Below, in pieces: positions 1 through 48,945 of a stretch of 48,945 nucleotides of DNA. How positions within the stretch are numbered: position 1 is the first letter of the stretch; the number at the start of each line of letters is the position of its first letter. The DNA comes from an uncultured Flammeovirgaceae bacterium. GTDB taxonomy: Bacteria > Bacteroidota > Bacteroidia > Cytophagales > MED-G16. The notes beneath the pieces are model-generated. The model saw nothing but the letters and a program-made list of their open reading frames with translations, was not told the origin of the DNA and did no database searches. The stretch lies in contig CAJXDN010000009.1 of NCBI GenBank assembly GCA_913052485.1, forward strand, positions 1 through 48,945, written 5' to 3'. The translations under genes were made by a program, and so were the position numbers.

Positions 1-2
1 AG

Positions 3-80
3 GTTTCAGAGGAATATCAGAAGTTTAAAAAACTATTTCCAAATGCAATAATTATTCCTGAAAAGATAAAAATCAATTAA
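3..80 (+). CDS. 3' end of an unidentified protein (partial)
   Basis: An open frame enters from the left edge and stops with TAA at 78-80, giving the last 25 residues of a protein that ends ...PNAIIIPEKIKIN. The piece is lysine-rich and too short to assign to a family. Its stop overlaps the stop of the convergent PiT-like gene by 8 bases, the same tight convergent arrangement seen elsewhere in this window, which supports it being a real gene end. Function unknown. Confidence 0.4.
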   Translation, partial: VSEEYQKFKKLFPNAIIIPEKIKIN

Positions 81-1038
81 ATAATTGATTTCTCATGTTT
101 TCATTAATGGAAAATGCTAAAATTAGTGAAACTATCAATCCAATCCCTGCATATAACATATCCTTAAAGATCATCTTTGTTGCAATTTTCGTATCGCCTT
201 TTTTCTTTCTAAGTTGAATGGCTAATTCTCTTCCTCCAAGTAAACCTAAAAAGACCCAGGTAGTACTTATAGGAATTGTACTTATAATTTTTAGATAATA
301 TAATAAACAAGCATATATAAAATCTATAATTGTTGCAGCCCTGACATCTATTACATTTGATTTTTCTAAAACAATTTCCTGTATTCTATCACCTCTGAGA
401 TAGAATAACAGTCCCATACCAAAAAACATGGTTGAAGCAACAACTAAGAACTGATCTGTTGAAAGAGATCTTGGAAGAACAACTGCTATGTTTGCCATAT
501 CTTGAGTTAACCATACTGACCAAAGAGCACCACTAGAAATCCATTGTAAAGGCACCCAAATTACTGATGGTTTTGATTTTTTGAATTTTTCAAATAAATC
601 GGTAACTAGAAGCCATACAATTATTGCAGTAACAAAAGCAATAACATATCCAAACATACTTTTTTGAAGTATGCTAACTATAGAACTTGCTTTAGTGGTA
701 AAAGCACTTAATAATAATATTGAAGTTGATACTGGCATTTTTAATCTTGTTAAAACGAGAAGTATCGCAGGAGCCATGACCTGTAAAAAACTAAAACTTG
801 TAGGGGCCTCATTTAATCCCTTAGAAAGAAGTCTACCGTGACTAATATCTCCATCGTAATAAATCCAACTGTATGTATGTGTAAACAATAAAATTCCACC
901 CATATAGATCCATAGATAATACCACTTTCTATCTTTATTAGAAGCTATAAATGTACCTATAGTTTGAATACTATCATTTGCAATAGCTGAATAAGCAGCT
1001 AGAAAGAATACCGTCCACATTAAAAATTCATGACTCAT
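73..1038 (-). CDS. PiT-like (inorganic phosphate transporter family) membrane protein
   Basis: A 321-residue polytopic membrane protein with about eight to ten hydrophobic segments. It shows a duplicated, diverged PiT pattern: AANDSIQTIGT near residues 20-30 resembles the family's GANDxxNxxGT signature, and PVSTS (near 102) and IPISTTW (near 255) resemble the PVSTTH motifs. The usual His of that motif is Ser or Trp here. PiT proteins are symporters of phosphate or sulfate with a cation in the inner membrane; the altered motifs mean the substrate is uncertain. The gene is monocistronic and converges on the partial gene at the left edge. The family resemblance is fairly clear, the transport role is inferred. 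Confidence 0.6.
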   Translation of the reverse strand: MSHEFLMWTVFFLAAYSAIANDSIQTIGTFIASNKDRKWYYLWIYMGGILLFTHTYSWIYYDGDISHGRLLSKGLNEAPTSFSFLQVMAPAILLVLTRLKMPVSTSILLLSAFTTKASSIVSILQKSMFGYVIAFVTAIIVWLLVTDLFEKFKKSKPSVIWVPLQWISSGALWSVWLTQDMANIAVVLPRSLSTDQFLVVASTMFFGMGLLFYLRGDRIQEIVLEKSNVIDVRAATIIDFIYACLLYYLKIISTIPISTTWVFLGLLGGRELAIQLRKKKGDTKIATKMIFKDMLYAGIGLIVSLILAFSINENMRNQLFN

Positions 1039-1182
1039 ATTAGAATATTTATAGTTTTGTAAAAATATTTAGGTATTAAAAATTAGAGATCAATTTAATA
1101 TTATGTATGTGTTAATTTTATCAATTATTTGTTAAAAGAATGTTAAGAAAAAATAGTTAAAAGCAATTTGTAAAAAAGAAAG

Positions 1183-1190
1183 TAACTTTG
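1183..1190 (+). promoter_or_regulatory. Putative Bacteroidota -7 element TAACTTTG
   Basis: TAACTTTG matches the Bacteroidota -7 consensus TAnnTTTG and lies only 7 bases before the ATG of the small membrane protein at 1198. A TTTG at 1167-1170 is too close to be a canonical -33. If used, the transcript would have almost no leader. Confidence 0.35.
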
Positions 1191-1197
1191 CCTGATT

Positions 1198-1530
1198 ATG
1201 ATTAAAATAGATAAACTTATAGATTCAATATCATCTTTCTTAAGAGAAAGATTTGATAGTATGAAAGGAGATCTGGTTGAAAAAATCTCTTCAATCATAT
1301 CAAAGTTAATATCCTTTTTTATTCTTTTTTTGATTTTAATGTTTGTGATTGGGTTCACAAGTATTGCCCTAGGGAATTATATCAATTCTATTTTAAATAG
1401 TACTTATTTAGGACACGGGATAATTAGTCTATTTTATCTTATTATTTTTATAGCATTATATAGATTATCCAAGTCTGGAACACTTAAAAAAATTATAGAA
1501 AAAGAAATGAGAAAGGGATTAAAAAATTAA
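1198..1530 (+). CDS. Small membrane protein, phage-holin-superfamily / YqjE-like
   Basis: A 110-residue protein with an amphipathic N-terminal third (about residues 1-35), two hydrophobic segments (about 37-60 and 72-90) and a basic tail. This layout matches the Bacteroidota proteins usually labelled holin-superfamily III or DUF1469/YqjE-like. These are generally chromosomal membrane proteins of unknown role, not lysis genes. A TAnnTTTG element sits just upstream. The stop codon shares the tetranucleotide TTAA with the stop of the convergent AraC gene. The family call rests on architecture only. Confidence 0.5.
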   Translation: MIKIDKLIDSISSFLRERFDSMKGDLVEKISSIISKLISFFILFLILMFVIGFTSIALGNYINSILNSTYLGHGIISLFYLIIFIALYRLSKSGTLKKIIEKEMRKGLKN

Positions 1531-2441
1531 ATTTCGTTTAGTCTTTTCTTCATTTTCCCTGCCTGAACACCAAACATCATCTTAAACCTTCTGCAGAAAT
1601 AAGCTGTATCCTTGAATCCAACATCATTACTAATAACTTTAATAGCATCAGTTTTCTCCCTTAAAATTTTTATAGCTTTTTCCATTCTCCTATGCTCGAT
1701 ATAATCTTGAGGAGAGAACCCTATATTATTTCTAAAAAATTGTCCAACATAGTCCTCTGATATATTTAAATGATCAGATAGTATTTTATTTGATAAATCT
1801 CTGTGAAGGTTGTCATCAATAAATAAGAAAAGATCTAAAATTTTTTCATCATTAAAAAACCTAAAGTTTTCCTCAATACTAGAAAAAAGTGGCTGTTTCG
1901 ATAAAATGTTTCTGATTACTTCATAAACGATTTGATTAGTGATCGACTCAATAACCTTTTGAGAACCAGGCAAACCACTAGACACTTCTTTTATTATACT
2001 TTTTAGCAGGTAGACAAAAGGTTTATTATTTTCAATAGTAGATACTCCCAGGTTTTTACTATGAAATATATTAACAAGATCGTATGCCTTTGCATCTAAA
2101 TTGAGTATGAGATACTTATCCGATTTAGAATTTGTATTTCTATTTTCTCGTAAATATTTTCTCTTCTGATCAATAAAATCTTCATATGCTAATGTTCTTG
2201 TTCTTTCTGACCCGAAAGAAAGGGAAACTGTATTATGGGCCGGAATAAATAAAGCAGAGTCGTTATATAACAACTTCTTATATTTTCCATATCTAAACTT
2301 ACCTGATATTGGATAGATTATTGTGTTGTCTATATCATAATAATTATCAATTGTAAATGATTTCTTTACATCAATAATATTAACCTTCTTCAATGAAATT
2401 GAGAGATGATCATTAATAACATTTATAAAATTTCTATCCAT
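1527..2441 (-). CDS. AraC-family transcriptional regulator
   Basis: A 304-residue protein whose C-terminal 100 residues carry the two helix-turn-helix units of AraC/XylS regulators. The first is around HLNISEDYVGQFFRNNIGFS. It is followed by P-x-x-Y-I-x-x-R-R-x-x-K-A, and the second is around ISNDVGFKDTAYFCRRFK, close to the family's GF.d.syFsr.FK pattern. The N-terminal 190 residues show no cupin motif I can name and presumably form the sensor or dimerisation part. It stands alone with its own promoter; the convergent neighbour is a small membrane protein. The regulon cannot be told from sequence. Confidence 0.88.
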   Translation of the reverse strand: MDRNFINVINDHLSISLKKVNIIDVKKSFTIDNYYDIDNTIIYPISGKFRYGKYKKLLYNDSALFIPAHNTVSLSFGSERTRTLAYEDFIDQKRKYLRENRNTNSKSDKYLILNLDAKAYDLVNIFHSKNLGVSTIENNKPFVYLLKSIIKEVSSGLPGSQKVIESITNQIVYEVIRNILSKQPLFSSIEENFRFFNDEKILDLFLFIDDNLHRDLSNKILSDHLNISEDYVGQFFRNNIGFSPQDYIEHRRMEKAIKILREKTDAIKVISNDVGFKDTAYFCRRFKMMFGVQAGKMKKRLNEI

Positions 2442-2458
2442 AATAGTTGAAAGGACTT

Positions 2459-2487
2459 CAAATCTAAAATAAAAAGGGTAAAATCAA
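2459..2487 (-). promoter_or_regulatory. Promoter of the AraC gene (TTG-N18-TAGATTTG)
   Basis: On the minus strand TTG (2487-2485) is followed after 18 bases by TAGATTTG (2466-2459). This matches the Bacteroidota sigma-ABfr pattern, a -33 TTG about 19 bases from a -7 TAnnTTTG. It lies in the short gap between the heptose adenylyltransferase stop and the AraC start, leaving a leader of about 15 bases, so AraC is probably transcribed independently of its upstream neighbours. Confidence 0.6.
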
Positions 2488-2492
2488 ATAAA

Positions 2493-2957
2493 TTAATTTT
2501 CAAATTTATCAATGAGTGAAGATGAAGAATGGCCTTCTAATAATTTAATAATTTTTACTTGACCGCCATTCTTTTCGACAAATTCTCTACCAACAATATC
2601 TTCTAGAGTATAATCACCACCTTTTACAAGGAAATTTGGTTTTATTTTCTCAATTAATTTTAATGGAGTCTCTTCCTCAAAGAGTACTACATAATCTACA
2701 AACTTTATAGAGGATAATATCTTCAATCTGTCTTTTTGAAAGACCTTTGGCCTTGAAGAACCCTTCAATCTTTTAATTGAATTATCAGAATTCAGACCGA
2801 CAATTAATATATCTCCGTAAGATTTTGCTTGATCTAAAATATGTATATGGCCAGGATGCAAAATATCAAAACAACCATTTGTAAAAACAATTTTCTGTTT
2901 GTTAAGTAATTCTAAAATTCTTCCTAAAGTGTCCCAGGTCAATATTTTTTTATCCAT
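2493..2957 (-). CDS. rfaE2: D-glycero-beta-D-manno-heptose 1-phosphate adenylyltransferase
   Basis: A 154-residue nucleotidyltransferase matching the stand-alone C-terminal half of HldE/RfaE. It has TNGCFDILHPGH at residues 26-37, containing the HxGH nucleotide-binding motif, VGLNSD near 53-58, LKG near 64, and a C-terminal GHSSSSLI segment equivalent to the family's ISSTxxI motif. It forms ADP-heptose from heptose 1-phosphate and ATP for lipopolysaccharide core synthesis in the cytosol. The start overlaps the upstream LPG-synthase-like gene by 8 bases, so the two are co-transcribed. The kinase partner RfaE1 is not in the window. Confidence 0.85.
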   Translation of the reverse strand: MDKKILTWDTLGRILELLNKQKIVFTNGCFDILHPGHIHILDQAKSYGDILIVGLNSDNSIKRLKGSSRPKVFQKDRLKILSSIKFVDYVVLFEEETPLKLIEKIKPNFLVKGGDYTLEDIVGREFVEKNGGQVKIIKLLEGHSSSSLIDKFEN

Positions 2958-3909
2958 TAGACCTTATCTTAAAAAATAAAATTAGAGAGCTTACTATTCC
3001 AAGTAGAGCCAGACATATAATCTGGGAGGTGTGAAGAATAGTAGCAAAAAATAATCCAGTCTCATAATTTATGTTATAGCTTATTAGAATTGAAGCTACA
3101 AGGAAATGATACGCACCAATTCCGGCATTTACAGGAACAACCATCCCGAGCGATCCCGCAACTAATACTGCAATGCCAGAGCTTATTGCTAAACTACTTG
3201 TCTCCTCTAATGAAAAAAAGATTACATAACCCATTAAGAAATAAATTATCCAGAGGATTAAAGTCGAAAGCAGAAAATTTTTATTCTTATAGTACTTGTT
3301 AACAGAAAGAACACCTTTTTTAAATTCAGAAAATTTGGATGAGAAAGTATCTGATTTTTTATTCAAATAATATAAAAATGAAATAATTACTGCAATAACA
3401 AAAAAGAATATGATTAAGTAATAAACATCAAATGATATGTTAGTTAAAATATATGTTGAAAAGAAGTTTGTAAACAAATCAAATTCTATAATAAAGAATA
3501 GTAAAGAAATTATTAACAATGATATTAAATCAAAGATTCTCTCAGACACTACGGTTCCTAGGGATGAGCTTACCTTTATATCATTGGTTTTTGATATGAG
3601 ATAGCATCTAACAAAATCATTAAATCTAGGTATGAACAAGGCAAAGAAATAAGACACAATTAATATGTGAGTGGTAATGTATGTTGAAAGGTTTGTTTGC
3701 TTTGTTTGCATCAATAAGTTCCACCTGTAACCTCTTACAACGTGTTCAAAAATTGAAATAAACATCGACAAATAGATCCAAGAGTAATCTAAATTATCTA
3801 ACCTCTCAAGAAAAAGATTTAAGTCAATATTGTTAAATACAATATATAGAAGGAAAAGCCCTAAGACTAGAGAAACTACGGTATTAACAATGATATTTCT
3901 CGTTTTCAA
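2950..3909 (-). CDS. LPG-synthase-TM (YbhN-like) flippase-family membrane protein
   Basis: A 319-residue integral membrane protein with about eight hydrophobic segments and the pattern of the lysylphosphatidylglycerol-synthase transmembrane family (UPF0104/YbhN). Features are an early VRGYRW segment near residues 60-65, a PRFNDFVRC(Y) loop near 95-103, VVSERIFD near 122-129, and PVNAGIGAYHF near 258-268. It lacks the C-terminal aminoacyl-transfer domain of MprF, so it is not a full LPG synthase. Such proteins are thought to act in lipid flipping or envelope modification. Its operon partner makes ADP-heptose, which fits an envelope role; the substrate is unknown. Confidence 0.75.
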   Translation of the reverse strand: MKTRNIIVNTVVSLVLGLFLLYIVFNNIDLNLFLERLDNLDYSWIYLSMFISIFEHVVRGYRWNLLMQTKQTNLSTYITTHILIVSYFFALFIPRFNDFVRCYLISKTNDIKVSSSLGTVVSERIFDLISLLIISLLFFIIEFDLFTNFFSTYILTNISFDVYYLIIFFFVIAVIISFLYYLNKKSDTFSSKFSEFKKGVLSVNKYYKNKNFLLSTLILWIIYFLMGYVIFFSLEETSSLAISSGIAVLVAGSLGMVVPVNAGIGAYHFLVASILISYNINYETGLFFATILHTSQIICLALLGIVSSLILFFKIRSNG

Positions 3910-3927
3910 TGTTTATTTTTTTTAAAA

Positions 3928-3935
3928 CAAATTTA
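3928..3935 (-). promoter_or_regulatory. Putative -7 element TAAATTTG for the LPG-TM/rfaE2 operon
   Basis: TAAATTTG on the minus strand ends 18 bases before the start at 3909. The nearest TTG upstream (3962-3960) is 24 bases away, longer than the usual 19. It shares the 137-base divergent intergenic region with the promoter of the glycogen-synthase-like gene. Confidence 0.4.
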
Positions 3936-3985
3936 ATTCTTATTAATTATCATTCTAACCAAATTCTAATGATTAAATTATAAAA

Positions 3986-4015
3986 TTGATAAATGACTTA
4001 TTTTATTTAAATTTG
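3986..4015 (+). promoter_or_regulatory. Promoter of the glycogen-synthase-like/DUF4270/cutC operon (TTG-N19-TAAATTTG)
   Basis: TTG at 3986-3988, a 19-base spacer and TAAATTTG at 4008-4015 are a full match to the Bacteroidota vegetative promoter pattern. The start codon at 4047 follows a leader of roughly 30 bases with no Shine-Dalgarno sequence, as is common in this phylum. Confidence 0.62.
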
Positions 4016-4046
4016 TGGTTCAATTAATTATAAATCACCGAAAAAA

Positions 4047-4865
4047 ATGGCTAAAAGTTTTAGAGTATTATATGTTGCCTCGGAAATAAAACCATTTCTT
4101 AACGATACCTATGTATCAGAGATTGTGAGAATGTTGCCACAGGAGATGCAGAAGAAGGATATAGAAATAAGAATTTTAGTACCTAGGTTTGGTTTAATTA
4201 ATGAGAGAAAAAATAGACTACATGAAGTTGTCAGACTTTCTGGTTTGAATATCACTATTGGCGATGACGATAAACCTCTAATAATAAAAGTTGCCTCAAT
4301 TCCGGCTGCAAAGCTGCAAGTTTACTTTATTGATAACGAAGATTATTTTAAGAGAAAAACAGTTTTTAAGAATAAGAGTGGAAAATTCCATAAAGATAAT
4401 GACGAGAGAATATTATTTTTCTGTAGAGGTGTCCTCGAGACAGTAATCAAGTTAGGCTGGTCACCAGATATAATTCATTGCAATGACTGGATGAGTTCTC
4501 TAGTACCGATGCTAATTAAATCTGCTTTCTCCGAGTCTCATCTTTTCGAAAACACTAAATGTATTTATTCACTTTATACAAATGAGTTTAAAGAAGAGCT
4601 TGACAAAAATATGATCAAAAAAATTCTTGAAGATGAAGAAATAGATGAAAAAATGACTAAATCACTAGAGCCTCTAGATTATTCTGGCCTACTTAAAATA
4701 GCTTCTGAATTTTCTGACGCAGTCATAAGGCCAAAAGATGAACTCAGTAAAAAAGTTGAAAAGGTTCTTTCAGAAATTTCTCCAAAAAAGAAATTACATA
4801 CAATCCTTAATGATGAAAAGTCTGTAGAGTCACATTATAAACTATATAATGAAATTCTTAACTAG
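4047..4865 (+). CDS. Truncated glycogen/starch synthase-like protein (GT5 catalytic domain only)
   Basis: A 272-residue protein resembling only the N-terminal Rossmann half of glycogen synthases: RVLYVASEIKPF at residues 6-17, ILVPRFG near 48-54, and DIIHCNDWMSSLVPMLIK near 140-157 (family IvHaHDWhtal). The ADP-glucose-binding K-x-G-G-L motif expected right after SEIKPF is replaced by NDTYVSEI, and the whole C-terminal GT-B domain is absent. It is therefore unlikely to polymerise glucose. Similar short proteins are commonly found next to DUF4270 lipoproteins in flavobacteria, as here, where the next start overlaps by 17 bases. Role unknown; regulatory or structural is possible. Confidence 0.72.
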   Translation: MAKSFRVLYVASEIKPFLNDTYVSEIVRMLPQEMQKKDIEIRILVPRFGLINERKNRLHEVVRLSGLNITIGDDDKPLIIKVASIPAAKLQVYFIDNEDYFKRKTVFKNKSGKFHKDNDERILFFCRGVLETVIKLGWSPDIIHCNDWMSSLVPMLIKSAFSESHLFENTKCIYSLYTNEFKEELDKNMIKKILEDEEIDEKMTKSLEPLDYSGLLKIASEFSDAVIRPKDELSKKVEKVLSEISPKKKLHTILNDEKSVESHYKLYNEILN

Positions 4866-6204
4866 AGTAATAATAATTTTATCATTTCTTAATCTATCTT
4901 GTGACGAATCTAATGAGATAGGTATAGATGAACTCCTGTCTGGACAAAAAAACAAGATAAGAGTACATTATGTTAATGTACCTTTGAATATCTCAAATAT
5001 ATATTTAGATAGTGTAAGGACAGACGAGGGAGATGTTTATTTTGGTAAATACTCTAACCCAAACTTTGGGGATGTTAAATCAATTTCTTATGCTCAACTT
5101 TCATATCAACCAGGCAGTGAAGTTCCACCCCTTCCTGGAGAAGTTTCCGAAAATTATTACTTTCCAAATCAATCTTCAATACTTGACTCTGCAGTTCTTT
5201 ACCTAAAATATTCTAAGGTTTACGGCGAAGATATTTTTAGCGAACAGGAGATAACTGTATCACAAATACAAGATACTTTATTCTCATCTGCATTATATAC
5301 CTCCTCAAGGTACGTTGAGGTTAGCCCACCCATTGGCGATATTGGATTTACAAGGTTTAAGACCTTTAATATGGATACTGTGTTAAGAATACCTATAAAA
5401 GATTTCTATGGGAGGTTTATGTTAAATCAGATTGTTAACGATGTACCTGTCGCTGAATTGGTTGATAGAATGAGAGGTCTTGCATTTGTTCCAGGTGAAA
5501 ATAATTCACAGTTAGTAAGTTTTAATCTCGACGATGACGACTCAAAACTTATCTTATATTTTAATAATCCTGAGGAAAATGGATTATTCAGTCCTGTAGA
5601 AGATTCCTTACAGTACATCTTTAGGTTTAACTCACCTATCACAAAAAAATACAGTTATTATGATATCGATCGTTCCGCATCTGAATTATCGTTTCTTGAC
5701 TCATACAATTCAAATGAGAAATTTGATTTTCAAGATAAAATTTATTGGCACCCAGCTACAGGAATTTATCCAGTGATCGATTTAAAAAATTATTATAACT
5801 TTTTGGATTCAGCAAAAAATATTGTACTCAATAAAGTTGAATTAGTCACCGGACCTATTGATGAAATAGATAATTTTTCACCTCCATCAAAGGCCCTATA
5901 CTATATATTAAGAAATAATAATCTTAATCCAATTGGAATTATATCAAACCCTGAAGAGAACGTGGTTATGAGAGATAATGCGTACTACTCAGATGAGTCA
6001 GATGCAGCAGAGCACCCTCTTGATAGTATTGTATCATTCTCCTACAAAGGAGAGTCAACAGTTTTCTTCCAAGAATTAGCTATGGGTAATTTAACCGCAA
6101 ATGAATTGATAACTTATCCAGAATTACCTAACACTTTTGATAACCTTGTAATAGATAAAGACAAAGTTTTTCTCAAAATATATTATACAAAATACAAGGA
6201 ATAA
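4849..6204 (+). CDS. DUF4270-family outer-membrane lipoprotein
   Basis: A 451-residue protein with a lipoprotein signal (MKFLTRVIIILSFLNLSC, lipid-attached Cys18). A long beta-rich body follows, typical of the Bacteroidota DUF4270 family: early SVRTDE (near 62), regularly spaced LxYP and YxxxF strands, and a VLKIYYTK-like end. The family is of unknown function, probably exported to the outer membrane, and is linked genetically to short glycogen-synthase-like proteins. It overlaps that gene by 17 bases and lies one base before the CutC start, so it is the middle gene of a three-gene operon. Confidence 0.75.
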   Translation: MKFLTRVIIILSFLNLSCDESNEIGIDELLSGQKNKIRVHYVNVPLNISNIYLDSVRTDEGDVYFGKYSNPNFGDVKSISYAQLSYQPGSEVPPLPGEVSENYYFPNQSSILDSAVLYLKYSKVYGEDIFSEQEITVSQIQDTLFSSALYTSSRYVEVSPPIGDIGFTRFKTFNMDTVLRIPIKDFYGRFMLNQIVNDVPVAELVDRMRGLAFVPGENNSQLVSFNLDDDDSKLILYFNNPEENGLFSPVEDSLQYIFRFNSPITKKYSYYDIDRSASELSFLDSYNSNEKFDFQDKIYWHPATGIYPVIDLKNYYNFLDSAKNIVLNKVELVTGPIDEIDNFSPPSKALYYILRNNNLNPIGIISNPEENVVMRDNAYYSDESDAAEHPLDSIVSFSYKGESTVFFQELAMGNLTANELITYPELPNTFDNLVIDKDKVFLKIYYTKYKE

Positions 6205-6205
6205 A

Positions 6206-6871
6206 TTGAACCAAAACCTTGAAGTCTGTACTTTTAATTTAAAAGATTTTAATAAAGCTATCAAATACAATATCTCCAGGATTGAATTGTGTGCAAGTAA
6301 AGATGTTGGGGGAATAAGTCCTGAGAAAGAAGACATAATATATGCTACATCTAAAGGGATACCAATTTATCCTATCGTAAGACCCAGGCCCGGTAACTTT
6401 TCATACAGTAATAAAGAAATTCAAAATATGATTAACTACATATCCTTCTGTAAGGAATATGGTTGTAAGGGTATAGTTTTTGGAATACTTAACAGTGAGA
6501 ATGGAATCGATATAAGTAATTGCAAGAAGCTAATTAAAGAATCTGAGGGAATGTCAAAGACCTTTCATATGGCCTTCGATTTAGCAAAAGATTCGTTTAT
6601 CTCAATGGAGAAGATAATTGATCTTGGATTTGATAGAATATTAACTAGTGGAAAAGAAACAAGCGCAATAAAAGGTAAAGACCTCATCAAAGAGTTAGCT
6701 ATTAAAGGACATAATAGAATATCAGTTATGCCTGGATTAAAACTAAGATCAGATAATATTGATACGTTTAATAGAGATGAAAATATATATGAATATCACT
6801 CCTCGTGTTATGTTAACAATAGTTTCTCAGAGTCAGAGTTAAGAAGAATTATAAAAAAAGTTTCTAATTAG
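6206..6871 (+). CDS. cutC: CutC family protein (copper homeostasis / PF03932)
   Basis: A 221-residue TIM-barrel protein of the CutC family. The motifs are EVCTFNL at residues 5-11, RIELCASKDVGGISP near 25-39 (family RIELCa.l..GGltPS), PIVRPRPGNFSYS near 51-63, GIVFGIL (family Gvv.G.L) and FHMAFD, the last containing the conserved HRAFD-type strand. The start is TTG, one base after the DUF4270 stop, with AAGGA at 6196-6200 just upstream. The biochemical function is unsettled; copper tolerance was proposed in E. coli. It ends 8 bases inside the convergent membrane-protein gene. Confidence 0.85.
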   Translation: MNQNLEVCTFNLKDFNKAIKYNISRIELCASKDVGGISPEKEDIIYATSKGIPIYPIVRPRPGNFSYSNKEIQNMINYISFCKEYGCKGIVFGILNSENGIDISNCKKLIKESEGMSKTFHMAFDLAKDSFISMEKIIDLGFDRILTSGKETSAIKGKDLIKELAIKGHNRISVMPGLKLRSDNIDTFNRDENIYEYHSSCYVNNSFSESELRRIIKKVSN

Positions 6872-7541
6872 AATTTCCAATTTTTAGAGCCTCTCTTACT
6901 TGGATAAAGTAATATATCAAGATACTTGTGACAATAACTTTCTGGGAAGTTACTTGAATAAATAGTGATCTGTTATCACTGAAAGGATTTGGTCCAAATT
7001 CCATCATAAGAACAAACAAAAACATGATAAGTGTGAAAGAAAGAGTTGAGATAAATAAAATTTTAGATGATAATTTTATGGATTGTATAAATATAGCTTG
7101 GATAATGCAATGAATAAAAAGAGAATAAAAGCCGATCTTCACAAAAAGTATATGAAGCGAAAATGTACTAGGGTCAGATGAAAAAATAGCGACAAACACA
7201 AATCCAATAAGTGAAAGTGAAATAGTTAATATCAACAGGGTTTGAAGTAAAGTACTTTCACTTTTGTTTATAAGAATTCTTAAAAATTTATAGTAGAAAA
7301 TAGAGTATGATAATGCTAAAACTAGCATTGAGACATTAAATAAATAAGCTGAAAGAAAATTTGACTCTCCATTTTTGGCAGTCCATTCACCTAAATTACT
7401 TAGGAAATTATAGAAGAAAAGGTAGCCAACGGTATCTGATTCTATTATAGTACCGCCCGGATAATAAACCATTGAGAAAAAACATAATAGAATGAAAATG
7501 AAAATTCCAAAATATCCCTGTTTTATTAATGAATTTCTCAT
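6864..7541 (-). CDS. DUF998-like integral membrane protein
   Basis: A 225-residue protein with about six transmembrane helices (near residues 8-28, 62-86, 98-120, 128-152, 158-180, 200-217). A loop after the first helix contains NFLSNLGEWT, which recalls the N-x-x-S-D/N-L-G loop of DUF998 proteins, followed by a PGGT.. turn near 28. No catalytic motif is visible and the function is unknown. It converges on cutC with an 8-base overlap and is divergent from the sarcosine-oxidase-like gene. Confidence 0.5.
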   Translation of the reverse strand: MRNSLIKQGYFGIFIFILLCFFSMVYYPGGTIIESDTVGYLFFYNFLSNLGEWTAKNGESNFLSAYLFNVSMLVLALSYSIFYYKFLRILINKSESTLLQTLLILTISLSLIGFVFVAIFSSDPSTFSLHILFVKIGFYSLFIHCIIQAIFIQSIKLSSKILFISTLSFTLIMFLFVLMMEFGPNPFSDNRSLFIQVTSQKVIVTSILIYYFIQVREALKIGNSN

Positions 7542-7595
7542 TGTTAAAAATAATAAATCTATATTTATAAAAACTATAATGTTAATTACTAAATA

Positions 7596-8789
7596 ATGAA
7601 AGTAGCAGTTATCGGATCAGGAATTTGGGGAGCTTGTACAGCTTACTTCCTAAATAAAGAGGGGTGTGATGTTGAGCTCTATGACATGTGGGGAGCAGGT
7701 AATTCAAGATCAGGTTCTGGTGGTGCATCACGTATAATAAGGCTGGCATATGGGTACGATGAGATTTATACAGAGTTGACTAATAACTCATTTAATTTTT
7801 GGCAGGAACTAACAGATGAGAGCGAAAGAGAGCTTTATAATGAATGCGGAATGCTGTGGATGGTTAGTCAAAATGATAGCAATTATATCAAGAACTCGAA
7901 AAAACATATTGAGAGCAGAGGACATAGCTTAGTTCAAATCGAGAAAAAAGATGCGAAAAAGAAATATCCAGAGATTAATTTTGATGATATTAATGAAATT
8001 TATTTTGAGAAAAAGGCAGGGGCCCTTATGGCGAGTAGATGCTGTAAGAATGTAGTAAGAAAATATCAGAGTGAGGGTGGCAAGTTTTACCTTGGAAAAG
8101 TCAAAGTTTTTGAAGATAAATTAAATAATAAAGAGTCATTTACTTTCAATGACAAAGTAATTAATGCCGATAAATTTGTGATAGCATGTGGGCCTTGGAA
8201 TAGAATTTTATTTCCTAAAATGTTGGGGTCTAAGACATATATATCAAGACAGGAAGTTTATTATTTCTCTGTACCTAATAATAATGCTAATAATTATAAT
8301 TTAAGTAATATCCCATGTTGGCTGGATTTAAATGAAAATAATCCATCATACTACGGTATCCCATTCCATTTAAACAAAGGCTTCAAAATTGCATATGATG
8401 AAAGATCAACAATTTTCGATCCTGACAAAGACGATAGAATTCCTTTGACTCACCTGGTTGAAAGAACAAAAAAATATTTTTATTATAGATTTCCTAGGTT
8501 ACATAGATTACCAATAGCTGAAACCAGAGTATGCCAGTACGAGAATAGTTTGGATGGCAATTATATTATTAACTATCATGAAGATAATGATAATGTATTA
8601 ATTCTTTCTGGGAGCTCTGGTCATGGATTTAAGCTAGGACCTGGACTTGGAGAATTAGTAAAGGATATTATCACATCCGATAAAAAAATTCCTAATTTTT
8701 TTAATATTTCAAGACTAAAAAATATTAAAACCGAATCACAGTATTACAATTCACAAATTAAATACAATAAAAAAAGGTTATTTAACTAA
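7596..8789 (+). CDS. Monomeric sarcosine oxidase-like FAD-dependent oxidase
   Basis: A 397-residue flavoprotein of the DAO fold. The FAD-binding GSGIWG is at residues 7-12, and the family's RIIRLAYG is at 46-53 (sarcosine oxidases have TRIIRhAYg). An SGSSGHGFKLGPGLGE segment lies near 338-353. Cys313, in RVCQYENSLDGNYII, aligns with the cysteine that holds 8-alpha-S-cysteinyl FAD in monomeric sarcosine oxidase and N-methyltryptophan oxidase, so covalent flavin is likely. Length and motif order match MSOX/SolA. The reaction is oxidative demethylation or oxidation of a secondary amine such as sarcosine or pipecolate; the exact substrate is not readable. It is monocistronic and convergent with the DUF3089 gene. 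Confidence 0.78.
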   Translation: MKVAVIGSGIWGACTAYFLNKEGCDVELYDMWGAGNSRSGSGGASRIIRLAYGYDEIYTELTNNSFNFWQELTDESERELYNECGMLWMVSQNDSNYIKNSKKHIESRGHSLVQIEKKDAKKKYPEINFDDINEIYFEKKAGALMASRCCKNVVRKYQSEGGKFYLGKVKVFEDKLNNKESFTFNDKVINADKFVIACGPWNRILFPKMLGSKTYISRQEVYYFSVPNNNANNYNLSNIPCWLDLNENNPSYYGIPFHLNKGFKIAYDERSTIFDPDKDDRIPLTHLVERTKKYFYYRFPRLHRLPIAETRVCQYENSLDGNYIINYHEDNDNVLILSGSSGHGFKLGPGLGELVKDIITSDKKIPNFFNISRLKNIKTESQYYNSQIKYNKKRLFN

Positions 8790-8794
8790 AACGA

Positions 8795-8820
8795 AAAAAA
8801 TTATTTATTAAAATAATTTG
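8795..8820 (-). terminator. Weak AT-only hairpin with T-run at the end of the DUF3089 gene
   Basis: On the minus strand AAATTATT (8820-8813) can pair with AATAATTT (8806-8799), followed by a run of T (8801-8795). It overlaps the last codons of the DUF3089 gene in the 11-base gap between convergent genes. The stem has no G:C pair, so its strength is doubtful. Confidence 0.28.
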
Positions 8821-9973
8821 TTAGTCTATCTGATAAATTTTCTCTGATATTTAACCAAAAAAAATTGTAGTCTCCAGCATGAAAACTTTCCTTCTCAAAT
8901 ATTTTTACCCATGGAATATTAAGTTCAATTAATTGTAGTGAGCCTTTGTCTGACTTAGCTTTAATTTTACTTTCATTTTTTATTTTTAATGGACCAATTG
9001 GGCGCTTTAGAACTTGATATTTGAACATCTGAAAGAAACTTGGCATTAAAATTCCTTTGTGGTCTTCCAATTTCGTAATTTGTTTATCAGATGTAAAAGA
9101 TATAGGGTTATTAGCTACTACTTTTTTGTAAACTTCATTATCATAAGGATAAAAATTATTACCGTGTGTGTTCCAAGAAACAAAACAATTTAATTGCAGT
9201 GGATTCTCACAAACTGGAAAATTTTTGAAGCTACTAGCGACTGGCATACCAATAAGATATGCTAATAATAAATTATCTCTTAATTTTCTGTCTGGTAGAA
9301 TGAGCTCCTCAATTAACCTTGCGGCATGTAGTGTGCCCTGACTGTGTGCTGCAATTATTATTTTTTTTCCTTTATTTTCTTGGTTCAAGTATGTGAGGAA
9401 AGCTCTTTTGATATCATTATATGCAACATCAAAAGATTCCTTAGCATACGACTTTAATTTATTATTTTCAAATGAAAAGAACTCTAATGATTTATTAGAA
9501 TAAATTAGATCTTTATAGTACTTAAAATTATCTTTTAGCTTTTGATCTAAAGCTATCTCCGTTAATAACTCGTTAGTACTATGATAAACTAAACCATCAT
9601 AAAAAAGTTGTCTATATAGGGGTGTATAAACATTTGTCAGTCCAGAAAATACACTAGCTTGATTTTTTAACGCAAGAGCGTCAACTCTATTTTGATGATT
9701 AAAATTTTCTGGATTGGAATTCCAAAAATTACCATTATACCCTCCATAATAGACTGTTGGATATATGTAAAAAACATCGACTTGAGATTTAAAGCTTTTT
9801 AATGAGTCAATATAATTTAAAGGCAAAGGAATTTCCTTTTTAGGGGAAGAAATCCAATTTTTAATATAATTATAGTCTGGAGCTTTTGGGAATCCCGTAT
9901 CAGAAACTAGATACCTTGTTGATGTACAATTTGACATCATAAAAATCAAAATCAAAAAATAGAATGTTCTCAT
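8801..9973 (-). CDS. DUF3089 lipoprotein, alpha/beta-hydrolase-like
   Basis: A 390-residue exported protein. It has a lipobox ending at Cys16 (MMSNC), a DVFYIYPTVYYG segment near residues 66-77 (typical DUF3089 start, vFyvhPTty), a nucleophile-elbow-like AAHSQGTLHAARL at 208-220 with Ser211, and AYLIGMPV near 238. DUF3089 proteins have an alpha/beta-hydrolase fold and are presumed esterases or lipases; Ser211 is the likely nucleophile. The closing part contains a conserved-looking FHAGDYNFFWLNIREN segment that could supply the catalytic His. It is divergent from the PHP phosphodiesterase. The natural substrate is unknown. Confidence 0.82.
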   Translation of the reverse strand: MRTFYFLILIFMMSNCTSTRYLVSDTGFPKAPDYNYIKNWISSPKKEIPLPLNYIDSLKSFKSQVDVFYIYPTVYYGGYNGNFWNSNPENFNHQNRVDALALKNQASVFSGLTNVYTPLYRQLFYDGLVYHSTNELLTEIALDQKLKDNFKYYKDLIYSNKSLEFFSFENNKLKSYAKESFDVAYNDIKRAFLTYLNQENKGKKIIIAAHSQGTLHAARLIEELILPDRKLRDNLLLAYLIGMPVASSFKNFPVCENPLQLNCFVSWNTHGNNFYPYDNEVYKKVVANNPISFTSDKQITKLEDHKGILMPSFFQMFKYQVLKRPIGPLKIKNESKIKAKSDKGSLQLIELNIPWVKIFEKESFHAGDYNFFWLNIRENLSDRLTNYFNK

Positions 9974-10029
9974 GATTTTAAAATAATACTCATATATTTA
10001 TCAACAATATAACCTAACCAATACTTAAA

Positions 10030-11214
10030 ATGATAAAAATCAAAGAAGTATTTCTATTGATTATTTTTTTTCTTTTCAATATCACATTATACGCACAAAC
10101 TAAAAAAAAATATGAGAGAAAGTTATTTTTTCCTGATCTCGATAACTACAAAACACTATTAACCGATTTCCACCAGCATACTGTTTTCTCAGATGGACTG
10201 GTTTGGCCCACCATAAGAGTAGAGGAAGCAGTAAAAGATGGACTAGATGCAATTTCATTAACTGATCATTTAGAGTATCAACCATTTTCAAAAGATGTCC
10301 CAAATCCAGATAGAAATAGAGTATACATAGTCGCAAAAGATTTTACCGATAGGATTAATAAAACAGTTGATAAAAAATTAATTATTATTAACGGGCAAGA
10401 AATTACAAGGTCTATGCCACCTGGCCATATAAATGCAATTTTCCTAGACGATGCTAATAAGTTATTACATCCGGACGATTCACTGAAAGGGATTGAGGAG
10501 GCAAATAAACAAAATGCATTTGTTTTTTGGAACCATCCAGGTTGGCCAGCACAAAGAAGTGATGGAATTGCCAAACTAGATGACTTTCATAGATATCTAA
10601 TTGATAAAAATTTGTTACATGGAATAGAGGTTGTCAATGAGCTATACTATTCTGAGGAGGCATTGGATATAGCTCTTAAACATAATCTTACTATAATGGG
10701 AACATCTGATATCCATGGTCTGATTGACTGGCTATTTAAGGTTCCAGATGACAACGAGTCAGAAAATAAAAATCTACCCGGTCACCGACCAATCACAATG
10801 GTATTTGCTAAAAGTAAAGATAAAAAGAGCATAAAAGAAGCTCTATTTGAGGGTAGAACTGCAGTTTTCTATAATGAAATGTTGATTGGGAAAGAAGAAT
10901 ATTTAAAACCTCTAATTGAAAAATGTTTGGTTATTAATAATGTCAACAATTTAAATTTAAGTTACTCTGAGGATGGTGAATCATCAATAAAAAAAATTGA
11001 AATAGAAAACATATCTGATGCCCCATTTTTCTTAAAAAACTTAAGTGATTTCACTTTTGAGACTAACAGTGATATTATTACAATATACCCTAATTCAAAA
11101 CATACAATTGCAGTAAGAACTAAAGGAAATAGTTTAAATGAATTAAAATTTGAGGTACTAAATGGTATTATTGCACCAAAGAAATACACTAAAATTAGTT
11201 TAATAGTTAAGTAA
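10030..11214 (+). CDS. PHP-domain phosphodiesterase (Sb-PDE-like), secreted
   Basis: A 394-residue protein with an N-terminal signal peptide (about residues 1-22, ending YAQ). A PHP metallo-phosphoesterase domain follows: DFHQHTVFSDG at 46-56 (metal ligands His48, His50, Asp55), SLTDH at 76-80, then INGQEITR near 120-127, FWNHPG near 172-177 and MGTSDIHG near 231-238. The C-terminal 110 residues are beta-rich. Flavobacterial homologues are often named Sb-PDE family phosphodiesterases, which release phosphate from phosphodiesters. It is probably periplasmic. It is the first gene of a co-directional run and ends 9 bases before the DDAH-like gene; whether the two act together is unknown. Confidence 0.78.
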   Translation: MIKIKEVFLLIIFFLFNITLYAQTKKKYERKLFFPDLDNYKTLLTDFHQHTVFSDGLVWPTIRVEEAVKDGLDAISLTDHLEYQPFSKDVPNPDRNRVYIVAKDFTDRINKTVDKKLIIINGQEITRSMPPGHINAIFLDDANKLLHPDDSLKGIEEANKQNAFVFWNHPGWPAQRSDGIAKLDDFHRYLIDKNLLHGIEVVNELYYSEEALDIALKHNLTIMGTSDIHGLIDWLFKVPDDNESENKNLPGHRPITMVFAKSKDKKSIKEALFEGRTAVFYNEMLIGKEEYLKPLIEKCLVINNVNNLNLSYSEDGESSIKKIEIENISDAPFFLKNLSDFTFETNSDIITIYPNSKHTIAVRTKGNSLNELKFEVLNGIIAPKKYTKISLIVK

Positions 11215-11223
11215 TAAAATTTA

Positions 11224-12126
11224 ATGAGTTTAAACATAAAAAATGAGACTGATCAGTTAGTCTCTGTTATATTAGGTGTTGCTAATGAAATGGTTCAAAA
11301 ACAGTCTCTGGAGGATTGTATTGACCCTAAAACAAGAGAAAATATATTAAATAACACTTTCCCAACTCAAGAAAGTTGTGTAGAAGAGATTGAAAAATTT
11401 TGTGAGGTTTTAACAAATTATAATGTTGAAGTCTTAAGACCAAATATTATCCAAAATTTAAATCAAATATTCACAAGAGATATTGGATTCGTAATTGATA
11501 ATAAACTTTTTATATCTGAGATTATTGAGCAAAGGAATACTGAGAAAGACGGAATCAAATACTTTATCGATAATCTAGACGGAGAAGAGAAAATTATGCT
11601 ACCAAACTTAATAAAGGTAGAGGGAGGAGATGTGATAGTTCACAATGAGTTTTTATTTATAGGCTACAGTAATAGTAATTTAAAGGTATCGAGGACAACA
11701 TCAGAAAGTATTAAATATTTTCAAGATCACTTTCCTAATAAAGAGGTAATAGGGTTTGAAATGATTAAAGATGATACAAACCCCTATGAAAGTATCCTTC
11801 ATCTAGACTGTGCGATGCAACCTGTTGGCAAAGATAAAATAATAATATATGAAGAAGGATTTGAAAATATTGATGACATAAAAAAAATTATCAAAATTTT
11901 TGGGAAGCAAAATTTAATATTTATTGATAAGAAGGAAATGTATGAAGGAAATTCAAATATCTTTTCAATAAATGAGGAAATTGTAGTTTCAGACCCAACG
12001 TTTACTAGATTAAATAATATTTTAAAAGACCATAAAATTATAACTGAAAAAATATACTACAGAGAAATATCTAAATTTGGTGGATTATTTAGATGTTCTA
12101 CTTTACCAATAAAAAGAAAGCAATAA
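11224..12126 (+). CDS. Dimethylarginine dimethylaminohydrolase-like guanidino hydrolase
   Basis: A 300-residue member of the amidinotransferase/arginine-deiminase fold (GME superfamily). Visible are FTRDIGFVI at residues 83-91, EGGDVIV at 133-139, the catalytic-His region LHLDCAMQPVGKD at 192-204 (His193), and the C-terminal nucleophile loop FGGLFRCSTLPI at 285-296 (Cys291). These match arginine-deiminase-related and DDAH enzymes, which release citrulline or ornithine from arginine derivatives. The substrate is not determined. CtlX, a second enzyme of the same superfamily, lies downstream, with only a recombinase gene between. No signal peptide is present, so it acts in the cytosol. Confidence 0.8.
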   Translation: MSLNIKNETDQLVSVILGVANEMVQKQSLEDCIDPKTRENILNNTFPTQESCVEEIEKFCEVLTNYNVEVLRPNIIQNLNQIFTRDIGFVIDNKLFISEIIEQRNTEKDGIKYFIDNLDGEEKIMLPNLIKVEGGDVIVHNEFLFIGYSNSNLKVSRTTSESIKYFQDHFPNKEVIGFEMIKDDTNPYESILHLDCAMQPVGKDKIIIYEEGFENIDDIKKIIKIFGKQNLIFIDKKEMYEGNSNIFSINEEIVVSDPTFTRLNNILKDHKIITEKIYYREISKFGGLFRCSTLPIKRKQ

Positions 12127-12167
12127 AACATATTCATAATTAAAATTTAATATATATTTACATCACT

Positions 12168-12193
12168 TTATAGGATACAACATAGGATACATT
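12168..12193 (+). repeat. Left AGGATACA direct repeats (two copies, 12-base period)
   Basis: AGGATACA occurs at 12172-12179 and 12184-12191, inside two 12-base units that begin ATAGGATACA, directly before the recombinase ATG at 12194. A 10-base string TTATAGGATA (12168-12177) recurs exactly at 13314-13323 at the other end of the gene. One-helical-turn direct repeats beside an integrase gene resemble arm-type integrase binding sites. The AGGA of the second copy is also positioned to act as a ribosome-binding site. Confidence 0.6.
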
Positions 12194-13366
12194 ATGGTAA
12201 TTCAGCTCTGGAAGAGAAAGAACTATAGTAAAACAAAGTATAGCCTATACCTCAGGTACAGAATAAATCAAAACAAGGCAAAAGTTGAAAGTTTAAAACT
12301 TTGGGAGTGGATTAATCCTCAAAATGATATTCAAAAAATTCATAATGAAGAGGTAAGAGTTAGTTGTAAAGAAATTGTTCGAAGGGCTAAAGATGATTTA
12401 GAAAATAATAGGTCATCTATTAAACTTGAAGAACCCAAAACATACCAGTTTAAAAACTTATTCTACAAATTTTCGAATATTCATAATACGAATGCTGTAT
12501 TTAATTTTATAAAAACAATAGATGAGCAAGTAGAAACTATAAGCATAAAAAAAATAAATCAAAAACTATTAGAATCATTAAAAAACAAGATAGAGGAAAG
12601 GATCCAGTCAAAAGATATTAAAGGAAGCACAGCCTCAAAGTACTGGAACAACTTTAAAAGCGTCCTTATAAACCTCAATAAATTAAAACTTTGTAAATAT
12701 CCAAAAGCCCGGGGTATAACTTACATAGACGAAAAAAAATCTGTAAAAGTGTTTTACGATCGTGAAATTGAGAAAATTAAGAGCTCAAACACACAAAAAA
12801 ATATCTTAAAAAATCCATTTCTATTTTCATGTTACACAGGCACCAAATTAAAGATAATTGAGCAGCTAAAATGGGAAAATATTAAGAGGAATAAAGATAA
12901 GATATACTTTCTTGACATTAGATATGGTAACAAAAAATATATAATTCCTTTTAAGAAAGAGATAAGAAAATTATTAGGAAAAAGGAAGAAAGACGAAAAT
13001 TATGTTTTTAAACTGATTAAGTCTAAGAAGAATATGTCAAAAGAGTTTTATAAGCTTCTAAAAGATAGTAACGTTGACACAAGCAAAAAATATTCTGATG
13101 CGATTAACACTTTTGTTATGAAAACTTATAAAAAAACAAAGAATATTTATTTAATATCATCTATAATCGGTCATAGTTCAATTAAGAAAACTAAAAGAAC
13201 TTATACTTACATGAATGAAGAAGACTACATTGATAAATTATATAATTTGAACATCAACAAAGACACGAAGACTGAGAAGAAGAAACAGAAAACACTATTT
13301 AAAAGGGGTAACCTTATAGGATATAGGAAGGATACACAAAAGGATACAGTAGTAAAAAATACATAA
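12194..13366 (+). CDS. Degenerate tyrosine recombinase (phage-integrase family)
   Basis: A 390-residue, very lysine-rich protein with the three-part layout of Bacteroidota tyrosine recombinases. An arm-DNA-binding N-terminus covers residues 1-75 (SLYLRYRINQNK...). A SAM-like core-binding region covers about 85-175. A catalytic domain follows, with CYTGTKLKIIEQLKWENI at 213-230 and IIGHSSIKKTKRTYTYM at 324-340. His327 and candidate nucleophile Tyr337 are present. The box I arginine is Lys218 (TGTK for TGLR), and the H-x-x-R box is Y-x-x-A (Tyr300, Ala303). The Tyr is also one residue further from GH than usual. It may be inactive or strongly divergent. No cargo gene or excisionase adjoins it. 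Confidence 0.78.
   Translation: MVIQLWKRKNYSKTKYSLYLRYRINQNKAKVESLKLWEWINPQNDIQKIHNEEVRVSCKEIVRRAKDDLENNRSSIKLEEPKTYQFKNLFYKFSNIHNTNAVFNFIKTIDEQVETISIKKINQKLLESLKNKIEERIQSKDIKGSTASKYWNNFKSVLINLNKLKLCKYPKARGITYIDEKKSVKVFYDREIEKIKSSNTQKNILKNPFLFSCYTGTKLKIIEQLKWENIKRNKDKIYFLDIRYGNKKYIIPFKKEIRKLLGKRKKDENYVFKLIKSKKNMSKEFYKLLKDSNVDTSKKYSDAINTFVMKTYKKTKNIYLISSIIGHSSIKKTKRTYTYMNEEDYIDKLYNLNINKDTKTEKKKQKTLFKRGNLIGYRKDTQKDTVVKNT
13314..13348 (+). repeat. Right AGGATACA direct repeats (three copies, 11-12-base period)
   Basis: AGGATATA at 13318-13325 and AGGATACA at 13329-13336 and 13341-13348 lie in the same orientation as the left set, near the 3' end of the recombinase gene. There they encode the odd C-terminal tail RKDTQKDT. 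With the left pair they bracket about 1.15 kb. The first copy is within TTATAGGATA, an exact repeat of 12168-12177. The arrangement suggests recombinase binding sites or element ends. Confidence 0.6.
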
Positions 13367-13413
13367 ATAGACAATTTAAAGGTATATATTATTAAAAAAA
13401 AATAAAAAAAAGA

Positions 13414-14346
13414 ATGATTCACACTACATCTAATCTAATTATGATAAGACCTAAACATTTCAATTATAACGTTGAGACAGCGGGAAGTAATTTCTTTCAG
13501 AAGAGAATAGATAAGTTATCACAAATACAAATTAAAAAAAAATCAGTAACAGAGTTTAATCAACTAGTAAAGATATTAAATGAAAATAATGTCGATATAG
13601 ATATTTACGATGATAAGGAGGGCATTATAACGACTGACAGTATTTTTCCTAATAACTGGTTTTCTCTTCACACAGATGGGAGCTTATATTTATACCCAAT
13701 GTTTTCAAAAAATAGAAGAAAGGAGAGAAGAGAAGATATAATCACAGATCTACAGAAAAGATATAGTGTTAAAAACATTATTGACCTAACATCATATGAA
13801 AAAGAAAATAAATTTCTAGAAGGAACGGGTAGCATGGTCTTTGATAGAAAAAATAAGATATGCTACGCATCAATATCAGAAAGAACTGATAAAACTCTAA
13901 TCGAAATCGTCTGTGATAATTTGGGATTCCAGAAAAAACTATTCAGCTCATATCAATCAATCAATAATAGAAGACAATTAATTTATCACACAAATGTGAT
14001 AATGAACATCGCCGAAGATTATGCGATAATATGCCTGGATTCTATTGATGACAAGATAGATAGAAATATGGTGGTTAATTCCTTAATAGACTCCGGAAAA
14101 AAAATCATTGAGATATCAGAAGATCAGTTAAATAATTTTGCGGGAAATATGTTACAGGTTAAAAATAAAAAAGATGAAAAATTATTGGTAATGAGCAAAT
14201 GTGCATACAAAAGTTTACAATTAAGTCAGGTAGAGTTAATTGAGTCATTTAATAAGATAATATATAGTAACTTAGATACAATTGAGACCCTTGGAGGGGG
14301 TAGCGCTAGATGTATGTTAGCTGAAAATTTTTTAGAGAAGAAATAA
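13414..14346 (+). CDS. ctlX: Citrulline utilization hydrolase-type amidinotransferase-fold protein CtlX
   Basis: A 310-residue guanidino-modifying-superfamily protein. It begins with IMIRPKHFNYN (residues 9-19), then TDSIFPNNWFSLH at 74-86 (Asp75, FPNNW), FLEGTGSMVFDR at 134-145, the catalytic-His segment YHTNVIM at 191-197, and GGGSARCMLAE at 294-304 with nucleophile Cys300. This order is that of CtlX, described as hydrolysing citrulline to ornithine in Francisella and common in flavobacteria. It lies downstream of a DDAH-like enzyme and just upstream of RidA, consistent with arginine/citrulline breakdown. No ornithine aminotransferase is in the window. It is the best-supported enzyme of the module. 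Confidence 0.85.
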   Translation: MIHTTSNLIMIRPKHFNYNVETAGSNFFQKRIDKLSQIQIKKKSVTEFNQLVKILNENNVDIDIYDDKEGIITTDSIFPNNWFSLHTDGSLYLYPMFSKNRRKERREDIITDLQKRYSVKNIIDLTSYEKENKFLEGTGSMVFDRKNKICYASISERTDKTLIEIVCDNLGFQKKLFSSYQSINNRRQLIYHTNVIMNIAEDYAIICLDSIDDKIDRNMVVNSLIDSGKKIIEISEDQLNNFAGNMLQVKNKKDEKLLVMSKCAYKSLQLSQVELIESFNKIIYSNLDTIETLGGGSARCMLAENFLEKK

Positions 14347-14375
14347 AAAAGTATATTGTATCAAACAATATTATT

Positions 14376-14759
14376 ATGAAAAAAGCAATTTTAACATCAA
14401 GTGCTCCAGAACCAATAGGACCATATAACCAGGCAATTCAGTTCGAAAATATGATTTTTGTTTCTGGTCAGATACCATTAAATCCAGAAGACGGAAATTT
14501 GATTGGTAGCGGAATAAAAGATGAGACAAGGCAAGTGATGGAAAACATCAAAGCCGTATTAAAAGAAGGTGGTTTTGATATGGAAGACATTGTTAAAACT
14601 TCTATTTTTTTGAAAAGCATGGAAAATTTTGGAGCTGTAAACAAAGAGTATGGCACATATTTTAGTAGTAGCATACCACCTGCTAGAGAGACAGTTGAAG
14701 TTTCGAAATTACCTTTAGATGTGAATGTAGAGATTTCTTGTATCGCTATAAAAAAATAA
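14376..14759 (+). CDS. ridA: RidA family reactive-enamine/imine deaminase
   Basis: A 127-residue protein with the full RidA signature: APEPIGPYNQAI at residues 10-21, FVSGQIPLNPEDG near 28-40, and IPPARETVEVSKLPLDVNVEIS at its end. The key Arg104 and Glu119 of the RidA active site are in place. RidA hydrolyses reactive imines produced by PLP enzymes, protecting aminotransferases from damage. It follows CtlX by 29 bases, and its stop abuts the gltX start (TAAATG), so it is co-transcribed with gltX. Confidence 0.9.
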   Translation: MKKAILTSSAPEPIGPYNQAIQFENMIFVSGQIPLNPEDGNLIGSGIKDETRQVMENIKAVLKEGGFDMEDIVKTSIFLKSMENFGAVNKEYGTYFSSSIPPARETVEVSKLPLDVNVEISCIAIKK

Positions 14760-16283
14760 ATGCCAGAGAAAAGATTACGATTTGCACCAAGTCCTACTGG
14801 TCCATTACATATCGGAGGGTTAAGGACCGCACTCTACAACTACTTAATTTCAAAAAAAGAGCAAGGAAAATTCATTCTACGAATTGAGGACACAGATCAA
14901 AAAAGATTTAATAAGGATGCAGAAAAACATATTTATGAATCTCTAGAGTGGTGTGGTATTTTACCAGATGAGAGCCCTTTCTCCCCAGGGGAGTATGGTC
15001 CTTACAGGCAGTCCGAAAGAAAAGAATTATATAAAAAGTATGTTAATAAATTAATAGAAAATAATACTGCTTACTACGCATTCGATAGCACAGAAAGTCT
15101 TGATAAAGCAAGAAAAGAAAGTGAACAAAAGGGAGAGACCTTCATATATAATTGGGAAAATAGAGAAAGATTCAAAAATTCATTATCATTAGATGCTGAT
15201 ACAAATAAAAAATATGTTGAGGAAAATAAATATGTTATAAGATTTAAATCTTACGATAAAAAATCAGAAAAAAGCTCAATCCAAATTAAAGATAAAATAA
15301 GAGGAAACATTAATATTGACTTAAAATTACAAGACGACAAAATCATTTTTAAAAATGATGGGATGCCTACCTACCACCTCGCCAATGTAATTGATGACCA
15401 CCTGATGGAAATTTCAGATGTTGTAAGGGGTGAAGAGTGGCTACCTTCACTTGCTCTACACTGGCAGTTATACGATGCTTTTAATTGGAAAAAACCAAGT
15501 TTCGCACATTTACCACTAATATTAAAACCAAGTGGTAAGGGAAAACTAAGCAAGAGGGATGGGGAAAAATTTGGCATACCAATTTATCCAATACAATGGA
15601 TAGAAAATGAAAATATAATCTATAATGGTTTTAAAGAAATTGGATTTGAAAAAGGTGCATTTATAAATTTTATATCTATGATAGGGTGGAACCCTGGAAA
15701 TGAAGATGAGATATTCAATTTAAATGAATTGATTGAAAAATTTGATATAAGTAGAATTATAAAAAGTGGAGCAAAATATGATTTTGAAAAAGCAAAATGG
15801 TTCAATGTAGAACATATAAAAAAAATATCAGATAAAAACATTACACAAAAGCTCACAGACGACATATTAAAAAATTTTCAAGAAATTATCGAAACTAATA
15901 AAGTTAAAGATTTACTAAAAATTGTTAGAGAGAGAGTAACATTTAGAAAAGATATAATTGAGGAGATAAATTTATCACTTGAGTATAATATTCAGGAGTT
16001 TAAAGAAAACCTTAGTAGGTTAAATTTTGATAATAATATAAATGAATTATTGATACTTTTTATGGATTATTATAAGAAAAATGAAAGTATTGATATGATT
16101 AAAAATTACTACATGGAAGATATGAAAAAGAGAGAAATAAAGATTGGAGATGGGATGAAAGCACTAAGACTATGTATTTCAGGAAAATTAAGCGGGGTTG
16201 ATCTCTTCTCGCTAATTAATATTATCAAAAATGATATAATTATCAAAAGAATAAACAACAGCCTTAAACTGATAAATGATTAA
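14760..16283 (+). CDS. gltX: Glutamyl-tRNA synthetase
   Basis: A 507-residue class I aminoacyl-tRNA synthetase. The start RFAPSPTGPLHIGG holds the HIGH-type motif HIGG at 17-20. RIEDTDQ is at 41-47, GMPTYHLANVIDDH at 201-214 and GKLSKRDG (KLSKR) at 261-268, followed by the anticodon-binding C-terminus. Length and motifs are normal for GluRS, which charges tRNA-Glu. A separate GlnRS is in the window at 18179-19858, so a non-discriminating role is unnecessary. The ATG follows the RidA stop directly; the 3' end overlaps the next gene by 8 bases. Confidence 0.96.
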   Translation: MPEKRLRFAPSPTGPLHIGGLRTALYNYLISKKEQGKFILRIEDTDQKRFNKDAEKHIYESLEWCGILPDESPFSPGEYGPYRQSERKELYKKYVNKLIENNTAYYAFDSTESLDKARKESEQKGETFIYNWENRERFKNSLSLDADTNKKYVEENKYVIRFKSYDKKSEKSSIQIKDKIRGNINIDLKLQDDKIIFKNDGMPTYHLANVIDDHLMEISDVVRGEEWLPSLALHWQLYDAFNWKKPSFAHLPLILKPSGKGKLSKRDGEKFGIPIYPIQWIENENIIYNGFKEIGFEKGAFINFISMIGWNPGNEDEIFNLNELIEKFDISRIIKSGAKYDFEKAKWFNVEHIKKISDKNITQKLTDDILKNFQEIIETNKVKDLLKIVRERVTFRKDIIEEINLSLEYNIQEFKENLSRLNFDNNINELLILFMDYYKKNESIDMIKNYYMEDMKKREIKIGDGMKALRLCISGKLSGVDLFSLINIIKNDIIIKRINNSLKLIND

Positions 16284-17469
16284 AATTGGAGTAATTAAAG
16301 AATATAAAAAACCATTTGACAGCAGAAGTCCAATAACACCATCACAGTCAAAAAAATTAAATGACTCAAAAGACTTCAGTGTCAGTATTCAGGAAAGTAA
16401 CATAAGATGTTTCTCTGATGAGGAATATTTAAGCAAAGATGTCGAGGTATGTAAAAATCTAAATCATTGTGATGTAATAATTGGAATTAAAGAAATACCA
16501 ACAAATAAATTATTAAAAAATAAGACTTACCTAATCTTTTCACATACAATTAAAAAGCAGAGGCACAACAGAATTTTACTTCGTAAGATAATAAATAAAA
16601 AAATTAAGTTGATAGATTATGAGTGTCTCACAAAAAATAATAGAAGGGTAATTGCCTTTGGAAAGCATGCCGGTATAGCAGGGGCCTACAATTCTTTAAT
16701 GGGATATGGAATAAAAAATGGAAATTTTAAATTAAAAAGACTAAATAAATTTCATAGCGTAAAAAAATTATATAATCAGAACAGAAAATTAAAAATTAGA
16801 GAACCATTTAAGGTTTTATTGACTGGAACTGGACAGGTATCAAAAGGATCTGAAGAGCTACTAAAATCATTTAAAATTAAAAAAATCAGTATTCAAGATT
16901 TTTTAAAGAAAAAGTTCAAAATACCAACATACACTGTTGCAGGCTCTTCTAACTACTATGAACATAAAAACAAGAAAGAATTTAATAGGAGTCATTTCTA
17001 TAGTAACCCTAAAGATTATATTTCTACATTTAAAAAATTTATATCTGAGACAGATATACTAATTAACGGGACTTATTGGAATTCAAATTCACCTAGATTA
17101 TTTGAAGAAAATCAACTCGATAAAAATTTTAAAATTAGAGTTATTGGAGACATAACTTGTGATATAAATGGATCTATTCCATGCACAAAATTTGCATCAT
17201 CAATTGAGGAGCCTTTCTTTGACTACTGTCTTAAAGAGAAGAAAATTAAAAAAGCATTTAGTTCTGAAGAGGGCATTACAATGATGTCGATAGATAACCT
17301 AGCATCTGAGTTACCTAGGGATTCATCAGAATACTTTGGACAAAAACTAACGAGTGAAGTTTTCCCACTTCTACTAAAAGAAGATGAACCTGTTATCGAA
17401 AGGGCTACTATTACTAAAGATGGAAAACTATTGAAAAGATATAGTTATCTGGAAGATTATATTAACTAA
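16276..17469 (+). CDS. Saccharopine dehydrogenase (lysine-forming)-like NAD(P)-dependent oxidoreductase
   Basis: A 397-residue protein of the alanine-dehydrogenase/PNT/Lys1 type. The N-terminal part begins IGVIKEYKKPFDSRSPITP (residues 3-21; family KE.k.pe.R..ltP) and contains FGKHAGIAGAYNSL near 132-145. A nucleotide-binding VLLTGTGQVSKGSEELL region (near 183-199) has G-T-G-Q-V-S-x-G in place of GxGxxxxG. IGDITCDINGSIP near 292-304 resembles the D-I-S-x-D-x-x-G-S-I segment of Lys1/LKR. The family interconverts saccharopine and lysine plus 2-oxoglutarate. It overlaps gltX by 8 bases and shares a CTAA stop overlap with convergent folE. Exact substrate uncertain. Confidence 0.72.
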   Translation: MIKIGVIKEYKKPFDSRSPITPSQSKKLNDSKDFSVSIQESNIRCFSDEEYLSKDVEVCKNLNHCDVIIGIKEIPTNKLLKNKTYLIFSHTIKKQRHNRILLRKIINKKIKLIDYECLTKNNRRVIAFGKHAGIAGAYNSLMGYGIKNGNFKLKRLNKFHSVKKLYNQNRKLKIREPFKVLLTGTGQVSKGSEELLKSFKIKKISIQDFLKKKFKIPTYTVAGSSNYYEHKNKKEFNRSHFYSNPKDYISTFKKFISETDILINGTYWNSNSPRLFEENQLDKNFKIRVIGDITCDINGSIPCTKFASSIEEPFFDYCLKEKKIKKAFSSEEGITMMSIDNLASELPRDSSEYFGQKLTSEVFPLLLKEDEPVIERATITKDGKLLKRYSYLEDYIN

Positions 17470-18128
17470 ATTTTTACAGAGTTTAAGAGCTTGTAGAATT
17501 CGTCTCTCTTGTTGTAGATATTAAAATCTCCACCGTACATTTCAGTTACTGTAGAACTTGAGTAATCTTTAATACCTCTAGCCGAAACGCACATATGTTT
17601 AGCTTCAATGACTACCATGACACTATCTGTATCTAAAATATCCTTTAACTCATTATAAATTTGAGTAGTCAGCCTCTCTTGGACCTGAGGTCTGTGTGAA
17701 TAATACTGAACAATCCTATTTAATTTTGATAACCCAATTACCTTACCACTTGAAATGTAAGAAACATGTGCCTTTCCAGTAATCGGCAAGAAATGGTGTT
17801 CGCATGTAGAATTAAGATCAATGTTTTTCTCAATAAGCATTTTATTATAGTTGTACTTATTGTCAAATAGTGATATCCTAGGTTTATTTTCAGGATCTAA
17901 ACCGCTAAAGATTTCTTTAACATACATCTTAGCTACTCTGTATGGAGTTCCACTAATACTGTCATCATTAAGATCAAGACCTAACTCATCTATTATCTTA
18001 GTAAAATGTTTCTCTATGTTTTTTATTTTCTCATTGTTAGACTTAACAAATGCATCCTTTCTAAGAGGTGTTTCTAAGGAAAAAATTTCATGGTTATCGC
18101 CTATGAGTTCTATCTTTTTTGTATCCAT
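17466..18128 (-). CDS. folE: GTP cyclohydrolase I
   Basis: A 220-residue enzyme with the FolE core: TPYRVAKMY at residues 61-69, STCEHHFLPITGKAHVSYIS at 107-126, GLSKLNRIV at 132-140, RPQVQERLT at 146-154 and KHMCVSARG at 177-185. Zinc ligands Cys109, His112 and Cys180 are all present. It converts GTP to 7,8-dihydroneopterin triphosphate, the first step toward folate, biopterin or queuosine. A pterin-carbinolamine dehydratase lies at 32304-32534. It follows glnS after 50 bases on the same strand and converges on the saccharopine-dehydrogenase-like gene with a 4-base stop overlap. Confidence 0.94.
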   Translation of the reverse strand: MDTKKIELIGDNHEIFSLETPLRKDAFVKSNNEKIKNIEKHFTKIIDELGLDLNDDSISGTPYRVAKMYVKEIFSGLDPENKPRISLFDNKYNYNKMLIEKNIDLNSTCEHHFLPITGKAHVSYISSGKVIGLSKLNRIVQYYSHRPQVQERLTTQIYNELKDILDTDSVMVVIEAKHMCVSARGIKDYSSSTVTEMYGGDFNIYNKRDEFYKLLNSVKI

Positions 18129-18178
18129 ATTTATTATTTAACTATTGTGTTATACTAAAAAAATGAGAAAATGTTACC

Positions 18179-19858
18179 TCAGTATCTGGTATTATCCCTT
18201 AACGTAACTGTTCTATTGAATATTTTTTTTGAATTTTTGCTATCCAATTTGAAATATCCCTTCCTCTGAAATTGATAATATTTATCAAATTCCGCATTTT
18301 TAATACTAGACTCTGCACATGCATTTTTTACTACCATGAAAGAATTTTTGTTAATCTGACTTTTGTATTCACTAGAGTCAATATCATCAGGAGTCTCAAT
18401 ATCAAAAAGCTTATCATAAATATTTATGGAAATTTTTTCATGATTATTTTTATCGACCCAATGAATTGTACCCTTAACCTTCCTCAAACTCTCAGGAGAG
18501 CCAGAACCACTTTTTGATTTTGGATCATAGGTGCAAATTATTTTCTTAATATTACCTCCAGAATCTTTTACTACACTTTCTCCTTTAATAATATAAGCGT
18601 TTTTAAGTCTAACTTCCTTACCTATTGTCAATCTAAAGAACTTTCGATTTGCCTCCTCTTTAAAATCATCCCTCTCAATAAATAAATTTTTAGAAAAAGT
18701 TATCTCACGGTTACCATATTTATCATCTTCTGGGTTATTTTCAGCTTTAAGCATTTCAGATTTCATGTCTTCATAGTTAGATATTTCTAACTCTATTGGG
18801 TCTGATACAACCATAACCCTATATGAAATCTTATTTAAAACTTCCCTAGTGCAAAAATCTAATAATGCATAGTTAATAACATTCTCACGCTTAGAAACAC
18901 CTATTTTCTCACAAAAATTTATTATTGCACTAGGAGGGACTCCCCTTCTCCTGAGGCCTGAAATTGTAGGCATTCTAGGATCATCCCAACCCTCAACTAA
19001 TCCCAAGTTTACTAAATCACCTAACTTTCTTTTGCTCATTATTGTATTTGAAATATTGAGTCTTGCAAATTCTCTTTGCTTTGGGATAAGGTTACCACCA
19101 GACACATTAATATTTTGGAGAAACCAATCGTAAAGCTCTCTATGAACTTCAAACTCTAGAGTACAAAAAGAATGTGATATTTTCTCTATGTAGTCAGATT
19201 GCCCATGGGCCCAGTCATAGGTTGGATATATTTTCCATTTATCACTAGTCCTATGATGATTTACTAACATAATTCTATATAAGACTGGATCTCTCATATG
19301 CATGTTAGGAGATGACATATCAATTTTTGCTCTTAAAACACATTCACCAGGTTTAAAATCTCCTAATTTCATTTTATGAAATAAATCTATATTTTCACTC
19401 ACTGATCTATCTCTAAAAGGACTCTCTGTTCCAGGCTGTGTTGGGACACCTCGTTGTTCTGATATGGTTTCCTGATCCTGAGAGTCAACATAAGCTTTTT
19501 TGTTTTTTATTAAATCTACAGACCACTCATATAGCTGATTAAAATAGTCAGAGGCAAAGCATTCGTTTTCCCACTTAAAACCTAACCAGTTTATATCTTC
19601 CTTGATTGAGTTAATATATTCTATACTCTCTTTCTCTGGATTTGTATCATCAAATCTTAAATTGACTGGTGATGAGAATGTATTACCAAATCCAAAATTC
19701 AAGCAAATTGATTTAGCGTGACCTATATGAAGATATCCATTAGGTTCGGGAGGGAACCTAAATTTCAATTTAGCTCTATCTAGACCTTTATCTAGATCAT
19801 CATTGATTATTTGCTCGAGAAAATTTTCATTTGAGATATGCGGTTCTGAATTATTCAT
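18179..19858 (-). CDS. glnS: Glutaminyl-tRNA synthetase
   Basis: A 559-residue class I synthetase. RFPPEPNGYLHIGHAKS holds HIGH at 44-47. VNLRFDDTNPEKE is at 65-77, YPTYDWAHGQSDYIE at 211-225 and MSKRKL at 274-279, followed by the GlnRS beta-barrel anticodon-binding C-terminus. Length is normal for bacterial GlnRS (about 555). It charges tRNA-Gln directly, as expected in Bacteroidota that carry glnS. It starts 9 bases after purE on the same strand and is probably transcribed with purK-purE. Confidence 0.96.
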   Translation of the reverse strand: MNNSEPHISNENFLEQIINDDLDKGLDRAKLKFRFPPEPNGYLHIGHAKSICLNFGFGNTFSSPVNLRFDDTNPEKESIEYINSIKEDINWLGFKWENECFASDYFNQLYEWSVDLIKNKKAYVDSQDQETISEQRGVPTQPGTESPFRDRSVSENIDLFHKMKLGDFKPGECVLRAKIDMSSPNMHMRDPVLYRIMLVNHHRTSDKWKIYPTYDWAHGQSDYIEKISHSFCTLEFEVHRELYDWFLQNINVSGGNLIPKQREFARLNISNTIMSKRKLGDLVNLGLVEGWDDPRMPTISGLRRRGVPPSAIINFCEKIGVSKRENVINYALLDFCTREVLNKISYRVMVVSDPIELEISNYEDMKSEMLKAENNPEDDKYGNREITFSKNLFIERDDFKEEANRKFFRLTIGKEVRLKNAYIIKGESVVKDSGGNIKKIICTYDPKSKSGSGSPESLRKVKGTIHWVDKNNHEKISINIYDKLFDIETPDDIDSSEYKSQINKNSFMVVKNACAESSIKNAEFDKYYQFQRKGYFKLDSKNSKKIFNRTVTLRDNTRY

Positions 19859-19867
19859 TCAAATATT

Positions 19868-20347
19868 TTATAAAGTAGAGTCGTCTTTCAAAACTTTCTC
19901 ACCTAGAACACTTTTAAATTTTATAATTCTATCTGATAATTTAGAATCTGAAATACCTAAAATTTGAGCAGCAAGAATACCTGCATTCATTGCACCATCA
20001 AGAGCTACAGTTGAAACTGGAACTCCGCCTGGCATCTGTAAAATAGATAAAACTGAATCCCAACCATCAATAGAATTTCTTGACTTCACAGGCACACCAA
20101 TTACGGGGAGATGAGTGTTTGACGCAACCATACCAGGCAAATGGGCGGCACCGCCTGCACCTGCAATTATAACACCAATATCATTTTTATGAGCATTTTT
20201 ACTAAATTCCATCATTCTCTCAGGAGTCCTATGAGCTGAAATAATATTAGTAACAAATTCAACATCAAATTCCTTCAATATTTTTTCGGCTTCACACATA
20301 ACTGAGTAATCCGATTTGCTACCCATTATAATTGCTACTTTAGTCAT
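19868..20347 (-). CDS. purE: N5-carboxyaminoimidazole ribonucleotide mutase
   Basis: A 159-residue class I PurE. IMGSKSDYSVM is at residues 7-17, SAHRTPERM at 42-50 with the catalytic His, AGAGGAAHLPGM at 62-73, VIGVPV near 83-88 and SILQMPGGVPVSTVA near 100-114. It moves the carboxyl group of N5-CAIR to C4, giving CAIR in purine synthesis. It works in tandem with PurK, whose gene overlaps it by 8 bases immediately upstream. Confidence 0.96.
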   Translation of the reverse strand: MTKVAIIMGSKSDYSVMCEAEKILKEFDVEFVTNIISAHRTPERMMEFSKNAHKNDIGVIIAGAGGAAHLPGMVASNTHLPVIGVPVKSRNSIDGWDSVLSILQMPGGVPVSTVALDGAMNAGILAAQILGISDSKLSDRIIKFKSVLGEKVLKDDSTL

Positions 20348-21500
20348 TTTTTCTTGATTTTACCTTAATTGTTTTTTTTAAATATTTAACTTTTTCATAT
20401 GCATCTTCAAATTTATCACAAATTATCGTGACGTGCCCCATTTTTCTATTTGGTCTTGTTTGTTCTTTTCCATAAATATGGAGATTGGCTGAAGAAATAT
20501 TAAAAACTGATTCAATATTCTCATAAAAAACAGGGCCCTCGTGACCTTCATCTCCAACTAAATTTAACATGATTGCAGTACCTGAGTGTTCTGTATCACC
20601 CAGATCTAAATTGAGAATTGCTCTTATATGCTGTTGAAATTGAGAGGATTTAGAAGCCTCAATTGAGTAATGTCCACTGTTATGAGGTCTTGGAGCTATT
20701 TCATTTACTAAAATTTTATCGTTTACGAGAAACATCTCTACTGCTAATACCCCAATACAATCAAAAGATTCTGAAACTTTTGTTGCTAAGTTTTTAGCTT
20801 TCAGATTATTCTCATCAGAAATATTCGCTGGACTTATAACAAACTCAACTTGGTTTGTTGATTTATTAAATTCCATCTCAACTGTCTCGAAGCATCTGAC
20901 TTCACCACTCTGATTTCTGGCAACTATCACACTAATTTCTTTATCAAAAGAAATAAAATCTTCAATAATCATCTCTGATTCAGGAATATCATTTAAATCA
21001 TGTAATGATCTAAGAACTTTAACTCCAAAGCCGTCATATCCAAATTTTGTTTTTTTCCATACACATGGAAATGAAACTCCCCCAACTCTAAGTGATTCTT
21101 TTAAATCATTAATCGACTTAAAAAATTTAAAATTTGATGTAGGTATACCTTGATGGACAAAAAAATCCTTTTGAATTCCCTTATCCTGAATTTTTCTCAA
21201 GGTTTTTGATTTAGGAAATACTTTCTTTCCATCTCTCTCTAATGCCTCTAAAGCATCAACATTAATGTGCTCAATTTCAAATGTTATTATATCGCATTTA
21301 ATGCCAAAAGAGTAGACTGTGTCAAAATCATTAAAATCTCCACATGTAAAATTATTAGCTAAAGAGCTGCATGGTGCGTTTGGATCAGGATCTAAAACAT
21401 AGGTATTAATATTCATTTTACTACATTCAGCAAGTAGCATCTTACCTAATTGACCACCTCCAATAATACCAAGTTTTTTATTTAACATATTGGTTTTCAT
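20340..21500 (-). CDS. purK: N5-carboxyaminoimidazole ribonucleotide synthase
   Basis: A 386-residue ATP-grasp enzyme. LGIIGGGQLGKMLL at residues 10-23 is the PurK N-terminal signature. FVHQGIPTSNFKF is near 113-125, WKKTKFGYDGFGVKVL near 148-163 (ATP-binding loop), and NEIAPRPHNSGHYSIEAS near 264-281. It makes N5-CAIR from AIR, bicarbonate and ATP. The annotated ATG begins MKTNML; a second ATG lies four codons in (21488). A TAATTTTG promoter element ends 5 bases before the first ATG, so either the message is leaderless or the second ATG is used. Confidence 0.95.
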   Translation of the reverse strand: MKTNMLNKKLGIIGGGQLGKMLLAECSKMNINTYVLDPDPNAPCSSLANNFTCGDFNDFDTVYSFGIKCDIITFEIEHINVDALEALERDGKKVFPKSKTLRKIQDKGIQKDFFVHQGIPTSNFKFFKSINDLKESLRVGGVSFPCVWKKTKFGYDGFGVKVLRSLHDLNDIPESEMIIEDFISFDKEISVIVARNQSGEVRCFETVEMEFNKSTNQVEFVISPANISDENNLKAKNLATKVSESFDCIGVLAVEMFLVNDKILVNEIAPRPHNSGHYSIEASKSSQFQQHIRAILNLDLGDTEHSGTAIMLNLVGDEGHEGPVFYENIESVFNISSANLHIYGKEQTRPNRKMGHVTIICDKFEDAYEKVKYLKKTIKVKSRKND

Positions 21501-21505
21501 GAAAG

Positions 21506-21538
21506 CAAAATTACACTAATTTCTAATCAAAAAAACAA
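21506..21538 (-). promoter_or_regulatory. Putative purK-purE-glnS promoter (TTG-N22-TAATTTTG)
   Basis: On the minus strand TTG (21538-21536) precedes TAATTTTG (21513-21506) by 22 bases, and the ATG of purK follows only 5 bases after the -7 element. The pattern matches TAnnTTTG with a slightly long spacer. It separates the purine operon from the HisA-like gene upstream. Confidence 0.45.
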
Positions 21539-21590
21539 ACTGTAAAAGAAGGGAATTAATAAAATTTAAAATGCAAGTTCAATACTATTA

Positions 21591-22307
21591 TTAAATGAAT
21601 TTTTTAATATCTTCAAGAAGAAGATTTCCCTCATAGAAAGCTCTTCCAAAAATAGCATTATGCACTCCTATATCTGCTAATTTTTCTAAATCCTTCATAT
21701 TTCTAATTCCACCTCCAGTAGTTAAATTTATATGTGGAAATTTTTTTAAAATTTTTCTGTAAAGATTAAATGGGGGGCCATCCATAGTTCCATCTTTGGA
21801 GATATCTGTCACCTTAATATTTTTGAGACCTTTATTGTGAAAGTATTTTATATGATCAATTGGATCAATTTTAGTTTGATATTTCCATCCATTTATTCTC
21901 AAACTTTTATTTAATATATCTACTGCCAAAACAATTTTTCTGTAACCAAACGTGGTCAAACAATTTAAAAATATTTCCTTATCATAAACAGGCATACTGC
22001 CTAGCGTAACTCTTTTTGCACCATGAATAAAAGCGTTACTGACTTGCTCACTATTACGCATACCACCAGAATAGTTAATTTTTATTTTACTAAACTGACT
22101 CATCATCTCCAACAAATTAAAATTATTTTTTTCATATATTTTTGCTGAACCGAGATCAACGACATAGATTTCTTTTATGCCAGCATCTTCAAACCTATTA
22201 ATTAAATCAATAGGGCTTTCAGGATGAATTTTAAGTGTTCTGAAATCTCCAGATCTGATATTGACCGCCTGATTATTTTTGATGTATATTGAAGCTATAA
22301 GGTTCAC
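21591..22307 (-). CDS. HisA-like (beta/alpha)8 protein with altered catalytic residue
   Basis: A 238-residue HisA/HisF-fold protein. Phosphate-binding motifs are intact: SGGMR at 80-84 and TTGGGIRNM at 196-204, then GRAFYEG at 221-227. KDGTMDGP is at 171-178, and Asp130 in LAVDIL corresponds to the second catalytic Asp. The first catalytic Asp (Asp8 of HisA, in the usual I-D-L/I strand) is Tyr8 here, in IASIYIKN, and VDLDGA is VDLGSA. The start is GTG. No other his gene is nearby; it follows a response regulator by 38 bases on the same strand. It may be a diverged HisA that still binds a ribose-phosphate ligand, or a paralogue with a new role. Confidence 0.75.
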   Translation of the reverse strand: MNLIASIYIKNNQAVNIRSGDFRTLKIHPESPIDLINRFEDAGIKEIYVVDLGSAKIYEKNNFNLLEMMSQFSKIKINYSGGMRNSEQVSNAFIHGAKRVTLGSMPVYDKEIFLNCLTTFGYRKIVLAVDILNKSLRINGWKYQTKIDPIDHIKYFHNKGLKNIKVTDISKDGTMDGPPFNLYRKILKKFPHINLTTGGGIRNMKDLEKLADIGVHNAIFGRAFYEGNLLLEDIKKFI

Positions 22308-22345
22308 TATATATAATGTATAAAAAAAATCACTAAAACAAATAT

Positions 22346-23047
22346 TTACTCCAAAATAAGTAATTTAAAACCTTGACCGTGAATAGTTTTGATCTCTATT
22401 TTTGGATCCAATTTTAAATATTTTCTCAATTTTGCAATGTACACATCCATACTTCTTGCATTGTAATATGAGTCATCACCCCAAATTTTTATTAAAGCAG
22501 CATTTCGGTCAACTTTATTATTTAAATTTTCACAGAACAGCTTTAAAAGTTCATTTTCCTTTGTAGTTAATTTATATTTTTTTTTATCAATATCTATAAG
22601 AACATTTTGATTATGTAAAAATTCATACTTTGATAATTTAAACTTATCCGGTAGAATATTTTCCTCTTTTTTTAGGACGCGCTTCATTACTGCTTTAATT
22701 CTAGCTATAAGCTCCTCGATGCTGAAAGGTTTTGTCAGGTAATCGTCGGCGCCTAAATTAAAGGCTTTAATGATATTATCCTTCTGTGATTTTGCTGTCA
22801 AAAAAATTATTGGAATATTTTTATTAATTTTTCTTATATCTCTAGCTAATGAGAAACCATCTTTTTTAGGCATCATTACATCTAGTAATACAATATCCCA
22901 TTCACTAGATTTTAAAAATTTGTCAAGACCGTCCTCACCATCTATGGCTAGACTGACATTATAATTTTTTGCTTCTAAATATTCAAAAAGAATTTTACCC
23001 AGATTGGGGTCATCCTCAACAATAAGAACCTTATTTATTTCTACCAT
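22346..23047 (-). CDS. OmpR/PhoB-family response regulator
   Basis: A 233-residue two-component regulator. The receiver domain covers residues 1-120, with acidic Glu11-Asp12-Asp13, phosphoacceptor Asp56 (LLDVMMPKKDG), Thr84 and Lys106 (LTKPFS). The OmpR-type winged helix covers about 140-233, with KYKLTTKENELLKLF and RSMDVYIAKLRKYL. It overlaps the histidine kinase gene by 17 bases, so the two form a cognate pair; the arrangement resembles RprX/RprY-type systems of Bacteroidota. Target genes are unknown; the HisA-like gene directly downstream may share the transcript. Confidence 0.93.
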   Translation of the reverse strand: MVEINKVLIVEDDPNLGKILFEYLEAKNYNVSLAIDGEDGLDKFLKSSEWDIVLLDVMMPKKDGFSLARDIRKINKNIPIIFLTAKSQKDNIIKAFNLGADDYLTKPFSIEELIARIKAVMKRVLKKEENILPDKFKLSKYEFLHNQNVLIDIDKKKYKLTTKENELLKLFCENLNNKVDRNAALIKIWGDDSYYNARSMDVYIAKLRKYLKLDPKIEIKTIHGQGFKLLILE

Positions 23048-24581
23048 ATGATTTAAAGTTAATTATGAATTTTGTTCCATGATTTAATTTACTTGTGACA
23101 TCTATAGTTGCTTTGTGTTTATTCAAAATATTTTTTACATAAGATAACCCTAAACCAAATCCTTTTACATTATGAATATTACCCTGAGGCTCCCTATAAA
23201 ATTTATCAAATACTTTATCAATATTACTATTTTTTATACCTATCCCGTTATCAGATATCTTTACCTCCAATATATTATTAATTTTTGTAGATGAGATCTT
23301 AATAATTGGTTTATCAGTAGAGTATTTGTTTGCATTATCTAGAAGATTATTAAAAACATTTATCAAATGATCATAGTTACCATATATAAATGATTCATCG
23401 GAACAGAGTTTTAAAATGATTTCACCGCTCCTTTTCTTTATCTTAAAACTGTTAATATCTACTGAATCCTTAATTATTTTATTTATACTAATTTTTTCAA
23501 ATTTAATATTGTAGTTTTCTTTCTCAGATTGTGCAATACTTAAAACTTTTTCTACTTGAACTCCTAACCTCTTGTTTTCATCATTAATAATTTTGATATA
23601 GTTTTTTCTAGAATTATCGTCTTTAATTTCTTTATCAAGAAGTGCTTCAGATGCTAGGGATATAGTTGATATTGGTGTTTTCAGTTCGTGAGTCATATTA
23701 TCAATAAATTCATTTTTTATTTCAGAGAGCTTCTTTAACTCAAAAACCTTTAAAATCACATAGTAGAAACATAAACCTATAACCGTTAAGAACATAACGG
23801 AGAATATCATACTAAAAAAATTATTTTCTCTGATAAACTGGCTTTGATTAGGGAAAAACAGATAAAGATCAAAGTCGGAATCAATTAAATCATTTTGAAA
23901 TAAATTTATTTTAAATTCTGAATTTAAAATTTCAAGATTATCGGAACTTGCTAATTCAATTTTTTTATCAAGATTATTAAAAATTATAAACTCATATTTC
24001 AAATCGAGTTTCATCTGAGAAAGACTTAATTTGATAAGGTTATGGAGAAAATCAATATCTAATTCTGATTTTATCGTCCTATCATTTGTTAATAACTTAT
24101 TTAAAATAATTTGAATCATTTCAGACCTATCCAATATCTTATTAATTTGATCTTGCATTGAAGAGTCTAGAGTTAGATCCCCCATATCTTCAATCTGAAT
24201 TGAAGCATTTATTTTAGGTGATAGTCGTTTAATTGATGAGTTATCAGCTTCAATGTCATACTGGAATGAGCTCTTAGTTGATTGAACCTCCGTTGAGTCA
24301 AGTGTTTTTTTATTAAAACTAGACTCAATTAACTCAAAGTCTCCACTCTCGACACTCCTCCTTACCTTGAAGGTTGCCTGCAAGTTGTCTCTGGTCAGTG
24401 CTATAATTTCTTGTTCTTCTAACCTATCATTAACCATGAACAGAACATTCTGAATATCCTGCTTAAATCTGTCCTCATTGAGCTTATTAAGATCAGAAAT
24501 CCAATTAAACTGAACAAAGAGTATGGAAACTAATGAGACAGCGAGAAGTATAATAATTAACAAAAAATTTTTCTTATTCAT
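23031..24581 (-). CDS. Membrane sensor histidine kinase
   Basis: A kinase of about 516 residues with a first transmembrane helix at residues 5-24, a periplasmic sensor of about 225 residues without a recognised domain, and a second helix near 255-278. The HisKA segment NMTHELKTPIS follows directly, with no HAMP domain; the phosphorylated His is about residue 298. The HATPase core has N-box NVFNNLLDNANKYS, DNGIGI and GFGLGLSY. I prefer ATG at 24581 over the TTG two codons upstream, because that TTG is part of a TAAATTTG promoter-like element. It pairs with the overlapping response regulator. Confidence 0.9.
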   Translation of the reverse strand: MNKKNFLLIIILLAVSLVSILFVQFNWISDLNKLNEDRFKQDIQNVLFMVNDRLEEQEIIALTRDNLQATFKVRRSVESGDFELIESSFNKKTLDSTEVQSTKSSFQYDIEADNSSIKRLSPKINASIQIEDMGDLTLDSSMQDQINKILDRSEMIQIILNKLLTNDRTIKSELDIDFLHNLIKLSLSQMKLDLKYEFIIFNNLDKKIELASSDNLEILNSEFKINLFQNDLIDSDFDLYLFFPNQSQFIRENNFFSMIFSVMFLTVIGLCFYYVILKVFELKKLSEIKNEFIDNMTHELKTPISTISLASEALLDKEIKDDNSRKNYIKIINDENKRLGVQVEKVLSIAQSEKENYNIKFEKISINKIIKDSVDINSFKIKKRSGEIILKLCSDESFIYGNYDHLINVFNNLLDNANKYSTDKPIIKISSTKINNILEVKISDNGIGIKNSNIDKVFDKFYREPQGNIHNVKGFGLGLSYVKNILNKHKATIDVTSKLNHGTKFIINFKSYGRNK

Positions 24582-24584
24582 ACT

Positions 24585-24592
24585 CAAATTTA
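24585..24592 (-). promoter_or_regulatory. Putative -7 element TAAATTTG at the kinase start
   Basis: TAAATTTG on the minus strand ends 3 bases before the kinase ATG (24581). No TTG is found at the expected -33 position, so the match could be chance. If real, the kinase message is leaderless. Confidence 0.3.
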
Positions 24593-24648
24593 CTTAAAGT
24601 AAAATTTAGTGTTATTTTCGTGAGCTTTTTTAAGTATTTTTAACATAT

Positions 24649-24723
24649 GGGTGATTAGCTCAGTTGGTTCAGAGCACTGCCTTGACAGGGCAGGGGTCAC
24701 TGGTTCGAATCCAGTATCACCCA
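24649..24723 (+). tRNA. tRNA-Val (anticodon GAC)
   Basis: A 75-base cloverleaf. The acceptor GGGTGAT pairs with ATCACCC, the D arm is GCTC/GAGC, and the anticodon arm is CTGCC/GGCAG with loop TTGACAG (anticodon GAC, valine). The variable loop is GGGTC, the T arm is ACTGG/CCAGT with TTCGAAT, and the discriminator is A. The 3' CCA is not encoded. It sits between the divergent kinase and a convergent NTF2-like gene whose stop is only 7 bases away, so 3' processing must occur within or against that gene. Confidence 0.95.
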
Positions 24724-24730
24724 CTCGGCT

Positions 24731-25183
24731 TTATGAGCTGTAAGGTAGAGATGAGTGGTGTAAAATTATTTTAAGAGATTTACCCTCCCTTCTGTAAACA
24801 AAAGAGTACTCCACTTTAGTTTTTTCACCTTTTAGATCAGTAAAAAAATAGTTGCCCATTGCAAGGCCTAAATTATCAAAAACATTGATACTATCATTTT
24901 TAAATTCGACATCAACCCATGGATTTAATGCGAAACCAGCATCCTCTGCAAAACTTGGATTGCTACCTATAAAATATGAAAGAGCCGAATCAAAATCATT
25001 TCTAAATTGAAACTCAGATGCCTTTGTAGGTTTAAATTGAACAGTTCCATTTTTAAAATCATATAGAGAATTTATGAAATCCGTTGCCAATTTTTTTGAG
25101 TTAACAATATCTCCCTTAGTCTTACCTAATTCAACTATACCATTTGCCCATTTAATTTGATATTCACGAATTAAATTTTTCAT
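24731..25183 (-). CDS. NTF2-like / SnoaL-type protein (CaMKII association-domain-like)
   Basis: A 150-residue protein without signal peptide or membrane segment. The run KWANGIVELG near residues 11-20, VQFKPTKASE, ALSYFIGSNPSFAEDAGFALNPW near 66-88, LAMGNYFFTD near 106-115 and LHHSSLPY at the end match a widespread bacterial NTF2-like family. That family has often been labelled phosphoribosyl-AMP cyclohydrolase or DUF4440 without biochemical proof. The fold is probably a cone-shaped dimer; no catalytic residues can be assigned. Single gene, convergent with tRNA-Val and divergent from a lipoprotein gene. Confidence 0.65.
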   Translation of the reverse strand: MKNLIREYQIKWANGIVELGKTKGDIVNSKKLATDFINSLYDFKNGTVQFKPTKASEFQFRNDFDSALSYFIGSNPSFAEDAGFALNPWVDVEFKNDSINVFDNLGLAMGNYFFTDLKGEKTKVEYSFVYRREGKSLKIILHHSSLPYSS

Positions 25184-25263
25184 AACTGCCTTTAGGTGTT
25201 TAGTTAATAAATTTTATTTAAATTAAAATAAAATCATTTTTATACCAACAAACTTCAACAATA

Positions 25264-26091
25264 ATGAGGAATAAAATCTATGTAATCTTTTTCTTAATTG
25301 TTCTATTTTCATGTATTGAACAAGTATCCATTGAAAGACAATTTCTACCGTTAGAAATAAATGAGACATCTGGACTAGAATATTACAATAAAAATTTTTT
25401 GACACATAATGATTCTGGTGGCAAACCAATATTATATGAATTTAATAAAGATGGAAAAATTGTGTCTGAACATACAATTAATAACTGTGGAGTTAATAAT
25501 GACTGGGAAGATATCACTGCTGACAATGAAAATATTTATGTTGCAAACTCTGGAAATAATTTTGGGACTAGAGAAAATCTAGCTGTACTAGTACTTGATA
25601 AAGAAAATAATTTTAAGTGCAAAGGACTAATACAATTTAGGTATAAGAGACAAAATAATTTCGAAAGTAGAAATAGACATCCTTACGACTCAGAAGGTCT
25701 AATTTCAGTTGATGATGAATTAATTATTTTTTCAAAGGATAGAGAGGATCTCATAACTGAGCTATATTCATTACCAAAAATTCCTGGAGATTATGAAATA
25801 GAACCTTTATACTCATACCAAGTAAATTCCCTAATTACAGGGGCTGATTATAGTAAGGAATTAAAACTTGTCGCACTAGTTGGATATGATTTTGCTGGCA
25901 ATCAATTTTTATATACAATAAAAGATTTTGAAAGAAATAATTTAGATAATTCTAAACTTAGAAAATTCAAAATCCTAGTAGGAAAAGCTCAAATTGAGGC
26001 AATAAAAATTATTGACGAATCCTCATTTTGGATCACATCAGAGGATGAGGGCAACGGATTTCCGAGATTATTTAATTTTAAAATAAATTAA
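25264..26091 (+). CDS. Lipoprotein with beta-propeller-like repeats
   Basis: A 275-residue protein with a lipoprotein signal (MRNKIYVIFFLIVLFSC, Cys17). The body has ETSGLEYYN near residues 38-46, THNDSGGKPILYEFN near 51-65, and NNDWEDITADNENIYVANSGNN near 82-103. ND-S-G and N-x-D-W-E-D-I are the hallmarks of a bacterial propeller-like secreted family whose members sense or bind unknown ligands. There is no enzymatic motif. It is a single gene, divergent from the NTF2-like gene and convergent with the G+C-rich lipoprotein. Function unknown. Confidence 0.6.
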   Translation: MRNKIYVIFFLIVLFSCIEQVSIERQFLPLEINETSGLEYYNKNFLTHNDSGGKPILYEFNKDGKIVSEHTINNCGVNNDWEDITADNENIYVANSGNNFGTRENLAVLVLDKENNFKCKGLIQFRYKRQNNFESRNRHPYDSEGLISVDDELIIFSKDREDLITELYSLPKIPGDYEIEPLYSYQVNSLITGADYSKELKLVALVGYDFAGNQFLYTIKDFERNNLDNSKLRKFKILVGKAQIEAIKIIDESSFWITSEDEGNGFPRLFNFKIN

Positions 26092-26133
26092 ATAAAAACA
26101 ATTCAATTTTTTTAGATCTTGAGAGAATCCAAT

Positions 26134-26157
26134 AAAAAAAGGTATGAATAACATACC
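26134..26157 (-). terminator. Rho-independent terminator of the G+C-rich lipoprotein gene
   Basis: Read on the minus strand, GGTATG (26157-26152), a 5-base loop and CATACC (26146-26141) are followed by seven T (26140-26134). It lies 26 bases after the end of the lipoprotein gene at 26183. It is the clearest intrinsic terminator in the window. The same stem may also stop the convergent + strand gene less well. Confidence 0.8.
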
Positions 26158-26182
26158 CTTTAATATTTAAAATCAATAAATT

Positions 26183-26830
26183 TTATTCTTGATCCTGGTA
26201 CTTATAGTAGTCACCTACTGGATACATGACATGTGCATAAGGCGTTCCAGCAAACATAACGTAAGGCTCTCCAGAGTTAAAATCCGTAGTCATACCGTCT
26301 AATGAAGCAGGATCCTTAGGCATTCTCATAAGGTGCGGTCCAGACTCAATCCAGTGCCCTTCAGCTGCATCTTCCTTATTGAATACCATAGGCTTGGTAT
26401 TATCTTCACCCATGTCTCCATGTAACATCCATGCGTATCCATCTTTCTCCATTACATCTCCTGGAATAGTTCCATTAAAATATGCAACTACCCACTTGAA
26501 AAATTCAGCGTCACCACAAGCAGGCATTGCCTCGTGTGGATCTACCCAACCATTTTCTGGATCAGACATACCTCTTGGATTAGCTGGGACACAAGTCCAG
26601 CCATTGGTTCCCTCTCTCAATAAATTACCTCCAGGAGCATCATATACAGCTGCACCTTCAGCAATAAATTCCGGGGCTGCAGTTGAGTAAGCCCATACCT
26701 GCCACTCAACACTTGTGTGTGGACCATCTGGCTCACCGTCCATACTCATTCCCATATTAGTATTTTGAGTAGGCGCAGTACACGCAGCCACAATAAAAAT
26801 CGTAGCGATTATTAGATAAAATTTTCTCAT
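26183..26830 (-). CDS. Conserved acidic secreted lipoprotein of unknown function, G+C-rich
   Basis: A 215-residue protein with a lipobox at Cys17 (IVAAC) and a Met-rich linker. The mature part is acidic and rich in Trp, Pro and Gly: TAAPEFIAEGAAVYD near residues 50-64, GTNGWTCVP near 75-83, YAWMLHGDMGEDN near 128-140, SGPHLMRMPKDPASLDG near 163-179 and AGTPYAHVMYPV near 194-205. I recall a family with these motifs from environmental proteobacteria and others, but no characterised member. Sampled 60-base stretches run about 45-48% G+C against 22-30% nearby. It has a strong terminator and no operon partner. Transfer, or translational selection for high expression, could explain the composition. 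Confidence 0.65.
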   Translation of the reverse strand: MRKFYLIIATIFIVAACTAPTQNTNMGMSMDGEPDGPHTSVEWQVWAYSTAAPEFIAEGAAVYDAPGGNLLREGTNGWTCVPANPRGMSDPENGWVDPHEAMPACGDAEFFKWVVAYFNGTIPGDVMEKDGYAWMLHGDMGEDNTKPMVFNKEDAAEGHWIESGPHLMRMPKDPASLDGMTTDFNSGEPYVMFAGTPYAHVMYPVGDYYKYQDQE

Positions 26831-26888
26831 CTCTCTATAGTTTATAAATTAAAATATGAGATCAATATAAATTAAATTTTGAAGAAGT

Positions 26889-26924
26889 AAAAAAAAGGGT
26901 CAAAAGTAACAAGTAAATTAACCC
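26889..26924 (-). terminator. Putative terminator after the Kazal-type lipoprotein gene
   Basis: On the minus strand GGGTTAA (26924-26918) can pair with TTGACCC (26903-26897), including one T-G wobble, across a 14-base loop. Eight T follow (26896-26889). The upstream arm overlaps the gene's stop codon. The loop is long, so strength is moderate. Confidence 0.5.
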
Positions 26925-27136
26925 GAACACTCACCTTCTGACCAGGATGTCACACCATCTCTCCCAGCATAACATGAATTTGAATATGTCAGGTTATTAC
27001 ATCCGCAAACAGGCTGATATATTTCAATACAAGCCATATCTTCATCTTTTTCACTTAATTGACATGGAGTGGAAGAATCTTCATCATCACAACTTATAAA
27101 TAAAAATGTTAGTAAAAGAACGGATATATTTTTCAT
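26918..27136 (-). CDS. Small lipoprotein with a Kazal-type protease-inhibitor domain
   Basis: A 72-residue protein with a lipobox at Cys16 (FLFISC) and one Kazal-like domain. Cysteines at about residues 26, 36, 44, 46, 55 and 70 are arranged as C-x9-C-x7-C-x-C-x8-C-x14-C, with the family core PVCGCNNLTYSNSCYA. Kazal domains inhibit serine proteases; the surface anchoring suggests protection against external proteases. The last gene of a two-gene unit, it follows a DUF6174-like lipoprotein by 2 bases. The inhibitor specificity site cannot be predicted with confidence. Confidence 0.8.
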   Translation of the reverse strand: MKNISVLLLTFLFISCDDEDSSTPCQLSEKDEDMACIEIYQPVCGCNNLTYSNSCYAGRDGVTSWSEGECSG

Positions 27137-27138
27137 AA

Positions 27139-27579
27139 TTAATTTATTTTAAAGTTAGATATAGTATAGCCAATTTCCTCATCTGCAATCATTTCATTCA
27201 TATCAAAATATATATCGATTGGATAACCATAATTTTCATCAAATTGCAATGAATAGCTAAAAGGATCATCTTCTAATTTCGAATCTATGATATTAAATAA
27301 CTCCTCTATTGTTTTAACATCCCAATACTCATTCTGTAACTGTTCTGATGTTACAGACTTACCATTAACTTCAAATAAATTATTATTCTTGATTTCAATA
27401 TTATTTGGGCCGACATAAATACAGTAGCATGATACATCTAAAGTATATTCATAGTTATTAAAATTTTTATTCTCCCACTTTTCCATAGCAGTACTGAATT
27501 CCATACCGGTATGGTTAGGTCCCGAGATATCAAGCTTTTCACAAGAAAAGAATAAAAAAATTAATACAAAATTTCTCAA
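27139..27579 (-). CDS. DUF6174-like lipoprotein
   Basis: A 146-residue protein with a very short lipoprotein signal (MRNFVLIFLFFSC, Cys13). It contains NNYEYTLDVSCYCIYVGPN near residues 41-59 and VNGKSVTSEQ near 71-80. TIEELFNIID is near 90-99, and NYGYPIDIYFDMN (near 114-126) is followed by ADEEIGYTISNF. This pattern (C-x-C, V-x-N-G, tIeeLF, yGyP..i..D, De.i.y.v..f) is that of DUF6174, a secreted family of unknown function. It precedes the Kazal-type lipoprotein by 2 bases and is surely co-transcribed with it. Confidence 0.7.
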   Translation of the reverse strand: MRNFVLIFLFFSCEKLDISGPNHTGMEFSTAMEKWENKNFNNYEYTLDVSCYCIYVGPNNIEIKNNNLFEVNGKSVTSEQLQNEYWDVKTIEELFNIIDSKLEDDPFSYSLQFDENYGYPIDIYFDMNEMIADEEIGYTISNFKIN

Positions 27580-27633
27580 AAGATTGGGTTTTAGTTTATA
27601 ACGCGAATATAAAATATCTATTTTAAAAAGATT

Positions 27634-29151
27634 TTATATAAGGATATTTCCCAACATTTCATTTGGTATATCAATCCCCATAATTTTAAGTATGGTTGGA
27701 GCAATATCACCTAGCTTACCGTCTTTAGGCGAGTAATTATTTTCAGAAAATACAATAAAAGGAACAAGGTTTGTAGTATGATAAGTGTGAGGGGAACCAT
27801 CTTCATTTCTCATAAGCTCTGCATTGCCGTGATCGGCTGTCAATAATATAGTGTACCCATTATTACGTGCAGCTTCAACGATTTTAGAAACTTCCATATC
27901 AACTATTTCACAAGCTCTGACGGCAGCATCAAAGTCACCTGTGTGACCAACCATGTCTGGATTTGCGAAATTCAGACATGCAAAATCAAAAGACTGAGCT
28001 TTAACCTCTTCTATGAATTTTTTAGAAATATCATATGCGCTCATTTCCGGTTTTAAGTCATATGTAGCAACTTTTGGTGAAGGACATAATATTCTCGACT
28101 CACCATCAAATTCTTTCTCTCTGCCGCCATTGAAAAAAAATGTGACATGAGGGTATTTCTCAGTTTCAGCAATCCTCAATTGTTTTTTAGAATTATTTGA
28201 TAGAACTTCTCCTAAAGTATTTTTAATATTTTCTTTTGAATATAATACTGAAACGTTACTGAATCTTTGGTCATATTGTGTTAGAGTTAAGTATTTTAAA
28301 TTTAACTTTTTCATGCCAAAAGTGTCCTTGTCCTCCTGAGTTAAAACTTTTGATATCTGCCTCATCCTATCAGATCTATAGTTAAAACAAAATACAACAT
28401 CATCATTTTTAATTTTTGAAATCGGTTCCTCGTCATCTTTAGTACATACTATTGGTTTTATAAATTCATCAGTTATACCTTCATTGTAAGATTGTTTTAT
28501 TGATGACAAAATATTCCTTGAATTAATTCCAACACCATTGACCATAGCATCATAAGATAATTTTATTCTTTCCCATCTATTATCTCTATCCATGGAATAA
28601 TATCTTCCCGAGACTGATGCAATTGAAATATTTGATCCCTCTATGTAAGAAATTAATCTGGCAAATTGATCATAACTTTCATTGGGACTACAATCTCTCC
28701 CGTCAGTGAAAAGATGCAAACTGATTTTAGATAATGCTGTATTTTTAAGGTAATCTAATATAAGATATAAGTGGTCAGAATGTGAGTGAACCCCACCATC
28801 TGAATAAAGACCCATCAGATGAAAGGTAGAATTATTTTCAATAGCATAATCTACCGAAGACATAAAATCCTTCTTATCTTTAATTCCATCATTTGATAAT
28901 GATTTATTAAGTCTAATTAAATCTTGGTCAACTACTCGCCCCGCTCCGATATTCATATGCCCAACCTCCGAGTTACCCATTTGGCCAGATGGTAGTCCAA
29001 CGTCCTCACCAGAAGCTGATAAGCTAGAATTTGGATATTTCATTAAAAAATTATCATAAAATGGTGTTCTTGCTTTAAATACTGCAGAATCATTAGATTG
29101 CTCTCCAATACCCCATCCATCCATAATAAGTAGAATCACTTTCTCACTCAT
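27634..29151 (-). CDS. gpmI: 2,3-bisphosphoglycerate-independent phosphoglycerate mutase
   Basis: A 505-residue member of the alkaline-phosphatase superfamily. LLIMDGWGIG is at residues 7-16 (metal-binding Asp11), and GQMGNSEVGHMNIGAGRVV at 56-74 holds the catalytic Ser61. GGVHSHSDHL and TDGRD follow near 118-152, and FNYRSDRMRQ, NFANPDMVGHTGD and LLTADHGNAE near 420-450. Length is standard (about 510). It interconverts 3- and 2-phosphoglycerate in glycolysis and needs manganese. It is a single gene, divergent from the recX operon. Confidence 0.95.
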   Translation of the reverse strand: MSEKVILLIMDGWGIGEQSNDSAVFKARTPFYDNFLMKYPNSSLSASGEDVGLPSGQMGNSEVGHMNIGAGRVVDQDLIRLNKSLSNDGIKDKKDFMSSVDYAIENNSTFHLMGLYSDGGVHSHSDHLYLILDYLKNTALSKISLHLFTDGRDCSPNESYDQFARLISYIEGSNISIASVSGRYYSMDRDNRWERIKLSYDAMVNGVGINSRNILSSIKQSYNEGITDEFIKPIVCTKDDEEPISKIKNDDVVFCFNYRSDRMRQISKVLTQEDKDTFGMKKLNLKYLTLTQYDQRFSNVSVLYSKENIKNTLGEVLSNNSKKQLRIAETEKYPHVTFFFNGGREKEFDGESRILCPSPKVATYDLKPEMSAYDISKKFIEEVKAQSFDFACLNFANPDMVGHTGDFDAAVRACEIVDMEVSKIVEAARNNGYTILLTADHGNAELMRNEDGSPHTYHTTNLVPFIVFSENNYSPKDGKLGDIAPTILKIMGIDIPNEMLGNILI

Positions 29152-29213
29152 AATTGTAAAAATAATTATTGAATATTAGGTATTTATATTATTTTTCAAA
29201 AGATTTATTTTAT

Positions 29214-29585
29214 ATGAAATCTATAATAATTAATACCATTCTAATTATAACCTCTTTAAGCTCAGTAGATGATCTAATAATATTATTTGAGATAAACAAT
29301 AGCATTAATATCTCAGGCTACCTAAATACTGAGTCACAGATAATAATAGATGAAAAAATACATATAGGAAATAGTTACCAACAATCTTTGGTTTTAGATG
29401 ATTTTTTTGATGTAAGCAAGGTAGATAAATTTAAGGTTATTCATAGAGGAGGTTCAGAAAATAATCTAATTTATATACTTGGTGAGTACTCCTCTAATAC
29501 CGATATTTACAAAGTATTAATAACCCTTACCAAGTCTGAAAAAGAATTAACTATCAAAAAAATAAAAATCGATAAAAAGTTATGA
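29214..29585 (+). CDS. Small exported protein of unknown function
   Basis: About 123 residues from ATG 29214 (an in-frame TTG at 29169 would add 15 residues and is less likely, since the ATG version starts with a hydrophobic signal-like stretch MKSIIINTILIITSL). The remainder is a beta-rich domain with alternating Ile/Ser/Thr and a basic C-terminus. I recognise no family. Its stop overlaps the ATG of the next gene (ATGA), so it is the first gene of an operon with the YcxB-like protein and RecX. Confidence 0.6.
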   Translation: MKSIIINTILIITSLSSVDDLIILFEINNSINISGYLNTESQIIIDEKIHIGNSYQQSLVLDDFFDVSKVDKFKVIHRGGSENNLIYILGEYSSNTDIYKVLITLTKSEKELTIKKIKIDKKL

Positions 29586-30055
29586 TTATTAGAACCAAAA
29601 AATTTCAAATGAATAAAAGTGAATATATTAAAAAAGGATTCTATAATTTAATACTTGAGCAGTGGTGGGTATTAATAATCTATCTTGCCCTATGTGGTAT
29701 TTATTATGTTAGTCCATCGATGTGGTGGATAGTAGGGGCATCAATAGCTTTATTCATATACCTAATTTTCTGGCTAATTCAATTCTTTGGCGTGACACAA
29801 GTAGAACAGAGTAGCTACATGTTTGATAAATTATCTTATGAGATATCAAGTAATCAGATTATGATGAAGATTAATAACAAACAGGGCATGCCAATTAAAT
29901 GGGATACGATAAAGAAAGTTAAAATTCAAAATGATGGATTTCTTTTTAAACTCAATATCGTCCAGTTCATTATATTTCCATTCAGAGTATTTAATAATGA
30001 TAATGAAATAAGATTTTTAAAAAGCATTTTGAATAGAAAGGGCTATGTCAAATAG
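29582..30055 (+). CDS. YcxB-like membrane protein
   Basis: A 157-residue protein with two closely spaced transmembrane helices (about residues 29-46 and 49-72). A cytoplasmic domain of about 80 residues contains YMFDKLSYEISSNQIMM and IKWDTIKKVKIQNDGFLFKLN, then an FIIFPFRVF end. The second part fits the YcxB-like C-terminal domain (w..i.k..e....l.l........ipkr.f). The role is unknown. It overlaps its upstream neighbour by 4 bases and recX by 11, making a tight three-gene unit. Confidence 0.55.
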   Translation: MIIRTKKFQMNKSEYIKKGFYNLILEQWWVLIIYLALCGIYYVSPSMWWIVGASIALFIYLIFWLIQFFGVTQVEQSSYMFDKLSYEISSNQIMMKINNKQGMPIKWDTIKKVKIQNDGFLFKLNIVQFIIFPFRVFNNDNEIRFLKSILNRKGYVK

Positions 30056-30488
30056 TATACCACAAAATGAAGCAATACAAATTGCAATGAAGTTTTGTGG
30101 TTATAGAGAAAGATCAAAAAAAGAAGTTGAAGACAAATTAAAATCTAAAAATTTTAACCTTGATACAATTAAAAATTGTATAAATAGGCTTATAGAATTG
30201 GACTTTCTTAACAATATCAGGTTTTCCAAATCATTTTCTAGAGGAAAAAATAAATATAACAGGTGGGGTAAAAATAAAATTAAATTTCATCTAAAAAACA
30301 AGGGCTTAACTTCCGAAGAGATTAGTGTGGGAATAGAAAGTATTGAGGAAAGTGTTTACTTAAATGTTCTAGAGAAAAACATAGAATTATATAACAAAAA
30401 ATTAAAAGAACCGAACAAAAATAAACTCATAGCTCACCTAATTAGTAAAGGTTATGAGATGGACCTAATAATTAGGAATATATCATAA
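30045..30488 (+). CDS. recX: Regulatory protein RecX
   Basis: A 147-residue helical protein. AMKFCGYRERSKKEVEDKL near residues 14-32 and LIELDFLNNIRFSKSFSR near 48-65 (family Lie.gyidD.rfA..f), then KNKIKFHLKNKGLTSEEI near 78-95, match the repeated three-helix modules of RecX. RecX modulates RecA filament extension. The RecA gene is not in the window. It is last in its operon, and its stop overlaps the convergent DUF4105 gene by 6 bases. Confidence 0.85.
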   Translation: MSNSIPQNEAIQIAMKFCGYRERSKKEVEDKLKSKNFNLDTIKNCINRLIELDFLNNIRFSKSFSRGKNKYNRWGKNKIKFHLKNKGLTSEEISVGIESIEESVYLNVLEKNIELYNKKLKEPNKNKLIAHLISKGYEMDLIIRNIS

Positions 30489-31643
30489 TCTTATTTTAGA
30501 TAAACTAATAAAGTTTACAGATAATCTTAGGGCGATTCCTAAAATGAAAAATAATAAAATCTCATTTAAATTTTGTGGGATCCAGTTCCACAAAATCAGA
30601 AGGGAAAATAAGAGCACGCTATATAAAAACATATACCATTTTACTAGGCTAGAGTTAGGATTCACTAAAATCAAAATAGAAATAATAATGTTTAAGGGCA
30701 TGGCCCAAACTATATTAAAATTATATGAGGATAAATGGTCTGTAAAAAACCACAAATAGACTAAAAGGCATCCTATTATTCCAGAAACCATTAAGTAAAT
30801 AGAATCAAAAACAAAATATTTAATTCCATACTTAACCTGTCTAAATGATAGATAGATAGAGATTATAAAAAAAATCAGAAAAATATAATGAGGGCCCAAA
30901 GAGTAACTTTGAAAATCCTCTTTTTGTAAATTAATAATATTTGTTTTTGATACAATATTTTTATCCCCATCCCTAACAGCATTTTCTATCCCTTTAAATA
31001 AATAATCTGGAAGAAACATCTCCTCATCGAAAGAGACATCATAGTCGATTTCAGGTCCAAGACAAATATCGATTCCTAAATCTCCCCATTTATTTTTTTC
31101 TAAATATAAATCCATTAATTGACGAAAGGACTTTTTTTCTGGTTCAGATGTAAAGCTTAAACTTTCACCATATACATTATCAAGAACATCTCTAATTTTA
31201 GTTGCACAATTATCAAAGACGTAATTATATAAGTATGTTCTATTTTCAGGCCTTATATTCTGCTCCAAAATATTATATAATAAAATCTTCTCGGATTCAT
31301 TAAGGTCAAGTACTTGCTCCTTAATATACCTATCCTCATTAATATAGTATTTTTCAGCAGTCCTGTAGTCATATTTAGCAACCATATAAAGGAGTTTACC
31401 ATTTAAAAAGTTCACATAAAAATTTGGTTGATTAAAATCAAATATTCCATAATTATAAAAATGATCTATATTATTTTTTTTATCTATATACCTAATTCCA
31501 CTATGACCAAACGCGCTATATAATTCAGATTCATATGGCCCAATAGTTACTACAGAGAACATTATCTCATCATCTGCTTTAAGGGAAAAAGAAAAAACAA
31601 ATGATAAAATAATTATAAATATTCTTTTATTTTTTTTTACCAT
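30483..31643 (-). CDS. DUF4105 (Lnb N-terminal periplasmic domain-like) membrane protein
   Basis: A 386-residue protein with a signal peptide (about residues 1-23), a periplasmic domain and a C-terminal half with about four to five transmembrane helices (from about 245 onward). The domain shows VTIGPYESELYSAFGHSGIRY near 32-52, IDHFYNYGIFDFNQPNFY near 57-74 and YNYVFDNCATKIRDVLD near 139-155. The His of FGHSG and Cys of DNCAT form the likely active pair of the DUF4105/Lnb papain-like fold. Lnb-type proteins act in lipoprotein acyl transfer in some bacteria; the role here is inferred. It overlaps rsmI by 17 bases. Confidence 0.78.
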   Translation of the reverse strand: MVKKNKRIFIIILSFVFSFSLKADDEIMFSVVTIGPYESELYSAFGHSGIRYIDKKNNIDHFYNYGIFDFNQPNFYVNFLNGKLLYMVAKYDYRTAEKYYINEDRYIKEQVLDLNESEKILLYNILEQNIRPENRTYLYNYVFDNCATKIRDVLDNVYGESLSFTSEPEKKSFRQLMDLYLEKNKWGDLGIDICLGPEIDYDVSFDEEMFLPDYLFKGIENAVRDGDKNIVSKTNIINLQKEDFQSYSLGPHYIFLIFFIISIYLSFRQVKYGIKYFVFDSIYLMVSGIIGCLLVYLWFFTDHLSSYNFNIVWAMPLNIIISILILVNPNSSLVKWYMFLYSVLLFSLLILWNWIPQNLNEILLFFILGIALRLSVNFISLSKIRL

Positions 31644-32307
31644 CTATAACTATTACAAACTCACCTTTAACATTTTTATTTTCAAATTTATCATATAGTT
31701 CTTTTAGAGTACCCCTAATATTTTCTTGATATATTTTAGATAATTCTCTTGAGATCGAAGCATTTCTATGCTCTCCAAAAAAACTAATTAAGTCATTTAA
31801 TAACCTCAAGATTCTCTTTGGAGATTCATAAATAACAATGGATCTTTTTTCTTCTACTAAATTTTTAATTCTTTTATTTCGCCCTTTTTTTGAAGGAAGA
31901 AATCCCTCAAAAACAAATCTATCTGATGAAAGACCTGAATTAACAATCGCAGGAATCAGAGCAGTTGCTCCAGGCAAGCAATTAATTTCAATATTATTTT
32001 TAATAGACTCTCTAACTATTAAAAAGCCTGGATCAGAAATTGATGGTGTTCCGGCATCAGTTATTAATGAAACTATCTTCCCATCAAGAATTTTATTAAT
32101 ATGTTTTTTTACAGTCTTATGCTCGTTGAAGGCGTGAAAGGATACCAACGGTACATCAATATTATATTTTATTAATAATTTCTTTGATACTCTAGTATCT
32201 TCACAAAGAATATAATCAGATTTCTTTAGTATTTCTACTGCTCTGAATGTTATATCTTCTAGATTTCCTATAGGGGTTGGAATAATATTTATAACATTAT
32301 TATTCAT
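31627..32307 (-). CDS. rsmI: 16S rRNA (cytidine1402-2'-O)-methyltransferase
   Basis: A 226-residue tetrapyrrole-methylase-fold enzyme. IIPTPIGNLEDITFRAVEIL is at residues 8-27, CEDTRVSKKLL near 35-45, SLITDAGTPSISDPG near 80-94, NCLPGATALIPA near 105-116 and FEGFLP near 131-136. These are diagnostic of RsmI, which 2'-O-methylates C1402 in the ribosomal decoding centre using S-adenosylmethionine. Length is shorter than E. coli RsmI (286) because the C-terminal extension is absent, as in some other bacteria. It shares an ATGA overlap with the upstream pterin dehydratase gene. Confidence 0.93.
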   Translation of the reverse strand: MNNNVINIIPTPIGNLEDITFRAVEILKKSDYILCEDTRVSKKLLIKYNIDVPLVSFHAFNEHKTVKKHINKILDGKIVSLITDAGTPSISDPGFLIVRESIKNNIEINCLPGATALIPAIVNSGLSSDRFVFEGFLPSKKGRNKRIKNLVEEKRSIVIYESPKRILRLLNDLISFFGEHRNASISRELSKIYQENIRGTLKELYDKFENKNVKGEFVIVIDGKKK

Positions 32308-32534
32308 AAAATATCATCAATTTTTTTTGCTAAATCATAATCTTTATCAGTTATTACAGAGCCTTGATCATGAGTGCATAAAGAAATTATAACTTTATTA
32401 TAGACATTATATATTTCAGGATGATGATTATATTTTTCAGAAACCACAGCTATACGATTAATGAAGGAGATAGCTTCATTGAAATCTTTGAACTTAAATT
32501 CTCTTTTTAATTTGTTGTCTGATTCTATCCACAT
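32304..32534 (-). CDS. 4a-hydroxytetrahydrobiopterin (pterin-4a-carbinolamine) dehydratase
   Basis: A 76-residue protein with the PCD motif EKYNHHPEIYNVYN at residues 33-46, then VIISLCTHDQGSVITDKDYDLAKKID, matching [EDKH]-x3-H-H-P-x-x-x-x-x-Y-x9-H-x-x-G-x-T-x-x-D. It is short because it begins close to the domain. PCD dehydrates 4a-hydroxytetrahydropterin for aromatic amino acid hydroxylases, or serves molybdopterin-related roles; no hydroxylase is in this window. It lies 2 bases after the DUF493 gene and overlaps rsmI by 4. Confidence 0.88.
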   Translation of the reverse strand: MWIESDNKLKREFKFKDFNEAISFINRIAVVSEKYNHHPEIYNVYNKVIISLCTHDQGSVITDKDYDLAKKIDDIL

Positions 32535-32536
32535 AA

Positions 32537-32794
32537 TTATAATGAAATAACTCCATCAATTCTTGAAGCTTTTTCATAAATATAAAGTATTTCAGAAGAA
32601 TTTTTCATAACTGAGGTTAGAGTTAAAGATGTGTATTTTCCATTTCTAGATTTCTTTTCTGAACATTTCGCCTCAGGAAGTAGATCTATTATTTTATTCT
32701 TTAATACTGAAGCTACTATAAATTTGAAATTATAAGTTGCAGGAAAGTTATATTCCTCATCCAGAGATTTTTTAAAACTTTCTGAACCCTTCAT
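32537..32794 (-). CDS. DUF493 (YbeD-like) protein
   Basis: An 85-residue ACT-like small protein. FPATYNFKFIVASVLKNKIIDLL near residues 17-39 and KYTSLTLTSVMKNSSEILYIYEKASRIDGVISL at the end fit the DUF493/YbeD pattern (FP..y.fKviG....., Y.s.t......s.e.l..iy..l...pgV...). The family has a regulatory, ferredoxin-like fold of uncertain role. It sits 3 bases from the SurA-type foldase gene and 2 from the PCD gene in the long minus-strand operon. Confidence 0.75.
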   Translation of the reverse strand: MKGSESFKKSLDEEYNFPATYNFKFIVASVLKNKIIDLLPEAKCSEKKSRNGKYTSLTLTSVMKNSSEILYIYEKASRIDGVISL

Positions 32795-32797
32795 TAA

Positions 32798-34888
32798 CTA
32801 GAAGAATTTGTACCTTAAATCTTCTATATTGGAAAATTCTTTTATAGCCTTATCAATCTTAAGGGATGAGGTGAATTTATTTGCTTGAAGTATTGCTGTA
32901 CCATACTCAGAATAAGACTGTAGTGTATCAGAATTTATTAAATTATTAAGTTGGATAACAATTATGCCATCATCAATTTTAATAGGTCTTGTTAATTCTC
33001 CGTCACTCATTGAGAAAGCTACTCCTATAGCCTCTGGTGCAAATCCAACATTTGATATAGAGTTTGTATTAAAATCTAATTCTGACATATTATCTATCTC
33101 CCCAACATCATATAAACTTTTCAAATCATCTAGATTATTGTAATCTGTAAATAATTCAGCAAAATACTCAAACTTTTTTTGATCAATAATGCTCTTTCTA
33201 ACTGAAACCTCAACATCCTCAAGTCTTTTCGTACCCTCCTTTTTAATATCACTCAAGAGGGAAACAACATAGCCGCTATTTAATTCAATTACGTCAGAAA
33301 TGTCATCTATATCTCTTTGATCGTCATACGCCCAGAGAACTACACTCCTAGCATCTAAAACACTTGAAATTGCTGATGAGTTTTTATCAATATTTTCTAC
33401 ATTTATAACCGAATAATTTTTTTTCTCTGCTAAAATTTCAAAAGACTCATTTGAAGTCTGAGCCTCAATCTTAAACATCTCAGCATTTCTATAAGTATTA
33501 TTTCTCGTATTGTCACTAGGTATAATTTCTTTGAAGATCGAGGTTACAACATATGACCTCTTAGTTTTTGGTTGCATCACGTAAATAAGGTGAAACCCAA
33601 AATCTGACTCAACAATCCTAGGTATTAGACCTGCCCTAGTTCTTGAGAAAACCGCATCTTGAAAAGGTTTGACCATCATATTGTCCTCAAACCATCCTAA
33701 ATCACCACCTGAGGAAGCAGATCCGTCCTCACTGTAAGTCCTAGCTGTCTCATCGAAGTCACTTCCATTCCTTAATAAAGATAAAATTCTTTGAGCTTCT
33801 GATCGCACTTCTTGTTTATTACCATCATTAAATTTTAGTAGGATATGTTTTGCTCTAGCCTTAAAATTTTCATCATTGATAACATCTGATAACTTATAAA
33901 TCATTATACCTCCATTACTGTAAACTATATCAGAAATGTAGCCTACATCTTTACCAACAAGTTCAATAGGCAATTCATCAACATTATACTTTCTGTATGG
34001 GTTAAAACCATCTGAATTTAATAATGCGAATGTTGAATCGTTTATTTCACCATTATCTAAACTCGACCTGATATTGTTAATTTCAGAAACTACAAAAGTT
34101 GAATCATCTGCAGACGGTGATAATGGAAAGAAAATAAAATCCATTGATCGAGATTCTTCTTGTTTATAATCATTCTTATTTTTTCTTAAGAAGTTATTCA
34201 TCTCACTTGAAGAAATTTTAAATAAAGAATCAGGAACTTTATAAAAAGGAAGATAGTAATAAGATATATCTACAGTATTTGAAGTATTGAAATATTCATT
34301 CTCAGACTGAAGAGAGTTTACAAAAGTTGTATGGCTAATTAAATTATCATACTTTGTTCTTAACCTCATCGGTTTTAAGTTCGCCTCAAATGAAAACCAG
34401 GCCTGCTGCTGATTTACAGGTTGACTAGACAAATTTTGGAGGTATCCAATGACATTATCGACACTGAATGATCCTGTATTTGGATCAGTAAAAGCTTGTA
34501 ATATCATAGGGTGAATGTTATCGCCCTGCACCATATCGACAGACTCTCTGTCTGTTACAGATATCCCAAGTTTATTATATTCTTGATTATAACTAATATC
34601 ATTAATTAATTTTTCCCAAGCTTGATCTCTAATACTTATCATTTCCTGTGAGTTTGGGGACCTGCCATTATTCAGTGAAAAATTATATGATAGCTGTTCA
34701 AATACTGAATTAAATCTAATCAAGTCAATTTCTTCACCACTTATCTCTCCAACAACGTTCTGATTTTGATTACCAATTGTTGAGCCAGGACCTAAGATAT
34801 CTCCTAGGACGAAGGCTGCAATAGAAAATCCTACTACTACTACTAGGAACTTTCCCATTTTATCTCTTAAAGTACTAATAATTGCCAT
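32798..34888 (-). CDS. PpiD/SurA-type periplasmic peptidyl-prolyl isomerase
   Basis: A 696-residue membrane-anchored chaperone. It has an N-terminal helix (about residues 12-31), then a SurA_N/PpiD-N-like helical region containing VVGEISGEEIDLIRFN near 45-60. A parvulin domain follows near 340-445 (ARAKHILLKFNDG, EDGSASSGGDLGWFEDNMMVKPFQDAVF, VESDFGFHLIYV). A second, degenerate module lies near 590-690. It helps outer-membrane and exported proteins fold. Its place in an operon with LptC and a predicted outer-membrane protein fits envelope biogenesis. Overall length matches Bacteroidota PpiD (about 700). Confidence 0.9.
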   Translation of the reverse strand: MAIISTLRDKMGKFLVVVVGFSIAAFVLGDILGPGSTIGNQNQNVVGEISGEEIDLIRFNSVFEQLSYNFSLNNGRSPNSQEMISIRDQAWEKLINDISYNQEYNKLGISVTDRESVDMVQGDNIHPMILQAFTDPNTGSFSVDNVIGYLQNLSSQPVNQQQAWFSFEANLKPMRLRTKYDNLISHTTFVNSLQSENEYFNTSNTVDISYYYLPFYKVPDSLFKISSSEMNNFLRKNKNDYKQEESRSMDFIFFPLSPSADDSTFVVSEINNIRSSLDNGEINDSTFALLNSDGFNPYRKYNVDELPIELVGKDVGYISDIVYSNGGIMIYKLSDVINDENFKARAKHILLKFNDGNKQEVRSEAQRILSLLRNGSDFDETARTYSEDGSASSGGDLGWFEDNMMVKPFQDAVFSRTRAGLIPRIVESDFGFHLIYVMQPKTKRSYVVTSIFKEIIPSDNTRNNTYRNAEMFKIEAQTSNESFEILAEKKNYSVINVENIDKNSSAISSVLDARSVVLWAYDDQRDIDDISDVIELNSGYVVSLLSDIKKEGTKRLEDVEVSVRKSIIDQKKFEYFAELFTDYNNLDDLKSLYDVGEIDNMSELDFNTNSISNVGFAPEAIGVAFSMSDGELTRPIKIDDGIIVIQLNNLINSDTLQSYSEYGTAILQANKFTSSLKIDKAIKEFSNIEDLRYKFF

Positions 34889-34905
34889 ATGATATTATTG
34901 GATGC

Positions 34906-34913
34906 CAAAATTA
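34906..34913 (-). promoter_or_regulatory. Putative -7 element TAATTTTG for the foldase gene
   Basis: TAATTTTG on the minus strand ends 17 bases before the foldase ATG (34888), in the 88-base gap after the 48-residue gene. No TTG lies at the standard spacing, so it is a partial match; it may give the foldase group a promoter inside the larger operon. Confidence 0.35.
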
Positions 34914-34976
34914 AATTTTTTATTATTAAATATTTACTTTCTTCATAAAAAAAAGATAAATGACAACTTAGCTTAT

Positions 34977-35123
34977 TTACCTCATTAATTTATATATAAA
35001 AAAAAGAGCAAAACAAATCATAAAAACAGAATATGATTCTAAATAGCTTGCAACTATTGCTATATATGATGCATATGTTAATAGCATTATAGAGCTAATA
35101 AGAACCAAATACTTAATTTTCAT
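34977..35123 (-). CDS. 48-residue membrane peptide between lptC and the foldase gene
   Basis: A short frame from ATG at 35123-35121 to TAA at 34979-34977 encodes 48 residues: MKIKYLVLISSI, then two hydrophobic stretches (about 5-26 and 31-43) around a small YLESYS turn, and a basic KLMR end. It overlaps the lptC-like 3' end by 11 bases, like other translationally coupled pairs here. It fills an otherwise empty 224-base gap between genes on the same strand. Basic ends flanking a hydrophobic core suggest a real two-helix membrane peptide, but conservation is untested. Confidence 0.5.
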   Translation of the reverse strand: MKIKYLVLISSIMLLTYASYIAIVASYLESYSVFMICFALFFIYKLMR

Positions 35124-35637
35124 CAACTTCAATTATTCCTGATGGTTTTAAAATTTCGTAATCAGAAAAATCTTGATTTGAAATCATGCCCTCACCCTTA
35201 TGTAACTCGTTTCCTGTCTTTATTGTGACAAACTTTTCAGAGACAAACTTTTCTTCATTTGGATACCAGAATAACTCCTCTGTTCTCAACTCATCATTTG
35301 TTGTGTAATTTAGGACAACTACATTTCCAGTTGCTTTATAAAAATTTTCATTCTCGAATTTAATAACAAAATTAGCTTTAAATGATGCTGATATAGAGTC
35401 AGAATCTTTTGAAAAAATATCCATAGATAAACCTATAGGATACTGCTCTTCTCCCGACTCAAAAACTTGATAAATATCAGACTTTAATCTAAACTTGGCT
35501 TTTGCTGAATCTGAAAAAAGTGTATTTAAATCCTTAATTTCCATTATTGGACCATCATATAAATCAAGGTCTTGTGTTTTATTAACAGTAGAACAAGAGA
35601 AATACAGGAAAGCTAATATTATGAGAAAATAAGGCAT
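35113..35637 (-). CDS. lptC: LptC-family lipopolysaccharide export lipoprotein
   Basis: A 174-residue protein with a lipobox at Cys15 (FLYFSC). A beta-rich OstA/LptC body carries LYDGPIMEIKDLNTLFSDSAKAKFRL near residues 26-51 (Bacteroidota LptC P...d....sDsg....l.....), YPIGLSMDIFSKDSDS, FYKATGNVVVLNYTTNDELRTEELFWYP near 99-126 and EKFVTIKTGNELHKGEGMISNQDFSDYEI at the end. It bridges LPS from the inner-membrane exporter to LptA. Its ATG overlaps the stop of the coiled-coil gene by one base (TAATG). Confidence 0.82.
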   Translation of the reverse strand: MPYFLIILAFLYFSCSTVNKTQDLDLYDGPIMEIKDLNTLFSDSAKAKFRLKSDIYQVFESGEEQYPIGLSMDIFSKDSDSISASFKANFVIKFENENFYKATGNVVVLNYTTNDELRTEELFWYPNEEKFVSEKFVTIKTGNELHKGEGMISNQDFSDYEILKPSGIIEVDEN

Positions 35638-36980
35638 TAATCATTTTCATTTTTCTCGAGAAGCTCTCTCAGATCTTTAACTATCTGTCTTATCTCGTTT
35701 TGATCTTTCATCAGCTCAACTATGTAATATTTTAACTCAGATAACCCAGCAGAATTATCAATTACCCCTTCAGGAGCCGAATTAATTTTTTCCATGACGG
35801 CAGGATCTATTGTGCCTCTTGAATTTGTAGAAAGATTTGCAATCTCTTCTTTTATTTCCTTCAAATCATTTTGTACAGAATTATTCTCAATCTTTTCTGC
35901 AAGCTCTTGATAGGTTTCAACAATTTCTTCCAAATAAGTCTCATCAAGAGTCGTAACATTAGAATTATTTTTTTCCATTGCCTTAGATAAATCTTTCAAC
36001 TCTCTGGAAAGATTATTATCTGGTTTACCTGGACTCCTCTTATAATTATTCAATATCTCCTTGGATAAATCCTTTATGTCTTGAATTTCTTTAGAGGTAA
36101 ATAATTTAAAATCCTCTAACTCTTTCTTTGTCTCATTTTTGAAAGTATTAAACTCAGACCTAGTATCAACTAATGCTGTATTAGCTAATAGTTGTAATGA
36201 AAAATTTCTTAAGTCATTAACATCACTCTTAAGATCACCAATATAATACACTAAACTATCAGAATTTAGTGACTCTGTTTTTTGCTCATCCCTTTTCTGC
36301 AGATTAACATTTGCTAAGGTGACTTGTCTCAACAGCTCTGTGGCTATGTCAAGATTTTTTTTCAGTTCTATCACCTCCTCAGAATCTGAAGGATTAGGAA
36401 CAGTATTATCACTATTCAATCCCTTCTCATCAATTAGGGAAGAAATTTTATTGAGGAACTCTTCTTCATCTAAAGTACTACCCTCCTCTGATAATTGAGA
36501 TGAGATCTGTTCTGATAAAACAGAAAGATCATCTTGAAGCTCAGAAAATTGGCTTGAAACCTTTGATATATCTCTACCTAATGACTCTAAATCTTCATTA
36601 TATATATTTGTATTGTCTTGAAGGTCTGCAACAAAGTCAACATTTGTTGCTAAAATTCCCCTGTCATCTGATGATAATGCTTTAGAAACTGAGCTCAATG
36701 CACCAATCATAACTGAAAGAATAATAGATACAACAGACAACTGGAAGGAAAAATGAGCAAAGTTTTTATTTTTCTTCTTGAAAATTAAAAACCAATATGA
36801 CAGCGCCAAAATACCAAATATGAATAATCCAACAACAATATGGAATATATAATTTGAATAAAGTGGAATTAGAAAATCTTGTATGACAAAAGCAATTCCT
36901 GCATTTAGAGCTAGATTTTTTCCAAAAAGCCTGAGAACAGGTACGCTAGATATAAACTGATCTAAACTAAAATTTTTCAT
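35637..36980 (-). CDS. Membrane-anchored coiled-coil protein of unknown function
   Basis: A 447-residue protein with three N-terminal transmembrane helices (about 20-40, 44-67, 77-97). A long soluble region of about 340 residues follows, dominated by heptad-like Leu/Ile spacing and rich in Glu, Asp, Ser, Lys and Asn (for example QFSELQDDLSVLSEQI and LKEIKEEIANLS). I see no kinase, methyl-accepting or catalytic motif. The long coiled coil suggests a scaffold or spacer. It sits in the operon between a TPR lipoprotein-like gene and lptC with TAATG coupling on both sides, so it is probably part of envelope assembly. Confidence 0.72.
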   Translation of the reverse strand: MKNFSLDQFISSVPVLRLFGKNLALNAGIAFVIQDFLIPLYSNYIFHIVVGLFIFGILALSYWFLIFKKKNKNFAHFSFQLSVVSIILSVMIGALSSVSKALSSDDRGILATNVDFVADLQDNTNIYNEDLESLGRDISKVSSQFSELQDDLSVLSEQISSQLSEEGSTLDEEEFLNKISSLIDEKGLNSDNTVPNPSDSEEVIELKKNLDIATELLRQVTLANVNLQKRDEQKTESLNSDSLVYYIGDLKSDVNDLRNFSLQLLANTALVDTRSEFNTFKNETKKELEDFKLFTSKEIQDIKDLSKEILNNYKRSPGKPDNNLSRELKDLSKAMEKNNSNVTTLDETYLEEIVETYQELAEKIENNSVQNDLKEIKEEIANLSTNSRGTIDPAVMEKINSAPEGVIDNSAGLSELKYYIVELMKDQNEIRQIVKDLRELLEKNEND

Positions 36981-38347
36981 TACCTTTTATTCAGAGTCAC
37001 AGTCTCATTTACCCAACATCCGGTATTAAGAGTTTCACCAACCTCCATATTCTCATTAAAAATTTCCTCCATAGAGGGAAATTGATCTTTAGCTTGATTA
37101 GCCTGTGAAGTAAGTCCTCCACTTTTAAATATATTATAAGCAGCAATAAATACTAATCTATCTTGAACTCTACTTTTACCTTCTCTACAATCTTCATATG
37201 AAGACATATATAAATTACCAATTAACTTGTAAGCATCAGAATTTGATGAGTTAAGAGAGATAGACTTTCTAGCATTATTTCTAGATTTAGTTTTATTTCC
37301 AATAACTTGATAAACTTGAGCCTTTCTCAAGAACATTTCAGACTTCTGTGTATTATCCTCAGTTGACTCAATTGCAGCATCGGAGTACTCTAGAGCACTT
37401 TCATAATTCTTAACAGACAGCTCTCTACTTGATATAAATTTTGCAACTGCAAAATCTTTCTCATTAGTAAACATTATTTTTGCTGCCTCCAGAGCTATCT
37501 CTGAGGAAGTACATTTGCCTGTAATACTCAACTGAAAAATTTTCTTAGCTAAGTTCACAACTTCGTCAGAGTAAGTTACATCAACTGGTGTCAATGTTTC
37601 ATAGTCCGTTTGTACAATTTCATCTTCTGGTTCTGCTGAGAGCTCTAAAAGTTTAGGGCCAAGCGTATTCTCAACAAAATTACAGTCTACTGTTATAGTA
37701 GCTGTTAATAGCTTATCTAGGTTATCTTGATATTTTTTGTACCTCACCTCATTTTTAGTGTCATTAGATCTTTTGAAGGACACTGTTTTAGATATCATAT
37801 CATAAATTTCTAGAACTTCATCATCTGAGATATTTTTTGAAGTCAGTTTATGTTTTCTAACTATATCCATATATGCAACTAGGTTGCTATTACCGATCTT
37901 ATTACCATTCAACTCAAATGTATTTTTAAACATATTGAAAAGAGATTCATACTGGCTTTTATCTGACCTGTAAAAAGTATAAGCAAAAGTTACTTTCCTA
38001 TTCTTAACATAGGCTTCTCTACCAAAATTTTCAATCCTTCCATCAAACAACGATAATGCTGTGTTAATAAGTTCATTCTTAATTATGGGATCTTCTTCTT
38101 TATCAATCAAACATCTATAAATCTTGATTCCATTCTGATAAATTGACACATGGAGACCTGGTACATTTTCAATTAACCAGTCTAAATGAACTTTTGCTGC
38201 CTCACAATTTTGTTGTTTAAGATAATCTGTGTAGAGAACATTTTTCTCTTCAGCCTCTGCCTTATTTTCTGGCCAGTTCCAGCCAGGTTGAGCAAATACA
38301 TTAAACGACATAGTCAACACAAATAGTGCCAAAATTAATTTTTTCAT
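36980..38347 (-). CDS. Secreted TPR-repeat protein
   Basis: About 455 residues from ATG 38347, the start I prefer over 38365 because it yields a clean signal peptide (MKKLILALFVLTMSFNVFAQ). After a Trp-rich start, the C-terminal half carries TPR-like helices: ESALEYSDAAIESTEDNTQK, AQVYQVIGNKTKSRNNARKSI and SDAYKLIGNLYMSSYEDC near residues 320-400. Periplasmic TPR proteins of this type lie beside LptC in many Bacteroidota and are thought to support outer-membrane assembly. It is 10 bases from the upstream outer-membrane protein gene and coupled by TAATG to the coiled-coil gene. Confidence 0.78.
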   Translation of the reverse strand: MKKLILALFVLTMSFNVFAQPGWNWPENKAEAEEKNVLYTDYLKQQNCEAAKVHLDWLIENVPGLHVSIYQNGIKIYRCLIDKEEDPIIKNELINTALSLFDGRIENFGREAYVKNRKVTFAYTFYRSDKSQYESLFNMFKNTFELNGNKIGNSNLVAYMDIVRKHKLTSKNISDDEVLEIYDMISKTVSFKRSNDTKNEVRYKKYQDNLDKLLTATITVDCNFVENTLGPKLLELSAEPEDEIVQTDYETLTPVDVTYSDEVVNLAKKIFQLSITGKCTSSEIALEAAKIMFTNEKDFAVAKFISSRELSVKNYESALEYSDAAIESTEDNTQKSEMFLRKAQVYQVIGNKTKSRNNARKSISLNSSNSDAYKLIGNLYMSSYEDCREGKSRVQDRLVFIAAYNIFKSGGLTSQANQAKDQFPSMEEIFNENMEVGETLNTGCWVNETVTLNKR

Positions 38348-38357
38348 AATATTAAAA

Positions 38358-39641
38358 TTAATCAAATTTTCTCTTAATAAACCAAATATTGTTTATTGTA
38401 CTACCAATGATGAATTTCAGATAGTTTTCCTTGATAGATATCTTATTCAAATTTCCTCTTTTTCCAGCTTCAAATCCAAGATTAACTCTAGATATAGTTC
38501 CGATAGGGAGAGACAAACCAAAGGTGATAGCTGTTGTATTTAACTGATTACCGTTAATAATTAAAGGCGATTTTTTTAGTAATATTCCACCTCTGTATGT
38601 AACTCTTTGGAAAAAACTATTAACATTTTCAGCATCAGGTATAATTTCAAATCCTGTGGAAAGTTGTAATAAGTTTTTATACTGTGTATTTGAGTCATTG
38701 ATAAAACCACTACTTTCATTCCATTGTTGACTTCTTATCTCAACCCCTATTGATATTTTATCTATCACTTCATATGATACTCCAAATCCAATACTTGAGG
38801 GAATTTCAAAAGTCGAGATTTCATTATTCAATAAAGTGTCAATAACAAATACAGTTAGAGAGTTAGGAATTTTTCTTTCAAGTTGTGAAAACCTTTTTGC
38901 GTCAAGAGCATTATTAAAATCATATATAAAGCCAAATTTTAAAAATTTGTTTTCAGATATTTCTTTTCGGTAAAATAAACCTAATTGTAAAGCAAAATCA
39001 TTGAATGATGACTTTTCGAATAGGTTAGAATAAAATTGAGGTTTATTAGAAACTTTAGATGAAATATTACTCGATAAGCTTCCAAATATATATGAACCCT
39101 TAAGACCAAATGAGAAATCATCATTTAATTTAAACCCATTCGAAAAATATAATTGTGATAAACCACCAGTGCCCTCATAATCATGATTTACTAATGCTGA
39201 CGTAAAACTACCATCCACTCCTCTTACTAATTCCTCAGAATATAGTTTATAATTCATATTACTAAATGGATTAAAACCAAATGATGCAACCCACTTACCT
39301 CCCTTAAGTAGTGGAACCCCAAATCCCATATAATTAATATTTCCATTTCCTGAAATATCTTTAATTCTATTATTTACAAGTTGTCTCACATCTGAGGCAA
39401 TACCCATTTCGAGAGTAGTAAACCTATTATAAACTAGTGCAGCGGGATTTTGATTATTCAGATGCCAGTATGAGCCATTACTTATGCCAAGCCCTCCCAT
39501 TGCTAAATTATTAGAAAATGAATTATCTGAAAGCTCACCAATTGGAATCAAAGAACTAAAAGGGGTTGTAACCTGAGATAAAGATACTTTAGTTATAAAA
39601 AAAAAGTATATTAGATAAGTAGTAAAGGTAAACCTTCGCAT
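38358..39641 (-). CDS. Predicted outer-membrane beta-barrel protein
   Basis: About 427 residues from ATG 39641 (MRRFTFTTYLIYFFFITKVSLSQ gives a proper signal peptide; the longer frame from 39665 would overlap the divergent anmK leader). The mature part has SNNLAMGGLGISNGSYWHLNNQNPAA near the start. That G-G-x-G-x-x, x-x-N-P-A-A pattern is typical of FadL/PorV-like barrels of Bacteroidota. Many alternating-hydrophobic strands follow, ending ...NNIWFIKRKF. The cargo or role is unknown. It opens a minus-strand operon with TPR, coiled-coil, LptC and foldase genes. Confidence 0.75.
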   Translation of the reverse strand: MRRFTFTTYLIYFFFITKVSLSQVTTPFSSLIPIGELSDNSFSNNLAMGGLGISNGSYWHLNNQNPAALVYNRFTTLEMGIASDVRQLVNNRIKDISGNGNINYMGFGVPLLKGGKWVASFGFNPFSNMNYKLYSEELVRGVDGSFTSALVNHDYEGTGGLSQLYFSNGFKLNDDFSFGLKGSYIFGSLSSNISSKVSNKPQFYSNLFEKSSFNDFALQLGLFYRKEISENKFLKFGFIYDFNNALDAKRFSQLERKIPNSLTVFVIDTLLNNEISTFEIPSSIGFGVSYEVIDKISIGVEIRSQQWNESSGFINDSNTQYKNLLQLSTGFEIIPDAENVNSFFQRVTYRGGILLKKSPLIINGNQLNTTAITFGLSLPIGTISRVNLGFEAGKRGNLNKISIKENYLKFIIGSTINNIWFIKRKFD

Positions 39642-39706
39642 AGTGAATGAGTTATTCAAATGCAAAGATGCATCCTTTAAATCATAAAAAAAAAATAAAT
39701 TTTAGC

Positions 39707-40780
39707 ATGGAAAACAGAAAATATAATATCATAGGTATTATGTCTGGAACCTCTTGCGATGGGCTTGATATAGCACATTGTCTATTTTATAAAAAAAAAA
39801 ATAATTGGGTATATGAGCTAGTTAACTCTATTAGTGTCGAATATCCAAAAAAATTAAAAGTCAGGCTTATAAATTGTAGCCAACTTGATGCGTTATCATT
39901 AAAAATTTTGGATATTGATTTAGGTGAATTTATTCAAAATCATATCAGTGAATTTATTAAAAGCTCAAAAAGCAAATTCGATTTAATTTCAAGCCATGGT
40001 CATACAGTATTTCATAACCCAAATAAAAAATTATCTTATCAGATAGGGAACCCATTTATCATATACAATTCAATAAAGATTCCAGTGATATTTAATTTTA
40101 GAGAGTTAGATGTTATTATGGGTGGAGAAGGAGCTCCACTTGTTCCATATGGAGACAAAAAGCTATTCAATGAATTTGATTATTGTATTAATATTGGAGG
40201 CATATTAAATATCAGCAGGTTGTATGAAAAAGAATTGATCGGATATGATATATGTCCTGCAAATATAATTTTAAATAAATATTCAAGAGAGTTAAATAAA
40301 GAATATGATATTGATGGAAGATTATCAATTTCTGGAAGCTTTAACACTAACTTATTTAACGCACTAAATAAAATTGATTACTATAAGGATTTAATACCAA
40401 AAAGCCTCGATATTAGTTTTATTGAAAAAATATATTATCCATTATTTACTGATATTAACCCTAAAGATATACTTTATACCTTTGTAAATCATATAGCTTA
40501 TCAAGTTAATAATGCGATTGAAAAGGAAAAATCAAGAATATTATTAACTGGTGGCGGAGCATTTAATACTCATCTATTAGAAAAAATTAGTAATTACAAT
40601 AAACTTGATCATAAATTTATCGTTCCAAATAGAAGTATTATTATTTTTAAAGAAGCAATTATATTTGCATTTTTAGGACTTTTGAGATTCTTGAAACATA
40701 AAAACATAAGCAAGTCCGTTACAGGATCTAACTTATCAAGCTCTTCAGGACTAATAGTAGAAAATAAAATTATAGATTGA
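39707..40780 (+). CDS. anmK: Anhydro-N-acetylmuramic acid kinase
   Basis: A 357-residue sugar kinase. The start MENRKYNIIGIMSGTSCDGLDIA (phosphate-binding loop SGTSCDG at about residues 13-19) is the AnmK signature. SSHGHTVFHNP is near 97-107, GAPLVPYGDK near 142-151, NIGGILNISRL near 161-171 and LLTGGGAFN near 282-290. I chose the ATG at 39707 because the frame from 39647 adds 20 poorly conserved residues. It phosphorylates anhydro-MurNAc, recycling peptidoglycan. Its TGA overlaps the nhaD ATG. Confidence 0.93.
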   Translation: MENRKYNIIGIMSGTSCDGLDIAHCLFYKKKNNWVYELVNSISVEYPKKLKVRLINCSQLDALSLKILDIDLGEFIQNHISEFIKSSKSKFDLISSHGHTVFHNPNKKLSYQIGNPFIIYNSIKIPVIFNFRELDVIMGGEGAPLVPYGDKKLFNEFDYCINIGGILNISRLYEKELIGYDICPANIILNKYSRELNKEYDIDGRLSISGSFNTNLFNALNKIDYYKDLIPKSLDISFIEKIYYPLFTDINPKDILYTFVNHIAYQVNNAIEKEKSRILLTGGGAFNTHLLEKISNYNKLDHKFIVPNRSIIIFKEAIIFAFLGLLRFLKHKNISKSVTGSNLSSSSGLIVENKIID

Positions 40781-42210
40781 TGTATGAATTAATGATAGTC
40801 ATTTTTGTTCTAGGGTATGCTTGTATTACAATAGAACACCAACTTAAGGTAGATAAGGCTGCTATTGCTTTGATCACTGGTATTTTATGTTGGACTATAT
40901 ATGTTTTCGGTAAGGAAGAGATAGTACAAATTGATAAAATAAAAAATTACGCTGAGGAAGAGTTTACAAACATTTATCCAGATGAAATTATTGAAACCAC
41001 TGAGAGTGTTGGTAAATCAACGAAAGAAATAATTCAACATTATGTAACTGAAGTTCAACTATTTGAGATTTTATCAGAGATATCAAGTATACTTTTCTTT
41101 TTGATGGGTGCTATGACTATAGTAGAGATAATTGATATTCACGGAGGATTTAGGGTAGTAACAGATAGAATCAAAACGACAAGTAAACTCAAGTTATTTT
41201 GGATTCTTGGTTTTGTTTCATTCTTCTTCTCAGCTCTTCTTGATAACCTCACCACATCAATTATTATGGTTTCTTTGACTAGAAAATTTATAGCTGACCA
41301 AAAAGATAGATGGTTTTTTCTTGGGATGATAATCATCTCAGCAAATGCGGGAGGAGCTTGGTCACCAATTGGAGATGTAACCACAACTATGTTATGGATA
41401 GGTGATCAAATAACAACATATGAAGTCATAACAAAACTAATAATTCCTAGCCTAGTTTGTCTTATTGTACCTCTAATTATAATGTCACCTAAAGTGAAGG
41501 GTACATTTCAGAGACCAGATACTGATAAAATGGAAGTATCACATCATACAACAGACAGAACTAGAAATATTGTGTTCTACAGCGGAGTAGCAGGGCTTGT
41601 TTTTGTGCCTGTATTTAAGTCAATAACTCATTACCCACCTTTCATGGGAATGATGTTAAGCCTAGGATTTCTATGGCTTCTAACTGATCTTTTACATAGG
41701 AAGGATAATAAGGAAGACAAGAGATATTTTTCCGCATACCATGCATTAGAAAAAATGGATGTTCCAACTTTACTCTTTTTCCTTGGTATACTACTTGCTG
41801 TTGGCAGTTTGCAGGCAGCTGGACAGTTAGGACAGATGGCAACATTCCTTGATAATGAAATTGGCACTGATACTACAAATGGTGTTTATACAATAGGTTT
41901 AATAATAGGCCTTTTATCTGCAATTGTTGATAACGTACCTTTAGTTGCTGCTGCAATTGGAATGTATCCTCTCGAGATTGGCGGTGTTGGTTTCTTTGTT
42001 CAAGATGGATTGTTTTGGCAGTTTCTTGCCTATTGTGCTGGAACGGGTGGTAGCGCGCTTATTATAGGATCTGCAGCAGGTGTAGCAATAATGGGACTTG
42101 AAAAAATACCTTTCTTCTGGTACCTTAGAAAAATATCATTTTATGCTGTGATTGGATATTTTTGTGGTGCTGGTACATATCTATTACAAAATATGCTTCT
42201 AGGCGTATAA
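40780..42210 (+). CDS. nhaD: NhaD-family Na+/H+ antiporter
   Basis: 476 residues from ATG 40780, overlapping the anmK stop as TGATG; the TTG one codon earlier is unlikely. An ion-transporter-superfamily protein with about 12 helices. It shows LSEISSILFFLMGAMTIVEIID near 88-110, LDNLTTSIIMVSL near 148-160 and SANAGGAWSPIGDVTTTMLWIGDQ near 188-211. AIVDNVPLVAAAIGM is near 386-400 and GTGGSALIIGSAAG near 422-435. These two inverted D-N/S-x-x-G motifs are those of NhaD. It expels Na+ or Li+ in exchange for H+, fitting a marine host. It is translationally coupled to anmK. Confidence 0.93.
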   Translation: MYELMIVIFVLGYACITIEHQLKVDKAAIALITGILCWTIYVFGKEEIVQIDKIKNYAEEEFTNIYPDEIIETTESVGKSTKEIIQHYVTEVQLFEILSEISSILFFLMGAMTIVEIIDIHGGFRVVTDRIKTTSKLKLFWILGFVSFFFSALLDNLTTSIIMVSLTRKFIADQKDRWFFLGMIIISANAGGAWSPIGDVTTTMLWIGDQITTYEVITKLIIPSLVCLIVPLIIMSPKVKGTFQRPDTDKMEVSHHTTDRTRNIVFYSGVAGLVFVPVFKSITHYPPFMGMMLSLGFLWLLTDLLHRKDNKEDKRYFSAYHALEKMDVPTLLFFLGILLAVGSLQAAGQLGQMATFLDNEIGTDTTNGVYTIGLIIGLLSAIVDNVPLVAAAIGMYPLEIGGVGFFVQDGLFWQFLAYCAGTGGSALIIGSAAGVAIMGLEKIPFFWYLRKISFYAVIGYFCGAGTYLLQNMLLGV

Positions 42211-42212
42211 TT

Positions 42213-42680
42213 TTAATTACTTAACAAATAGACCAAACTCTTAGCCGACTCAAGGCCTTTATCTCCGTACTTACCTCCACATCTATCAATTGCCTGATTT
42301 AAATTATTTGTTGTTAAAACACCAAAAATTACCGGCTTACTATACTTTAAACAAACACTAACTAAGCCATTTGAAACTGCATTTGAAATATATTGATCAT
42401 GGTCAGTTTCACCTTTTATAATACATCCTAATGCTATCACTCCGTCCACCTTTTCCTTTTCTATCATTTTATTAGAACCATAAACTAATTCCATACTTCC
42501 AGGGACATTTTTTATCAGAATATCTCCATCATTTAGACCTGTAGATTTTAGATAATTAGTTGCAGATTGTAAGAGTAGATCAGTAATATTTTTATTCCAC
42601 AGAGACCTGACAATAGCAATTTTTTTTCCGCTGAGATTTTTCTCCATACTGGAATTAAAACTTGGAGAATCAAAACTCAT
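42213..42680 (-). CDS. ribH: 6,7-dimethyl-8-ribityllumazine synthase
   Basis: A 155-residue enzyme. IAIVRSLWNK is near residues 21-30 (substrate-binding Trp28), VPGSMELVYGS at 59-69, and LGCIIKGETDHDQY at 84-97 with catalytic His94 (His88 of B. subtilis). GVLTTNNLNQAIDRCGGKYGDKG is near 119-141. It condenses the pyrimidinedione with dihydroxybutanone phosphate in riboflavin synthesis; flavin is needed by the sarcosine-oxidase-like protein among others. It overlaps the upstream TPR gene by 4 bases and lies 2 bases from the convergent nhaD stop. Confidence 0.94.
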   Translation of the reverse strand: MSFDSPSFNSSMEKNLSGKKIAIVRSLWNKNITDLLLQSATNYLKSTGLNDGDILIKNVPGSMELVYGSNKMIEKEKVDGVIALGCIIKGETDHDQYISNAVSNGLVSVCLKYSKPVIFGVLTTNNLNQAIDRCGGKYGDKGLESAKSLVYLLSN

Positions 42681-43384
42681 AACATTAAACCTTCAATTCT
42701 TGACTTATTTTTAACTGAGGTTTGAAATTCCGGAGAACCTTTATAATCTTCAATAATTACTTCATAAGAATTTAAAGCAGAGTTTAAATTACCAACTTTT
42801 TCATACGCTAATGCTAATTTTAATAGATATGATGGAGTAAAGTACTCATTAGGATTTTCATTAGATGCTTTTTTAAAAAATGATATTGCATTATCATAAT
42901 CTTCTAATTCAATATATGCGTCACCAATAAGTGAATAAGCTCTTGACTGTATTAAAAAATCAGACGAAGAGAAATCATTTAAATATTTAATAGCATTTTG
43001 ATAATTTCCAAGCTTAAGGTAAGAAGCCCCAGCATAGAATCTAGATAAATTAGCAGCATCAGATAAACTGTACTCGTCAATTATTTCTAAAAACCCATAA
43101 TTGTTTCCGTCTCCGTTCAATGCTTGGACCAAACTATCTTTTTCAAAGTAATAAACAGCCTGAAACATTTCATCCTGACCATTAGCATTCTGCGAGGTTT
43201 TTAAATAAGAAAATATCGAGAAGGCAGATATAATTAATAATAATGCACCAAAAAATATGAATATCATGTTTTTATAGGTACTTATAAACTTTTCAGATTT
43301 ACTCAAAGTCTCACTTATGACTTCTGGGTTATCTAGAGGAAGAATTTCCTTATCATCTTTCTTGCTCTTTTTAATTTTTACCAT
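42677..43384 (-). CDS. TPR-repeat membrane protein
   Basis: A 235-residue protein with a charged N-terminus (lysine-rich, residues 1-35) and one transmembrane helix (about 38-60). The TPR region (about 100-225) has units such as ASYLKLGNYQNAIKYLND, AYIELEDYDNAISFFKKA and AYEKVGNLNSALNSYEVI. The layout resembles the YfgM-like tetratricopeptide proteins that Bacteroidota carry next to ribH. It probably acts as a periplasmic or cytosolic adaptor. It is 7 bases downstream of pdhA. Confidence 0.85.
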   Translation of the reverse strand: MVKIKKSKKDDKEILPLDNPEVISETLSKSEKFISTYKNMIFIFFGALLLIISAFSIFSYLKTSQNANGQDEMFQAVYYFEKDSLVQALNGDGNNYGFLEIIDEYSLSDAANLSRFYAGASYLKLGNYQNAIKYLNDFSSSDFLIQSRAYSLIGDAYIELEDYDNAISFFKKASNENPNEYFTPSYLLKLALAYEKVGNLNSALNSYEVIIEDYKGSPEFQTSVKNKSRIEGLML

Positions 43385-43391
43385 AATCTTA

Positions 43392-44420
43392 TTATTCTCT
43401 TAAAAAAGGGTAATCTTTTTGCACATAAATATCGGTATAAGCTTCTTTTGGATCTGGATAGGGTGATTTTTCAGAAAACTCAACTGACTTTTTAACTTGT
43501 TCTTTTATATTTTGATCTATAGTATCAATATCCTCCGACTTCAATATTTTTTTTGCAAGTATCATACTCTTCACTTGCTCAATTGGATCTTGATCCTTAA
43601 ATGTTTCAACCTCTTCTTTAGTTCTGTATTTAGCTGGATCAGACATTGAATGACCTTTATATCTATATGTTCTAAATTCTAAAAGACTCGGACCTTCCCC
43701 GTCTCTAGCCCTTTTTGCAGCTTTAGATACAGCTCTATGCACTTTTATGACATTCATTGCGTCCACTGGTTCAGACGGTATATTGTATGATAAGCCAGAT
43801 TTATACAACTCAGTCACATTAGATGTTCTATCCACAGATGTGCCCATAGCATATCCATTGTTCTCAATTATAAAAATTACAGGTAGTTTCAAAAACATGG
43901 CAATATTGACAGCCTCATGAAAGGCACCTATTCTTAATGCACCATCACCAAAGAAAGTGAGGCATACATTTCCTGTCTTCTTATATTTCTCTGAAAAAGC
44001 GATACCAGCACCCATAGGTATTTGATTTCCAACAATTCCATGTCCACCAAAAAAATGTTTTTCTTTATCAAACATGTGCATTGAACCTCCTTTTCCTTTA
44101 GAAATACCAGTAGCCTTCCCAAAGAGCTCAGCCATAATCTTATCTGGGTTAGTTCCTAGTGCAAGTGGATGTGCATGATCTCTGTAAGCTGTTATGTACT
44201 TATCTCCCTCTCTTAATGCAGATACACAACCTGAAGCACAAGCTTCTTGTCCTATATATAGATGACAAAAACCACGAATCTTTTGTTGCCCATAAAGCCT
44301 GCCCGCCATTTCCTCAAACCTTCGCATTAGAAGCATTGATTTTAACCAATATATATAAGTAGAGGAGCTAAATTCCTCTTTAACATTTGATTTCAATTTT
44401 TTTTCCTTCGTAGCTGGCAT
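43392..44420 (-). CDS. pdhA: Pyruvate dehydrogenase E1 component, alpha subunit
   Basis: A 342-residue thiamine-diphosphate enzyme. MLLMRRFEEMAGRLYGQQKIRGFCHLYIGQEA is near residues 30-61, with ITAYRDHAHPLALG near 75-88. The TPP/Mg motif is FFGDGALRIGAFHEAVN near 155-171, closing with IENNGYAMGTS near 184-194, and the regulatory-loop-like YRYKGHSMSDPAKYR is near 258-272. E1-alpha works with E1-beta to decarboxylate pyruvate for acetyl-CoA; the beta and E2 genes are not here. It heads a three-gene minus-strand operon and is divergent from recF. Confidence 0.93.
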   Translation of the reverse strand: MPATKEKKLKSNVKEEFSSSTYIYWLKSMLLMRRFEEMAGRLYGQQKIRGFCHLYIGQEACASGCVSALREGDKYITAYRDHAHPLALGTNPDKIMAELFGKATGISKGKGGSMHMFDKEKHFFGGHGIVGNQIPMGAGIAFSEKYKKTGNVCLTFFGDGALRIGAFHEAVNIAMFLKLPVIFIIENNGYAMGTSVDRTSNVTELYKSGLSYNIPSEPVDAMNVIKVHRAVSKAAKRARDGEGPSLLEFRTYRYKGHSMSDPAKYRTKEEVETFKDQDPIEQVKSMILAKKILKSEDIDTIDQNIKEQVKKSVEFSEKSPYPDPKEAYTDIYVQKDYPFLRE

Positions 44421-44504
44421 ATTTTATCTGTAAAAAAACTTATTCTAGAATAAAAATTTATTTATTTACATATAAATAAACTCTTATTTTTTGCACAAAT
44501 ATAT

Positions 44505-45596
44505 ATGCATATTGACAAAATAAAGATTAATAATTTCAAAAATTATATTTCTTGTGAGGTAAACTTTTCAGAGAAAATAAATTTTTTGTATGGTAAGAAT
44601 GGAGCGGGAAAAACAAATCTTCTAGACGCCATCCATTATCTATCATTTGGAAAGAGTGCTATAAATAAATTTGATAATGATAATATTAATCATAAAAACA
44701 ACTTCTTTTCATTAGAGGGATGTTTTTCTAATAACATGGTATATAAATGCACCTACGAAAAGTCAAACTCAAAAAAAATATTTGAAAACAATAAAAAATA
44801 TAATCAGATAAAAAAACATATAGGTAAAATACCTGTTGTTTTCTTAAGCCCATACGATATAAATTTAATAAGAAATTATAGTACAGAGAGACGAAAGTTT
44901 TTTGACCAAATATTATCACAAACCTCTTATAAATACTTAGAAAACTTATTATCATATAATAGGTTACTAAAACAAAGGAATGCATATCTAAAGAGGATTA
45001 ATAACATTGAAATGATTGAAAGAGATATAATAAAGTCTTATGACGACAAGATGATTAATCTAAACAAATCCATTCAAGATTATAGACTAAAAGAAATTGA
45101 AAATTTTACTAAAATATTTAACAAAAATTCTTTGAAAATTAATGATGAAGATCTTAAATATAGAATTGAATATTTTTCAAATTTTTCATATAATATGGAT
45201 ACAAGTATTTACGATCAAAACTTTGAGAAAGACTTCTTTACAAAAAAAACAAATATAGGAATTCATAATGATGACTATCTTTTTAAGATGGATAAAAATT
45301 TAATTAAAAGATCTGGATCACAAGGACAGCAAAAGACATTTATTATATCATTAAAACTTTCCGAATTTGAAGTTTTAAAAAATAATTTAAATATTAAACC
45401 TATACTTTTACTAGACGATGTATTTCATAAACTTGACGATAATAAAATTGATACCTTAATAGAATACTTACTGGATAAAAAGTTTTCTCAAATAATTTTA
45501 TCCGATTCCATAGATGAGAGGCTGTCTTTATTAAAAAATAAGTTAATTGAATCTAATGTTATAAGGATAAATAAAGGAGAAGTAGATGAAAGATAG
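44505..45596 (+). CDS. recF: DNA replication and repair protein RecF
   Basis: A 363-residue SMC-like ATPase. KINNFKNYISCEVNFS is near the start, and Walker A is GKNGAGKT at residues 30-37. VFLSPYDINLIRN near 111-123 is followed by R-R-K-F-F-D. The signature SGSQGQQKTF is near 270-279 and Walker B LLLDDVFHKLD near 299-309. RecF loads RecA at gapped DNA. It overlaps the DciA gene by 11 bases, a pairing common in Bacteroidota, and is divergent from pdhA. Confidence 0.94.
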   Translation: MHIDKIKINNFKNYISCEVNFSEKINFLYGKNGAGKTNLLDAIHYLSFGKSAINKFDNDNINHKNNFFSLEGCFSNNMVYKCTYEKSNSKKIFENNKKYNQIKKHIGKIPVVFLSPYDINLIRNYSTERRKFFDQILSQTSYKYLENLLSYNRLLKQRNAYLKRINNIEMIERDIIKSYDDKMINLNKSIQDYRLKEIENFTKIFNKNSLKINDEDLKYRIEYFSNFSYNMDTSIYDQNFEKDFFTKKTNIGIHNDDYLFKMDKNLIKRSGSQGQQKTFIISLKLSEFEVLKNNLNIKPILLLDDVFHKLDDNKIDTLIEYLLDKKFSQIILSDSIDERLSLLKNKLIESNVIRINKGEVDER

Positions 45597-45879
45597 AAGG
45601 AAAAGAAAAATATTATCAATAACTGATTTAACCTCAGAATTTTATGAAAAAGAAAAAATTAAAAAAGGGATTAATAAGGTTGAATTACTAAAAACATGGA
45701 ATTCAATAACAGACGAGAAAATTCAGTCAAGAACTAATAGAATTTTTACTAAAAAAGATAAAGTTTTTATAGAAATAAGCTCATCTCCTCTTAGAAATGA
45801 ACTTGAAAATCATAAAAAAAATATTTTAATCAAAATTCAAAAAAAACATCCTAATATTACAGTTCTACAATTTATTTAA
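45586..45879 (+). CDS. DUF721/DciA-family protein
   Basis: A 97-residue basic protein. LLKTWNSITDEKIQSRTNRIF near residues 29-49 (family W..ivG..ia..t....) and KVFIEISSSPLRNELENHKKNILIKI near 54-79 (family l.v.v.s..w...L...k..il..i) place it in DUF721, related to DciA, the ancestral loader of DnaB helicase. It overlaps recF by 11 bases. Its stop shares TTAA with the convergent lspA stop. Confidence 0.82.
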   Translation: MKDRRKRKILSITDLTSEFYEKEKIKKGINKVELLKTWNSITDEKIQSRTNRIFTKKDKVFIEISSSPLRNELENHKKNILIKIQKKHPNITVLQFI

Positions 45880-46442
45880 TTATTAAGCACCTTATTTTGA
45901 AAGATCAATAAAATTGCGACACCTATAAAAATATACGAATCAGCTAAATTGAAAACTGGCCATAATGATAAATATGTCCCCCCAATTATTGGAATACTTT
46001 CTGAGATATAACCTTCCCAAATATCAACATAAAACATATCGATAACTTGGCCATTAAAGAGAGAAAAGGGTGCATTGACAGGTGCATTATTATATAAAAC
46101 ACCATAGAAAATACTATCGATTACATTACCAATTGCGCCGGAAAGAATTAAAGAAACACATATTAATAAAGTTATATTAGATTTTTTATCTATAAGTTGA
46201 ATAAGATACGCTACTATTAAGAAAGATGCTATAAGTCTAAAGAGAGATAAAAATAATTTTGTATACTTAAAATCAAAATTTATTCCAAATGCCATTCCTG
46301 GATTTTCTATATGATATAGCTTTATAAAATCTCCTACCAAAGATATTTCAGAGTGTAAGGGCATATTAAAATGCACAACAGCTTTTACACATTGATCCAT
46401 TAATATGAGAGTTATAACAAATAGTAAAAATCTGAGCTTCAT
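45876..46442 (-). CDS. lspA: Lipoprotein signal peptidase II
   Basis: A 188-residue membrane protein with four helices. MDQCVK near residues 15-20, HIENPGMAFGI near 44-54, SGAIGNVIDSIFYG at 101-114 and VFNLADSYIFIG at 163-174 are present. The catalytic aspartates are Asp109 and Asp168. It removes signal peptides from prolipoproteins, many of which are encoded in this window. The insertion between helices 3 and 4 (about residues 112-155) is long, as is usual in Bacteroidota. It lies 5 bases downstream of ileS. Confidence 0.94.
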   Translation of the reverse strand: MKLRFLLFVITLILMDQCVKAVVHFNMPLHSEISLVGDFIKLYHIENPGMAFGINFDFKYTKLFLSLFRLIASFLIVAYLIQLIDKKSNITLLICVSLILSGAIGNVIDSIFYGVLYNNAPVNAPFSLFNGQVIDMFYVDIWEGYISESIPIIGGTYLSLWPVFNLADSYIFIGVAILLIFQNKVLNN

Positions 46443-46447
46443 AAAAT

Positions 46448-48945
46448 CTATACTTTTATAATTTTATAGTTTAACTTATTCATATCAAGATTATCTGATG
46501 AAATATTTATCTCCATATTTTTTGAATTATCTATGGAGTCTTTAATATCTAAAAATTGTGACTGAGTTTCATTACATATAAATTCTTTATGATTCATTAA
46601 AAATAAAGTTAATTGATCTGAATTCCCGTCGATATATATCTGAATCTTGTCTGTGACTTCAAGACCCATATTCTTCCTTTCATTTTGAATTTTATTTATG
46701 AATTCTCTTGAAATACCTTCTGACAGAAGTTCATCAGATATGGATATATCAAGAGCTATTGTAAACATATCATTACTGGCAACTTGTTTACCATCTATTT
46801 CACCAAAAGTTATCTCAACTTGATCAATAAGTAAATCTATTTTTGTATCCTTTTCAATAGAAAATTCAAAAATACCGTTATTTTCTAACCAATGTATCTC
46901 CTCTTGATTCATTTTAGATATTTCTTTAGCGACCGCGTTCATATTTTTACCATGAATCGAGCCAAGAATCTTATAATTAGGTTTTATTTTTTTAACAAAA
47001 ACATCTGAGGTATTAGTTACATATTCAATCTCCTTTACATTAACTTCAGACAATATAATATTCTCAACACTTTTAATATTATATCTAATATCATCTGATG
47101 ATATTGGAATTGAGATTTTTGATAGGGGTTGTCTAACTTTTATTTTCTCCTTCTTTCTAATAGAATGAACTAAAGAAGATATATTCTGAGCATATAACAT
47201 TTTTCTTTCTAAAGATTTAGAAATTAAATTATCTATTGACTTAGGAAATTCAAGTAAGTGTACAGATTCAGAATCTTCAACATTAAACTTATTCAAATTC
47301 AAAAAAAGCTTCTCTGAATAAAATGGAATGAAAGGTGAGGATATTATTGACAACTTATATAAACACTCAAATAAAGTTTGATAGGCCATCATTTTATCTT
47401 CAGAAAGATCTCCTACCCAAAACCTTTTCCTATTTAATCTTATGTACCAGTTACTAAGATCGTCGTTAATAAAAGCATTAATTTTTCTAGAAGCTTTAGT
47501 TGGATCATATTCGTCAAGTCTTTTACCTACATATTTTATCAAGGAATTTAACTTACTAATAATCCATCTATCTTCGAAGGTTCTTTCATCATAAGGAATT
47601 ATATCTTCTCTCCCTGTAAATCCATCGATATTTGCATAAAGAGCAAAAAAACTGTATGTATTATTTAAAGTACCAAAAAACTTTCTTAGCACTTCCGATA
47701 TGCCATCTAAATCAAATTTTAAATTATCCCAAGGATTAGAGTTAATTACCATATATAATCTTGTAGCGTCAGGCCCATATTTTTTGATAACTTCAAATGG
47801 ATCAACGGCATTCCCTAGTCTTTTTGACATCTTGTTCCCGTCTTTATCTAATACTAGACCATTGGATATCACATTTTCAAAACTTACTTTCCCAAATAAC
47901 ATTATAGAAATTGCATGAAGAGTAAAAAACCATCCTCTTGTTTGATCAACTCCCTCAGCAATAAACTTTGCAGGAAACATTTTTTCGAAAATATCTTTAT
48001 TGTTAAATGGATAATGATATTGTGCAAATGGCATAGATCCAGAATCGTACCATACATCAATAATATCTGTTTCTCTATACATTGGTAACCCATCTTTGGA
48101 AGATAAAATAATATCATCAACATACGGCCTATGTAGATCAATATTTGAAGAAATATTATCCTCCATTAAACCTAATTTAACTGATTTTCTAACTTCTTCT
48201 TTTAATTCCGCCAGACTCCCGATACAAACTTCATCTTTACCGTCTTTTGTTCTCCATATAGGAAGAGGTGTACCCCAAAACCTAGACCTACTCAAATTCC
48301 AATCAACAAGATTTTCTAACCAATTACCAAAACGACCACTACCAGTTGACTCAGGCTGCCAATTAATTTCTTTGTTTTTCTTGATAAGTTCATCTTTGAG
48401 CTTTGTTGAGTTTATAAACCAAGACTCTAATGGATAGTATAAAATAGGTTTATCTGTTCTCCAGCAGTGAGGATAACTATGTTCGTACTTTTTTACATCA
48501 AAAACTTTATTTTCTTGTTTTAATTTAATTGCTATTTTCTCATCGGTGGTTAATCCTTCCTCATCAGAAAATAGTTTAACCTGAAGACCAGCAAAATCTG
48601 TAATTTCATCAACAAATCTTCCAGACCTATCAACTATTGGGACATCTTCATTTTTATCATTCTTAATAAAAATTCCCGGCAAATTATTTTTCTTGGAAAC
48701 ATGGAAGTCATCAGAGCCAAAAGTTAAGCTTATATGGACAATTCCCGTTCCATCTTCAGTTGTGACAAAATTACCACTAACGACTGTGAATGCTGGTTTT
48801 TCTGCTTTTACATAAGGTAACAACTGATCATAATCAAAACCAACTATGTCCTTTCCCTGAAAAGATTTTAAAATTTTATAGGGTAAGTTTTGTTTATCAA
48901 AAATTAATTCTTCAGATATTTTTAAATTATTAGAATCAAAAAACT
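46448..48945 (-). CDS. ileS: Isoleucyl-tRNA synthetase, C-terminal part (5' end outside the window)
   Basis: The open frame runs without a stop to the right edge of the window (frame from 48943) and gives about 831 residues, so the N-terminal HIGH domain is missing. The visible part includes the end of the CP1 editing domain (SFQGKDIVGFDYDQLLPY at the edge; GTGIVHISLTFGSDD with the editing-site D). Also present are WYDSGSMPFAQYHYP, GVDQTRGWFFTLHAIS, DGNKMSKRLGNAVDP (KMSKR in place of KMSKS) and the anticodon-binding and tail domains. Enzyme length and motifs fit the IleS2-like Bacteroidota type. lspA follows by 5 bases. Confidence 0.95.
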   Translation of the reverse strand, partial: FFDSNNLKISEELIFDKQNLPYKILKSFQGKDIVGFDYDQLLPYVKAEKPAFTVVSGNFVTTEDGTGIVHISLTFGSDDFHVSKKNNLPGIFIKNDKNEDVPIVDRSGRFVDEITDFAGLQVKLFSDEEGLTTDEKIAIKLKQENKVFDVKKYEHSYPHCWRTDKPILYYPLESWFINSTKLKDELIKKNKEINWQPESTGSGRFGNWLENLVDWNLSRSRFWGTPLPIWRTKDGKDEVCIGSLAELKEEVRKSVKLGLMEDNISSNIDLHRPYVDDIILSSKDGLPMYRETDIIDVWYDSGSMPFAQYHYPFNNKDIFEKMFPAKFIAEGVDQTRGWFFTLHAISIMLFGKVSFENVISNGLVLDKDGNKMSKRLGNAVDPFEVIKKYGPDATRLYMVINSNPWDNLKFDLDGISEVLRKFFGTLNNTYSFFALYANIDGFTGREDIIPYDERTFEDRWIISKLNSLIKYVGKRLDEYDPTKASRKINAFINDDLSNWYIRLNRKRFWVGDLSEDKMMAYQTLFECLYKLSIISSPFIPFYSEKLFLNLNKFNVEDSESVHLLEFPKSIDNLISKSLERKMLYAQNISSLVHSIRKKEKIKVRQPLSKISIPISSDDIRYNIKSVENIILSEVNVKEIEYVTNTSDVFVKKIKPNYKILGSIHGKNMNAVAKEISKMNQEEIHWLENNGIFEFSIEKDTKIDLLIDQVEITFGEIDGKQVASNDMFTIALDISISDELLSEGISREFINKIQNERKNMGLEVTDKIQIYIDGNSDQLTLFLMNHKEFICNETQSQFLDIKDSIDNSKNMEINISSDNLDMNKLNYKIIKV

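Follow-up and report, generated by a model that had tools for sequence, protein, structure and literature searches.

MrpR (YopR) of B. subtilis SPbeta has lost its recombinase residues and acts as a DNA-binding repressor (PMC10516654). It is the closest functional precedent for the protein that we describe here, which also has a tyrosine-recombinase fold with the catalytic residues lost; judged by sequence and by structural model, the two share a recombinase fold together with an active site that appears non-functional. MrpR is phage-borne, consists of core-binding and catalytic domains only and has operators at several places in the prophage, whereas our protein is chromosomal, keeps an arm-binding domain and has just two site pairs, one at each end of its gene. 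Instead of an SPbeta-like prophage with scattered operators, we find a housekeeping chromosomal neighbourhood with two site pairs per genome. The nearest relatives by sequence are the IntCTnDOT-type integrases of Bacteroidota, with a homologous arm-binding domain (Arm-DNA-bind_5). These recombine the att sites of mobile elements, while our protein has lost the H, the R2 and the placement of the Tyr, and lies outside any recognisable element. The R1 residue is weakly conserved in the IntCTnDOT subgroup too (PMC8138268). In the IntS integrase of prophage KplE1, the att arms overlap the integrase promoter, which results in negative autoregulation (PMC2951348). Like IntS, our gene has arm-type sites at its likely promoter region; IntS, however, recombines actively and has att core sites, whereas we recognise no core site here and find another conserved pair at the 3' end. 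Finally, TnsF of the Tn6022-like (Tn7-like) transposons has an inactivated tyrosine recombinase domain used in sequence-specific DNA targeting (PMC10293859). Unlike our protein, TnsF has a zinc-finger N-terminus, is part of a transposon and directs insertion into comM.

The locus lies in the window, by which we mean the whole stretch of 48,945 nucleotides that was analysed. In Table 1, we give the coordinates of its features. The pair AGGATAC-N5-AGGATACA, with a 12-bp period, occurs once at the start codon of the recombinase gene and once at its stop codon. The explanation that best accounts for the sequences, and that we consider probable, is that an integrase, passed on vertically and no longer catalytic, was exapted to bind DNA locally; its most likely role is that of an autorepressor, perhaps one that also acts on the neighbouring ctlX gene.

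Table 1. Features of the recombinase locus, in window coordinates.
Feature	Coordinates	Strand	Basis
Arginine-deiminase-like gene (ADI), upstream neighbour	11224..12126	+	PF02274, E=2.1e-9; syntenic at all orthologous loci
Left site pair, AGGATACA-ACAT-AGGATACA	12172..12191	+	GGATAC twice at a 12-bp period in 14/14 orthologs
Degenerate arm-binding-domain tyrosine recombinase, 390 aa	12194..13366	+	PF00589, E=3e-5; predicted arm-binding, core-binding and catalytic fold
N-terminal arm-binding-type domain, residues 1-75	12194..12418	+	hhalign; most conserved part; strand-strand-strand-helix prediction
Catalytic-fold domain with lost active site, residues 181-345	12734..13228	+	Alignment with active-type Bacteroidota integrases and the genomes' own XerC/XerD
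C-terminal tail LFKRGNLIGY	13295..13324	+	Conserved as protein (codon usage varies); disordered in the model
Right site pair, AGGATACA-CAAA-AGGATACA	13329..13348	+	GGATAC twice in 14/14 orthologs
ctlX (citrulline utilization hydrolase), downstream neighbour, possible second target	13414..14346	+	NF046062 above curated cut-off; syntenic throughout

Gene order and ancestry of the locus

A first search, of 59 relatives, returned one strong homolog for each sampled member of the genus and for two of the three family members outside it, and a family-wide search found orthologs in 14 of the 15 family genomes, one per genome. The fifteenth genome is 61% complete and also without ctlX, so its missing recombinase says nothing. 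The other 13 orthologs are 38-63% identical to the window recombinase, and the named records amongst them are uncultured marine Cytophagales (Marinoscillum sp., Flammeovirgaceae and MED-G19 assemblies). The next matches beyond the family are ordinary Bacteroidota integrases, with E-values of about 1e-33 versus below 1e-140 for the orthologs. The nearest non-family integrases that we checked all have a canonical H-R box and an R1 box with the arginine, and no AGGATAC pairs are found near them.

The gene order ADI-REC-ctlX-RidA-GltX is the same at all 14 orthologous loci, that is, at one fixed position in three genera. We searched the 14 assemblies for alleles in which the gene is deleted or rearranged, the former being a check that the first-pass annotation had proposed, and found none within the family. 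In two larger-genome Cytophagales from outside the family, ADI sits next to ctlX with about 31-40 bp between them and no recombinase, and these empty junctions are consistent with an ancestral insertion of the recombinase gene. The recombinase tree broadly follows the ctlX and gltX trees, L090 excepted. L090 is a mosaic in which the ADI gene and the first ~150 recombinase residues resemble another lineage: its ADI is L095/L097-like, and the N-terminal half of the recombinase likewise resembles that clade. It is the only mosaic allele found, and a site-specific exchange at the pairs was considered for it and rejected, as the crossover is inside the gene near residue 150 and points to ordinary homologous recombination. 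The ADI-like gene itself occurs as deeply diverged alleles swapped among close relatives (L094 vs L097: 57% for ADI, 91% for GltX and RidA). For the PHP-type gene upstream of ADI (10030-11214 in the window), the neighbourhood fetched for the L094-L098 clade gives no match; there, the gene corresponding to window positions 8801-9973 directly adjoins ADI.

It is improbable, although less so than the other alternatives below, that the protein marks the locus or organises the chromosome by binding the site cluster at its own gene, in the manner of a centromere or terminus system. That the site cluster is unique in each genome and the protein near-universal in the family would fit such a role, but no ParA-like neighbour is apparent in the syntenic block, and dimer resolution is covered by canonical XerC and XerD, encoded by separate genes elsewhere in the genomes. 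The GC skew near the locus tracks how the local genes are oriented and reverts within about 25 kb, with no clear terminus or origin on these short contigs. We rejected on these grounds both a terminus or origin marker and an Xer-type dimer-resolution system.

The first-pass annotation had offered, as one of two readings, that the repeats are the ends of a minimal mobile element without cargo. In the form of a still or recently active single-gene element that excises and integrates, with the pairs as its ends (arm sites), we give this reading very little credence. An element of this kind should have a variable position or empty sites among close relatives, and we observe the same neighbours at 14 loci and no empty allele within the family. 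The gene tree broadly agrees with those of ctlX and GltX, and the family genomes contain neither another copy of the gene nor another site pair as good as these two. Thirteen of the 14 orthologs have lost essential catalytic residues. If the direct pairs recombined, the gene would be deleted, and no such deletion is seen. A search for a donor element in viral contigs found no encoded relative; the pattern has four single matches there, with no related gene in the stretches fetched. Set against this are the integrase ancestry of the window protein, the matching direct pairs at both ends of the gene, the empty ADI-ctlX junctions outside the family, and the g2 ortholog (L014), which retains the H, the R2, the second H and the Tyr. 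For g1 and g3 we regard the mobile element as largely refuted.

A recombinase fold and its active site

By hhalign, the N-terminal domain matches the N-termini of PF17293-bearing (Arm-DNA-bind_5) integrases (93%, E=2.8e-7). There is no direct Pfam call of Arm-DNA-bind_5 (PF17293) in the window protein, and when the arm domain was modelled by itself, a fold search gave no confident match. Among the orthologs, 26 of the 75 columns of this domain are invariant. An AlphaFold2 model built from 14 sequences has a strand-strand-strand-helix unit (residues 2-70), a helical core-binding domain, a catalytic-fold domain and a disordered tail; for the full length, the confidence is moderate (pTM 0.50). 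It matches the lambda, Tn1549, HP1 and Xer recombinases, with Z 15.4 and rmsd 2.4 over 147 residues for the catalytic domain against HP1 Int, and Z 14.7 and rmsd 5.0 over 251 against Tn1549 Int. The MrpR/YopR and SroF (phi3T) structures align at lower Z (10-11 over 224-238 residues) and with large rmsd (5.8-17). By homology, the N-terminal domain and the core-binding plus catalytic fold place the protein with the IntCTnDOT-like arm-binding-domain tyrosine recombinases.

Counting methods put dN/dS at about 0.1-0.3 over the whole gene and at about 0.05-0.23 within the arm-binding domain. The protein thus evolves under purifying selection, and most strongly so in this domain. By the low dN/dS and the invariant arm columns, it is maintained even though catalysis is not. 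The C-terminal tail reads LFK(K/R)GNLLSY across the orthologs, with conservation at the protein level and varying codons; in the window, the tail region includes most of the private copy AGGATATA.

In the window protein, the catalytic positions are occupied by K218 (R1), S301 (H), I304 (R2), H327 and T336, the last at the canonical Tyr position, with Y337 next to it. As aligned, the protein does not present the R-K-H-R-H/W pentad and Tyr nucleophile of a functional tyrosine recombinase. R1 is Lys in 12 orthologs, Ser in L014 and unreadable in one. In 13 of the 14, one of S, R, D, N, K, G, A and V stands in for the His of the HxxR motif, Ile or Val takes the place of R2, and the canonical Tyr position has other residues; a Tyr follows one residue later, except in L006, where it is Phe. 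L012 and L013 have Asp in place of the second His. The g2 ortholog L014 lacks only R1, a loss that the CTnDOT integrase tolerates (see below), and might still recombine.

These substitutions bear on a further reading, that of a recombinase with an unorthodox active site (a Lys for R1 and the Tyr shifted by one residue) that reversibly switches its own C-terminus. It would agree with the presence of a Tyr one residue past the canonical position in 13 of the 14 orthologs, with the conservation of K218 in g1 and g3, and with the CTnDOT integrase, in which another arginine makes up for a lost R1 (PMC8138268). But R2 is Ile or Val, any of eight residues may stand for the HxxR His, one ortholog has Phe for the later Tyr and two have Asp for the second His, so that no set of residues is retained in the way that catalysis would require. 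An excision switch built into the gene, in which recombination between the TTATAGGATA repeats changes the C-terminus, had been suggested from the window alone. The second TTATAGGATA copy is private to the window genome and the repeat is within chance, and there is no deletion or rearranged allele among the 14 assemblies. We therefore rejected excision between these repeats, and place the reading of an unorthodox active site marginally below the mobile element in likelihood.

Paired sites at both ends of the gene

A string check of the window locates AGGATACA at 12172, 12184, 13329 and 13341, all on the plus strand, AGGATATA at 13318, and TTATAGGATA at 12168 and 13314, all exactly where the first-pass annotation had put them. 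TTATAGGATA does not survive as a meaningful repeat. It pairs the true first left copy with the private third right-hand copy AGGATATA, it reaches at least two copies in 11 of 100 shuffles, and it is not conserved in the orthologs. Repeats on both sides of the gene are conserved for the left pair and for the right pair at 13329 and 13341, but the third right-hand copy is not found in the orthologs of other genomes.

In contrast, repeats around orthologous recombinases, another of the checks proposed, are present throughout: both pairs occur in the same orientation and at the exact 12-bp period in 14/14 orthologs. The GGATAC core is identical in 56 of 56 copies, and over the twelve core columns of each pair the pairwise identity averages 1.00. 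In the non-coding flanks, taken as 45 bp on each outer side, it is 0.44 before the left pair and 0.46 after the right pair versus the 0.40 expected from base composition, and we count these flanks as saturated. The left pair ends 2 bp ahead of the ATG and begins 45-49 bp from the stop codon of the upstream gene in 14/14; for this interval (12127-12171 in the window), the length is kept in all 14 genomes and the sequence is saturated. The distance from the right pair to codon 1 of ctlX is 57-70 bp. That the right repeats lie inside the coding sequence holds for the window, where they are within the 3' end of the gene, and for L002, but in most orthologs a TAG stop codon overlaps the second copy, and in L007 and L010 the pair is past the stop. 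The bases of the right pair stay the same although the residues that they encode and the stop codon change; the pair is therefore conserved as DNA. A readthrough of the in-frame TAG was considered and discarded; the TAG is a real stop, and the alignment had run on through the repeat. In L007, an imperfect copy, AAGATACA, is added as a third to the right site (about 2637-2667 in gene orientation; G009:C26:14847-14879) and keeps to the 12-bp period.

Single copies of the motif are common. The window has 7 copies of AGGATACA versus 1.6 expected (7 is reached in none of 100 shuffles), and the 1.19-Mb genome has 48 versus 25 for the reversed control, such that only the pair is informative. The worry that the motif might be frequent elsewhere thus applies to single copies and not to the pair: with at most one mismatch, AGGATACN5AGGATAC occurs three times in the 1.19-Mb genome, two of them at the recombinase locus. 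In a scan of 390 genomes of the order, the exact pair pattern has 24 occurrences in 14 family genomes and 5, all single, in 375 other genomes. The remaining family pairs differ from it by one base. With a profile built from 27 sites, nothing else in the family genomes searched scores comparably.

The reading of the repeats as functionless left-overs, with the left copy a ribosome-binding AGGA, as the annotation had cautioned for the second left copy, and the right copies coding KDT codons, has in its favour the Shine-Dalgarno distance of that copy from the start codon and the abundance of single AGGATACA copies, but it is already refuted by conservation as judged from the alignments, given that the full GGATAC is invariant in four copies amid saturated flanks, the upstream left copy is too distant for a ribosome-binding site, the right pair is kept even on or past the stop codon, and pairs are not predicted by the single-motif frequency. 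The proposal of arm-type binding sites, on the other hand, gains support from the arm-binding-type domain at the N-terminus together with the invariant 12-bp-spaced pairs at all orthologs.

Possible mode of action

For the preferred reading of an exapted integrase, we propose the following course of events. The protein would originate from a Bacteroidota-type mobile-element integrase with an arm-binding domain, whose entry between the ADI gene and ctlX would predate the split of the known genera of the family, with vertical inheritance since. The arm-binding domain may bind one monomer per AGGATAC repeat, which would place two monomers side by side on each pair. As the left pair probably lies at the transcription start, the ribosome-binding site and the start codon, the bound protein would repress its own gene. 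A promoter-like TAnnTTTR upstream of the left pair is weakly enriched (8 of 14 orthologs vs 4.4 expected; reached by 41 of 1000 shuffles). At the right pair, the bound protein could modulate readthrough into ctlX, or a ctlX promoter, and both pairs could possibly be joined in a loop of ~1.15 kb.

We hold these components with different confidence. That this is an exapted, non-recombining DNA-binding protein appears highly likely from the sequences. By analogy with the systems above, we lean towards negative autoregulation by the recombinase-derived protein. We infer an effect on ctlX more hesitantly, and think it somewhat doubtful; looping between both pairs seems rather unlikely. A more elaborate version, in which the integrase turned into a housekeeping regulator of the chromosome, arm-type sites were kept as operators while the active site decayed, and the bound ends loop and insulate the gene within the arginine/citrulline hydrolase cluster and control ctlX, we consider similarly unlikely. 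No other genomic target is found in the family genomes searched, either with the paired motif or with the 27-site profile, so the regulator would serve its own locus only, a point against the reading.

If correct, this would be a chromosomal, non-phage recombinase turned DNA binder that retains both the arm-binding domain and the paired sites. At one locus and with the same DNA sites, we find a near-complete active site in g2 and fully decayed ones in g1 and g3, so that the change from enzyme to binding protein can be tested stepwise.
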